Source: Tomocerus qinae (lineage: Eukaryota; Arthropoda; Collembola; Entomobryomorpha; Tomoceridae). Taken from it: a DNA stretch of 64,000 bases. The stretch is from NCBI GenBank assembly GCA_020055645.1, contig CM034547.1:1550001-1614000 (forward strand), read 5' to 3'. A model generated the notes under the pieces. It was not told the origin of the DNA. It ran no database searches and was given only the letters and a program-made list of their open reading frames with translations. Positions 1 through 64,000 of this stretch are shown here, piece after piece (the stretch's first letter is position 1; each line of letters begins with the position of its first letter). The translations under genes were made by a program, and so were the position numbers.

Positions 1-2356
1 GACTTTAATGAAATTTAACAATATTGACGTACCGTCGTTTAAATGCAATGTCTCCAAAGGTTTAGAAGGCTTATTCCATTGGTGAAATAAAGTTTAGTTG
101 CTTTGAGTAGTAAAGAATATATCTTTAGTGTAATAATAAACGGGTATGGCAGATCAATGATCTAAATTAAAATGAGTCTCAGTGGTAATTGTGTTCCTAA
201 CAGTGCATGTTAATTTGTGGCTTAGACGGATAACCAGCGAATGCGACATATCAGTCCAACTAAATAAATAAGATCTAATCAGTTGTATATAGCCCTGTGT
301 TTCGTGACGACTAATACAAAACAGTGTAATTTGTAATGGAGTACGATACAAATAGGCTTATGCAATGTACATAATTTAGTAGTGCGCGTATGTACGTACA
401 AATGAGCTCATAACTCTAACTCTAGCCTGTTAAATATACTTTATGCAGATAAACGATTCTGTGTGTTTTGCTGGAGATAAGTAGATCTGGTCTGAGCTGA
501 GTCCAACCACAGAGTGGAAATTACAGGTAATGATTATAGGAGAAGAGCTAAAGGACTGACGAGGGAAACATTTTGGTCAACTTTTTCACTTGCTTCGGTA
601 GCTTGAGTTATCTTTCTCAATCAATCAATCATTTTCCAATCCCATAAATGTAAATGTTTCTTATTCTAAATATTAGTTTTATCTGTAATGCTGTCCAAAA
701 AAGTATGTACTCTGAATTACTTGGATTCAAACTATTTAACTTTGCATACGTCAGTCAATAAAGATTATTTTCAGTTGATTTTCATTTCAAATAAATTTTG
801 AGGGTTAATGAAGCGGGTGAAATTGGGTGATGCTATAATTTCTGGAGAAGATTGTTCCAGTGAAATGATTCCCTTGTAAGTAAAGTAGTGCATGATGTTG
901 TTGGTTATGAAATATTATTTATTATTACCTTTATTGGAGACGAGGGAGTAGCTAGAGTGCGGTGTGTGTACAAGTCGAGATTACACACAATAGGCAGATT
1001 AGATTGTTTGAAATTGTATCTGAATGACGCGTCTATTTATTATTAGTAACAAACGCTTGTGAATAATCGGCCGGAGCATTAGCTCACTCATTTCGTTTAT
1101 TGTCGTCCAAATCTTCTGTCAACGTATGCACACTCACACAGGTAATACGCAGATTGTTGTTCATCTCTGCTTATTCTACACACAACCTTTTCTGATGCCA
1201 GGTAAATAAAACAGTTTGCTTTGTACTCCGAGTACAGCTGTAGCTGTGCTAAGCAAAGAAGGAAGGAAGAATAAACTGAAAGTCTTCCTGGATGAAATGA
1301 CTACTTTATGATGTCTGCTAATAATGGTAACGACAAGAGCACACGGAATCCTAGTCCGTCGTTGTTAAACTGACAACTGCTGTAAAACGTTACATAAGCA
1401 GATGCACTAACTCCGTCCGTACAAGTCTACTACACGTCATGCTTCGTCTGTGTATTCGTCTTCTTGTGTGGAATAGAAAGGGTTGAAAAAGACAAATTAT
1501 CTGCAAATAAAATGCTACATATGTCCATGCGTTAAACCAAGCAATGTCTGCATAATAATGTATCTACACAGCCAGGGTTGATAAAACACATTAAAATCCA
1601 AAAGGGTTTTTCACTTTTCATGGTTTTATTCTCCATGAGTAATTATTTAGGTAGAAACTTGCGTGTCTTAAAGTTTAAATAACAGCACAAAATCACTTTA
1701 CTTTTAAATTCGCCAATTTTTTATTGTGATTGTAATGCTAAACTTGTTTCTAGTTATTAAAAACTAAATAACTAATTATTTTATTAAAATGGGATTTTGG
1801 GGAAATGCTTTGGGCTTTGAAAAACTCGTGGGGTTTTGCAAACTTGTTTTTATGGGATCTTGAAAAGCCCTGACTTAATTTCTGCAAAACATACGCCGGT
1901 TTTAGAAAACAATTTGACTGGGACTAAATAGGTTTTGTATCCCTGTTCTATGCAGAATATGTGCTAAGAGAAGAACTGAATGAGTGAATCTCTGAAGGAG
2001 ATATCCAAAGCACCTGAGTTACGGTTATAATGGATCATGGGCCTGTTTACATTTTTAGTGTTGGGCATAATAACAGCTCACATGTAAAAGTGTTTTGTGC
2101 GAAGAGGGGGAACTCACCTGCTTCATTGTCTCAAATGCAAAAGTTTGCAGTTTGTATTCCTGAGTGAGTGAGTAATCTTGGTTGACTAACGGTGAGTCTC
2201 TTTGCCGCTCTTACTCTCATTACATCTATCAAACCGTTGACTTCACTCTTTTTTCCTCTTCCTCACTCACGTACGTTTACGTATAGGTAGGCACTCTGTA
2301 TCTACCACCCCGACCGACCTTACCCCTCGTACATCAAGCAATAATATTTTGATCCT
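1..2356. other. AT-rich stretch without a recognised gene
   Basis: No open frame here resembles a protein family, and no terminal repeats were recognised. Composition is AT-rich with scattered short purine or CA-rich patches. It could be intergenic or intronic. It ends where the 3' tail of a minus-strand LINE begins. Confidence 0.5.
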
Positions 2357-2535
2357 TTGCCGTATGGTATTGGTATTGGTATTTTTATTCAAGCGTCTCA
2401 ATTTCATAGAGTTATTAATGTGAATACAGTTATTCATGTTTTAGTTCATTACATTGCATTGTTCTTGTATTATGTAGGCTTGGTTGTAGTCATATTTACA
2501 TTTAATATTATCTTAAGATTATACTCATGTTAAAG

Positions 2536-4166
2536 CTAGTTTTCTTTACCTTCATTTACAACACTATCAATGCATGATAAGTTACATACATTTGTATTTA
2601 TGTTTTCATTGGCTAACATATCTTCACATAACTGTATTCGTAAAAGGTAGGTTTTTATTTCATTTTTAAATATATGTTTGGATTTACACTCTTTTATATA
2701 TTCAGGTAACTCATTCCAAATTGATTGTGACACATTACAGAGTAATCTATTGCCATATTTATTTTTCAGAGCTACATTACAATGAATATCATTCTTATTC
2801 CTAGTATCATATCTGTGTATGCTTGATTTACATTTTAAATGAAGCAAGAAATAATCAGGACAATCATTATTTAAAATATCATTGATAAATTTAGAAATAC
2901 TACTTATATAAAGTTTGTCAGGAAATAACCATTCTAGATTTTCAGTTATATTTTGTCTAATACTATCATATTTACCTTTGTTTAGAAGCAACCTTCCTGC
3001 CCTTCTAATACAATTGTCAATTGGAATTAAATTAGTTTTATTTGCGGAGCCCCATATTTTTACCATGTAATTTAACCTAGGTTGAATATATGCATTGCAA
3101 AGTGTAATAAGTATATCTCTTGGTAAAATAGTTCGCAATGGGCTAATGCAACTGAGAACACAATTAACCCCTTTTGTCACTTTATTGATATGTTTGACCC
3201 AACTCAGAGTTGAATCAAAAACCATTCGTAAAGTTTCAAGGCTGTCACTGCTAACAATTTCAACCCCATCTACGTGAACAAGGCTGTATTGAGGGGGGGG
3301 GCATTGGGGGCAAATGCCCCCCCCGAAATCCAAGAAAAAGGGAAATTTTTTCTCGAAATACCAAAAAATTTCGCGCTTCGCGCAATTTTATGTGATTTTT
3401 AGGTTATTTTTGCCTCAATTTAGGCAAAATAAGCCAAAATTTTTCGCGCTTCGCGCGAATATGCCTAATATATTTTGTCATATGATATCATTGCCCCCTC
3501 CGAAATCGACTTCTAAATACGGTACTGTACGTGAATACCTACTTGACCAATCTCATTCACATTATGTGCACTCCCAACTAGTAGCATTTTTGTCTTGCTA
3601 AGGTTCAATTTCATACCATTTGAGTTTACCCACTCATTAACCCTCTTTAAGTCAGAGACTAAATTATTTTTTATTGCATTTAAATTACTCGGCTTGCCTG
3701 ATATGATGGTATTAGTATCATCTGCGAACATAATAGCTAAACAATGCTGTAGCACCAAAGGTAGGTCGTTTATGTAAATTGAAAATATAAGTGTTGATAA
3801 CACGCTGCCTTGTGGAGTGCCTTGCATAGTGAATTCAACCCGAGAATTCCCATTTGGTCCCTTAACGTATTGGCATCTTTCACTTAAATAGGAAATGAAC
3901 CAATCAGGGTTAATACCATACCATTTTAGCTTTTCGCAAAGAAATGTTCTAATTATGGTGTCGAATGCCTTGCGCAGGTCAAGTGACACAAGAATGCAAA
4001 TATTTCCCATGTTCAATTCACTATGCATGTGTTCAGTTATGGCTATGATTGCATGTTCTGTTGAGTGTTTTTTAGGAAAACCAAATTGTCCAATGTAAAA
4101 CAAGTTGTTCATTTCCATGTAGTTACTGAGCTCATTATAAATGCACCTTTCGGTTAATTTGGACAA
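2536..4166 (-). pseudogene. LINE family A ORF2: reverse transcriptase and C-terminal domain, split by a MITE
   Basis: The upstream piece (4166 down to 3528) carries RT motifs: QFGFPKKHSTEHA, LDLRKAFDT, GTPQGSVLS and IMFADDTN. The downstream piece (3278 down to 2536) carries LRMVFDSTLSW, RRAGRLLLNKGKYDS and HRYDTRNK, ending in NLSCIDS, which is also the end in the other family A copies. The two halves meet exactly at an 8-bp duplication flanking the 249-bp insert: the codons for I-H-V on one side repeat as H-V-D on the other. RT would copy the LINE RNA at a nicked target (family knowledge). This copy is dead. Confidence 0.85.
3279..3527. mobile_element. hAT-like MITE inserted in LINE RT, 8-bp TSD TACGTGAA
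   Basis: A 249-bp insert flanked by TACGTGAA at 3271-3278 and 3528-3535. Ends are imperfect inverted repeats (CAAGGCTGTATTG versus CAGTACCGTATTT on the opposite strand). Inside are a G-run/C-run and two TTCGCGCTTCGCGC motifs. Eight-bp duplications are typical of hAT elements. A 120-bp relative with the same left end is at 8695-8814, and internal homology recurs at 63526-63690. Confidence 0.8.
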
Positions 4167-4297
4167 ATGTAATTGGTTTTACACAGGTCTAAAGTGCTCT
4201 GGTTCTGTAGGGTTAACTATTTTTGGTATTGGTGTCACCTGGCTTAGTTTAAACTCAGATGGAAAAGTAGAGGTTGAAATACTGGTATTAATAATAT

Positions 4298-5593
4298 TTA
4301 ATACTGCTTCATAAATGTTAGGACAACTAATAACTTCTTCAAGCATGATTGGAGCAAACCCATGTCGATCAGAAGATTTTTTATTACGATTTTTGAGTTG
4401 ACTATATGCCTGAAATAATTGCTTTGAATTAATTTTTTTAATGAGAAAGTAGCCTCTAAAGGGTTAAGACCTATGGGCTGCAATGGACATGGCAGATCAC
4501 ATACTTCATTAGAAATAGAACAGAAAAAGTCATTAATACTTTCAGGGTCAAAATCACACAGGTTTCGCTTTCCATTGTTATTAATTAATGAATTTATAAC
4601 TTCCCATGCGCCGTATTCCTTAATTTTATTTATGATGTCATTTTTTCTGTCAGCAACTAAAAGCCTCCTGAAACGTTTATTAACTAATTTAAAATTTTCA
4701 TAGTCCGTAGGCAGTTTTGTATTAGTATATATTTTATATAAGTAGTCTTTTTCCTTTTTAGCTTCTAATGTTTTTATAGACAAAGGAAAATTACTCGATT
4801 TTGGTAAAATACTTAAACTTTTAATTGGGGCATGATTATTAAATAGAGATGTTATAGAACTAATAAAATTTGATGTCAACAAATCAACATCATAAGAGTT
4901 TAGAAAAATTATATTACTTAAGTCTTGTGCAAGGGATAGTTTGTCAATTTTATTGTATGAACGACAGCTTATTTCAATTTTTTTAGGATTACTAACTGAC
5001 AATGATTTTATGACGTAACATGCATCATGATCAGATGTGTGTGGTGAGATTGTGCCCACTTCAATCACATTCGATATGTCATTGGATAAAATTAAGTCTA
5101 ATTTTGCATCAAGTCTCGTCGGTTTATTTATGAGCTCATAAACATTATTTCTATCTAACATAGCTTTAAATTTCTGAATTTGCGGTTTATTCTCATGTTC
5201 CATGTGTATATTGAAATCCCCGCATACATAAAACGGTTTTCTCGTTTTCATGCATTCGTTTAGAATAGTTTCTATACTGTATATATCATTATTTGTCAAA
5301 TAAAACTTGGGTCTATAAAGACAGCATATTACTACCGATTTACATTTGTTTAATTGAGCTTTAACGCATATTATTTCAATTTCAGAGTCAGGGGCTATTG
5401 CTATGTTATTAGTTGTATAAATATTTACATGTAAATGGCTTTTATATATTATAGCTACACCACCGCCTTTTTCTGTTCTGTCTATTCTTTTAATGTCATA
5501 TCCCGGTATAGTTAGTAGAACAATTTCAGGCGATAGCTTTGTTTCACTGACACATAAAATGTCAAAGTCATTAGAGGTTAAAAAATGGTACAC
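4298..5593 (-). pseudogene. LINE family A ORF2: AP-endonuclease domain and linker
   Basis: A 431-codon open stretch starting with FDILCVSETKLSP, followed by GGGVAIIYKS, VVICCLYRPKFY, CGDFNIHM, KPTRLDAKLDLILSN and SDHDACYV. These are the expected motifs of the LINE apurinic-like endonuclease that nicks the target. The linker toward the RT follows (KKEKDYLYKIY). It joins the RT part through at least one frame change near 4170-4300. The counterpart in the + strand copy is at 46134-46988. Confidence 0.85.
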
Positions 5594-5644
5594 AAAAGTT
5601 GTTTTATGACGTATAGAATTAATATTATGATGTCCTAACTTAAG

Positions 5645-6560
5645 TCATTTATTTTTGGCTGTTCTAATGGGCTGTAATCTTACATTATGCTGAGAATTAA
5701 GATTAGTAGGATTTTTGTTAACAAGCGGCCTGCCTTGTGGGGTTACCGTCCTTATCTTACTAGAATTTGTTTGAATTGTTTTTAGTGCATTTGGCTTTAG
5801 TGAATGAGATTGAGAGTACAGTAGTCCATTATTCTGAACAATAGACGCACTTGGCGTTTCATGGATATTAGGAGTATAACTTGGAATTACTGTAGCTTGT
5901 TTATGTTGATTATGTAAATCTACATTATTAGTGTGTTCCTTATTACTAAAGTCATGTAATATGTGCTCCATATAATAACCATAATAGTCATATCCACCTA
6001 CAAGTATTAGGGACCCATTTAAGTAAGCATTTGATTGCTCTAATCTAACCTGTCTTAACTTATCACGTTTTACTTTAGCGAGTGCACTCTCTTTTACTGT
6101 TAAGTCTGGAGATATGTATATGTTATTATAATATTGGTTATTAATGAGATTGCCACTATTTAACAAAAGCTTTCGTCTTTCTAGCAAACTGTATAGAGTG
6201 ACTCGTACTAACAGTGGAGATTTAGAAATGCATTCAACCTCTCTTATCTGACTTATGCTAATACTAAGACATTCAAATTAATCACATACTATACCTCCTA
6301 AAATTTTTACATCCAATGACGTAGTGGAAATTCCCCTTATTATTACATTATATTTTCGTTGGTCCACGTTAATTTTTTCAATTAAATTTTCAATTTTTAA
6401 ATCTTGCTCAACTAATTTTGTACTAATAAGGTCCAATTCGTTTACATGTTCTAATGCATTATCATTTTGTATTGTCTCAAAGTTAGCTATTTTTGATTCT
6501 AATGTATTAATTTTTTAACTAGTTCGTCAATAATTTTTTGTTTGGACAATTGCTGCAGTT
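5645..6560 (-). pseudogene. LINE family A ORF1 remnant (coiled coil, Ser/Asn-rich tail)
   Basis: The distal 180-codon piece (6187-5645) contains SLILVGGYDYYGYYMEHI and an Asn/Gln/Ser-rich tail ending RTAKNK. Its tail matches the degraded ORF1 ahead of the endonuclease at 45.6-46.1 kb (shared ILHDFSNK/IIHDFEKI and PIRTA/LARPARTR segments). Upstream (6560-6300), in another frame, comes a heptad-like segment (LDLISTKLVEQDLKIENLI) followed by YNVIIRGIS, as in LINE ORF1 coiled coils leading into an RNA-binding domain. Frameshifts separate the pieces. ORF1 would act as the RNA-binding chaperone. Confidence 0.65.
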
Positions 6561-7474
6561 GGTTTTAGGAGACATAATATGTTCTATTAGTTACAAAAGA
6601 ATAAATTATCTTAAACTATATTATTAGCTATGATTTAACCTTGTAAGTGTGTATCTGAAGTTTGTTGACGTGATGTACTGTGTGTGTATTTTCAATTAAT
6701 TCAGCAAAGCGGAAGCAAGCAGATTATCAGCAACAATTTTCACTAGCTAATTTTTAGGTACTAGTACCCTGGCACCTTACAGTTGGGTGGTTTCCGAACT
6801 CACCGTGACTATTATTAGGGTCAGGATCCCTGGCAGCAAGTAGAGTAGTTTTTGAAAAGAGGGCTTTTTAAGGTAAGGCAGAGTGTGGAGCAAAAGGCAA
6901 GACAACCTTCACTGCGTATGTCTAAACGCGGCTATGGCTCACTTTTAAGTAAGTGCAGATGTTCGTATGCGAATGAGACAAGTTGTCTGTTTAGAAGAAG
7001 CTCCCTCCCGTCTGTTCTATATAATATACATGTGCACACTTTGGCGATTGGTCATGCCTTGGAATTCATTTAAGCTCATCTTATGCTAACAAGTAGCACT
7101 GTAACATCCGTCGGTAGATATCCACATTTATTCCGTTCGGATTCAATCCATTTACCATGCTCGGATGTACCATAAATGAAAGTAAGGTATACGTTAATCT
7201 GCGTGTCTTAGAAGCAATAGTTTGTTCTGCAAATTTGTCCCGTATTACACTTTCTCCCCAATTATATTTGCTATCATTTACACCTGCCCCCTATCGTTTT
7301 TACGAGTTTCGCTTTTATTGCAATATCTTTTGATTAAGATGTCCGATCTTAATAAGATTTCAAATCTAGGATAAATAGACTAGTTTTAATCGATGGTGTT
7401 AGTATCATCCCTTTAGCTATTACAGTTTGGTAATTATGACCAAAGGTATCCCTCTCAGTCTCCTATCCCTCCCA

Positions 7475-7497
7475 GTCTACTACATAATGTAGTAGAC
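7475..7497. repeat. Palindrome, 11-bp arms
   Basis: GTCTACTACAT, one A, ATGTAGTAGAC: arms of 11 bp are exactly complementary. Function unknown. Confidence 0.8.
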
Positions 7498-7726
7498 ATA
7501 TTATGTATGCATTAAGATTCAATACTTTCAATACGAGAAGTAAATTAGAAATATGATGGTAACTAAATTAGCAAGAGCAATTAAGTCCAATTCATTCCAA
7601 TTCAGTCAAAGTCTGTCCAATTCAATCCGGTCTAATTCAGTCCAATTCGGTCCACTTCAGTCCACATAGGGCCATACCGTCCTTACTTTGAAAAAAGCTC
7701 ATATTCTACTCATAGCAGCCTATATA

Positions 7727-7762
7727 CTACTACAGATACCTCCTAGGAGGTATCTGTAGTAG
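7727..7762. repeat. Perfect 36-bp palindrome, no loop
   Basis: Two 18-bp arms meet at CCTAGG (centre between 7744 and 7745) with no mismatch. It shares the CTACTACA/TGTAGTAG theme with the smaller palindrome 240 bp upstream. Confidence 0.85.
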
Positions 7763-8031
7763 CTCCTGTGCAAATTTTCTGCTGTATACTTTCCATGTAA
7801 TGTATCTTATATACGATAAAACTTATCCTGAAAATACTATATATAGATAGGTAAATTTATTGCTTTATCTCAGTCTGTGGTTATAATACGAAGATTGAAT
7901 TATCATAAACTGTGATTGTGATCATCACTAGTTTCAAGAAAATATCTTTACGTATGCAGCTGTAATAAATGACACCTGTACATACTATATAGGTATGGTA
8001 TACTTGTATTATTGGGATTTTAGTGGTTATG

Positions 8032-11000
8032 TTATGTTAGGAGAAATTTACAATAGCAATATTGTTCCCACAGAGGGTTAGAGACACAAGATACATCTGT
8101 GTTAATCTTGCTGGTACGCAGGACATTTGCCTTCGAACTAAACAAATTGGTCTGGGGATAAAAGTCGATGTCGGCCTCGAAAAGGAAATCCCCAGGGTGG
8201 GAAGTGAATGTGATGATGTATGTAGTTCTGCTGTTTTCTTTATGGGCAGTTTTGTCCAGCAAGGCTCCTCCAACGACTTTGCCAACTCTGAGGTCAGCAC
8301 ATTTATCGTCGGGTAAAAACGAATTTACATGTGAAATAGCATTAGCTGCTGCCTGTTGCAAATGTTGGTCTACAGAGTCGACTTCCTCCAGGGGGTAACA
8401 GGCGCAGAATGTTTCAGGGACACCGACGTCCTCACAAGTCCAATTTTCTGGAACAGGAACGAGTAAACTGTGTTGAAATCTCTTTGGAATTACTTCACCG
8501 CTCTTCATGTCTTTTTCATCGGCAAGTGCTTTAGAATCTGTAAACTCATCTAGAATATGGTTGATTGTCCAGTGCAAATGAAACGGAGACGTCAGCCGCC
8601 TAAAGAGAAAATATTAGATAAAAATTTTATTTCCCATTTCAAAGAAAAAAGTTACAGTCAGATGATCCCAACATTTCCCTCCAAGGGCAGTATACAAGGC
8701 TGTATTGAAGGGGGCATAGATGAATGTCCCCCGACATACATGAAGATTTTTGAAAGCTCCGAAATTCCTAGAATTTAGCGCTATATGACATAAATTTAAA
8801 TAAATACAGTAGTGGTAGTGTAGAATTTACATAAAAACATTCACGGGCTTTAAGAAACGATAAACTAGTCAATTTCAGGAAATATCGATGTAAATTCAAA
8901 TTAGGAAAAGTGAAAATTTGTATCGTCTTGGAAAATCAAGAAGCAATTTCACATTTTCTTGGAAGATGTCATAATTATACCTAGAATTGGCGATGAGGGA
9001 TTCTTCCCATTTTGGATATCTTTCTTTAATGCTAGGTGGAAGATAAATCCACAGGGCTGGAAGCTTTTCTTCGTACCAACCCGACAGTGTTTCTCTAAAT
9101 CTACCAAATCTGTATCCGTGATCGCTCAGGAAGATGAAGATGGTGTTTGACCTGGTTGGTGTTTGGGTGGACAGAATTAATTTTGCATAGAGATTATCCA
9201 CCAGCTGACAGTTGTTGACCACGTTGTGAGTCAGCGTCGTACTCCAGCTGAGACTGAAAAGGGGAACTCTGCTGCTGTCAGCCATTTCCCACAGACTGTT
9301 GATGTAGTCCACGATCATCTCATCATTTGTTTTGTACCCCACACAGTCCAAGTAGTCATTCTGGCAACAACGAAATAAATAAACCATGTACAAATGGGGG
9401 GTGTAACAAAGTGGTGTGTTATGACATTAACGACATGTCTTTGTGACCTTTCGAACGAGTTGTATTGTAATTTATGCGATAAATCGAACCGCAGTTACAT
9501 GAATATTTAGTCAGTTGTAGTTTTCACCCACCTCCCCAATCAGGGGGTTACTGGGGTTTACTTTTTAATGTCGCTGAACGTTTTTGCTGTCAATCGAGAC
9601 ATTACACGACATTGTAGGACGAATAACACTGAAGTTACATCGAATTTTCAGTTATTTTTATGTATTTTACCCACTTCCCCTGTCAGGGGATGACAATAAC
9701 CTACTTAATAGTGTCTATTGACATGCCAGCTTTCAATCGAGTCATTACACGACTTTGTAGGACGAATAGAACTGAAGTTACGTCAATTTTTAAGTTTTTA
9801 CCCCCTTCCCCTGTTAGGGGATGACTGTAACCTACTTAATAGTGTTCCTCAAATCATTTTGATATCGAACAAGGTATTAAACGACTTTTTACGACGCCCA
9901 GAACGGAAGTTACGTCAATTTTTAGTTTTCGAACCCCTCCCCCAGTCAGGGGGCGAGACCGATTTTGCCCACAGACAGACAGACAGACAGATCGGTCATT
10001 CCTATAAAGTGGTGTACACACCACTTAATAAATAACTAACATTGCCACATCGAGGATTTTCCTTACCCTCACAATGTGGAGTGTGTTGAGGACATCAGGG
10101 GAATTTTCGTGAGCTGCCAGAAATAAAGTTCTCAAGTAAAAATCCACTGGTTGCTGCACAAATCCCGTTTTCATGTAGTTGAAACCAGTGAAAGATGGTC
10201 GGTCTTCGATTTGAGCCGTGTAATAATTTGCAGCATCCAATCTTTTCCATATAAAAGGACAATCATCTTGCTTCATCTCTATAGACTTGTAGCAAATCTT
10301 AACAAGGTCATCCTCACTGTAGCCATTGAATAACGCCGCAAAATTCGGAAAGGTATTTGCGCCAACTGAAATTCATTTCCCCAATTATTAAATAATACAA
10401 TACAATTTCTATTTTTTATTAGTCCTGTTCAAAATGTCAAAAAATAATTGAAATGTTATTTTTGAGAAGTCATTACAAGACTAAAATAAGATTTTGTGCA
10501 TTACCTTTAGTGTAACCTAACATTTCAATAGCCCCGATTTCATTCAAGGCTTTCACAGTTTTGAACATGTTCCGATGAACATTAATCCGGGATGTGGAAT
10601 CCAGACCGACAAGAATTATATTTGGTGGAAGTAGATTAGATTCATTTCGTAAATAACTTTCCCAATACTCCGCTTTGGTCTTTTTAATCTTTCTAATTCC
10701 GTCAGCCAAGTCAGTTGTAGTAGGGATTGAGTGGTATTGTGTATAAAGTGTTCGTAACTTTCCTGTCCAGGAATTTGTCCAACACGACACTTTAAAGAAT
10801 TCACCCTCATGCGGAGTTGTTTTGTTTTGCATGTCAACGCAGTCTTCAGAATACCTGGGCTCATCAATCGTTGGAATTTATCATCATTCTTAGAACAAGA
10901 ACATTTATAAAATTATTTCGCCAAGTTTGATTCAGGACATACTTAACTAAGTTGTCTGCCTCGCTATCGTAGTCGTTTTCCTCTTGCTCTTCTCTCATTA

Positions 11001-11873
11001 TGACTTCGTAGCAACAACGTATATTCTCCATCAGGTAGCCAGACTCTGCAATGTCGCTTTCATTTATAAAAATTGCCTACAGATAGACAAGATTGTTTGT
11101 TAGCGACTACCTACACATAATCTCATGAGCATAAATCCAAATGTAATCTTGAAAATTCTGAGAGGTAATGGGAAAGATTGGGAGATTTGGATTTAGAGTG
11201 CGTTTGGCATTTTTAAATGTTAAGTTAGGTATAATTGATTGATTGATTGATTGATCAGCTTTAATGACGAGTTCTGGCCAGCTTATAGCTGTTCTCTCCC
11301 AGGTGTTAATATCATAATATATTATATTATCAAATAAATAGGCTTTAAATTCTATTTGATATTCCTACCGAATTGTCATTGTATGTCCAGTGGAAATGAG
11401 TCTTTCGACAATTTTCAGGGTACTCTGGAAGTTGCATGAAAGGCATCACCAAAGGGTCCCATGGGTTGATCACCGGGATCTTGCAATTTCTTTGGTTGAT
11501 TAGCAGTCCCTTACTCGCTAAAGACTTCACATCCAGAAAATCTAAACTTTTAACCACAAATTCTGTACAAATTGCATGAAAACAGGCGATTTTCGTTTAT
11601 GTCTTCAAAACTCTAAACGTGGAAATGATGAAACTATTACTTATTCAATATCAAGTTGTTGTTATTTAATGTAATGATAGAAAATCGGGGCTCACAGTTT
11701 CTAATTGTGTACGTTGTCTTTCCAGCGATAATTTCGGGAATGGGTAAAATGTCTTTGATATTTTTCGGTAGCAAGATGAAAATATTTGTCAGAGAAATTA
11801 GTATAGATATGAGAAGAAATAGTGCAAAGAATTTCCTTGTTTTTCCCCTCAGAGCTAGTCTTGGGTTCTCCAT
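8032..11873 (-). CDS. DUF229 family membrane protein (alkaline-phosphatase/sulfatase fold), at least seven exons
   Basis: Exons read on the minus strand: 1 (from 11873) with a Lys/Arg-rich N-terminus and one hydrophobic anchor of about 20 residues; 2, 11562-11369 (NCKIPVINPWDP); 3, 11076-10943; 4, 10854-10505 (ILVGLDSTSR, the fold's nucleophile region); 5, 10365-10067 (VGANTFPNFAALFNG); 6, 9360-8945 (LSDHGYRFG, metal-site His/Asp); 7, 8599-8032 (RLTSPFHLHW, then a Cys-rich tail). Exons 2-6 join in phase through AG/GT borders. Exon 6 to 7 keeps frame only with a GC donor at 8944. The exon 1-2 junction is unresolved, so a small exon may be missing. The architecture is type II membrane with an extracytoplasmic enzyme-like domain. 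DUF229 is a large invertebrate family of unknown substrate. Two introns carry repeats (8695-8814, 9470-10035). Confidence 0.85.
8695..8814. mobile_element. Short hAT-like MITE in a DUF229 intron
   Basis: Starts CAAGGCTGTATTGAAGGGGG and ends AAATACAGTAGTG, matching the ends of the 249-bp element at 3279. Flanks GCAGTATA and GTAGTGTA look like an 8-bp duplication with two substitutions. It sits in the last intron of the DUF229 gene, between 8600 and 8944. Confidence 0.65.
9470..10035. repeat. About 120-bp repeat units plus GACA tract and terminal hairpin, in a DUF229 intron
   Basis: Three to four units, each with ACGAC..GTAGGACGAATA, GAAGTTACGTCAATTTTTA and CCCCTGTYAGGGGATGA boxes. The last unit runs into (CAGA)n and an AAGTGGTGTACACACCACTT hairpin followed by AATAA. 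The same layout recurs near 51740-51805, and units in the other orientation lie at 39960-40330. It is a dispersed repeat of unknown class. Confidence 0.6.
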
Positions 11874-14800
11874 GTGGCTGGCTCCTCCTTTTCAACATGC
11901 TCTCTAAATAAAAGACTAATCTCAGAATCAAATCATCAGATGGAATAGGAATACGATTTTAATCACAACATTAAATCTGTTCATGCGCGGACAAGAAAAA
12001 GTAATATTTGAAAATCTGCAGACTGTAAAATAGGAATCAAGTGGAATATCGGCAAAAAAATACTTCACTTTTTAGATAACAATATGTTCAACATTTTTTG
12101 TCTATTTATTTTTTTTCACTTTAACTTCCTATTAGTTTAAATGTCTAAAAGACTTTGCGAATTATAAAATGTAAATTGTAAATGGCTATTAATTTTTAAT
12201 TTCAACTATTATAGTCAGAGCACTCAACGTCTTCGATGGATTTAATTCCATTTCTTTAAATCTAAATAATTTAATCTGATTTGATTTGATTTTGAGATTG
12301 ATTAGTTGTAAATCATATATAGCAATCCGAATGAAAGAGTTTACTAAAAGTTTTTGGTTCACATTTCTACGTTGTATTTTCTGACTCACTATTGCTATGT
12401 AGAGCATTTATACACTGCAAATAGAATGAGGACTTCGACCACTGTCTGGTCAACCAGTTTCATTATCGGAAAGTGTATCAATATATTTCTGGGATTATGG
12501 GTATATGTGTCGTGTGGCTGATAATAAATAACGATAAGGGAGATAAGAAAGAGACTTCTATAATGTATTGCGGGCATTGAGTGAGAATTTGACACACTTA
12601 CTTGTCAATAATACACACCTTCATCTTCATTAGTAATACAGGTTCCGACTAAAGTTTGTACACACGTTTTAGGCTATCTAGCTTCCAAACGAAGGGTGCT
12701 ACGAAAATGAGGTGAACACCATTCACCATTGGAAAGGGGCCAAATTTGCAGCAACATTTTTATAAACCCATTTTATAAATTTGAGAATTTTATGAAAGTG
12801 TGCTCGAAGATCAATGCAATCATATGTATTTCGGACTGAGGGTATTAGGCCATAATTTTTATTGGTGCTAGTTTAAAAGCGTAGCACACGAACATTTTAA
12901 AGACGACTTTCTTAGGTTGAATTGTGCAAAGAAAACAATAATCTGAACTAATTTATCCGCTGTCAGCTCCATATTCAATCCAGCCTGAACACAGAATAGG
13001 TACTTTTCGCATATTTGATATCAAAGTCTGCTTTCCTAAAAAGCTAATTATAAATTTTAATATTCAAATTATATATTTACGTAAATAACAAATGTGTAAT
13101 TCTGAGTGTGTAATTTTAATTTAGAATTCGTAGTTGAGAATATTGTGCTCTTCAAGCACGTATGCAGAACTGAGTCTCGGAGGGGGCTAGATTTCCACTG
13201 AAAATTTTGGCATTTTTTGAATGAAATGGGTCAAAAACTGTAACTATACTTTTTGTATTTATAGTCACTTGGTTGTATTGTACCCAATTTTAGAACTAAG
13301 AAATACCTCAACGAAATGCAATCCATGCTTCGTAAAATCATTAGTCTTAAGGCTACCTCGATGATACGGTTGCTTAGCGGCTAGCAGAAATGAGTATTTT
13401 TTACTGCTACTGCTAGATGATAAATAAACTCAGTCCGTAGAATGTGACGTAATTTTAAATTGGCGCCCTTCCTCCCCGTAGTAAAAATTGGCACAGTCTA
13501 GGGGTACCGTAAGGAAAGGTGTTGGAAAGACGCAAAACTTTGACACACCCAATTTGGGGCAACCGATTTCAAGATGTAGTAACTCAAAAACTAGGGCACA
13601 AAATTCTGCAGTGGGCATTGTCTCCGAATTTTTTAATCTTTTCATAGAACAGAGAACGAGACGAGTTTGTCAAACTCCAATGTATTTCTCCCACTCCAAA
13701 AGCTAATAAATTTTGAAAAATGTAGGGACTTTTTGGGAAAAAGGGCCACAATGCCCCCTTCGAAAATATGTGGTACATGTTTTAAAAAATATGACAAATT
13801 TTTATTCCCCACTGGGGGTGTGTTATCAAAGTTTTGCGCATCGTCGAGTCAGCCTTAATACATTTGGAATAAGTTTATCACTGATCATCTAAAATTGTGA
13901 CTCGATCCAACTATTCCTACTTAGCGACATCGACATCCATTTATAAATTATATTTTATGACATTAAAATTTAAAATTTAATGTCATAAAATAGAGGAAAA
14001 AATTTTTGAACCACTTTTACTATTTTTAATTACTAAAACGATGAAAATTCATTATTATACTTCACATTTTGCGCGGCAATTCTCGACGCTCTAACCTCGC
14101 AAGCGGCGGTGTGTGGAAAATGCTCGTATAATTACGATTATCAGGCATAATCCCTGGTCGCTGTGATGGCAGGCTATCGCCTGCCCTCAAATCAGCGCCC
14201 AGACATTGTGCCAGATAATCATTCAATTGCTTTACTATGTTAGTGATGAGTACTAATGCTTAGTAATATGAAAGCTTAAAGCGAGGCGCCTTGTATTGGC
14301 TTTTCCCGCGTTAGAAAGTTGATGTCGTCAGGAGGTTTTTGTCAGATCGCGTAACAAAGGGGCGCGGTAGTGGTAGGCTTTCCATGTATTTTCCTACTCA
14401 AGGAAATCATGGATAAGTCACCTAATTTTCAATCAATCTGGGGATAGTTAGTCTCAAAATTTAGCTTGAAGACCCTGCGGAGGGTCACAAGTTTCAGACA
14501 TGTTATAATTTTGACCTACAAAGGTCACAGTAGCCATTCTACCAAAAAGTTTTTTATTTTTTTGGCGGGATAGGTTTATAATCTTTTTAGAAATAACTAA
14601 AAGACTTTTTGAACAAAAAGGAAACTTGTGACCCATCAGGACCCTGTACGAATATTAGGTAAAAAAATCAAGATTGAAAACCGAAGCGCTTTTGAGTTTT
14701 CTTTGATTTCCTAAAAAAGTAAAATTTGAATGTTTTTGTACTCAACTCAATGTAAATACATCGAGTTCATGCCAAATTCCGCTAGATTCCCCGACGGAGG

Positions 14801-15600
14801 GGTGCGCCCCCTTAAACAGTAGTGGACTACCCGCGTTACTTCGTAGATGAGCGTATGTGAGTCGATTCGTAAAATTTGGAAAAATACGCAAAACTACATC
14901 AAAATTAAAACCCCGAGCTGAGTACTTTTCTTTCTGTAGAACTTAACCAGGACTGGTGGATATAGTTAGCGCTGACGAAAATTGAAAAAATTCTCTATAA
15001 ACTCAAACTGGTCGTTTACAGTCGAATCTACGCAAATCTACGAAGGTAGCGGGTATACCCCTAGTGTTCCATTTTTCTGTGTATTAGTATTGGCCAATGT
15101 AGTGTTTGCGACACCCTACTATACTACGCACAGAAGATATTAACTCACGGACTTGACATTTTGACATATGTCTAAGTTGACGCTGTTATATAATAATTGT
15201 GTTTCTGTACTTTTGCAGGATTGCTCTTGCGGTGATTGTTCTAGTTGCTCAATAACATAATTCCGTTGAATCCTATCGCCAAGTGTACTACTACATGATG
15301 CAACATAAGAAATAGTAACAAGGAATAAACAATAATAACATGATCTCAAAGCTAACGTTTTGGTGCTGAATTGTCATTTGTAAATGTCGGATAATAGGAC
15401 AAGTTCAATTACATTTTTATTAAATGCCTAAAGCTAACGTTATTTTACAACACAACAGGGAACACCTTTTGTGCCCTTTTTATAACAATGATAGGAGTAA
15501 AGTTTTTAAACCTACAGCAAGCCGTAACAGAAGCTCGCCTTAGTAAAAAGGGACCGTGTGCACATTTTGGTTGTGATAATAATAGAAATAAATTTATTTT
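11874..15600. other. Long gene-free interval upstream of the DUF229 gene
   Basis: I see no supported gene. The sequence is AT-rich. A region at 13430-13860 carries GGGGCA/TGCCCC patches reminiscent of the hAT-like miniature elements, without definable ends. A 42-bp hairpin lies at 13951-13992. The promoter of the DUF229 gene should be just above 11873, but I cannot define it. Confidence 0.45.
13951..13992. repeat. AT-rich hairpin
   Basis: TATTTTATGACATTAAA is followed after a short AT spacer by TTTAATGTCATAAAATA: arms of 17 bp, perfectly complementary. Confidence 0.8.
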
Positions 15601-15609
15601 GATTATTAA

Positions 15610-17240
15610 AGTAAGCACTAATTCAAACTAGATTTATATAATTCATAATTCAATATAAAAACCAACAGCTAATCAAAGTTGAATATTGTTGACTATCAAA
15701 ATCAACAGCAATTCAAAATAGATTGATGTTGACTATCAAAATAAACAGCAAATCAAATTCGATTTCAATCAAAATTGATTGATATCGATTATCATAATCA
15801 CCAGAAAATCAAAACTGATTAATGTTGACTATGAAAATCAACAGAAAATCAAAATTGATTAATGTTGACTATTAAAATCAACAGAAAATCAAAACTGATT
15901 AATGTTGACTAAGAAAATCAACAGAAAACCAAAATTGATTAATTTTGACCATGAAAATCAACAGATATTCAATCGGGAAAATAGGAATTTGTATGGCACA
16001 CACAGGAATCTTTGTATGGCAAGAAATTTCATCGAATAGTCGTACATTTGTATGGTACGTTATAAAAAACCGAGGGGTATTGTATGGTAAGTAAAGGACC
16101 TATGTATGGTACTAAGCCAAAGTTGTTCCTTCAAACATGTTACACTGTTGCGTCTAGATACCCACCCATCACCCCAAAAGTGTTAGTAAAATATTCCTCG
16201 GTAGACAAAACAAAAAACTGGCTCTTCTATAACGATTACTTACTGTTTGAGCAAACAAGGAAGATAATATGCAACCCGACTATTCCCTGTCAATTTGTAC
16301 TTGCCCATATTTCCTGAAACAAAAATATTTGCATGCATGTTATTGGAATTTGGAATCGCCAGGTTGAAAGGTAACATAGAAATATCAGAGGCAGCCAAAG
16401 CCATACCTATCGGACCAGCGAATAAAACCAGGTCAGTCCAAAGAAACTGACACAAGCTCTAAAACGACAATAACTTTTTGTTGCAATAACATATAGCAAA
16501 TCGTCAAAAAAACCGCAGTCAAAGTCTCTTCTCATTGGTGGATGGATTTGCATTCAGCCTATAGGATTACATATTTCTGTGACAAAATTTTATATGATTT
16601 CTATGAAGCACCCCAAGGGGGTATATTTATTTATTCATTGGTACAATGCTGCTCATTATACTCCGAATAGCTAAATACTCATTGCACCCCATTTTAATAG
16701 ATGCACTTTATCTCATGTATTTAAGACTAGTTTAAGACCATAACATACAAGTAGTTCACACCATAAAAGAATATAAAATGACGAAATATTGCTAGCAATT
16801 TGTTCCTGTTAATTTCTAAATCACACAAATAAAAATGATGTACTTGCAATGACTAAATATTTACATTACACAATTTTGGGGTGATGGGTGGGTATCTAGA
16901 CGCAGCAGTGTAACATGTTTGAATGAACAATTTTGGCTTAGTACCATACATAGGTCCTTTACTTACCATACAATACCCCTCGGTTTTCTATAACGTACCA
17001 TACAAATGTACGACTATTCGATGAAATTTCTTGCCATACAAATATTCCTGTGTGTGCCATACACGTTAATTCGCAGCCATATTCAATCTTGATTGATTAT
17101 GAGTATTAAAATCTACTGAAAATTAAAATCGGTTAGTAAAGATTATCAAAATTTAGAGGAAATCAAAAAATGGAAATTTGACTATAAAATTTAATAAAAA
17201 TCCAAAATAGATTTTTTTCAATCGTATAATAGTTATTTTC
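15610..17240. repeat. Degenerate ~39-bp tandem minisatellite, interrupted by a MULE-like element
   Basis: Units contain AAAATCAACAGAAAATCA followed by AAATTGATTAATGTTGACTAT. About eight recognisable copies lie at 15650-15970, clearest near 15780-15960. More diverged units resume after the inserted element (17080-17240), showing that the array was split by the insertion. Confidence 0.75.
15975..17078. mobile_element. MULE-like MITE with ~190-bp inverted repeats
   Basis: Left arm (15985-16180) and right arm (16875-17068) are near-identical reverse complements with many GTATGGYA words (for example GTCGTACATTTGTATGGTAC). Flanks ATATTCAATC at 15965-15974 and 17079-17088 form a 9-10 bp target duplication, as expected for Mutator-like elements. 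The centre has no coding similarity. It is inserted in the ~39-bp minisatellite. Confidence 0.75.
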
Positions 17241-17384
17241 CGGTTTAATTTGCTTTATTATAAAATCTCAAATTTGGTAGAAGCGGATTGAAATGTTTTA
17301 TACTATCCCGCTAACAATTTATAGGAAACGCCATTGAACTTTTTAATGTCCATTTAATGCCAAATTTTCACTTTGACTATCAAA

Positions 17385-17590
17385 ATGAAGACAAAGTGAG
17401 CGCGCGTTATCTCAGCAACCAATGGACCGATTTACCCCCAATTCAATAGGGATCGTCAGTGGTCCATAGGCATTGTTTTTGCCAAGTTTGGTCAATATCC
17501 GTCATTGCTTTCGAAAGTTATCGTGGCGACGGACGTACGGACAGACTGTGCGGTTCTATAAGCTCGCTTTCTCAGGCGAGCTAAAAAGCC
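17385..17590. repeat. Dispersed repeat end with GACGGACGTACGGACAGA motif
   Basis: The sequence GTTATCTCAGCAACCAATGG, then GACGGACGTACGGACAGACT and CTCAGGCGAGCTAAAAA, has the look of a moderately repeated element end. GACA-rich segments of this kind recur in the window (9975, 51735). No ends defined. Confidence 0.35.
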
Positions 17591-17830
17591 ATCCTTTTTT
17601 CCCTTTTTTGATGTAGCAATTTTCCCCCATTTACTTTAATTTACATGTAATAAAATCAAAAAAGGTAAAAAAGGGGTAAAGGTTTATGGGTAAATAGAAA
17701 AAGGTTTTTAGTCAATAAAAAAAGGCTTTTAGTAAATAGTCCATTGGTCCATAGTCCATACCAGCAAAAAAGGACTGCTTTTTAAAATAAAAGTAGTACT
17801 TTTTATGCTTTTGCTCGTAATACATCTATT
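17591..17830. repeat. A/T-homopolymer-rich repeat with AAAAAGGACTGCTTT motif
   Basis: Contains ACATGTAATAAAATC, AAAAAAGG inverted pairs and the motif AAAAAAGGACTGCTTTTTAAA. The same motif occurs in inverted form at 29105-29130 and direct at 33960-33990, flanking a LINE family B copy. An unclassified miniature repeat family. Confidence 0.5.
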
Positions 17831-18471
17831 TATATTATGTACTATTATAAACTAACACGTACATGTTGTAAATAACTATATTCCGTAGACATTTTTGTTG
17901 CCTTTATTATTATAATAACAAACTACTAATAATAAATATAAATTGCTCTCAGAACTTATTTTGGTTTGGCGCATTCAGCGCATTGCATAATTTTTTGGCA
18001 TAAATAATTGCGTTCAGTATCAAAAAGTTTTTTTAAAATATAATTTAGAAATACTAGATTATATTATGATCCTTAATATGTATTGAAAGAAGGATATTTT
18101 GTGGAGGTTTTATCTTTGGATATCATTGCATGACTCCCCGCGTCATCCATCCAACAAATTCTTTCGTAATTATTTTATCGTCGATTTAATTGATGTAATA
18201 AAACTGTAATTGCTATAAATCATGTCAGGAAAGAACAAATCAAATGAAATAATGGGGGGGGGGGAATTATATGGTAGGTCAGAGGGGTGGGGAATGGGAA
18301 GAAAACATTTCAAAAGTGATGGACGTGTTCTTAGTTATCTCATGTATAATTGTAAGCTAAACTGCAAATAACAAGCAAATAACTCAGCTACTCAGCTAAA
18401 ATAAAAAACAAGCTACTCAGCATACTCAGTGATTGCGGACACTACATTTATTAGTGCCGATAGACATTTAC

Positions 18472-18960
18472 TGTCATCATCCCACTAATTAGGATGGAAT
18501 GCGGAATGCCACGGGTTCTACACCTATTGCTTTGCATGGACGATTGTGGAAATAAGATAGAGCAGAAACAGAGTGTTGGGTTTTGATGAGCTTTCGCTCT
18601 TTTATTCAAGCAGCTAAGTACAGATTGAGAGAGAGAGAGAGAGATTTAGGAATGGGAATTTGGAGAGCCAAATGGAGAGAACTTCGGTGTAGGATAAGGC
18701 TGGAAAGTCAGAGGTGAAATTCGAGTTGAAATGAGGCTGCAGCCCTCTTTTATTAACAAATCTCGGATTCGTTCGGTTGCCTTTTCTCTCTTGGAATAGG
18801 AAATGGGAATACAATACACACGACATGTTACACACTCATTCAATGCATTAACTTTGCACAGACTCACAATGCTTTACAAAGCTTCTTATATTTATAGTTA
18901 CACATTTATGCTTCATATAAACCTTATAATAATACCTACAATGATGTGCATTTAGCCACA
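18472..18960 (-). repeat. LTR (3' LTR of the minus-strand element)
   Basis: 489 bp, TG...CA on either strand, with a (GA)n tract near 18630. Differs from its partner at about 18813 (ATACA versus ATTCA). A 73-codon frame inside it is present in both LTRs and is not a gene. Confidence 0.88.
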
Positions 18961-18977
18961 TTACCCTCTCTCCTCTT
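18961..18977 (-). other. Polypurine tract of the LTR element
   Basis: On the minus strand AAGAGGAGAGAGGGTAA directly precedes the 3' LTR start TGTGGC, in the place expected for plus-strand priming. Confidence 0.7.
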
Positions 18978-21900
18978 AAGCGAGGCCTCACGAGCTATAA
19001 AGTACAAATAGGGTCTAGCATATAATTTAAGGTTTGAAGCACTAAATGACTAATGTCACACTACTTGAATCTTTTTGGATTTTATTTGACTTAACCTAAA
19101 GAACACTTAAATTTTTTGACGCACAGGAAGTCAAATGTTGTGTCACTCGCAGATTTAAGATGTAATTTTGGCCAGAACCGCAGGCGGCATCAGTTGTTGA
19201 AAATTGATGGATGTGGTCATCTTTCCTGGTTGTCCACACGTCACAAGTCACAAACACATTTACATACATTGTTATTAGATATTTACACAATTCAGCTATA
19301 CAATTACATTGTATTACATGAATAAATACCCTAACATTGTCCACGCAAATGTACCTTTATGTACATAATTTTACTTTAAATTGCAATAAATTTATTATAG
19401 ATTATATTTATTTATTATTTTAATTACATAGAATTCATTAATTACATCATACTTACTTAATACTTTAATTATTATATTAATTAACTATATTATGTAATTT
19501 TATATGGTATACATGTAGATTTGTGTGGGTTGAGGATTGTTGATTTGTTTCCCTGAATTTGGAGTGTCCAAAACTGGGGAAGATGAATGAGCCTCTGCTA
19601 GGTGTGTGTGTGTAAAATTGGTATTTATGTACCTATTTTTGCCTATTATCTTTGGTTATTTAATAGAACAGATGAAACTTTATGCAGTAAGTAATTGTCG
19701 TAAACACTGGCAAATTACTACTGCAAAATAACTGAAAATTAATTTATATTTTCGACAGCAAATATTGACACACAACACATAGACAATTTATAGCAGAACT
19801 GATTTTCCAAAGGATTTTCCTTTGACATTATGATCTAACAGTCTTAAGCTCTCCTGTATAATATAAGAATTCGATAGTACATAGTAGATATACAACTAGA
19901 GATGTGACAGGAAATGTGTATGTATACACCAACGTAAATAAGAGTATCACGTTGCTGAATAGAGTGGAGAAAGCAATACACTAGTGTATCGTAGCTCCAA
20001 AATTATACATTGAATTGCCCTAGTAGATCCTTTTGATGTTGAGCGTTTTGCCTTTCGAGGATGGTCAGGATGCACTACAATGTAATCCTATTCACTCGTA
20101 AAATAGAAAAATCAGTTCCAACACTACAACAAAGTAATGAATGGCACAAGTCATTCACAAAGTGAGTGACTCCAGTTCCATTGATACAAAATGCAACAAC
20201 ACAATGCAACGGTCAGCGTACATAAAGTACCTATTCACTCGCGTGTTGCATTGTGGAATGTACTAAATGCATGTAAAAGGTCCAGGTACAACCAAGAGCA
20301 TGACCCTAAATTTTCTTCCTGGGTTATTTTTACTTGCTTATTACACGCTTGGAATGTTTATTTACCTGTATTACGCATTGCGTGTCCAGCTCCGTTACAG
20401 TGTACGTCTATCGTCTGTCAAAGTTCAACAACAACAACCACTATCTACATAGTACAATTATCATCGTAATTTAACTATTGATCATTAATTATCACCGTAC
20501 GTGTGTCAACTATTCTGCAATTCGTCCGTGTTTTTGTCCTACATAAACCAACAAGGTAAGTAATCATATATATTTTCTATAAATAGACAAAGAGTGTCTT
20601 AATTGTAAGTATTGTCGAAGCAGAAATTGCGGTTGGTGATGCATAACATATTGCATATAACGCATAAATACTCAGTATGCATAGGTTTTTATGTAATCGA
20701 TATAAATGGAAATTAAGTTCATTGTTTATCATAAGTTGCAACCAATTCCAAAAGTCATGATGCATTGAAAACGTACTGCATAATATATTTACGTACAAAT
20801 ATGCATTAGTAATTCATAAATGAATGAAATATCATCGGTTGAAGTGTGTAAGCAACCAACTTCACTATTACTGTATGCAATTTTATGCACAGGCGAAACA
20901 TTGCAATTTAACTCAAAATTAAGCCAAAAGTAAGTAGGAAGCTATTAATTCGACTTCTGATTTAGAAGAATTGTATATTATTGTATATAGATAATAGTTT
21001 TTCAGTTTCCAGATTTTATGTAGTGTCCTATCATAAAATATAGAGACAGATGATAATTCCATATGTGTATCTGTTTCGGTACTCGTGTAGGTTATATGTA
21101 TCAAGAGATTTCCGTGCTACTGGAAAAGAAGTAGACAATAAACAGTAAAAGTTTTACTTGCACGGAGACCAATTCCGTTTGTATGTGGTCATTCTGTGTA
21201 CTGTCATTTAAGTCCCCTAATACTTACAACAAGGCACGATATATTTCATAACAGAATTAGTGTCGGCACTCTGTTTGCAAATGGATCCAGCTCTCAATGC
21301 TGAGTGCTCTCAGGAACTATTACACGTGCGGAAAAATTTATAATTGATCAATTTACAATAAATTAGCATATTTCCCAATTTCGAAACCAATAGGTTAATT
21401 GAAAAAAGAAAGAGACAAACTGTGATCTAGATGTTTGAAGAAAACTCTAAAATTAGAACCAAGTGGAATATTGTTTGACAATCTTTCATTTTTATAATAT
21501 GGGCAACAGCTTTTGTCGCCTTTGTTCAGCAGAATGGACTGAAACAGTTTACACAAGTTGGCAGCGGAACCTTATGAACATTAATGGGTTTATAGGTACG
21601 AATTTGGTAATCATGTATCTTTCTGTGTCTCTGACGACAGAAATGGTAACGTTGTAGAACTCATGAACCACAATAACCACAGTCTGTGTATACCTATTAA
21701 CTGTCCACGTTGCCTTGAACAATCCGTTCACAGTAATCTAAAGCTCTAAGCTTTTTCATGAATAGTTATTCACGCCACTTGTACTCAAAAAACTGTCTTT
21801 CAACTGACTTTAACTGGCTGTTAACGTCGTTAATGTTACTTGCGACTGTAGAGGCGACGAGGCGAGTAGTTGCATTTATTTTAATGGCAAATAACTCGCT

Positions 21901-23594
21901 GTAGAATTATACGAATGGACGATTCAACCCTACTGAGCGATCAATTTCTCAAATCATCAGAAATCAGCATAGTATTATGGACACTCATACCAGTTGGTTG
22001 CTAACAAAATAAACATAAATTCCAAAATGAATTGCCGAAGTATGCCTTAATCGTTGTATACCAACTCCATGTTAACCTGCCCGGCTACTTCATTACATCA
22101 GCGTAAGAAATTTGGCAGCGCACTAAATAAAAAGATAGTTCTAATTTACGTTGTGTTCACCTCCGCGCTCAAATACTTCATGATAAACATTTCGGGTCAA
22201 CTTCCATTGAATTTAAAGATTGTTCTACATCCGGTTTAATAGTTCCCCGCTTGGTGTTTGATTTTTATGGAGATTACAATTTTGGAATTGTGGACTATCC
22301 AAAAACAAAATTGGGTGATTGGAATTTTGATATCTCTAATTTAAGGGTCCTAAAAAGTATTTTAGAAATAAAATGAGTCCGTTTTCGTTTCTGTAAAACA
22401 GCAGAGCACTAAGAAAGGAATGAAACTCAATAATAAACTTATTAGCTAGAAAAAGTCCCACTGAGTCTTCACGATAATTCAACTATCCAAACTGTAAATA
22501 TGTAAATATGCAAATACTCAACATTTCAACAAACAAACAAAGTTTTTACAAAGTCAACTCTTCATTTCGTCAATCGTCAAGTGTCTATTACTTCTGAAAT
22601 ATAATGCTGAGGGTTGAAAGTGCGTGGTCTTATTTGCCAAACTCTTTCGTTAAAAACCAAACCCTATGAAGCTTATATTTGGCAAATAAGGCCAGAGTTT
22701 TCTGAACGAATTGCTGGACTCGTGTACACGCAACAGTCATTCGTATCTTTTCTTATTTTTACGCTGTGTATTTATGTGCACTGGGTCAGAACTGATTCTT
22801 CTTTTACTTATGATATTCTTAATTATATTTATTCCTTTTGTTTTATATATATTTGTCTTGGGATAATATTCCTGTCTCTCCCGTGGAGGACAATACTATT
22901 CTTTCATTTATTTATTCTTGGGAAATATTCCTGTCTCTCCCGCGGAGGACAATAATATTCATGTTCTTTTAATTATTTTATATATTTTATCATTTTTATA
23001 TTGTCTCTATGCTATTTATGGATCTTTCAACTACGTATTTACGCGTGCCTGCAGGGCTTGTTACTATCAATTTGTCGAGGATTGATCGCCTTTCTTGGAT
23101 ATAATTATATGTAATCCGTTACTTTCGCTGCCAAAGCGAACCCTATTTTTCGCCACTTTGAGTAAGATGCTGATGGAAATTTGATGTATTTATTATGCTC
23201 AACGGAGCAGCAAAGAATGAATTCCTTGGAGGAATTCCACCTATGACTCGCAGATTAACCTTACGTCTACTTTCTCCAACTAAATAATGCAAAATAACGT
23301 ATGAATCGTCTAATTTATGCACAGGAAATGAGCTCTATGGAAAAATGAAATTTATAAATGAAATTATGCCAGTGAAACGACGAATTGAAGAGTAGATCTA
23401 ATCCGAATGGGGGAATCTGTACAAACGCAATAATATGCTTGATACAGAAACCAACTAAACTTTTCGTGCACTTTTGATACTTATTAGAATTTTTTTTGGA
23501 AAATAGGAAATAATTTTTTAGGAAGGAAAGAATTTCTCAATCTGCTTCACAAGTAACTACTTAATTTTCACAATTATCCACACAAATAGACAAA

Positions 23595-23611
23595 GCCTCG
23601 TCGGGTCACCA
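23595..23611 (-). other. tRNA primer-binding site of the LTR element
   Basis: On the minus strand this reads TGGTGACCCGACGAGGC, the complement of a tRNA 3' end (CCA terminus), five bases after the 5' LTR. It fixes the orientation of the element. Confidence 0.75.
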
Positions 23612-23616
23612 ATTTA

Positions 23617-24105
23617 TGTCATCATCCCACTAATTAGGATGGAATGCGGAATGCCACGGGTTCTACACCTATTGCTTTGCATGGACGATTGTGGAAATAA
23701 GATAGAGCAGAAACAGAGTGTTGGGTTTTGATGAGCTTTCGCTCTTTTATTCAAGCAGCTAAGTACAGATTGAGAGAGAGAGAGAGAGATTTAGGAATGG
23801 GAATTTGGAGAGCCAAATGGAGAGAACTTCGGTGTAGGATAAGGCTGGAAAGTCAGAGGTGAAATTCGAGTTGAAATGAGGCTGCAGCCCTCTTTTATTA
23901 ACAAATCTCGGATTCGTTCGGTTGCCTTTTCTCTCTTGGAATAGGAAATGGGAATTCAATACACACGACATGTTACACACTCATTCAATGCATTAACTTT
24001 GCACAGACTCACAATGCTTTACAAAGCTTCTTATATTTATAGTTACACATTTATGCTTCATATAAACCTTATAATAATACCTACAATGATGTGCATTTAG
24101 CCACA
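23617..24105 (-). repeat. LTR (5' LTR of the minus-strand element)
   Basis: 489 bp, near-identical partner of 18472-18960. The primer-binding site lies just inside it at 23611-23595. Confidence 0.88.
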
Positions 24106-24116
24106 TTACTACAAAA

Positions 24117-24145
24117 TCAAGGCTGCAGCCAGAAAAAAAATTGGT
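24117..24145. mobile_element. Fragment of hAT-like MITE end
   Basis: GGCTGCAGCCAGAAAAAAAA matches the left end of the element at 34856 (GGCCGCAGCCAGAAAAAAAT). No right end is seen. Confidence 0.4.
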
Positions 24146-24203
24146 AAAATTTAATTGATATAAGTATTTAGGCCATCTGGTGTATTATAAGTAAAGATAA
24201 ATA

Positions 24204-24393
24204 GTTATTTGATGGTCAATCCAGGAATCGAATCTGAGTGCTTTCGATTTCCGGTCTACTCATATCACCAAGTCGCCATCCGACCATACTAATGCATGAC
24301 CTATTGTTTAATTTACTTAAGTAATTCTGTTGGTCGCGGAATTCGGAAATGGAAAATACTAATGTTCGATTCCTGAATTTACCATCAAATAAC
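24204..24393. mobile_element. 190-bp inverted-repeat element with tRNA-like segment, TA target site
   Basis: Ends GTTATTTGATGGT...ACCATCAAATAAC, flanked by TA at 24202-24203 and 24394-24395. The arms continue to a GGAATCGAA/TTCGATTCC pair. On the minus strand, about 24295-24226 reads like a tRNA: GGTCGGA and ATTGACC could pair as an acceptor stem, TGGCGACTTGGT resembles an A box, and ATTCGATTCC a B box. It interrupts the left TIR of the host transposon. Confidence 0.6.
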
Positions 24394-24618
24394 TATTTGA
24401 CTCATTCCCTAGTAAAAGGGGCTTATATGATTTTGCAAATGAAATACCGTAGTAACCCAGTAGTAACCATAATTTTAAAGTCACTAAAGCCCGCCCAACT
24501 CTTTTTAAAATTTACTCTCAAGTTTCATTCATTTCTTTCAAATTGAGCTCGAAGTTTTACTCTAGGGTGAACTGAATCTGCGGTCCTTGTGTTTTCTGAG
24601 TTGCATTTTCCACAAAAA

Positions 24619-26476
24619 ATGAGTAAAAAGGTGGCAAAGGTTTCTTCGAAGCTGCTGGAAAACCTAAATTCTGGAAAGAAGAGAAAATTGAATATTCTAA
24701 GCTGGAAAGATCAAGTGGCCCAGTCCAGCAGAAATGAAGGAGAACCATATCAAGGAAGAAATGGAATGCTAAACCCTCCAAGAATACCTCCCCAACTAGA
24801 CGTAATTCTTGAATAATAATTAAGAAATTGTCATTCTTTGTATTATTTAATATATTAAAAGTAACTAGAGGAAACGTTTCTTGGCCCAGATCTGCTCTCA
24901 AGGGTGTCAAAAGGAAGGATGTCATTCTATCAATGTAGAGAGAAAAGTAGAACTATTCCAACAATTTTGGAGTACTGGAAATTATGATTCGCAGACAAGT
25001 ATCCTATCTCGGTACATTCGAAAAATGTCTAAAGCAGATGAAAATAATCGTTTACGTCAATTTTACTGTTATTTCCTCCCGGATACTTCTGGATTTCAGA
25101 TGACGGTATGCAAAAAAACGTTTTTGCGAGTTTTCGGAATAGGCAAAAAGCGAGTAGAAGTTTTACAGAAAAAGATCTCGTCTGGAATCCTAAATTTTGC
25201 TGATAAAAGGGGCAGCCATGAAAACTACAGACGGTTTCCGGAAAATGGTTGGAATCTAATACATGCACATATTCAAAGTTATGAGACTTCCTGTAGCCAC
25301 TATTCCAGAAGCAATGGTGACCCTACTCGACAATACCTAGCGAGGGACTTGTCCATATCACGAATGTTCCGCGACTTTGTTGAATTGTATGATGAAGCTG
25401 CGGACTGGGAGTGGGCCTACCGAACATGCTTCAAGGAATTAGGACTCAAGTTTGCTGCTCTCAAGTCTGACACATGTGGAAGATGTGATCTCTATGAGTC
25501 TCAAATCCGTAATCATGATGGTTCCGAAGCTGAGCTAGAAGAATTTTGGACTACAAAAATGGAACATCATCTACTAGCTGAAAATGCTTATCAATGTCTC
25601 CGTGATGATACAGAGCAGAGCAGAATAGATCCTGATTTTGTAACTATTTGTGTTGATTTGCAAGGTGTTTTACTTTGTCCCCGTTTAACGAATTCAGAAT
25701 ACTATTACCAAAGAAAGTATACGTGCTACAATTTAGCGATTAACAACCCCGCAGAAGATCAAACTACGATGGCTTTTTGGCACCAAGCAGAAGCAAGTCG
25801 TGGATCTTCGGAAGTCGCTTCGTGCGTATATAGGTATCTCATTGAAAATTATCGAATCTTAGAGGAAGGAGATAAGCGTATTTTGACCATATACTCTGAT
25901 CGCTGCGTTGGTCAAAACAATAACTTTATTGTTTTAGTCATGTACATGTTGCTAATTCGTCAAAATCGTTTCTCCGAAATACGGCAAAAGTTTATGACTA
26001 CAGGCCACAGCTTTTTACCTTGCGACAGACTGTTTTCCTTGATTGAGAAGAAGATGATGAAGGCTACCATCCATAAACCTGATGATTATATCAGTGTTAT
26101 TCAAGAGTCCAGAGTAGAGAAGCCTTATACTGTACAAAGAATGCTACAAGACGACTTTTTAGATTTTATGAATCTTTCTAATCAAGTGGTTCGTCCAGGA
26201 ACCCTGAAAGTTACGCAAATCATGTATGGTCTACTTACATCAGCCAATATTAATTTGCTCCAAACAAAATCTCACCTGTGGGATGAGGAGTGGCAACATC
26301 ACGTGTTGCAATTCAATGCAAATTTTGGTCTGCAGCCAGTACAAAGACTTTACCATTTCCCACTTCCTATTGCCGCAGCCTTGCAAAAGGATTTAAAGGA
26401 TATGATCCCTTTTCTAAATTCGGAATCTCAAGTGTTTTGGAGAAATTTCTGGGAAACTTATAATCAACAGGCTTGA
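24619..26476 (+). CDS. Probable transposase, Sola-like/DUF7869-like DDE protein, two exons, 589 aa
   Basis: Exon 1 24619-24801 (MSKKVAKVSS..., basic), intron 24802-24889 (GTAATT...CCCAG), exon 2 24890-26476. The junction is phase 0 and gives ...RIPPQLD-ICSQGCQ. Exon 2 was open without internal stop. Seen motifs: Cys-rich start (CSQGCQKEGC), KKTFLRVFGIGKKRV (helix-turn-helix-like), CGRCD (Cys257/Cys260), CVDLQGVLL (Asp317), YSDRCVGQNNNF (Asp398), GHSFLPCDRLFSLIEKK (His434, Asp440, Glu447). The spaced Asp-Asp-Asp/Glu set, the GQN and GHS motifs and the location between inverted repeats argue for a DNA transposase with an RNase-H-like core. The 611-aa protein at 56439-58458 has the same order. 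An intact frame suggests recent activity. A domesticated host gene is less likely because the TIRs are still visible. Confidence 0.75.
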
Positions 26477-26721
26477 AATATCCTATTTAAAGAAAACCTT
26501 CAGTTCGTCTTCAGTTCCCATGTTAATATTGCATTGTATAGTATTATCTAAGAATCTAAGGTTCATTCGTCATTATTGTTTTATTTAACAGATTGATTCG
26601 TTTTTCATAAGCTTACCCCGTCTGGTCACTATAAAATAAATTATTTGTTTACAAATATCTAAGCCCCTTTTACTATTGAATGAGTCATTTATCTTTACTT
26701 AATACACCCGATGGCTTAAAT
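26477..26721. other. Transposon 3' flank and right TIR up to MULE insertion
   Basis: Non-coding. Contains the right arm of the host transposon, reading TAAGCCCCTTTTACT...TTATCTTTACTTAATACACC, then the first copy of the MULE target GGCTTAAAT (26713-26721). Confidence 0.65.
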
Positions 26722-26753
26722 GGTATTGGGAATTTTCACATCTAAAGTTTTAC

Positions 26754-26890
26754 ATCCTGGGGTAGTGAAGTTTTACAACCAGCCACTGCAGTTTTACAAC
26801 CATGCACTGCAGTTTTACAACCGGCTACTGAAGTTTTACAACCAGCCACTGCAGTTTTACAACCACAAACGGCAGTTTTACAACCTTTCA
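26754..26890. repeat. 21-bp tandem repeat in left MULE arm
   Basis: About six copies of AGTTTTACAACCNGCCACTG. The mirror array is at 28786-28925 in inverted orientation. Confidence 0.8.
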
Positions 26891-28339
26891 AATGTAATGA
26901 ACTCAAAGTTTGGTAAAACCTAAATAAATGCTTAATAATTATATTAAGACGAAGTTTGGTTTTTAACCGACGGAATTGTGCATTATTGCTAAATTCTCGT
27001 ACGTAAATGCTCCATTCAAATCCAAAAGGATGGTAGAGATTATGGTTGTATTTACATACTCTGATATCATGTTAGTTTGGATTTTTAACTTTTCTGGATT
27101 TTGGTTAGAAACAATATCTTAATATTATACATTTTTGCACACTTTTTTCCTTTTTCAAACTAGGCTATGACTATGTGGAATTTTAGTACCACAGAGCCAC
27201 AGAATATATCTTGTAAGTCCAGTAAAACTGTCCAATCCAAAATTTTGATTTCCTGAAAGGTATTTTTTCGCCCATTCACTGCATTCTATCCTATCATCTC
27301 AAATTGAATAGGACTGGGTTTAGAAGGCCGAAAAAAACGCCTAGCTAAAAATAGGCAGGAAAGCAATGTGTAATATGCATTTCATAAGCGCCTGCGTATT
27401 TCGTTTTGAGAACACACTACCACACGTTCATACATAGATAGAAATATACGACAGGTAAAATTATTGCTTTATCAAGTGTACAAGTCTACAATATAGAGAG
27501 AAATTACATTTTTTCAATATTTCCAATAAGGATCTTTTGAAATTACTGCGACGAATTTGACAGGCTTCTATACGGCTTCGAAGGAAATCTCTCATTCAGC
27601 AGAGCTCCTTGTTGTCTAAAAACTGCACTTCTCACCAACTTTTGCACGAATTACAAAATCTATTGTTATAAAATAATGCTATTAGTCACTGTCAACCGTG
27701 ATGCTATTGGACACGAGCTATGTAAGCTGGTTTTCCTCACGGCAACAGTAGTATTTAGCACTCTTTGATATAAACTTTTGAAGGGCTGCACAAGGTTATG
27801 GTAATTTTCACATTAGGGCGGGCTTAAAATACTTTTATTTTCGGCTACAAAAACATGACTACGTTCTAATTCTAATCTATCTTTAGGGCCCATTAAATAT
27901 GTAATATGATGTGTTTGCACAGCGTTATAATAATTTTCCCTTCAGGGTGAGCTTTAGAAGCTGGCAAAATTACAGTTGCTAAGGTATTTATTTTATGAAA
28001 ATATCTAACCCCCTTATTGTATTAAAGCAGTCATTGATGCAAGCGGTAGCAGTTTTGTAAAATAGCAGCATGGCTAGTTTTGTAAAATCAGTTAGAGGAA
28101 AAGAAAAATTAGTGTGAATTATTCGCAAGGAGGTGGAATAGAAGAATCGTACAATTTTTTAAACGCAAACATTCCAATCTAAAATTAACACAATTAATTA
28201 ATTTACAAATATAAAAATATTTACGTGCTGCCAGTGTCAGTAATGACAAGCTGACAAATGCATTTAATAAAAATCATCATATATACGATATATATATATT
28301 ACTTCAATATTCATACAAATGATGCATAATTAATTTTTC

Positions 28340-28549
28340 TCACCTTGCAGGCTCCTCCGGAATGTGTTCGTGTTCCTTGATTTTTTCTATTCCACCTCCT
28401 TGCGAATAATTGACTTTTCCCTTACAATTAGGTCTTCTCTTGCAAACCCAATAAGAACCACCATGCTTATAATCCTTCACATGACAATAAACGAAACCAC
28501 TGAAAGCTAATTTTTCTTTTCCTCTAACTGATTTTACAATACTAATCAT
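28340..28549 (-). pseudogene. FLYWCH zinc-finger fragment of a MULE transposase
   Basis: A 69-codon frame with GFVYCHVKDYKHGGSYWVC, then RRPNCKGKV and KEHEHIPEE: the F-x-Y...W-x-C...C...H-x-H spacing of a FLYWCH zinc finger, a DNA-binding module common at the N-terminus of Mutator-like transposases. A deleted copy of the same exon lies inverted at about 28070-28145. No downstream catalytic domain is present, so this is a remnant. Confidence 0.65.
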
Positions 28550-28785
28550 GCTGCTATTTTACAAAACTGCTAAACTGTATTGTACTTCAGTTCTGATTTC
28601 TCGTCTACAAGTTTACTTTCATTGTATGTAAATACAACCATAATCTCTACCTACCTTTTGGATTTGATTGGAGCATTTACCATAATGCACCATTCCGTCG
28701 GTTAAAAACCAAACTTCGTCTTAATATAATTATAAGCATTTATTTAGGTTTTAACAAACTTTGAGTTCATTACATTTGAAAGGTT

Positions 28786-28925
28786 GTAAAACTGTCGTTT
28801 GTGGTTGTAAAACTGCAATGGCTGGTTGTAAAACTTCAGTAGCCGGTTGTAAAACTGCAGTGCATGGTTGTAAAACTGCAGTGGCTGGTTGTAAAACTTC
28901 ACTACCCCAGGATGTAAAACTTTAA
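28786..28925. repeat. 21-bp tandem repeat in right MULE arm
   Basis: Inverse of the array at 26754-26890: GGTTGTAAAACTGCAGTGGCT-type units. Confidence 0.8.
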
Positions 28926-28970
28926 ATGTGAAAATTCCTGGATCCGGCTTAAATACTTATTTATTACAAA

Positions 28971-29203
28971 CAGAAGTACTTTAATTCCAAAATTTATTTG
29001 TTTTTCGTGCCCGCTCTCTTAGGACTTGGCCATCTAATCCTTTCGATAATAATGTCATAAAATACTCAGGGAACAAAAAAGTACCATTAAAAAGGTATAG
29101 GAGTAAGTTTTAAAACAGCAGTCCTTTTTTGTCTTTTTACCTTTTTTGTATCAGCGTGCCCCAATTACATCCACTTTACATGTAAATAAGGTAAAAAAAA
29201 TAA
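28971..29203. repeat. Miniature repeat flank of a LINE insertion
   Basis: Contains AAAACAGCAGTCCTTTTTTG, the inverse of CAAAAAGGACTGCTTT at 33960, and ACTTTACATGTAAATAAGG as at 17635. The LINE copy 29204-33956 thus seems to have inserted into a small inverted-repeat element whose halves now flank it. Confidence 0.45.
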
Positions 29204-30145
29204 GCGTATTTTAAGAATAGGTGGAGGAGTATCGGTATACGTTCGTGACAGACTACCTAGTAGGTGTTTGACTGACATTGAAATACCAGAAAACGTTGAG
29301 GCAGTCTGGATCTATGTAAGACCTACTAAAGGACCAGGCACTATCCTTATGGGAAACGTGAACCGACGGATGGGGCCCATTTCGATATATGTTTTTGACA
29401 CTTATATAGTGGTCAAAAGTGAAGAAGGAAAAACTCTGAATGTTGACACTTCGGGAGATAATGGGGGTCAAAGGTCAGCATTCCATTCCCTTATGACGTC
29501 CGTCGTGCCGTACGTCATTCGAAAGGCCTCACTTTCCTGAGTCCAAAAATACCACACACTTGACCTCTGTGACCGATAGGTCAAAAGCTATTAGCGAAAG
29601 AGTAGACATAGTTTAGTATTTATTGTATACTAGTATATTACCCGTCCTACGGACGGGGCAAAAATGAGTGGGTTTATAATAATATACTCAGTGTTTGGTG
29701 CTTAATGTCACCGAAATGGCGAATGTTGCCGGTGGTACCCCGTCGGAATGTAACATTCAGTGAGCGCAAAGCATATGCATTACAAAACATGAAGTTAGTT
29801 GATAATCAACCAAGTGAAAAGTGCCAAGAGAGTGCAATTGGTCTAAAGAATCCTATTGATTCAATGACCTATGCGGGTTTTCATTTAAAACGACAAACTG
29901 CTTTGCAGCTTTTATTATCATTATTCAATTATCGTCATTTATGTACGGACTCAGACAAACACACTAGGAAAATATCTTTAATGACAAGCCTTCAAATACG
30001 AAGACGTCGGCTGGACATTTGCCACCCAGGGCAGGGGGAACGTGGACCCCTCTTCGCTTGCTGCCCCACAGGGGTTGCTACAACCCACGGGCAGTACATT
30101 TGGTAAGTAAGTATAATAAGTATGACTAGATTGGGATGTATGGCT

Positions 30146-30185
30146 AACCTAACCTAACCTAACCTAACCTAACCTAACCTAACCT
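30146..30185. repeat. Interstitial telomeric repeat (AACCT)8
   Basis: Eight perfect AACCT units, the complement of the arthropod telomere repeat TTAGG, inside the fold-back core. Confidence 0.85.
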
Positions 30186-30317
30186 ATAACTAGATTGGGA
30201 TGTATAACTAGATGGGGATGTATGACTAGATGGAAATGTATGACTAGATGGGGATGAATGACTAGATGGGGATGTATGACTAGATGGGGATGTATGACTA
30301 GATTGGGATGTATGACT

Positions 30318-30342
30318 AACCTAACCTAACCTAACCTAACCT
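30318..30342. repeat. Interstitial telomeric repeat (AACCT)5
   Basis: Five perfect AACCT units, again bordered by the 18-bp satellite. Confidence 0.85.
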
Positions 30343-31310
30343 ATGACTAGATTGGGATGTATAACTAGATGGGGATGTATGACTAGATGGGGATGTATGA
30401 CTAGATGGGGATGTATGACTAGATGGGGATGTATGACTAGATGGGGATGTATGACTAGATGGGGATGTATGACTAGATGGGAATGTATGACTAGATGGGG
30501 ATGTATGACTAGATGGGAATGTATGACTAGATGGGGATGTATGACTAGATGGGGATGTATGACTAGATTGGGATGTATGACTAGATGGGGATGTATGACT
30601 AGATGGGGATGTATGACTAGATGGGGATGAATGACTAGATGGGGATGAATGACTAGATGGGGATGTATGACTAGATGGGGATGTATGACTAGATGGGGAT
30701 GTATGACTAGATGGGGATGTATGACTAGATGGGGATGTATGAGTAGATGGGGATGAATGACTAGATAGGGATGTATGACTAGATGGGGATGTATGACTAA
30801 ATGGGGATGTATGACTAGATGGACAAGTGTATTGGATATCTTCGGCCTTATATTTCGTAATGCATATGCTTTGCGCTCACTGAATGTTACATTCCGACGG
30901 TGTACCACTGGCAACATTCGCCATTTCGGTGACATTAAGCACCAAACACTGAGTATATTATTATAAACCCACCTACCTTTTGCCCCGTCCGTAGGACGGG
31001 TAATATACTAGTATACAATAAATACTAAACTATGTCTACTCTTTCGCTAATAGCTTTTGACCTATCGGTCACAGAGGTCAAGTGTGTGGTATTTTTGGAC
31101 TCAGGAAAGTGAGGCCTTTCGAATGACGTACGGCACGATGGACGTCATAAGGGAATGGAATGCTGACCTTTGACCCCCATTATCTCCCGAAGTGTCAACA
31201 TTCAGAGTTTTTCCTTCTTCACTTTTGACCACTATATAAGTGTCAAAAACATATATCGAAATGGGCCCCATCCGTCGGTTCACGTTTCCCATAAGGATAG
31301 TGCCTGGTCC

Positions 31311-33823
31311 TTACCTTATAGTGTATCAGGAATCGCAGTATGTGGAATCTACTACCCCACTCCTAACAAAAGTGTCAAAAATGTAAATGGTGATAGGGCT
31401 ACATTTACGGAAATTCGTAATTTTCTCCAATGCTCTATAGATCTCATAAGACTAAGAAACCGAAGTACTGGAATAATAATAGCCGGAGATTTTAATGACT
31501 ACGATACCGCAAATGTAAGTAGAAATTCTGGTCTTGTACAAATAGTCAAATTTCCCACATTCCACAAGAATGACGGTACAATGTCTAGTCTTGATAAAAT
31601 ACTCACCAACCTATCACACTATTATGAAAGCCCACAAATACTACCACCGTTAGGAAATTCCAAACACCTATCTATAGTATGTAGGCCAAAAGAGACCCGG
31701 AGTACATCTAAAAGTAAAATTAAGAAATTTTCCAGGCCCCTTACTGAGTTAGGAAAGGCAACCTTCAATGATTTCTTAAGAATTGAAACCTGGGAAGAAG
31801 TCCTTAATTCAGAAAACGTAAATAAAAAAGCAGAGGTATTTACCAACAAAATACAAAAGTATTACGAGCAAAGTTTTCCACTCAAAATCAAAATAGTTGA
31901 TAATAAAAATAAAATCTGGATGACACCCCGTATAAAACAACTTGTGGCAAAAAAGAACAGGTTATACCGAAAACGAAATTCAAAATGGAAATCTGTTCGA
32001 AATTTAATTAATCGCGAAATAAAGATAGCTAAGTCTTTAGTTCGTAAGAACAATTCCGAATTAATAAGCAAATATAATAAATCTTGGCATAACTTAATCA
32101 AAAAACTGTGCAATACAGACAACGATCCAAGCTCACTATTCAATACTATATCCCTGATTGTAGACAGTGAATCCCCTCCAACACTACAGGAGGCCTTGGA
32201 CATTGTTAACAGTCAATTTACCAAAAATGCCACTACTTATAAGGGGTTACCAGACAATTATTTACCCAAAGTAAGAATTGAGTCGAGCGTACCGTCCAAG
32301 CTATCGGAATACGACGTACATGCTATTATATGTAAAATGAAGACAGATAAAGCGGTACCATTAAATACAATACCAATTACACTAATCAAAGAATTTGCTA
32401 TAGAATTAAGTTACGTACTATCACACATAATGAATAATAGTTTTAATGACTGTATCTTCCCCGAGGTATGGAAAACAGCAACGGTTACAGCCCTACCAAA
32501 AGTAAATAAAATACAATCATTAAATGATCTCCGACCAATCTCAATTACTAGTCCCTTTTCTCACATGCTTGAATCTGTGATGTATGAAAGACTAAACAAT
32601 CAAATAGGTACGTGTATTAGCAAAAACCAATTTGGTTCCCAGAAAAAATGTAGTACTGTGCACTATCTTGTACAGATAATGGATTTCGTTCTTTCTGGCC
32701 TAGAAAAATCGGGTACCATAATTATAGTATACGTATTTGATGTTACCAAAGCATTTGAGTTCTTGGACCACCCTTTACTAATAGATTACCTATACCACGA
32801 ATGTAAAGCTGATTTGCACACTATATTATGGCTCGCAAGTTTCCTGAGCAAAAGAAAACAGAATGTAAAGTGTGGGAATCAGTTATCTAATACACAAGAA
32901 TGTAGCTGTGGTTGTCCACAAGGCACAAAGACAGGAGGTTTGTGCTTTTTGGCCCAAATTAATCCTGTATTGTCTAAATTTGAAAAAAATATAGCGGAGA
33001 ATTTTTCTCGTTAGCCGGTTTCGTTGACGATACGGTAGTGGCAGAGAAAGTTGTAGATAAAACTCCCCAAGGACAACAAATGCTAGATGACTTTTCTAAA
33101 TGGGTAAAGGAAAGAAAAATGAGTTTCAATCCTAAAAAGTGTGGGTATTTGGTACTAGATTTTAGTAAAAACAAATCTGTAAGTAATGAATGGAAATTTT
33201 TAATTGAAGGAGTGGAAATACCAAGGTTAGAAAACACCAAATTATTAGGGGTCACCATAACGGTAGAACTTAAATGGGACTGTCACGTTAATAACATAAT
33301 CGAACAGGCATCCTCTAAAATGTTCATCATCCATAACTTAAAAAGGTATGGATTTCACAAAGACGAACTACTACAAGCGTACATATGCTATATAAGACCA
33401 ATTCTAGAGTATGCCTGTGTTGTTTGGGGTCCCGGTTTAACGAACAAATTAAGCTTAGAAATAGAGAATGTACAAAAACGCGTAATTTCTATTGCGCTAG
33501 GGTTAAAAATAAGCGAATCGGAATACGATAATCGGTGTGAACAACTAGGGATTCAAAGACTTGACCAACGAAGACAATATTTATTACAAAGATTTGGACT
33601 ACAAGTCATAAATTCCGACCGATTTCGAAATATGTTACCTACGTACCACACCACAAAGGAAACTAGAACCAGACAGGCTAAAAAATTTCTGTTAAAACCC
33701 TTAGGAGCAAAAATTAAAAAAAGATATGAGAACTCAACTATACCGACTATCACTAAAATGATAAATGAATTATATGTACAAGATAAGATTTGTTTTAGTA
33801 ATGATATTGTATTCAGAAAATAA
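31311..33823 (+). pseudogene. LINE family B ORF2: endonuclease, RT, C-terminal domain
   Basis: The open stretch to 33014 has GIIIAGDFNDY, MTPRIKQLVAKKNRLY, PEVWKTATVTALPKV, LNDLRPISITSPFS, NQFGSQKKCSTVHYL, YVFDVTKAFEFLDHPLL and CGCPQGTKTGG. It then shifts frame at a T-run near 32995-33010 and continues with LAGFVDDTVVAEKV, ECAC-like VVWGPGLTNKL and the tail ending NDIVFRK. The catalytic loop is F-V-D-D where family A has F-A-D-D. Copy 2 has no frameshift at the T-run, so this break is private. Dead copy. Confidence 0.85.
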
Positions 33824-33960
33824 TCTTAAATTAAATTATAATAATAATTAAGTTATCTGTCCTATTAATGTTATGTAACAGGAGTACTAATCCAACTGTA
33901 TGTTGCCAGTCTTCTTTTCTGAATAAAACCACATACATACATACATACATACATACATAC

Positions 33961-34772
33961 AAAAAGGACTGCTTTCTTTAAAAAAGAAAAGTAGTAATTT
34001 TTTACTTTGTAAAAAAGGAGTTTTTGTTCTCTGAAAATACTGCTGTTGGGGACCGACTTCTACGCGGACATCACTCGGATTATTGAAATACTGTATTCTT
34101 AAAAGACTCCTAAAAAGTACTTTCTCTCCAATGATTATGGCAGACATTAACTTTTTATTATTTTAGATTTTCCCTTCTAAGAACTTCTATTGGCGACTCT
34201 TGTGCTAAGTTCACAAATCAGTTTAATTTTCAAAATTTTTAATATTAGTTATCTGCAAAGCAATCTTAAGATTATATTGCATGAACAAGCTACACTGCAA
34301 ATTGTATTAGCTATGGCATTAGGAGTCCTTTAGAGGAGTAAATTGTTTTAGGAGTGTTAGGAGTCGATCCATGTAACCAAAATACTTCTATTCACCATAT
34401 TATAGGCTATTCACTATATACAGGTAATGTAGTTAGGGTCACAAGGTTAAAGGTTGTAGAGATTTTTTAATCAAATCAGCTCTTTTTGTAATCACATGCA
34501 GACTTTCCTTTCAAAAGTGTCTCCGATGTCTCTCGTTCAGCCCGACTTTTGGTTAAACCAAATTGTGTAGTAATAAGTTATTTATTGGCGTACGGGGTTT
34601 TGACTGACAGAATAAATGCCTACATGTCCATAATTAAACATCATCCGATCCCCATGCAGTACAACATCAACTATACTACTATTATATTATTAGTCCTTCA
34701 TTCCTCAAGTTCATGTTTGTATAGGCCTACACTATCCACACTCTTCACACGCGAGAAGCATGAAAAGGGCTT
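33961..34772. other. Repeat flank and gene-free interval before the receptor pseudogene
   Basis: 33961-34020 carries CAAAAAGGACTGCTTTCTTT, a relative of the repeat at 17763. From 34020 to 34772 I see AT-rich sequence with short GGAGT/TTAGGAGT iterations near 34320-34370 but no gene. The true first exon of the receptor may lie here, unrecognised. Confidence 0.4.
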
Positions 34773-36420
34773 TTGATTTCGAAAAGAGCGTTGAAACATT
34801 TTGGACTTTTTGTGAATCTATTGGCATTTTTAAAAGTTTCTCCGTTCTACTGGGACAGGGCCGCAGCCAGAAAAAAATTTCGGGAGGGGCACCAAGAAAA
34901 AATTCGCGCGAAAATTTTAGCCACTTTTTGCGATTTTAGACAAAATTTTCTTTATTTTTCTCGATTTCGGGGGGGGGGGGCACGTGCCCCGGTGCCCCCC
35001 CCTCGCTGCGGCCCTGTACTGGGATGACCTAGCCCAAAGACTAAATGTCACAAAAAATCGGTTTCAGATCATTAGTTGGAAATACGGCGTCTTCAATGTA
35101 TTTGCCTATTCTTTCTATCAGTCTTGCTTCAGAAATCAAAAGAGGGTCAAAAGATTATCCTGAGATGACGCTCATATTTCTTTTCGGAATTGTTTATCTT
35201 TGGTCTTCAGCTGCTCTTTATAATGCCAGTAAAAAACTGAATGAATTTGTTGATTTTTTTGAAAAACTGATTCTGACGGATTCTACATTGGAAAGTAAGG
35301 ACAAAACATTACCATATCTGCTCCTACAGAGTTGAAAAATTGTGAATTGTTTTGAATTTAAAAAAAGTACTTTAAAAAAACTAGAACAAACCTATTCTTG
35401 ATATTCTAGAATATAGTTACTTTGAATTTGTGATTGTCTCTTTGGACGCTCTTGCTAAAATTTTCTGGATTTAAAGAGTGTTAACAGTATTTTTCTTGGT
35501 AGCTGTTTCTCCACAAACAGTCTACCGCCTGTGCCCCGCCCGTCCTTATACTTGATAATTCACAATTTTGTACTCCTTTTTTAAATACTAAGTGTCTGTC
35601 TCTGTCTAATTTTTAGAAGAATCCAATGAAGCGGCATCATTGTCAACTAATCTATCCACGTTGATTGAATTCGTTATTTTCATGGCTTCGATGACGATAA
35701 TTGAATTTGGAGTAATTCTTGTAGGGATGTTTGTAATAACCTACAAATCCAAGTGTTACATTTACATCATTTCGCTTCTTCCTCCATCTCGAGTGACAGT
35801 TTTCTCAATGCTCCTATTTATGCCATTGGAAATCGTTTCAAATCTTAATTTGAATTGCAGCCTCTTTTTCTATTTAATCTATTCATTATGATCTACATGA
35901 TTTGTGGGTCTTATTGGATTCGTATCTTGAAAAGGTGATTTTTACTAAAGTTTCTGAGCACAATCATTTTCAACTTAACCCCTCAAAATATTTTCGGATC
36001 CTGTACATTTTGAATACGCAGTACAACAAAATATACGGAACCTACTTCGCCTACCAAATGATCTGCTATTTAATTTTTATAACTTTCTGTTTCTTTGCAT
36101 CAATTCGATTTTATGACCGAGTTCCGTGGGTTTTGTATATCGCTTACCCTTTAGCTGCATCCTTATGCTGTGGCTTTTCAGCTGTCATTTTTATTTTGGC
36201 GTCCATGCTATTTGAGAATTCCAACCGGTACATAAACCAGTTGAAAGCATCGCATAACTTCAACAAACTAATTCGCAAACAAATTCGAAGCATGAAACCG
36301 TTCGGTATAAAACTCGGTGTCTTACGAACTGTGCGCTATTTGTATGTATTCGCCTTTTTTGCATCTATCTCTAATTATGCTGTATCTTTATTAATTGCCT
36401 TTCCAGAGAGCCTTTTCTAG
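34773..36420 (+). pseudogene. Gustatory-receptor-like (7-TM) pseudogene
   Basis: Exon 1 begins with KRALKHFGLFVNLLAFLKVS and PFYWD, a typical chemoreceptor N-terminus. The YWD codons are duplicated around a 161-bp MITE, after which DLAQRLNVTKNRFQI continues. A frameshift near 35140-35165 leads to MTLIFLFGIVYLWSSAALYN. A donor at 35295 (GTAAGG) and acceptor at 35616 join in phase to exon 2 (TNLSTLIEFVIFMASMTIIE). A one-base shift near 35885 leads to DLWVLLDSYLEKV and the C-terminal helices (YLIFITFCFFASI, SLLIAFPES). Several hydrophobic helices fit the insect GR topology. No ATG is in frame at the start, so the first codons are lost or in another exon. A 7tm_7 assignment is an inference from topology and the N-terminal pattern. 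Confidence 0.65.
34856..35016. mobile_element. hAT-like MITE, 161 bp, perfect 8-bp TSD TACTGGGA
   Basis: TIRs CAGGGCCGCAGC and GCTGCGGCCCTG. Flanks TACTGGGA at 34848-34855 and 35017-35024. Internal TTCGCGCG and long G and C runs, similar in style to the element at 3279. It disrupts the receptor reading frame. Confidence 0.88.
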
Positions 36421-36639
36421 GTTTTATTAATAGTACTATCCAGTAAATAAACTATAAAAATTAATCTTAAAGAATGGTTTTTGTCAAACTAACCTTCAAA
36501 CACATTTATTTACACAGCTGTACCAATGTTTCCTTCACAATTATCCGTTCGTGGACAAAAATGATTATAAATCATGCTTTTCATACACATATTATCAAAA
36601 TTCATGCAGTATTAGTAAGACAGTGTGTGCGTAGTAAGG
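36421..36639. other. Short spacer after the receptor pseudogene
   Basis: AT-rich 3' flank, no further coding similarity seen. Confidence 0.4.
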
Positions 36640-36839
36640 TTGGCTCACTTGGGTGTTTGGGAAAATAAAATTCAATTTTTTGTCTATACTCAAAGCTATG
36701 ACGCACCAAGACATACGTATCCAATGGCAACCATCATTGGTCATTGAAAGACAGATTTGGCTGTGGATCCAAATTGTCCAATTTGGATCCACAAATGAAA
36801 AAACTGAATTTTCATTTTCCAAACACCCAAGTGAGCCAA
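36640..36839. mobile_element. 200-bp MITE with 22-bp inverted ends and inner palindrome
   Basis: Ends TTGGCTCACTTGGGTGTTTG and its reverse complement. Weaker pairing continues outward (GCGTAGTAAGG with CCTAATACGC). In the middle, TGTGGATCCAAATTG and CAATTTGGATCCACA form a second palindrome (about 36763-36794). No clear target duplication. Confidence 0.7.
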
Positions 36840-37293
36840 CCTAATACGCAATCACTATGACTACAGCCAATCTTGACATATTATGCATATACACCATACA
36901 ACTTACATGGGCATGTGTTGACAAAAAGCTTACTATGTGTTGACAAAAAGTGATTTCTAAAAAAAATTTGTCAAAAAGGTGTTGACAAAAGGGGGTAGGC
37001 CCTAATACTAATCTTCATTATATTCGATTTTTAATTGAAGTAGTTGAGTTGTAGAACCATCAATGTAACATTCAAAAATTCAGAAGCCTACTATGTAGTA
37101 GTGTGTATACATGACTGTACTAGTGATAATAATTGCAACTATTCCTGTATTGAAGATGTAACGTCGGCACTAATTTAAACGTGAAAGCAAAATATCAATG
37201 AAATTATCTTATGTTTTATGTATATACTCTGATATTTGTAATGACCTCTGATGAGGGTGATATCTCAGCAATAAATTCAAAGTAGGTATAGTA
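36840..37293. other. Spacer with repeated GTGTTGACAAAA motif
   Basis: Four near copies of GTGTTGACAAAAAG lie at 36912-36992. No gene seen. Confidence 0.45.
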
Positions 37294-39858
37294 TTGATTG
37301 ATTGATTGATTGGTTTTTTATTTTGAAACGTTACTGGCAACTTTGCAGTTGAAATAGTAATCAATGACAATTTAAAGGATAGAATTAACGTACTTAAGTA
37401 TGCCTATTTTCTAAATACAATATTATTATTAAAACTAATTACGTTTTCGTCATACATTTTGTTAATTAAGGTTACAGTTGTTGGAATGGTAGAGTTCTCA
37501 TATCTTTTCTTAATTTTAGCACTGTGAGGCTGTAATAGGTACTTCGTGACATTTCTTGTTTTACTGCTATTGATATAATAAGGGGGTAACATAGAACGAA
37601 ACCTTTCTGAATTTAATGTTTTTATCCCAAACCTTTGTAACAAAAATTCCCTACGACTATTTAGTCTTTCGACATTTAGACTAGAGCACCATAAGTTATA
37701 TTCGGATTCGATAATTTTGAATCCTTGTATTATTGACAGGGCCCGTTTCTGTACACTTTCTATTTCGTCATTTAATTTTATTGTTAATCCTGGGCCCCAT
37801 ACAACACACGCGTATTCAAGAATTGGCCTTACATAACATTTGTAAGCTGGTACAAGTTCAATTTTGTCAAAACCATATTTTTTTAAATTCTGTAGAATGA
37901 ACAATTTAGGAGATGCTTGTTCTATTCTATTTCCGACATGTACATCCCATTTTAGATTGTTTGTAAATGTTACTCCTAATAATTTAGTTTGGTCTAGTCT
38001 AGGAATATCCTCACCATTAATTGAAAACTTCCAACTTTGACTAGCTGATTTATCTTTAGTAAAATCTATCACTAGAAAGCCACATTTTTTGGGTTGAAAT
38101 GCATTTTTCTTTCCTTAACCCAAATTGAAAAATCAGCTAGCATTGCTGCCCGTTGGGAGTTTTACTGACAACTTTCTCAGCAACCAGTGTCATCCACGAA
38201 CCCTGCTAGTGAGAAAAAGAAGAATTCTCCACCATATTTTTCTTCTAACTTTATTAAAATGGGGTTAATTTGGGCTAAAAAGCATAATCCTCCTGTCTTC
38301 GTGCCTTGGGGACAGCCACAGCTACATTCTAAAGTGTTGGATAGTAGATTTCCACACTTTACATTTTGCTTTCTATTGCTCAGAAAACTTGCGAGCCATA
38401 GCGTAGTGTGCAAATCTACTTTACAATCGTTGTAAATGTAATTTATTAGCAAAGGGTGATCTAATAATTCGAAAGTTTTGGTGATATCGAATATATACAG
38501 GATAATTACGATACCAGCTTTTTCCAAAGCTGATATCGGATAAAGGATAAAATCGATCATTTGTACTAAATAGTGGATAGTACTGCACCCCTTTTGAGAG
38601 CCTAATTGATTTCTGCTTACATATGTACTCCTCTGTATTTGCAGTTTGCTATACATTATGTTTTCCAGCATGTGAGAAAAGGGACTGGTTATCGAAATTG
38701 GTCTTAAGTCATTTAATGTCTGTACTCCTAATACTTTTGGCAATGCTGTGACAGTAGCAGTTTTCCATACTTCAGGGAATTTGCAATTGCTAAAACTATC
38801 ATTCATGATATGGGATATTATATAACATAACTCCATTGAGAATTCTTTTAGTATTGTTATTGGTACAGTATTTATAGGGACGGCTTTGTTTGTCTTTAAT
38901 TTATTTATAATATTATACACTTCATACTCGTTTACAACTGCAGGTTTACTACTCTCGATTCTAATAACAGGTAAGTAATTTTCAGGCAATCCATCATACA
39001 TGGTTGCATTTTTTGTGAATTGGCAATTTACTAGATCCAAAGTCTCTTTTAGTGTTGGAAGATTTTCTGGGTCTACAATCAGTGCAATTGTGAGCTAGGA
39101 TCGCTATCTGTATTACAAATTTTTTTGAATTAAATGGGCCATGATTTATGGTACTTGTTTTTGAGATCTGTATTTTTCTTTCGAACCTGAGACTTCGCAA
39201 TAACTATTACACGATTAATTAAATTACGAACAACTTCCAATTTTCACAATCATTTTTATGCAAACGATTCTTTTTTACTAGAAGCTGTTTTAATCTTGGA
39301 GTAATCCACAATCTATTTTTGGTATCAATTACCTTTGTTTTTAAGGGAAAACTTTGTTCATAGTACATTTGTAATGTTTGTAATTTGTTTGCGAAAATTA
39401 GAGCTTTGTCATTTGTATTTTCTGAATTTATAACTTCCTCCCATGTTTCTTCTTTTAGATAGATGTTATTTTACCGTGGTCAGTTAAAGGTCTAAAAGTT
39501 TTTATAATCTTACTTTTTTTACTTGGGGACTGACTTAATAACGCAGCTTTGGTTTGCATATAATTGAAAGATGTCTGGAGTTACCTATAAAGGTGGTAGG
39601 GTTTCTGGTATATTATAATAGTTTGCTAAATTAGTTAGTATTTTATCTAGGTTAGACATCGTACCATCATTTTTATAAAAAGTAGGAAACTTAACAATTT
39701 GTGAAAGACTACAATTTTTACTTACACTCGTGGTGTTGTAATCATTGAAATCGCCGGCTATAATTATTCCAGTATTTGAGTTACGCATCCTAATCAGGTC
39801 AATGGAGCACTGCAGAAAATTTGATACTTCGATATATGTGCCTCTATTCAATTTAGTA
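37294..39858 (-). mobile_element. LINE family B, copy 2, 5' truncated
   Basis: A minus-strand copy of the family at 29204-33956. The endonuclease piece (39851-39585, GIIIAGDFNDYN), a decayed linker, RT (39040-38177: PEVWKTATVTALPKV, CGCPQGTKTGG, AGFVDDT) and tail (38072-37404, ending NNIVFRK) are in order. The 3' end is a short (ATTG)n tract at 37294-37312. Confidence 0.85.
37404..39040 (-). pseudogene. LINE family B ORF2 RT and C-terminal domain, frameshifted
   Basis: RT 39040-38177 is open across the motif where copy 1 is frameshifted (FFFFSLAGFVDDT) but breaks right after it. The remainder runs 38072-37404 with TKLLGVTFTNNLKWD and CVVWGPGLT. The FVDD loop and FDITKTFE (in place of the common LDLSKAFD) are shared with copy 1, so they are family features and not decay. 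Confidence 0.8.
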
Positions 39859-40340
39859 TGTTATACACCACACTAAATTATACAAAAGCAGCAATGTATT
39901 ATTTAGTCAAAGCAGTTTATCTGCTTTGTATATGTATGATAATAATCTCTGTCCGTCTGTCCGGCAATCCCTGTGCTCGATAACTGTTGAACGGTTTGAG
40001 CTAGGCAGTTCAAATTTTCAGGGTAGCTTCTTGAGGTAAAAAGTAAGACCAAGTTCGTAAATGAGCAAGATCGGTCACCCTCTCTTGCCGGGGGAGGTGT
40101 TCAAAATCAAAAATAAATAAAAATCGACGTAATTTCATTTCTATTTATCCTACAAGGTCAAGTAAAAGTTTGTTCGACAGTTGACATGTTTTTCCACACT
40201 ATCGAACAGGTTACAAACACCCCCTGATAGGGGAAGTTGGTGGAAAATGGAAAGTAACTTAAAATCGACTTAACATCCTTTCTATTCATCGTACAAGGTC
40301 GTATAATCTTGTTCGACAAGTTGTGTTACACTTCTAAACT
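39859..40340. repeat. Dispersed repeat related to 9470-10035
   Basis: Carries GTCCGTCTGTCCGGCAATCC, AATTTCATTTCTATTTATCC, ACAAGGTC and CCCCTGATAGGGGAAG boxes, with two ~120-bp units at 40100-40330. TTATACACCACACTAAAT at its start resembles part of the terminal hairpin of the unit ending at 10035. Confidence 0.5.
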
Positions 40341-40904
40341 AACTTTGGTTAGGAGGATCCAAATAAACTGCTCTGTGTTATATTTCCGTTTTGCAACAAT
40401 GGTTTATTGAGGTAGTTTCTCGTCGGTGAAAAGGATCTATAGGCCAAATTTATGCTGTACATCAAGGATAAGAGGATAACTGATAATCAAGTACGGGTTG
40501 CTAGTTACGGACAGATTAATCCGACTATCAAACTTCCCAATTAACTTTATTAGGAGAATCCCTATAAGGTTCTGAGTCTGAGACCAATGGTCCTAAAAAA
40601 CGCAGTCATTATTCATCAACCCTATTCTACACAGGACATTTTGAACATTTCTAATTTTTATCTTCTACTTCAAGCAATCATGCCAATTCTACAGATATGC
40701 AAATTAAGGTTTAACCGCACAAAGTTTTATAATTAATTATTTTAAATCTTAGCAATAAAATAGTTTACTTTTCCTTATTAAAAATTTAAGTACATGAAGC
40801 ACAAAAGTCAAAAACAAAAAAAAAACCCGACTACATGAAAGGGCACGATAATTTCTTCTATCTTCATAAGGTTGAAATAAATTAAATGCTTTACACCTAT
40901 AAAT
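40341..40904. other. Spacer, esterase 3' flank
   Basis: AT-rich, no gene recognised. On the minus strand it holds the 3' UTR of the carboxylesterase. Confidence 0.4.
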
Positions 40905-43900
40905 TCATTGTGATATTGGCAAAGAGTTCCAGAAATCCGGTCGGTCAGTGAAATCTGAAGAAACCATTTGAAATGTTTCATCAATGAGAAACCACTTTAA
41001 ACTCTGATCATTAGGACTCAATGGTGTCCAGATTGTTCCCGTCTCCATGAAGCCATTTGGATCACTGAGAAAGGTGATCGCAAATTGACATTATTAATTG
41101 CAGGTGAAACAAAAATGCTGCCCCAAATAAAAGCAAAGAAACCCAATATACAAAGCTGGCTGGTACATGTTGACTTTTAACTATTATTTGCATACTATTT
41201 GCAGATGTCAATATATTTTGGTAGGCCATGGACAACGTACCTGGAATTGGCAAAATTAATTAAAAATTTGATGTATATCTTGGATATATTGTAATGTTCC
41301 GACCGCCGATCAATTTCAGGGAGGTCTGGGGATTTAAAAATCAGCTGCATATCATCCCCATGAGTAATACCTAAAGGGAAACCATTTTTTAGTTAACTTT
41401 TTGCCCAAAGCCTATGGTTATTACCCAGCTATGGGATAATGACATAAAAATGAACAAATAACGAATAATGTTAACAATGAATCCATTGCCTTAACTTAAG
41501 TTCAAATGTTGTGATGAATAAACTACCTATTTTTTCTGTCGTATTAAAGGTCGGATCAACCTCTAGTCCTGGGAGTTTGTTGTAAGTTGTCATAAAATTA
41601 AACACGGAGATGTTTGGATTACTTTGAGCATACGAAACAGCAAAGTCTTTAACTCCCTTCAAGAACCACCGATCGGTGTATACGTGTGCAAGTTTATCCT
41701 TAGTATCCCAACCAATTGAGTCGTTAGAACTGAAATAGAAACTTCTAATTTTTCTCTAGATATCTTCCCCAGCACTAGAATTGGATTCTTGAACGTCCTC
41801 ATAGAAGAATGTTATCGGAGCCACATAATTCCAATTCCAGTCCATAAATTGAGACAAGGATGCATCATGAGCCACATCTGTGCAAATTATTGGGATTAAT
41901 AGATTGCATTAGAGTTATCTTGACATAGCAATTAAGTTGTAAATTGACATCGAATGTGTTTTCTCACAAGCTCCATGTAGTAAAAGGCCATCTTCTTTAA
42001 CACAACCTGTCATCAGTGGTGCTTTATTGCTGGTGAAATTTTGGGCGTTGATAATTTGCCTCGGAGTTTGGGTTAAAAAGTTCTCGCTGCCGTCTCCGAT
42101 CTTTTTCTCTACGGAGGGCACGAAAACGTAAAGCGGGTCAACGAACCATTTGACAAACGGTTGTCGCTGTAATTTCACAATTTCTTTGGCGTCTTTATTT
42201 TGGAGGCAGGAGACGATGGCCTTGGTGTCGTTAAACAAACATCCCAGTTCCTTGGCGAGAATTTGAGTATTTCTGAGAGGCGTTGGTGCAAATGCCCACG
42301 GATTGAGGGAAGACCCGCCTAGGGCTATCGCCCTGTGGTATAACCCTCGACTCATCCAAGAGAGCATGTGGTATGTTACAGAGGCTCCCCCGGCACTGTA
42401 TCCCATGATGGTAACTTCCTTCGGATCACCATTGAAAAATTGAATATTTCGCTGGACCCACTCCAGAGCTTTGACTTGGTCCTTTAATCCCATATTTCCA
42501 GGCGCTTCTTCGTCTTCAGTACTCAGAAACCCTAATCATCAACATATCTATTGTCAGGCTTCGAATATGCAACTTTTTGGGTTAATGATTTTGTGGCTGT
42601 AGAAGAAGTAACTTTGGCAGTAAAATAAAGTCTTTATAAAGAAATAATAAGGTAATTATTTCGTTGGAGTTGTGGTCAGAAGGTCAGAATAGACACAGAC
42701 GTGGACTCGATTCTTTTATTTAGAAGACTCGGTTTTAGTAAAAAATGGCTTCCCAACTTGTTTATTCTTCCAATTCTGACACAGATTCAGAAATTGAAAA
42801 TAGTATCAATAATACCCCGAAAAATACTAAAATCAACTGGAAACTTGTAAAAAAAATATAATACTCAAGAAGAAGCCTCTGAAGACATTATAAGTGACTG
42901 GTATTTCAATACAAAAACCACAATCAAGATAGCGAAGTGATATATTATTTTTCCAAAGACAATAAAAAGTGTCCATGTAAGCGATTTTTTGACCTCAGAG
43001 ACCACAATGTGCCACGTCATCTACTCCCAAGAAAACTATAAAACCTCATCAGGTACTTGCCCAATTTACCAAAAAAACTACATGTGTAAGCATATATTAT
43101 CATAGGTATGGCCAGCATAAAGCATGAATAAATTGCCAACAATTCTCCCCAGCGCTAAACAGGTACCAATCGCTATAAAAAGCAAAGCGGGAAGACCTCG
43201 AGGTGTATCTAAAGCCCTAGTAAGACCATAAATTCTGAAATATGACACTGATTTGCCAGTTGACTTAATTTTGATTTAATTTTGAACTAATTTTGATTTA
43301 ATTTTGAACTAATTTTGATTTAATTTTGAACTAATTTTGATTTAATTTTGAACTAATTTTGATTTAATTTTGAACTAATTTTGATTTAATTTTGAACTAA
43401 TTTTGATTTAATTTTGAACTAACTTTGATTTAATTTTGAACTAATTTTGATTTAATTTTGAACTAATTTTGATTTAATTTTTGAACTAACTTTGATTTAA
43501 TTTTGAACTAATTTTGATTTAATTTTGAACTAATTTTGATTTAATTTTGAACTAATTTTGATTTAATTTTGAACTAATTTTGATTTAATTTTGAACTAAT
43601 TTTGATTTAATTTTGAACTAATTTTGATTTAATTTTTGAACTAATTTTGATTTAATTTTTGAACTAATTTTGATTTAATTTTGAACTAATTTTGATTTAA
43701 TTTTGAACTAACTTTGATTTAATTTTGAACTAATTTTGATTTAATTTTGAACTAATTTTGATTTAATTTTGAACTAATTTTGATTTAATTTTTGAACTAA
43801 CTTTGATTTAATTTTGAACTAATTTTGATTTAATTTTGAACTAATTTTGATTTAATTTTGAACTAATTTTGATTTAATTTTGAACTAATTTTGATTTAAT

Positions 43901-45069
43901 TTTGAACTAATTTTGATTTAATTTTGAACTAACTTTGATTTAATTTTGAACTAATTTTGATTTAATTTTGAACTAATTGTGATTTAATTTTGACTAAATA
44001 CAAATCATTTTTGTTACAGCCATTCCTACTCGTATTACTGCCTTTTGTACTTTATTTTACAGCCCTGAAAAATTAGACGTACTGCCTATAGTACCCTTGC
44101 CCCAAAGACTTTATTTTACTGCCAAAGTTACTTCTTTTACAGCCCCGTAAATCTCGACCCCAACTTTTTGGTGCTTAAATATTAAATATATGTATATGTG
44201 CCGAATAAATTATTTATACAACCAAAAATATATTGTGAGATTGTGACAGAGTATTTATGAATTTTAGAAAATATCTTAGAGTTTAAACATTTACTAAATT
44301 ATTCTATCGAATCGCAGGTGTGGAACCAAAATATCGAAAGTCATTTGGTAGAATTATTGGTAGAATGCAAAAACAAAAGGTATTCGGTATTCGAACATTT
44401 GTTTTTGCATTCTATCATTTGGTATTCGATATTTTGTTTTTGCATTCTATCTTTATGTATTCTATCTTATTTTGCCCATAAAACGTCATTCGAACAAATG
44501 ACTTTCGATGTTTTAACCTACAACCGAATCGCAGGTGGTTTAATCTTAGTATGTTTTTGGTTGTTTTTATAAATCTTTTGAAAATTTTGACAAAGAAACA
44601 AATTATTATTTATCCAAAACTTTTCTTTACTTCTAAACCTTTCTACTCTGCCTCTGTAAACGTTTGTAGAGAAAGGTGGTGGACGTTGAATTTACCTAAT
44701 GCACTGAGACGATAATTAATTGTGACAATTACAACATTCTCGTCCATTAAATATTTTACATTGTAATTGTTTCCAGTTCCGTATAAAAATCCTCCTTCAT
44801 GGAAGAATACTATAACTGGAAATAAATGAGGAGGATCTTCATCAGGTATCTATGCAAAGAAAAATTTAAGTGATCAAGTTAATTTATGCTAACTTAATTT
44901 ATAAAAAGATGTAATTTTGAACCTTGGGTGTATAAACGTTAGCAAAGAGGCAGTCTTCTTCTCCAGAATATATATCTCCATTCTCTTGGTCGTAATAATA
45001 ATTCAGACAACTGGAGCCAAATGCTGTAGCATTGCGTATACCATCCCAAGGTAGAGGATCACAAGCAAC
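40905..45069 (-). CDS. Type-B carboxylesterase, exons 2 to 8
   Basis: Minus-strand exons: 2, 45069-44923 (EEDCLFANVYTP); 3, 44849-44696 (FPVIVFFHEGGFLYG, oxyanion region; INYRLSALG); 4, 42531 to about 41935 (FLSTEDEEAPGN, MGYSAGGASV with the nucleophile Ser, CVKEDGLLLHG acid region); 5-6, about 41877-41510 (WNWNYVAPITFFYED; DRWFLKGVKDFAVSYA); 7, 41370-41241 (GITHGDDMQLIF, catalytic His); 8, 41064-40905 (WTPLSPNDQSLKW to the stop). Exons 2-3-4 and 6-7-8 join in phase with AG/GT borders. The end of exon 4 does not: the GT at 41934 puts exon 5 out of frame, so an indel or an unseen site is involved and a damaged gene is possible. GYSAG replaces the common GESAG. It would hydrolyse carboxyl esters outside the cell. 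Intron 3 holds two TEs. Exon 1 is proposed at 61434-61623. Confidence 0.82.
42743..43230 (+). pseudogene. Decayed MULE protein (SWIM and AT-hook remnants)
   Basis: Starts MASQLVYSSNSDTDSE, closely matching the start of the frame at 48456 (MASQLIYSSNSETENS). Further on are CPIYQKNYMCKH, a SWIM-type zinc-finger end, and KSKAGRPRGVSKALVRP, an AT-hook-like end equal to RRGRPKGATKALIRQ at 47667. Stops and frame changes throughout. The catalytic middle is missing, as in the 47360-48810 element. Confidence 0.7.
43250..43990. repeat. 22-bp satellite, about 33 copies
   Basis: Unit TTTTGATTTAATTTTGAACTAA is itself two 11-mers (TTTTGATTTAA and TTTTGAACTAA). Copies are almost identical, with sporadic extra T and ACTAACT variants, so expansion is recent. 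Confidence 0.92.
44321..44524. mobile_element. Inverted-repeat insertion with 13-bp flanking direct repeat
   Basis: CGAATCGCAGGTG occurs at 44308-44320 and 44525-44537. Inside, ATCGAAAGTCATTTG near the left end pairs with CAAATGACTTTCGAT near the right end, and TTTTTGCATTCTATC is repeated. It lies in esterase intron 3. Thirteen bases is long for a DNA-transposon duplication. Confidence 0.6.
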
Positions 45070-45389
45070 CTTTCATAAAGTCAGTTATTTTATAAATTCC
45101 TTTACTCAGACTGGGTCATTAATCATGAATAAAATTTCTTTCTTACTCGCCTTTCAGGCAAGCTTTCAGCTAACAAATAAATACATATATTTAGAATTAG
45201 TGGAGCGCCCCACCCACTCCATCCGGATCACACTCCTCCAAATCTCGGTTCTTTTAGGCTACGACTATGCCTTTCAATGTGCAATGAGTTATAATAATAC
45301 TAGCTGGTTAGCCCGTCCTACGACAGTGCTCTATTTCACATAAAGTAAAATTCAAGACTCAAATATGACTAATCCCAAGCTCAAGTGCC

Positions 45390-45605
45390 CTGATATTTCA
45401 TACCACAGTTTCCTTTGCAACCTCGGCCAATCCGTACAAATTTAATAGTCTCACCTCCTCGGCCCCTTCCCAAATAACAATTGTTTCAGCGACATGAAAT
45501 TTCTACCTCCTCCCCCTTTCCCAAATAAGAAGTTCTCACCGACGTGTAGCCTCCTCCTCCCCAGCCCTAAATAACAATTGTTTCATCGAGATGTGGTCTC
45601 CACCT
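45390..45605. repeat. C-rich ~65-bp tandem repeat
   Basis: Three units with CCTCCTCSSCCCYTNCCCAAATAA and GTTTCAKCGA boxes. A related unit (CCTCCCCGCCACTACCCAAA) lies at 52010-52075 beside a LINE-type (ACAT)n tail. Confidence 0.5.
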
Positions 45606-46094
45606 TAGAGAAATAAGGCAAGCATATCCAGGTGCATATAATTCAGGCAGGTACATTATAATTAGTGGGTATAATGAGAGGAACGAATATAACGAACATA
45701 ATATAATTCATGACTTTGAGAAAATAGCAACTATAGAAGACACCACTAATAACACTCTGGAAAACAAAGCACTCCCAGCCATAAATGAGCATACAAATAC
45801 TCCGCTTCACATTATAGACTGCAGCCTACAGAGTTGTAGTAATACGAATGCATTTAATCATAATATTCCAAAAAATGAAAATTCAGTTGCAGGTATACTA
45901 AACTCAAAAACAGCCAAAAACTCTCAATCACAACAAAGCGTAAATAAAAATAGACCAAATGTAAATCCGAGTCATCTAAATAGTGGTAGTAAGCGCATAA
46001 CACCATTAGCTAGACCAGCCAGAACACGTACACAAATAAAACTTAATGACGGCCGTTTTTTAGAAAATCCAAACCAGAAAACAAGCATACGTTA

Positions 46095-47359
46095 AAAATT
46101 GGACAATACAATGTAAACTCTCTGCGTAACAAAATGACAGGTATACATGAATTTTTAACTACAAATGAATATGACATACTCTGTTTAAATGAAACTAAAC
46201 TTAATAGCTCTATTTCCTTATGCAATTTGTCTGGCTACGTAATAAAAAGAGTAGATAGGTCAGAAAATGGAGGTGGTGTAGCTATAATCATAAGAAATAC
46301 ACTAGAAATCAAACAAATACATTTAGAATCTTTTAAAGAATCTCCTAACATTGTAGAACACATAAGCATACAAATACAGCTTGGTAGACACAAGTCTGTC
46401 ATCGTTTGCTGCATATATAGGCCTGAATTTTACCTTGCAAATGCTGATATACTCTTCATTGAAAAAATAGTACAAGAATGTTTACAAAAGCAAAAACCGT
46501 TCTTCCTTTGTGGAGACTTTAACATTCACTTAGAAAAATCCACTGACTCACAAGTCAAAAAATTCAATCACATGCTTGAAAGAAACTCAGATGATGAGAC
46601 AGATGAGCTAATTAACAAACCTACAAGAAATGAGGCAAGGCTTGATTTAATATTGTCAAATGTGAAAAATAAAATAGCCAAATCTGATGTTGAAAACCCA
46701 CATCTTTCAGATCATTCGGCATACTACGTTGTATATAACTGTAAAAATATTAAAATCAAAAAGATTGAAATTCAACTACGACAGTACAAAAACTTAGATA
46801 CAGAATTGCTAGCACAAGACGTACAGATGTTAGAAATTCAGATCCAACGGAATCATCTCTTGATCAGAAAATACTGCGATTTACTAAATCCCATATTGAT
46901 CTTTTCGATAAACATGCTCCAATTAAAACTTGTAGGTTTGTTCCTAAAGGTTATCCAATGCATATATCGCAGAAGACACATGAATTAAAGAATATGAGAG
47001 ACAAATTGTATAATACTTATTGTACTACTTCTGACAACGAAGATTACAAACGATACAAATCAGCTAAAAAGGATTTTAAACATAGCCTGGAAAGTGATAA
47101 AAAATCTAGTCTCGACAGTCATATCAAAGAAATTGGTACTTGGTCAGCACTAAATTCATTCATAAAAAAGTCAGATGACCTAACATATGAAGATATAGAT
47201 CTAAATGTGATGAATAGCTATTTTTCCAGTGTTTCTAATGTACAATGTACACTGAAACCTCCTAAAAAACCATCACAATTGAAAACTGCTGAAAATAGCT
47301 TTGAATTAAAAGAAATAAACAGTTATCAGTTCTTTTCTTCGTATAAAAGTATTAAAAAG
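46095..47359 (+). pseudogene. LINE family A endonuclease and linker (copy 2)
   Basis: QYNVNSLRNKM, YDILCLNETKLNS, GGGVAIIIRN, VIVCCIYRPEFY, CGDFNIHLEKS, ARLDLILSN and DHSAYYV are endonuclease motifs in family order. The frame changes at about 46960-46985 (ISQKTHELKNMRDKLY continues the linker). Runs up to the MULE target site. Confidence 0.82.
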
Positions 47360-47666
47360 GGATGCTATTTAATGGGTAAATGAAATAATTTAAATAGTCA
47401 ATGAATAATGATTTAATCGGTAAATGCTGAAGATTTAAATGGAGATAATTTGAAAAAGTCAATACGTAATTATTTAAAAAGTCAATGCAAACGCTGAATT
47501 GGTAAATTGTGTTAATTATTAAATGATAGTCATTAAATTAGCAGTCATATACATAAATTACCATTAAATAGTACTCATTAAATAGTAGTCTTAGTAATTA
47601 GGTTGTAATCATAGTCATTAAATAGCAAAAAGGCATAAAAATAAGCAGACAGCCAGTAGTATATAA

Positions 47667-47972
47667 TCATTGTCGAATCAATGCTTTTGTAGCCCCCTTT
47701 GGTCTTCCTCGCCGTCTTTTTGCGTTGAGGGGTATGCGTTTAACAGCTGGAGAAAACCGAAATTGTTTGTGCATCGACGCAATTGCAACTATGTGCTTGC
47801 ACATGTAATTCTTTTGATAATAGGGACATGTACAGTTAGACTTTTTCCAATCGTTTACTATAAACATAGTGTGCCACATGGTAAATTCAGAATTTAGAAA
47901 GTGATCAAATTTAGTCCATTTGGCGAAACGGTTAGGTAGCAAATATTTTTTAATCATCTCTGTCGATGTCAC
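47667..47972 (-). pseudogene. MULE C-terminal fragment: SWIM zinc finger and AT-hook
   Basis: CTCPYYQKNYMCKH fits the SWIM pattern CxC...CxH found after the catalytic domain of MULE transposases. RRRGRPKGATKALIRQ at the end is AT-hook-like. Lies in a different frame just downstream of the N-terminal fragment; the junction near 47950-47972 marks the deletion of the catalytic core. Confidence 0.72.
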
Positions 47973-48456
47973 TTGTGTAAACTATATTGTCGTTATTTGT
48001 TCGCTTATGATATACCAAAAAATTTCTCAACTGCACTGTAGTTGGAACAGATTCCACAGATCCTTGTAGTTTTCTCAAAATTTCTTTAGGTTTACTTATG
48101 TTATTGTGAAGTAGTCTTTTAATTTTCTCTTTTGCTTCAATGGTTAATTTTTTTTCAAAATGGAAATGAGCTTTGCCGTTTGTCCACAGAGTAATTGCAC
48201 CATTATCGATCACCAGTTTCTGTCTACACGGACACTTTTTATTTTCTTTACAATAAAAGTATACAACTTTTCCTCCACTAGTACAATTCACGGATAATTT
48301 AGTCCATGCAGTAAGGACTTCAGCCCTAGCTACCTCTTCGTCTGAGTAATTCTTTTGTAAACCCCAATCTGGCTTTTCAGTAGCAGGTTTTTGAATTTTC
48401 TTGGGGGGACTGTTTTCGGTTTCTGAATTGGAACTATAAATTAATTGTGAAGCCAT
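47950..48456 (-). pseudogene. MULE N-terminal fragment
   Basis: 168 codons from MASQLIYSSNSETENS. Contains VVYFYCKENKKCPCRQKL, a C-x-C with a downstream HFHFEKK, consistent with a degenerate FLYWCH/WRKY-type finger, then a helical part (AKEKIKRLLHNNISKPKEIL) as seen ahead of MULE catalytic domains. The catalytic domain itself is absent. Confidence 0.62.
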
Positions 48457-48819
48457 TGGAAGACAGTGTGGTTACTGGCCCAGGGAGTGGAAAATAGTGG
48501 AAAATAGTGTCGTTTACTTCCCTTCACTTTAACACCTAACCTTAACTTTGCTCTTATCGGTCAACAAATTAACATAATTAACATGCTATCTCAAACTCTC
48601 AGACGGCCGTCTCTTACTGTTTTCTGGGTATGTTCTACGGTTTCTATGTAAAAGACACTGCCATTTACCCATTCAGCGTTTGCATTGACTTTTTAAATAA
48701 TTACGTATTGACTTTTTCAAATTATCTCCATTTAAATCTTCAGCATTTACCGATTAAATCATTATTCATTGACTATTTAAATTATTTCATTTACCCGTTA
48801 AATATATTCCATTAAAAAG

Positions 48820-50372
48820 AAAGCAAAGAAGGGTCCCGATCAATTAGGCTTAAATCCAATCATGCTCACCTATACAATAGACTCCCCAAATGTGACGGAC
48901 GCAATGGTGGATCTAATAAACCATAGCATTAGAGATTCAACATACTCAGATTTACTTAAAGTTAGTGCAATTGTGCCTGTCCCAAAAATAGGAAATCCTA
49001 TAAATCCTGAAGACGTCAGGCCCATCTCATTGCAAGCACACTTAGCTAAAATCACAGAAAGATGTGTATACGATCAACTTACACAGTACATAGCCGACAA
49101 CAATGTACTCTACAAAGCACAATTCGGGTTCCGTAAGAAACACTCCACTGAGCACGCACTAGTAGCATTGAATGAGTACTTCTGTGATAATATTGACAAA
49201 GGGTTAATTTGCATATTGGTGGCCCTTGACCTCCGGAAGGCCTTCGACACCCTAGTGAGAGAATTCCTAATAGAAAAATTAAAATGGTACGGAATATATG
49301 ATGGGTGGTTTGAAAATTACTTAAAATACAGGTGTCAATATGTTAAAGGCAAAGAAGGGGAACAATCTAAAATAGAATACACTATCTTAGGCACGGCACA
49401 GGGAAGTGTACTAGGACCTCTATTGTTCTCATTTTACATAAATGATCTTCCTCTGGTCCTTCAAAACTGCATTGCAATCCTATTTGCAGATGATTCCAAT
49501 ATATGTATTAGTGGTAAACCAGATAATGTTGGATACATTATAAAAAAGCTTGAAAGTGACTTAGTAAATATTATACAGTGGATTAAGGATGATGGGATGT
49601 CTCTTAATGTTGCAAATACGCAAATACTGGTCATAGGTAGTCCAAATCATATAAAAAATGTTGGGGTGATAGAAGTCGAAATAGAGGGTGTTCGTCTCAA
49701 AAGTACTGATAGGTTAAAAACTTTAGGTTTAACTATTGACAGTTGCTTAACTTGGAAGGAAAACATAAACAAAATATCTCAAAACTGTCATGCTATAATA
49801 AAATCTCTATACACAATAAAACCTTACCTAACTAGGGAAAACCTGGTACTCTTGTGCAATGCACTGGTTTTATCTCATACTCAATATCTCTGCATAATCT
49901 GGGGGAGTGCTGGTAAAAGTCATTTAAAGCAGATCGAAAAAGTGATTAGAAAGGCAGGCAGGCTTGTACTTGGTAAACGTATACACGATAGAGTTAAACT
50001 AGAAATCACAAAAGAATTAGAGTGGCTCTTTCCTAGGAATATGCATAAAAAGCTGTGCTAATGTTCGCACACTCTGTGGTGCATAATACATGTCCAGAAT
50101 ATTTCAATAACATGCTAATAAAGAATAGTCAATTGCACACACACGACACAAGGAATAAAGGTAATTTGCAAAGTATAATACCACCTACCATTATGTGGAA
50201 TGATCTGTGTAAGTTTCAAAATTATGCGAGTCAAAAGAAGTGTTTTCTAAACTATTAAAATATGATTTACTGGAAACTCAAATTTGTGAAGCAATTATTA
50301 ACACTGAAAATAGTAACAGAAATGTATGTAACCTATCATGTATTGAATCAGCGATTCTTGTAACTGAGTAGA
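48820..50372 (+). pseudogene. LINE family A RT and C-terminal domain (copy 2)
   Basis: A long open stretch to 50061: VRPISLQAHLAKITERCVYD, QFGFRKKHSTEHALVAL, LDLRKAFDTLV, AQGSVLGPLLFSFY, LFADDSNICIS, GRLVLGKRIHDRV. The usual TPQG is TAQG here. A frame change at about 50055 leads to HTHDTRNKGN and another near 50250. The most intact RT in the window. Confidence 0.85.
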
Positions 50373-50399
50373 ATAAACCATAGTAACTGGTGTAAAAAA

Positions 50400-51420
50400 C
50401 GTAGCAAGGACAGGAATTATACTGATTAATAGTATACAATATTCCCTGTCTCATATATCTTACGAATATTCAAAAAAGCTAAAGTACCAAACATACAGAG
50501 ATGTGCAAAAGTCACTCGGCCATTGGGTTTATGCATAGCACTGTCCAGAAATAGTAAAAATTCAGTAAAATACAATCCCAAGTCAACGATATGTGATTTT
50601 CGAATCAATCTATTGGCAGTTATCTGTGCACCATTAAATGCTACGGGGAAAATAATGTCTTGATCAAAACTCCAATTCATTGACCGTTATACAATTCTTC
50701 AAAATTCAGCCACAGTATATGAACGTCGACAGAAACCTTTGTCGTTTATCTGTATACTGCTGTAGGCCACGCGGAATAAATGCTTATTGATATCAGTAGA
50801 CCAAACAGCAGTATTCGGAAAGAAAGTATAGTCGTTAATATATCAATTGTAATAGTGTAATTAGTATTTACTGTCCACGTACTCAAACATTATGTACAAT
50901 TCCTCCAAAACTCAATCACCGTATATGATCTTCGAATAAATCTATTTTCGATTTTCTTTGTACTATTAAATGCCACGTGGAAGTCAATGTCTTGATCAAA
51001 ACTCCAATTCATTGACCGTTATCTCCAATTCATTGACCGTTATCTCCAATTCATTGACCGTTATCTCCAATTCATTTACCGTTATCTCCAATTCATTGAC
51101 CGTTATACAATTCTTCAAAATTCAACCACTGTATATGAGCGTCGACAGAATCCTTTATCGTTTATCTGTATACTGCTGTAGGCCGCATGGAAGTAATGCT
51201 TAAAGATATCAGCAGACCAAACTGCAATAATGAAAGTATTTATATTAGTCGTCAAAATATCAATTTGTAATACTGCATTCAGTATTTACTGTCCACGTGT
51301 ACTCAAAAATTATGCACAATTCCTTCAAAATTCACTCACCGTGTATGATCCTCAACCCAGTCCTTTTTTGGTTATCAGTACACTGCTGCAGGCGATGTAA
51401 AAGTAATTCAAAATCAAAAG
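50400..51420. repeat. Complex local repeats incl. 21-bp array (CAATTCATTGACCGTTATCTC)
   Basis: Segments with TTCAAAATTCASCCACYGTAT, GTCGACAGAA and GTTTATCTGTATACTGCTG recur about every 250-450 bp (50700, 51110, 51330). Five 21-bp units lie at 51003-51110. No gene. Confidence 0.6.
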
Positions 51421-51729
51421 GTCAAAATAACCTTTGTCTTTTGACCTAATTCTTCAACATTCACTCGAATTTCTAAAAAGTTAAAGCTACTCTAGAACCA
51501 ACGCCTCTCCTGAGGAAAACTCCCGCACTTCAATGCAGTGCAGACTTGTTTGTATATTGGCCCACTCTAGAAATCAACAGTACTGGGCTTGTTTGCGTAT
51601 ATCCTTCACTCCCCATTCCCCATCTAGCCCAGCTGTGCTTGTGTGTATTACCTTGACTCCGCTCACTCATGTACATTACAATGATATTGTTCACATGATA
51701 CATTGTACATGAGAAGTGAAAAAGCTGTC

Positions 51730-51805
51730 CGCGCTAACAGACGGACAGACAGACAGACAGACAGATTGGTCATGGCTATAAAGTAACTACGTTACTTAAT
51801 AAGTA
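51730..51805. repeat. (GACA)n tract and hairpin, relative of the 10035 repeat end
   Basis: GACGGACAGACAGACAGACA, then TTGGTCATGGCTATAAAGTA and AAGTAACTACGTTACTTAATAA: the same layout as CATTCCTATAAAGTGG plus hairpin plus AATAA at 10000-10030. Confidence 0.55.
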
Positions 51806-51927
51806 ATTTTATCTAATGATAATCTATTGTAATTGAAATTACCTGTATCACGAAGAAACATGAATCTGTGCACAACATATTACTTGTCAACTTAATGATT
51901 CTTGCCAAAGAGGTGTTGTCAATAAAA

Positions 51928-51971
51928 TACATACATACATACATACATACATACATACATACATACATACA

Positions 51972-52003
<32 letters not shown>

Positions 52004-52008
52004 CATAC
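51928..52008. repeat. (ACAT)n microsatellite
   Basis: About 19 ACAT units, probably a LINE 3' tail relic. Confidence 0.9.
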
Positions 52009-52089
52009 ATACCTCCCCGCCACTACCCAAATAATATATTTTTTCAAAAACATGTATAGTCTCAACCTCACCGCCCCATCCCAATTAAC

Positions 52090-53356
52090 ACAACATAGAG
52101 TTTTTACTTTCTACTGTTTCCAGAAGTTACAAAATATGGTTCTATTATTTCTGGAAGTGTCAACATAATATGGACTTACTACTTCTGGAAGTGTCAACAT
52201 ATAGTTTTATTGCTTCTAGAAGTGTCAACATATGGATTTACTGCTTCTAGAAGTGTCAAAACAGGGTTTTACTGCTTCTATAAGTGTCAACAATTGAGTT
52301 TTACTGCTTCTAGAATCGTCAACATAGGGTTTTACTGCTTACTGCTTCTAGAAGTGTCAACATAGGTATTTATTACTATTAGAAATGTCAACATAGGGTT
52401 TTAATGCTTCTAGAAGTGTTGACAAGTTGACATAGGGTTTTACGGCTTCTAGAAGTGTCAAAATAGGGTTTTACTGCTTCTAGAAGTGTCAACATAGGGT
52501 TTTACTGCTTCTAGAAGTGTCAACATAGGGTTTTACAAGTGTCAACATAGGGTTTTACTGCTTCTAGAAGTGTCAACATAGGATTTTACTGCTTCTAGAA
52601 GTGTCAACATAGGATTTTACTGCTTCTAGAAGTGTCAACATAGGGTTTTACTGCTTCTAGAAGTGTCCACATAGGGTTTTACTGCTTCTAGAAGTGTCAA
52701 CATAGGGTTTTACAAGTGTCAACATAGGGTTTTATTGCTTCTAGAAGTGTCAACATAGGATTTTACTGCTTCTAGAAGTGTCAACATAGGATTTTACTGC
52801 TTCTAGAAGTGTCAACATAGGGTTTTACTGCTTCTAGAAGTGTCCACATAGGGTTTTACTGCTTCTAGAAGTGTCAACATAGGGTTTTACTGCTTCTAGA
52901 AGTGTCAACATAGGGTTTTACTGCTTCTAGAAGTGTCAACATAGGGTTTTACTGCTTCTATTAGTGTCCACATAGGGTTTTACTGCTTCTAGAAGTATGT
53001 GTCAACATAGGGTTTTACTGCTTCCAGAAGTGTCAACATAGGATTTTACTGCTTCTAGAAGTGTCAACATAGGGTTTTACTGCTTCTAGAAGTAAGTGTC
53101 AACATAGGGTTTTACTGCTTCTAGAAGTGTCAACATAGGGTTTTACTGCTTCTAGAAGTGTCAACATAGGGTTTTACTGCTTCTAGAAGTGTCAACATAG
53201 GGTTTTACTGCTTCTAGAAGTGTCAACATAGGGTTTTACTGCTTCTAGAAGTGTCAACATAGGGTTTACTGCTTCTAGAAGTGTCAACATAGGTTTTTAC
53301 TGCTTCTAGAAGTGTCAACATAGGGTTTTACTGCTTCTAGAAGTGTCAACATAGGG
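52090..53356. repeat. 31-bp satellite with TTCTAGAA core, about 40 copies
   Basis: Consensus TTTTACTGCTTCTAGAAGTG + TCAACATAGGG. CTTCTAGAAG is a perfect palindrome. Units become cleaner toward the centre and right. Several shortened units (TTTTACAAGTGTCAACATAG) recur as part of a ~220-bp higher-order block near 52500-52720. Bordered on both sides by (ACAT)n. Confidence 0.93.
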
Positions 53357-53371
53357 AAACTCGGGGCGGAC

Positions 53372-53403
53372 ACACATACATACATACATACATACATACA
53401 TAG
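53372..53403. repeat. (ACAT)n microsatellite
   Basis: Seven to eight CATA units ending the satellite block and adjoining the LINE fragment. Confidence 0.85.
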
Positions 53404-53463
53404 AATAGTATTTCAAGTAACTACTTTCCGACTCCTTTTAAATGCAGTACCGTGACACCAATA

Positions 53464-54363
53464 CCTAAAGTAGCTGATCCTACTTTACCTGAGCATTTTC
53501 GCCCTATCTCAGTCCAACCTTTTCTATCCAAATTCATAGAAAAGACTGTTTTCATCCAATTAACAAATTACTTTGAAAATGAAAACCTACTATTACAAAG
53601 CCCAATTTGGATTTAGGAAACGTCATTCCACAAAGCACGCAATTTTGGCATTAACTGACATAATTCACAAACAACTAGCAATTGGAAACATCTGCATAAT
53701 AGTAGCACTAGATATGAGGAAAGCATATGACACTATTGTCAGAGAATTCTTCATCGAAAAACTGAAATGGTACGGTGTGGACACTAAATGATTTGAGTCT
53801 GCAAGGTGCCAATTTGTTAAGGGGGAAAATGGAAACTCTAAGGTCATTTTCACTGCTCGTGGCTGTCCCCAAGGTGGAATTTGTTCTACACTTATCTTTG
53901 CTATTTACATCAATGATTTACCACTGGTATTACAGAAATGCATAGCTATTTTATTTGCAGACGATTCAAATCTTTGTATATCAGGCAAACCTAAAGACTT
54001 GGAAAAAACTAAAGCCAATCTAATAGATGACTTACAATTAGTAAACAAATGGATGATAGAAAATGGCATGTCACTAAATCTCTCTAAAACTCAAATGATG
54101 GTTATTGGTAACCCTGAGCAAGTGTCTACCATTGGTGAATTTTTCATTGAAGTAGACGGCATAACTATTAAAAATAGCGACCGGTTTGAAACGTTAGTTA
54201 TAGTTCTCGATCCAGTACTTTCCTGGAGAGCTGAAATAAATAAAATATCTTTTAGGTGTCATTCAATAATCAAATCATTGTACCCAATGAGAGATCTATT
54301 TCCTAAAAATATTATCATTCTTATGTGTAATGCATATCTTATCCCAGTTATAAACTGCATGGC
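53464..54363 (+). pseudogene. LINE RT fragment (copy 3, first segment)
   Basis: TPIPKVADPTLPEHFRPIS, then a frame change to YYKAQFGFRKRHSTKHA, LDMRKAYDTIV, a stop near 53789, CPQGGICST, LFADDSNLCIS and NLSKTQMMVIG. Ends at VINCMA, where the other LINE begins. Confidence 0.8.
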
Positions 54364-55938
54364 ACCCTAAGGAAGCTAGTGACTACAGACCTATATCAAT
54401 ACAAACAGTCTTTGGTAAGCTTGCAGAAAAATGTGTCTTTAATCAATTAGCATCATTTGTAACTGAGAACCATGTTTTAACAAAATATCAATTTGGATTT
54501 CGTAAAAAACATTCTACAATTCACGCGCAGGTAGCACTTACAGACTATTTATACAAGGAAATAGCAAATAATAATGTTTGTATATTAATCTCACTAGACA
54601 TAAGGAAATGTTTTGATAGGATTTCTCGAAAAACTTTATTACATAAACTGTCATGGTATAATATATCTGAAAAATGGTTTAAATCTTATTTGGAAAATCG
54701 TGGGCAATATGTCTACATTAAAGAAAATAATGTCTCCGACGTAAAGTATACTACCCTAGGTACTCCACAGGGAGGTGTGATCTCTTGTTTATTATTCAAT
54801 CTATTAATTAATGATATTCCACTTTGTATAAAAAATAGTCTAATGATATTATTTGCGGATGATACCGGGCTAACTATATAAGGACCGCCTGAGTATATAA
54901 GTATAATACTAAGTAAGCTGCAGAGTGATCTAGAAGCGGTAAATAATTGGATGTCGAACAATAGGATGGAATTAAACATCGATAAGACGTTAATGATGGT
55001 ACTAGGAAAGCCAAATACATTAAAAAGCATTGGTGATATCTCTTTACTATTTAATAATGTAATAATAAAACCAGTAAGGAAATTGAAACTATTAGGATTA
55101 ACTATAGATGAAGGTTTGACATGGGAAGATCATATAAATGAAATTGTAAATAAAAGTGGTAGGACACTATGGTCTTTAAATTATGTACAGACATTGCTAA
55201 GTGAGAAAAATTGAATATTATTAATTAACTCTTATATAATGCCAAATATAAATTATATGTCCATTATATGTGGGATTGCAAATAAAACTTGTCTAAATAA
55301 AATATATGGTATCATGAGACGCGCAGCAAGATATATTTTTGCTAAAGGTAAATACGAGAGTGTAACAGAAGATATTTTGTGTAAATTAAACTGGCTGACA
55401 CCAAAATATCTTATCAGATATGAAATTCTTTTAATGACGTTCACCATTGTAAATAATACTAGTCCTGATTATTTTAAAGATTATGTTAAGATTAAGTAGT
55501 AACAATGTAAACACCATATCTACCAGAACTAGAACTTATAACTATCATGTTATGAATTTCAATGTACCGAGTTTTAAGCAAAAATCTTTTTCGTATGCTA
55601 GCATGACTGAATGGATTGCGTTGCCTGAAGAGATTAAAAAGATTAATAGGCTAAATAACTTTAAGAAAAATTTAAAATCGTATTTACTAAACCTACAATC
55701 AAAAGAACTTACTATAAACAGTAATAGTATATACTATGACTTACAGGTAGAAAGTGATGACTCTGAATGATAAGTTTACATGCATAATTATTTCTTCTTG
55801 GTGATACACTAAATTGATAAGTCCATTTACTAAGTAATTGTAAATCAACGATAATTGTAACAGTAACTATGTTTAAAACTAATTGGCAGTCTAATTACCT
55901 ATGTACATATGGAAACTGACAATAAATACAATACAATA
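54364..55938 (+). mobile_element. Nested LINE (related but distinct lineage), RT to 3' tail
   Basis: Begins within RT (SDYRPISIQTVFGKLAEKCV), then QFGFRKKHSTIHAQVAL, LDIRKCFDRISRKT, TPQGGVISCLLFN, LFADDTGLTI, a stop, IDKTLMMVLGKP and the tail ending ELTINSNS. 3' tail (AATAC)n. Target duplication CATGGC at 54358-54363 and 55939-55944. At least three in-frame stops. Confidence 0.82.
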
Positions 55939-56187
55939 CATGGCTATAGTGTGGGGTTCGGCAAACAAAAAAGAGTTAAAAATAGTTGGTAACGTGCTTA
56001 GGAGGGCTGGCCGTATGATCTACAAAGGTTATGGTATGAGAATATTAAAGAGATAATCTCAACTAAATTAAATTGGTTATTTCCACATGAAATGTTCACA
56101 AAAAATTTACTCATGCTTGGACATTCTGTTATTTACAACACTTGTCCTCCTTATTTCGAGAATTATTTTGTTAAAAAGAGTACAATT

Positions 56188-58764
56188 GAGCATGGCAATT
56201 GAAAAAGTAACAGTTTCGATGGATTGCTAAAATTGGTTTATATAGATTTGCGAGGGAAACTGCAAATACCACGAATTTAAAAAATATGACTATTCATAAT
56301 AAAATATATTAGAGAAAATCATTCGAAGATTGACTAGCTATAATCTGGTCTTCGGTAATCTAGATTTTGCATTAGTAGCATAAAATTCTAGGGTTTTACC
56401 CAGCAGAAAGCATTTTAGTGGTATATTTGTAACCAAAAATGGAACCATTAGCTGACCCAATACCTGAACTAAACCGACCAAAAAAACGTTCAAGGCATCC
56501 AGAGCTATGGAGGCACAACGCTATTAAAATCCTAAAAACCAGAGGTAAACAAAAATAGTCTTATATTAACCATTAATATTTCGAAATTAGAAAGTGTTTC
56601 AAATATAACCCATAATAAATTCTTACAGGCTTAGAGCATCGAAGTCATACCTGGAGAAATGTTATACATCCTGCCCGTCATATAGTAGAAGAACCATGTA
56701 GAGACAACTGTCATTTAAGAGTCGTCCGGGAAGAAAAAGAATGGTTACTACAAAAATTCAATAATTTACCCAGTCACGAGGCACAAAACGTTTATCTACA
56801 ATCTTGTACAGTGCCAAAAGAAAATCGAAGATTTGACTACCTTCTTCAACTTCCCGAAAGACTGGAAATAGTCTGTCAAAAAACGTTTTTAAATGTTCAC
56901 GGTAATAGAAGATCGCGTCTTCAACGCAAGGTATATATCATCTTTAAGAGCAATAACATTTTGATTTCTAAATCTAAACCAAACTTTCTTGAGACAATGA
57001 AAGACTATTTAAACTTGATCTTCACTTCAGGTTTTACAACGACAACTCCCGATTAACGATGGTCGCGGAAAACACGGAAATCATAAAACCCTTGACGCAG
57101 TTAACATCCAAATTGTTAGAAATTTCATACAAAATCTGAATACGAGGGAAAGTCACTATTCGCGGAATGGCAACATGAACAAAACTTACTTAGATTCGAA
57201 TACAACACTAACGTCAATCTACAACTCTCTGCTAACAGAAAATCCTGGATTAAATCCGAATATTTATGAAAATGGAATAAGCAAATCGAAGTTTGTTCAA
57301 ATATTTAATTATGAATTCAACGTTGGTTTAGGGTACCCTCGAAGTGATATCTGCGATTTTTGTGAAAAGATTCAAGCAAACATTAAAAGTGCTACAATGG
57401 ATAACAACGAAGAAAAACTATGGAACTTAACGTTAGAACAGCAAGAGCATTGGAGTGAAGCTGAGATATTTTACCAAAAAATGTCGAAAGAAGTCATTAA
57501 TCAAACAGATAATACACATATTTATTTATGTTTCGATTATCAGAAGAACCTCCCGTATCCCGTAACCAATATCTCTAAAGAATTTTTCCTCGGACAGATG
57601 TGGTTATATAATTTTGGTGTTCGAAATCTTGGGAGTGGAGAAACATATATGTTTTGTTATAGTGAAACTTTTGCGCACAAAGGCTCTACTGAAGTCATTA
57701 GCTTCATCAAATATTACATTGAACGATTCGTACCCCAAAATATCACTCATTTGCATTTATTTTGTGATAATAGTTTTGGGCAAAACAAGAACCGATTTTT
57801 AATGGCATACCTTCTATCAATCTGCCCGGAAAGATTTGAAACAATTAGCTTTGACTTTCCTCTTCCTGGTCACAGTATGATGCTCATAGATTCAGATTTT
57901 GCCCACATAGAGAAAAAAAAGAGGAAAGAAGATAAAGTTCTATACCCTTCACAATGGGTAGAAATGATAAGAAATGCCCGACCGGTGAGACCTTTCAATG
58001 TATTATATGTCAACCATCCGCTTACTAACGACTTGTGTGATGACGGGACTCCTATATGTAACGTTTTTAACTTCAAAACTACAATGAACCCACTACTAAG
58101 ACCGTCTGGAGGACTAATTGCAGAAATTCGGGGTCTCCTATATTCACAAAATGGAGTTTTGGTCAGAAATACTCTTTCAGGGAATTGCACTACCCGCTTC
58201 AACTTATTGCGGCGTGGAGTAACTAAAGCAAACCTTCAGAATGTAATACAAGAAACCCCTTTAGCATATAACGCATTTATTCCTGTTGCACCAGAAAAAA
58301 TTGAAAACCTCAAGGTGTTGCTGACTGCATTTTATCGACCAGGAGAAACTGATTTTTATGATGCTATTTTAAACATGCCATTCGAAGAGAATGACACAAG
58401 ACTTGATGTAATAAATGAATTTATGGATGAGGGCTTCGATATTAGCTTCTTAGCATGAAGTAAAAACAAATTAAAATTTACAGAATATTTAGTTGAATTT
58501 GGTTACTACATTTACGATTATCTTCAGGTATTTAGCAAAATTTCGTGTGATTACTTAGTTAATTTGGGCTTTAAGTTTTTTAAACTTTTCGGTTAACGTA
58601 GTAATAAAGTCTAATATTATGTATAGTATTAACCAAGCTTGCTTATGGATACTCATTTCTCTTCGCAATTTATAAAAATCTCCTAGTTACATTGTTTATT
58701 ACCTAAGTAAATACGACAGTAAACGCCGGTTTTTGAAACTGTTACTTTTTCAATTGCCATGCTC
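56188..58764 (+). mobile_element. Complete TIR DNA transposon, perfect 30-bp TIRs, 4-bp TSD AATT
   Basis: TIR GAGCATGGCAATTGAAAAAG + TAACAGTTTC at 56188-56217 and its exact reverse complement at 58735-58764. AATT at 56184-56187 and 58765-58768. The host LINE reads ...KKSTIHNYDTRNK... when the element and one AATT are removed. Single three-exon gene inside on the + strand. Sola elements have 4-bp duplications (family knowledge), so that superfamily is the first candidate. Confidence 0.88.
56439..58458 (+). CDS. Probable transposase, Sola-like/DUF7869-like DDE protein, three exons, 611 aa
   Basis: Exon 1 56439-56544 (MEPLADPIPELNRPKKRSRH), intron GTAAAC...TTACAG, exon 2 56629-56930, intron GTATAT...CTTCAG, exon 3 57031-58458. 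Phases 1 and 0 fit exactly and no stop interrupts. Motifs: C-x(3)-C early in exon 2 (EEPCRDNCHL), QKTFLNVHGNRRSRLQRK (helix-turn-helix-like), CDFC (Cys244/Cys247), CFDYQ (Asp305), LFCDNSFGQNKNRF (Asp382), PGHSMMLIDSDFAHIEKKKR (His417, Asp423 or 425, Glu430). Same layout as the 589-aa protein at 24619-26476 although sequences are far apart. Perfect TIRs, a TSD and an intact frame indicate an autonomous, recently active transposase. Database naming (DUF7869 or Sola) is recalled and not verified. Confidence 0.8.
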
Positions 58765-59310
58765 AATTCATAATTATGATACTAGAAATAAAGATGAGAT
58801 TTTTTGTAAAGGTGTACAAAAAATTAAGTATAGTGAAAGGGTCTTAGAGAGTATTGTTTCGCGAACTTGGAATTGTCTCCCATCTTCTCTTCAAGAGAAC
58901 GATAATGTTATTTCATTCAGTAAACAACTAAAAATGTGCTTACTGCAGCAACAGATTTGCGAAACACAACTCTCAACTGATAACCAAAACTCGAAAAAGA
59001 AGTGTAACTTGTCATGCATTGATTTTAACATAAGTGATCTAAGTCCTATTCATTAAGTGTAATTTATATCATTAGTATTGTTATTGATACAACGAAATGT
59101 ACCTAAGTATAGCAGATAAAATTAATGTCTTAAATAAGTTGAGATTTACCATGTATATGCCATAAATGAAAAACCAATGTTATTTCTACCTATGTAAACC
59201 TGTGACTTTTCAACTTAAGTGCTCATGTACACTGTAATGAGAAGTTGATCATAATAAATACATACATACATACATACTCCCGGAAATTATAATATAGTAT
59301 AGATGTAATA

Positions 59311-59804
59311 CCCAAGGTAAGTAAAAAGGTAATTTCATGCTCCCCGTTGCCAATGGCTACGGAAACCAGGTAACTGCAGGGGTCAAAGCGGAATGTCGCC
59401 TCTTATGTGGTTGCAAAAAAAATCAAGTTTTTCGAGCAGGAAATTACCTTATGCCATATCACCTTGACAATCTAAAATTTTACCTATACCTTGGTAATAC
59501 TCCTATTTGCATTTCGAAAAAACGTCCACCAATGAAAACCATAATAATTTATTGTGAGCGTGGTCTGATTGGATTAACACCGTTTCTCTGGGGAAACCAA
59601 GGTAGGTAAAATTTTAGGTTGTCAAGGTGATATGGCATAAGGTAATTTCCTGCTTGAAAAACTTGATTTTTTTTGCAACCACATAAGAGGCGACATTCCT
59701 CTTTGACCTCTGCAGTTACCAGGTTTCCGTTGCCATTGGCAACGGGGAGCATTAAATTACCTTATGTCGCGTCCCTTTCAATCTAAAATTTTACTTACCT
59801 TGGG
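59311..59804. mobile_element. Fold-back MITE, ~190-bp arms
   Basis: CCCAAGGTAAGTAAAA at the left pairs with TTTTACTTACCTTGGG at the right. The arms share ATGCTCCCCGTTGCCAATGG, AGAGGCGACATTCC and GGTGATATGGCATAAGGTAA. The right arm has a ~30-bp extra segment near 59760. A ~90-bp unique loop lies near 59500-59595. No clear duplication. Open frames on both strands mirror each other and are not genes. Confidence 0.75.
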
Positions 59805-59885
59805 GGAAACAATAGGGTGGGGCACCCTATCCTAAGATGGGGCCTTTTAGTCGGGCCGGAAACAAACCCACCTTTTGGTGAGCCT

Positions 59886-60110
59886 AGTGTGAATCGAACG
59901 TTATAGGGTGAAGACAATAGAATGTTTTGCTCTTTTTCTGCAGCCAGTTTAGATAGGAAAACTGGGTGCAGGCCTCGGGGGCATCAGTGGCTCTTGACCA
60001 CGGGATTTTTCACAGCTAAAAGTCAACTGAATGCACCCAAACTTCTAACTGGCTGCAGAAAGAGAGCAAAATATTCTATTATCTTCACCTTATAACGTTC
60101 GATTCACACT
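59886..60110. mobile_element. 225-bp MITE with 9-bp TSD GGTGAGCCT
   Basis: GGTGAGCCT at 59877-59885 and 60111-60119. Arms AGTGTGAATCGAACGTTATA...TTTTGCTCTTTTTCTGCAGCC pair with the right end over ~65 bp with few mismatches. Loop without coding potential. Nine-bp duplication fits MULE-type movement. Confidence 0.8.
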
Positions 60111-60406
60111 GGGTGAGCCTGTATTGTATTGTCCTTGTTATCTGATGAGGTGGCAAATTATTAGGGATGGGGATAAGGCAACCAGGCGATTGAGAAATTC
60201 CTATTCCTGGAAGATTTAAATATACAAAAACCAAGACAACAAAATTCAAGATTCGCATGTAAAATCAAACAATTGAGGATTTGTTCGGTGATAATTTTCT
60301 GCAGGTGATGGATTTGCAGTCAGATTTGCAGTCATTCTAAAAATATTTTTCAATTCGGCTAGGGATATTTTTGTGCTCTTCAGAATTTCGAACTTTGTGA
60401 TCGAGT

Positions 60407-61093
60407 ATGACTGCGTACAGAGATATTTGTTGTGATGGTTTGTACTACGAACCAGATGTCCGTTGCGAGAGAGCGACTTTCGGAATGAATTGCTTCTGGG
60501 CCCCCGAAGCGATTTTTGGATGTACGGGAGGAGTGCTCCGAACTCGGGTGGGATACGCTGGAGGAACGATCCTCAATCCGACTTACGACAGAATCTACGA
60601 CTACACGGAAACCGTGGACATTGAGTTCGACCCGATGGCAACAAACTACTCGAAACTGCTGGCTATCTTCTGGAAGAACCACGATCCGACCTCTCCCTGC
60701 ACTCGTCAGTACCAATCAGTCATTTTCTACCACTCCCCGGAGCAGAGGGAATTGGCAGAGAAAACTCTGAGAGCGGAAGTTGCCAACCGAAGTCGTCCCA
60801 TCAAAACCCGCATTTTCCCAGCTAAAGAATTCTACGAGGCTGAAGAATACCATCAAAAGTATTTTCTTCAGAAATACCCATGGCTTCTGGAGATGCTGGA
60901 TATTAAAGTTGGATTGCCCATCATTCGTTCAAAAGTCGCGGCTCGTCTGAATGGATACGTTGCTGGGTTTGCATCCCCGCAATGTTTTGAGATGGAATGG
61001 CGAAAACTTGGACTTTGTTGCGAAGTCGTCGAGTACGTCCGCAAAACCATCGCACTCAACTACAAAAAGCCTATTGGGTGCCCGCCTCATTAA
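60407..61093 (+). CDS. msrA: Peptide-methionine (S)-S-oxide reductase MsrA, intronless, 228 aa
   Basis: Repairs oxidised methionine (the S-sulfoxide) in proteins and free Met, using a catalytic Cys recycled by thioredoxin. Seen: ATFGMNCFWAPEAIFG with the catalytic Cys29 (family consensus GCFWG.E; here Met-Asn before Cys and Ala-Pro after Trp), GVLRTRVGYAGG, NPTYDRIYDYTETVDIEFDP, FWKNHDPT, RQYQSVIFYHSPEQ and KEFYEAEEYHQKYF, all in family order. Cys pairs near the C-terminus (GLCCEVVEYV; PIGCPP) could serve as resolving cysteines. Length fits animal MsrA with a C-terminal extension. GC content is higher than the surroundings. It is on the opposite strand to the esterase and would lie within esterase intron 1. 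No targeting peptide is evident. Confidence 0.92.
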   Translation: MTAYRDICCDGLYYEPDVRCERATFGMNCFWAPEAIFGCTGGVLRTRVGYAGGTILNPTYDRIYDYTETVDIEFDPMATNYSKLLAIFWKNHDPTSPCTRQYQSVIFYHSPEQRELAEKTLRAEVANRSRPIKTRIFPAKEFYEAEEYHQKYFLQKYPWLLEMLDIKVGLPIIRSKVAARLNGYVAGFASPQCFEMEWRKLGLCCEVVEYVRKTIALNYKKPIGCPPH

Positions 61094-61433
61094 TCCTTCA
61101 TTTACCTGGAATGAGCTTATTTCAAAATCAAAATTATTATTCATGATTACATTTTTTCTGTGATCCTTCACTTATTTTAATCTATAAACCAATGTATAAC
61201 GTAATAATGATAACTTTCTGTCGGGGTGGATAATTATTATTAAAAACTAATTTACTTGCTCAGTGACGAACGTATAAAAATTATGATGGTCAATTACTAT
61301 TTCTTCTCTGAGCTACACCAAAGATTTAGATAACTATTTTTTAATTGTTCCTCCTAATCGTAATCACACAACTCACTTATTTGCGGGTGTTAAAAATTGT
61401 CAGTAACCAGATAGTAAACAATGCACTCTACCT

Positions 61434-61623
61434 GGAACCGGCGTGTCAGTTCTGCGTATCGAATTCCCAGAAAATTATAGTATTCCCTTCCATCTCGAGA
61501 ATTGTTGGAACTTCCTGTCAACTGTCCTTCGTGAGTTGTCACAATAGGATTTAATATCTTAGCCGATGAAGTTATTAACAAACAAAGGAGAAAGAAAAAA
61601 CAGAAGTTTAACAGGCCTGACAT
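61434..61623 (-). CDS. Carboxylesterase exon 1: signal peptide and N-terminus
   Basis: From ATG at 61623: MSGLLNFCFFFLLCLLITSS, a clear signal peptide, then LNPIVTTHEGQLTG and YNFLGIRYAE, the classic start of type-B esterases. Donor CAG|GTAGAG at 61434/61433, phase 0. A TATATAAAT box at about 61673-61665 argues for the ATG at 61623 over the one at 61665, which would fall in the core promoter. The next matching acceptor on this strand that supplies the expected continuation (PLPWDGIRNATAFGSSC) is exon 2 at 45069, also phase 0, so I propose one gene across 40.9-61.6 kb. Alternatively this exon belongs to a second esterase whose other exons are lost or lie elsewhere. Confidence 0.75.
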
Positions 61624-61663
61624 GTTGAACAGTAACTGATCTCGGTTCGTTTGAATCGTTCTC

Positions 61664-61673
61664 ATTTATATAA
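61664..61673 (-). promoter_or_regulatory. TATA box of the esterase
   Basis: TTATATAAAT on the minus strand, about 40-50 bp above the preferred ATG at 61623. Confidence 0.5.
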
Positions 61674-62190
61674 GATTTCTGTACCAAAGGGAGACGTTAA
61701 TGACGTTATTATGATTCTTCCCTTGTATCATAGTATCACTTTGATGGTTTAGTTGAGTACATTCAGGGTATCTTATCTTATCTATTATCATACAGTGATA
61801 GCCAACACACACACTCCAGACACACAGCACAGACACTTCACTGCAAGAATCTGCACCCAGGTTTCAGTCGGCTACATTTTTAGCGAAGCTCTGGGTTTCT
61901 AGGAGAAAGCCAGGCCCACGACGACTGTGTTTATATATATACTAGTGAACCCAGCTGAGGAGCGAACCTGGCACTCAAGAGAAATTAAGCAGGCCACCCA
62001 TCACAGTAATAAAAACAATTCCGGTTCAAATGGAAAAGTTCCTAAACCAAAATAATAACTGTAGATCGTAGTGTTCAATACAGGGAATAACAAAAGACTA
62101 TTTTTATTAAATACCCCAGAATGTTCCCCTTTAAAATCAGAAAACTATGATTCCGGGATTTTGGAAAACGAATTGTCTTCTTTAGCTTAT
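61674..62190. other. Gene-free interval upstream of esterase exon 1
   Basis: No gene seen. ATATATACTAGTGAACCCAG at 61935 resembles TATACTAGTATATTACCCGT in the fold-back arms and ACTAGCTGGTTAGCCCGTCC at 45300, a motif type common at arthropod repeat ends. Confidence 0.4.
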
Positions 62191-63277
62191 TACCGTATTA
62201 ATCGATTTAGTTACCCAAGGGAACTCCCATTTGGAGATCATTTTTTGGTCAAAAATATTCTTATAGTTCCCCACGTGGGGAATTATTGTGATATGGGGAA
62301 CTATATTTCGAATGGCAAATTAAAAATTACCAATGTCAAATTTTTGTATTATTTCAAAGCAAAATTAAATTGTAAATATAGTGAATGAGCATATTAGGAA
62401 TTTAGATTTCAGCGTCGTCGTCAGAGGATATAGATACGTCCATAGATCAAAATCCATTTCTTCGTCATCCTCGTCATTCTACTTTACAAACTTTACCACA
62501 TTTTAGCCTTTTTTACCATCACAGTGGTAAAAATGCATTTAATGGTAAAATTGGTAAATATAGTGAATACTTAGCAGAAATACAAAAACGACAAATTAAA
62601 ATAAGTTTTCATGTTCTACTTTCTCTAAAATAATTCTAATTAAGATTTATATTTGAATGTTCACTGAAGTAGTGAAACAGTCATTTAAACGACATTATTC
62701 GCTTGGTATACAGCCAACTTTCATTTAATTAGAGAAAGTACTCATTTAATTAAAATTAAGTATTCAATAAGTTGGTAAAGATGATTTTGTCCCAATTAGT
62801 TGATCCCTTTCTTGGTTTAATTAACACACATTAAGTTGGACAGTCAATTTAGTACAACAATCGTGAGCTGCAACGGTATTTTATGTATTGATATCGAATT
62901 TTATTCAAAACTCTGTACGTAATTTAAATAAAACTATTTTTATCTTTTCTTACCAATTATATCATTTACCACCAATGTTTAGGTGGTGGTAATAACATTA
63001 AATACCATTAAAAATCACTTATTAATTATAAGTGGTAAATAGTATTTTGTACACAAGTTGGCACATATGCACGGACAGGATACACACTGGCGAAGTCCAG
63101 ATTCACTGATTTGATTAGTATAATAATATGGTTCTTCTTAAAATTAAGATTGTAGGGTGGGGAACTATTTCGATATGGGGAACTAAACATTTGGAGAGCC
63201 ATATTTTCCCTTTATTCATTTAGTTCCCCAACTGGGGAATTATTGCGATATGGGGAACTAAATCGATTAATACGGTA
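62191..63277. mobile_element. TIR element, TACCGTATTAATCGATTTAG ends, non-coding
   Basis: 22-bp inverted ends at 62191 and 63277, then related GTTCCCC.../GGGGAAC blocks on both sides and a GGTAAA-rich core. No protein coding and no clear target duplication. Confidence 0.6.
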
Positions 63278-63285
63278 TTTCCATT

Positions 63286-63459
63286 CATATATATATATTT
63301 ATTATATATATATATATTTATTATATATATATATATATTTATTATATATATATTACATATATATATATATTACATATATATATATTACATATATATATAT
63401 TACATATATATATATTACATATATATATATATTACATATATATATATATTACATATATA

Positions 63460-63491
<32 letters not shown>

Positions 63492-63525
63492 TACATATAT
63501 ATAGATTTACATAATATATATATAT
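63286..63525. repeat. (TA)n-rich microsatellite
   Basis: Alternating TATATA and TTACATA blocks. The long YIYI-type frame over it is not a gene. Confidence 0.95.
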
Positions 63526-63690
63526 AAATAAGAAAAAGGGAATTTTTTTCTCAAAATAGCAAAATTTCACGCTCTGCGCGATTATTTGCCTTTTTAGGCT
63601 CTTTTTGACTCATTTCCGTAAAAATATGCCAAAGTTTTCGCTTTGAAATATCTATTGGAAACTTTAGCCCCCTCCGAAACTCAGTTTTGT
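63526..63690. mobile_element. Internal part of the 3279-type hAT-like MITE
   Basis: AAGAAAAAGGGAATTTTTTT, TTTCACGCTCTGCGCGATTA, TTTTTAGGCTCTTTTTGACT and GCCCCCTCCGAAAC follow the same order as in 3326-3506. Ends are not recognisable. Confidence 0.65.
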
Positions 63691-64000
63691 ATACATGCTT
63701 GTCTGTGACTCTCTCCTCCATCATGTAAATCGCATAATCTTTCCATTCCAGTATACTGTATTTTAGACACCCTGAGCATTGTGTACAGTATATATTATAC
63801 TTTCACAGATTCATAAACAACAAGATTTCATAAACAACTTTTTTGCTTCGCGTAGCTGGCCTTCATGAGGAGCTGGCATCAAACTGTTCTAACGAAGTGT
63901 ACCTACTCGAATTGTCTTAATAATTCCATAGAAATCATGGTTATTGGCATTCTTGTTTTGCATTACCATCCTGATAACTTGGTTTTGTCTATTATGGATG
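63691..64000. other. Gene-free end of window
   Basis: No feature recognised. Confidence 0.4.

Follow-up and report, generated by a model that had tools for sequence, protein, structure and literature searches.

The window analyzed here, a 64,000-nucleotide stretch of Tomocerus qinae contig CM034547.1, harbors at positions 56188–58764 an element of 2577 bp. The initial annotation had described it as a TIR transposon with perfect 30-bp inverted ends and an AATT on each side, which was borne out by arm pairing: the left TIR (56188–56217, + strand, also recovered by a 30-bp pattern search) and the right TIR (58735–58764, − strand) are directly bordered by AATT at 56184–56187 and 58765–58768, neither of them assigned to a strand, and the arms 56184–56217 and 58735–58768 pair over 34 nt with 100% complementarity, corresponding to the 30-bp TIR plus the palindromic AATT. 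The flanks of the element are the two halves of one LINE reading frame, and joining them with one AATT restores this frame, in agreement with the annotated insertion into a LINE whose frame is regained on excision. The joined flanks match six other places in the genome end to end with 90–97% identity, and in all six of these empty LINE copies the junction is occupied by just one 4-bp target (five AATT, one AATC); this count refers to end-to-end matches, four partial matches that span the junction by coordinates (81–84% identity) being kept apart from it. Since the empty copies carry one 4-bp target, the AATT was duplicated upon insertion, as had also been annotated, and the element is an insertion with a 4-bp target duplication.

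The element carries a gene of three exons on the + strand. Exon 1 (56439–56544) holds the start ATG, exon 2 (56629–56930) encodes C59, C63 and C118, which are conserved in the family alignment, and exon 3 (57031–58458) comprises the DUF7869 core and the stop codon. The joined exons encode 611 aa in one open frame that ends in a stop, and the GT/AG splice sites are kept in all eight aligned copies, which confirms the single intact gene predicted earlier. Up to an E value of 10, DUF7869 (PF25273) is the only Pfam match of the 611-aa protein, as the initial annotation had anticipated (residues 332–452, E 2.3e-8; 34.3 bits, above the curated cut-off of 26), and the same model is matched by five of five other scanned proteins of this genome. 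Strong purifying selection has acted on the window gene: its comparison with four of seven near full-length relatives in the genome gave a dN of 0.077–0.079 and a dS of 1.00–1.02, i.e. a ratio of 0.076–0.078. The dN/dS values for exons 1 to 3 against one of these relatives (L005) were 0.051/0.46, 0.064/1.12 and 0.084/1.06, and identity amounted to 82–89% in the exons, 70–74% in the introns, 83% in the leader and 76% in the trailer. When the copies are joined along the exon borders of the window copy, the frame is fully open in this copy and in L005; the other six copies contain frame breaks or stops.

We compared the protein with its relatives in an alignment of 239 rows (6 from the host genome, 11 bacterial and 222 from protein searches). 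Two aspartates stand out as proposed first and second catalytic residues, namely D305 (57535–57537, + strand; D in 237 of 238 aligned sequences, one V) and D382 of the D-x(3)-GQNKN motif (57766–57768, + strand; D in 235/235). For the third position, Glu430 had been suggested initially, within a motif given as GHSx(5)Dx(6)E. The sequence in fact reads GHS-x(4)-D-x(6)-E, and the glutamate is not conserved past the nearer relatives: of the residues aligned at position 430, 67 of 88 are E within the set of 94 nearer sequences, in the wider set 75 of 227 are E and 127 are K, and the bacterial rows contain K (10) or R (1). We therefore rejected E430 as a catalytic residue, as it is mostly K in the wider alignment while D423 (57889–57891, + strand) is nearly invariant, with D in 227 of 229 aligned sequences (two N) and in 89/89 of the nearer set. 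Hence, judged from conservation, the triad is most likely DDD, composed of D305, D382 and D423. Near-invariance in the 239-row alignment extends to C59, C63, C118, C244, C247 and H276. Averaged Chou–Fasman propensities weakly suggest that D305 and D382 are each closely preceded by a strand and that D423 is soon followed by a helix. PDB chains gave no match to the profile at E≤10, and in NCBIfam six families of unrelated names were each matched by one of 20 members (best E 0.008).

Further copies of the family were sought in the host genome (334 Mb, 115 contigs). The 30-bp end pattern, allowing up to three mismatches, gave 48 matches compared to none for a reversed control, so that additional copies with the same ends are indeed present. 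Sorted by position, these matches resolve into 11 two-ended copies, 10 of them besides the window copy, and 26 single left ends. AATT is found on both flanks in nine of the 11; the exceptions are a copy at C4:10.30 Mb (ATAA/AATT) and L007 (AATT/ACGA). L007 and its neighbor L008 (C4:20150381–20155724) are inverted relative to each other and separated by 32 bp, and part of a transposon end lies between them, an arrangement that perhaps arose by aberrant or nested transposition. The seven near full-length relatives are 81–82% identical to the window copy by alignment (79% in the search listing) and 99.4–99.9% identical among themselves, the latter of which indicates that their subfamily expanded recently in a burst; the window copy is the sole member of its own subfamily. 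Of the single left ends, 20 were fetched, and in 18 of these the right end is diverged and resembles GAAACTTTAACTTTTTC...GCTC; no such right end was found in L053 and L055. Matching 4-bp flanks are present in 16 of the 18 (14 AATT, one AACT and one AGTT; L045 and L054 are mismatched). For the AGTT and AACT copies, a genome search for empty sites returned their own flanks only. The AGTT copy, L048, holds a DUF7869 frame of 543 aa, and we therefore take it to represent an autonomous sister family.

A family search revealed at least 131 DUF7869 loci in the host genome, a lower bound as 150 of 183 candidates were scored; in 14 control genomes the same search found none. One of these elements lies in the window itself. 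This second DUF7869 transposon (24399–26686, + strand) has the ends GACTCATT, an ATTT duplication at 24395–24398 and 26687–26690 and an open DUF7869 frame of 535 aa (24869–26476, + strand; E 9e-14). Many genomic copies of it were listed, and among the shorter ones that were fetched most duplications are AATT or ATTT. Counting nine fetched copies plus the one in the window, with the single-ended L077 and L078 excluded, the flanks match in nine of 10 two-ended copies (seven AATT, two ATTT), the mismatched one being L065/L066. A fourth family consists of two copies with 99.9% identity, L084 (AAAT/AAAT) and L083 (AATT/ATTG). L083 and L045 are alike in having AATT on the left and ATTG on the right, as though the right junction had lost one A. 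Across these elements with different ends, the longest open frame is that of DUF7869. Combining the four families, to which the two larger and unbounded DUF7869 families L079/L080 and L081/L082 do not contribute, 41 copies were examined at both ends, and their 4-bp flanks match in 35 and differ in six. Among the 35 matched duplications, 33 conform to AWWT, the exceptions being AACT and AGTT; 30 are AATT and none is TTAA. The background frequencies of 4-mers in the window are 1.4% for AATT and 5.4% for AWWT. The matching pairs include the non-palindromic AACT, AGTT, ATTT (twice) and AAAT. The DUF7869 proteins of L079 and L081 (675 and 748 aa) contain a GHTKF-x-PD motif that also occurs in the bacterial proteins, along with a C-terminal zinc-knuckle-like stretch.

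Several other features are found in the window. An inverted repeat of 206 nt and 98% complementarity (26729–26934 and 28733–28938) is of the fold-back type and contains 21-bp GGTTGTAAAACTGC-type units. Short (CCTAA)n arrays, of the arthropod telomere repeat type, are located at 30144–30186 and 30316–30343, inside or beside an 18-bp satellite (30185–30822) and 1.58 Mb from the contig start. Pieces of host genes at 60401–61090 and 41918–42535 correspond to a peptide methionine sulfoxide reductase A and a carboxylesterase stretch.

Outside this genome, three protein searches gave 93, 103 and 497 matches, with names taken from the best 120 of the 497 in the last. The named taxa among the matches listed comprise beetles, moths, a butterfly, an aphid, a springtail, a leafhopper, molluscs, an annelid, echinoderms and a sponge, and the names among them are of the 'uncharacterized', 'unnamed', 'hypothetical' or 'DUF7869' kind. 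A scan of bacterial and archaeal genomes yielded 11 bacterial loci, and no relative was found in the viral contigs scanned. When the profile of the clade of the window protein (A1) was compared with the profile that finds the bacterial members (A3), the two matched with a probability of 100 over 531 columns. Inverted arms of 39–61 nt surround the gene in six of the eight bacterial loci searched (L091, L092, L093, L095, L096 and L098) and were not found at L097 and L099; the remaining three of the 11 loci (L094, L100 and L101) were outside this search. With the ends of the six elements placed at the G run, all six left flanks conform to AWWT and the right flanks read AATT, AAAT, ATGT and, three times, ATTT. 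The duplications match in two of the six only, L092 (AATT) and L093 (AAAT).

The explanation that we favor with good confidence is that the element is a complete and autonomous DNA transposon that moves by cut-and-paste and probably belongs to the Sola superfamily (Sola2-type), with the 611-aa DUF7869 protein as its transposase. The protein would bind the 30-bp ends, and these would be cut by an RNase-H-like active site that D305, D382 and D423 form together. The conserved Cys/His positions would make up zinc-binding, DNA-recognition modules. Strand transfer with a 4-bp stagger would then give rise to the duplication. A sister enzyme, for example that of L048, probably mobilizes the related non-autonomous copies whose left end is nearly identical. 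The AACT and AGTT duplications outside AWWT, the mismatched flanks in six of 41 copies, the matching of only two of six bacterial duplications, the lack of a PDB match to the profile at E≤10 and the rare substitutions at D423 (N in two of 229) and D305 (V in one of 238) count against this explanation.

The strongest competing view holds that DUF7869 elements form a separate superfamily of DDD transposases, extending from bacteria to animals and merely sharing the AWWT target with Sola2. Our literature searches found no mention of DUF7869 or PF25273, with or without transposition, no paper on a new superfamily and, for GQNKN, no transposon paper by title. Likewise, no named match among those listed, which are the best 120 of 497 in the largest search, is called Sola or transposase. 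The length of the duplication, the AWWT preference and the putative DDD pattern are nevertheless Sola2-like, and bacterial members are a trait of Sola as well, which makes a separate superfamily unlikely. In its fullest form, DUF7869 would be an unrecognized DDD superfamily apart from Sola that includes insertion sequences of bacteria as well as DNA transposons of animals under one AWWT 4-bp target rule, has been left as 'uncharacterized protein' in animal genomes and, as near-identical copies suggest, may still be moving; this we regard as unlikely.

We further considered that the DUF7869 protein might be a passenger of elements that are moved by another transposase. In its favor, many copies are non-autonomous and must move in trans. 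Against it, no other open frame is longer than that of the DUF7869 protein in elements whose ends differ, the protein sits between inverted arms in bacteria as well, its three aspartates are nearly invariant and its dN/dS is about 0.077. We consider this alternative very improbable. Finally, Spy elements insert at an A/T palindrome and are not known to make a target duplication, and the palindromic AATT does extend the arms perfectly, yet a 34-bp inverted repeat lacking a target duplication is refuted here by the single 4-mer in 6/6 empty sites read and by the non-palindromic matching pairs, which exclude a palindrome artefact and set the element, with its evident duplication, apart from Spy.

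A large family of 'unknown function' gains a likely function, for which insertion sites, together with empty sites and target rules, provide the evidence, and the likely catalytic triad shifts to D305/D382/D423. One target preference links the animal and bacterial elements, and many 'uncharacterized proteins' could be reclassified as transposases. Given its near-identical copies, the family is also a candidate on which activity assays could be performed.

For the Sola superfamily and its Sola2 group, Bao et al. 2009 is reportedly the reference. In the literature, Sola is described as a DDD transposase with 4-bp duplications that is found in bacteria and metazoans among others (PMC10741241), and the dictyostelid Sola2 elements have 4-bp AWWT duplications, a feature held to be consistent with Sola2 (PMC3627910). 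Going by these published descriptions, the DUF7869 elements share with Sola2 the TIRs, the AT-rich 4-bp AWWT duplications, a putative DDD pattern and the presence of both bacterial and animal members. They differ in that the ends of the dictyostelid elements are reported to be shorter (12, 13 or 21 bp compared to 30 bp) and their protein comprises 888 aa instead of 611 aa (PMC3627910). Kolobok and piggyBac likewise produce 4-bp duplications, but their target is TTAA (PMC9587614) while here it is mostly AATT/AWWT, and a TTAA superfamily was rejected because TTAA accounts for 0/35 matched duplications. The initial annotation had named Sola as the nearest superfamily, which the 4-bp duplications support, with the AWWT target pointing to Sola2. 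Since Sola2 duplications are AWWT and Sola is a DDD transposase with 4-bp duplications, the elements can, by analogy to the target rule, DDD pattern and range described in publications, probably be filed under Sola2. The Pfam model DUF7869 (PF25273), which the protein matches, names no function and is tied here to TIR elements with target duplications. We thus take the element to represent a new family of a known kind, the useful new point being the probable link of DUF7869 to Sola-type transposition.
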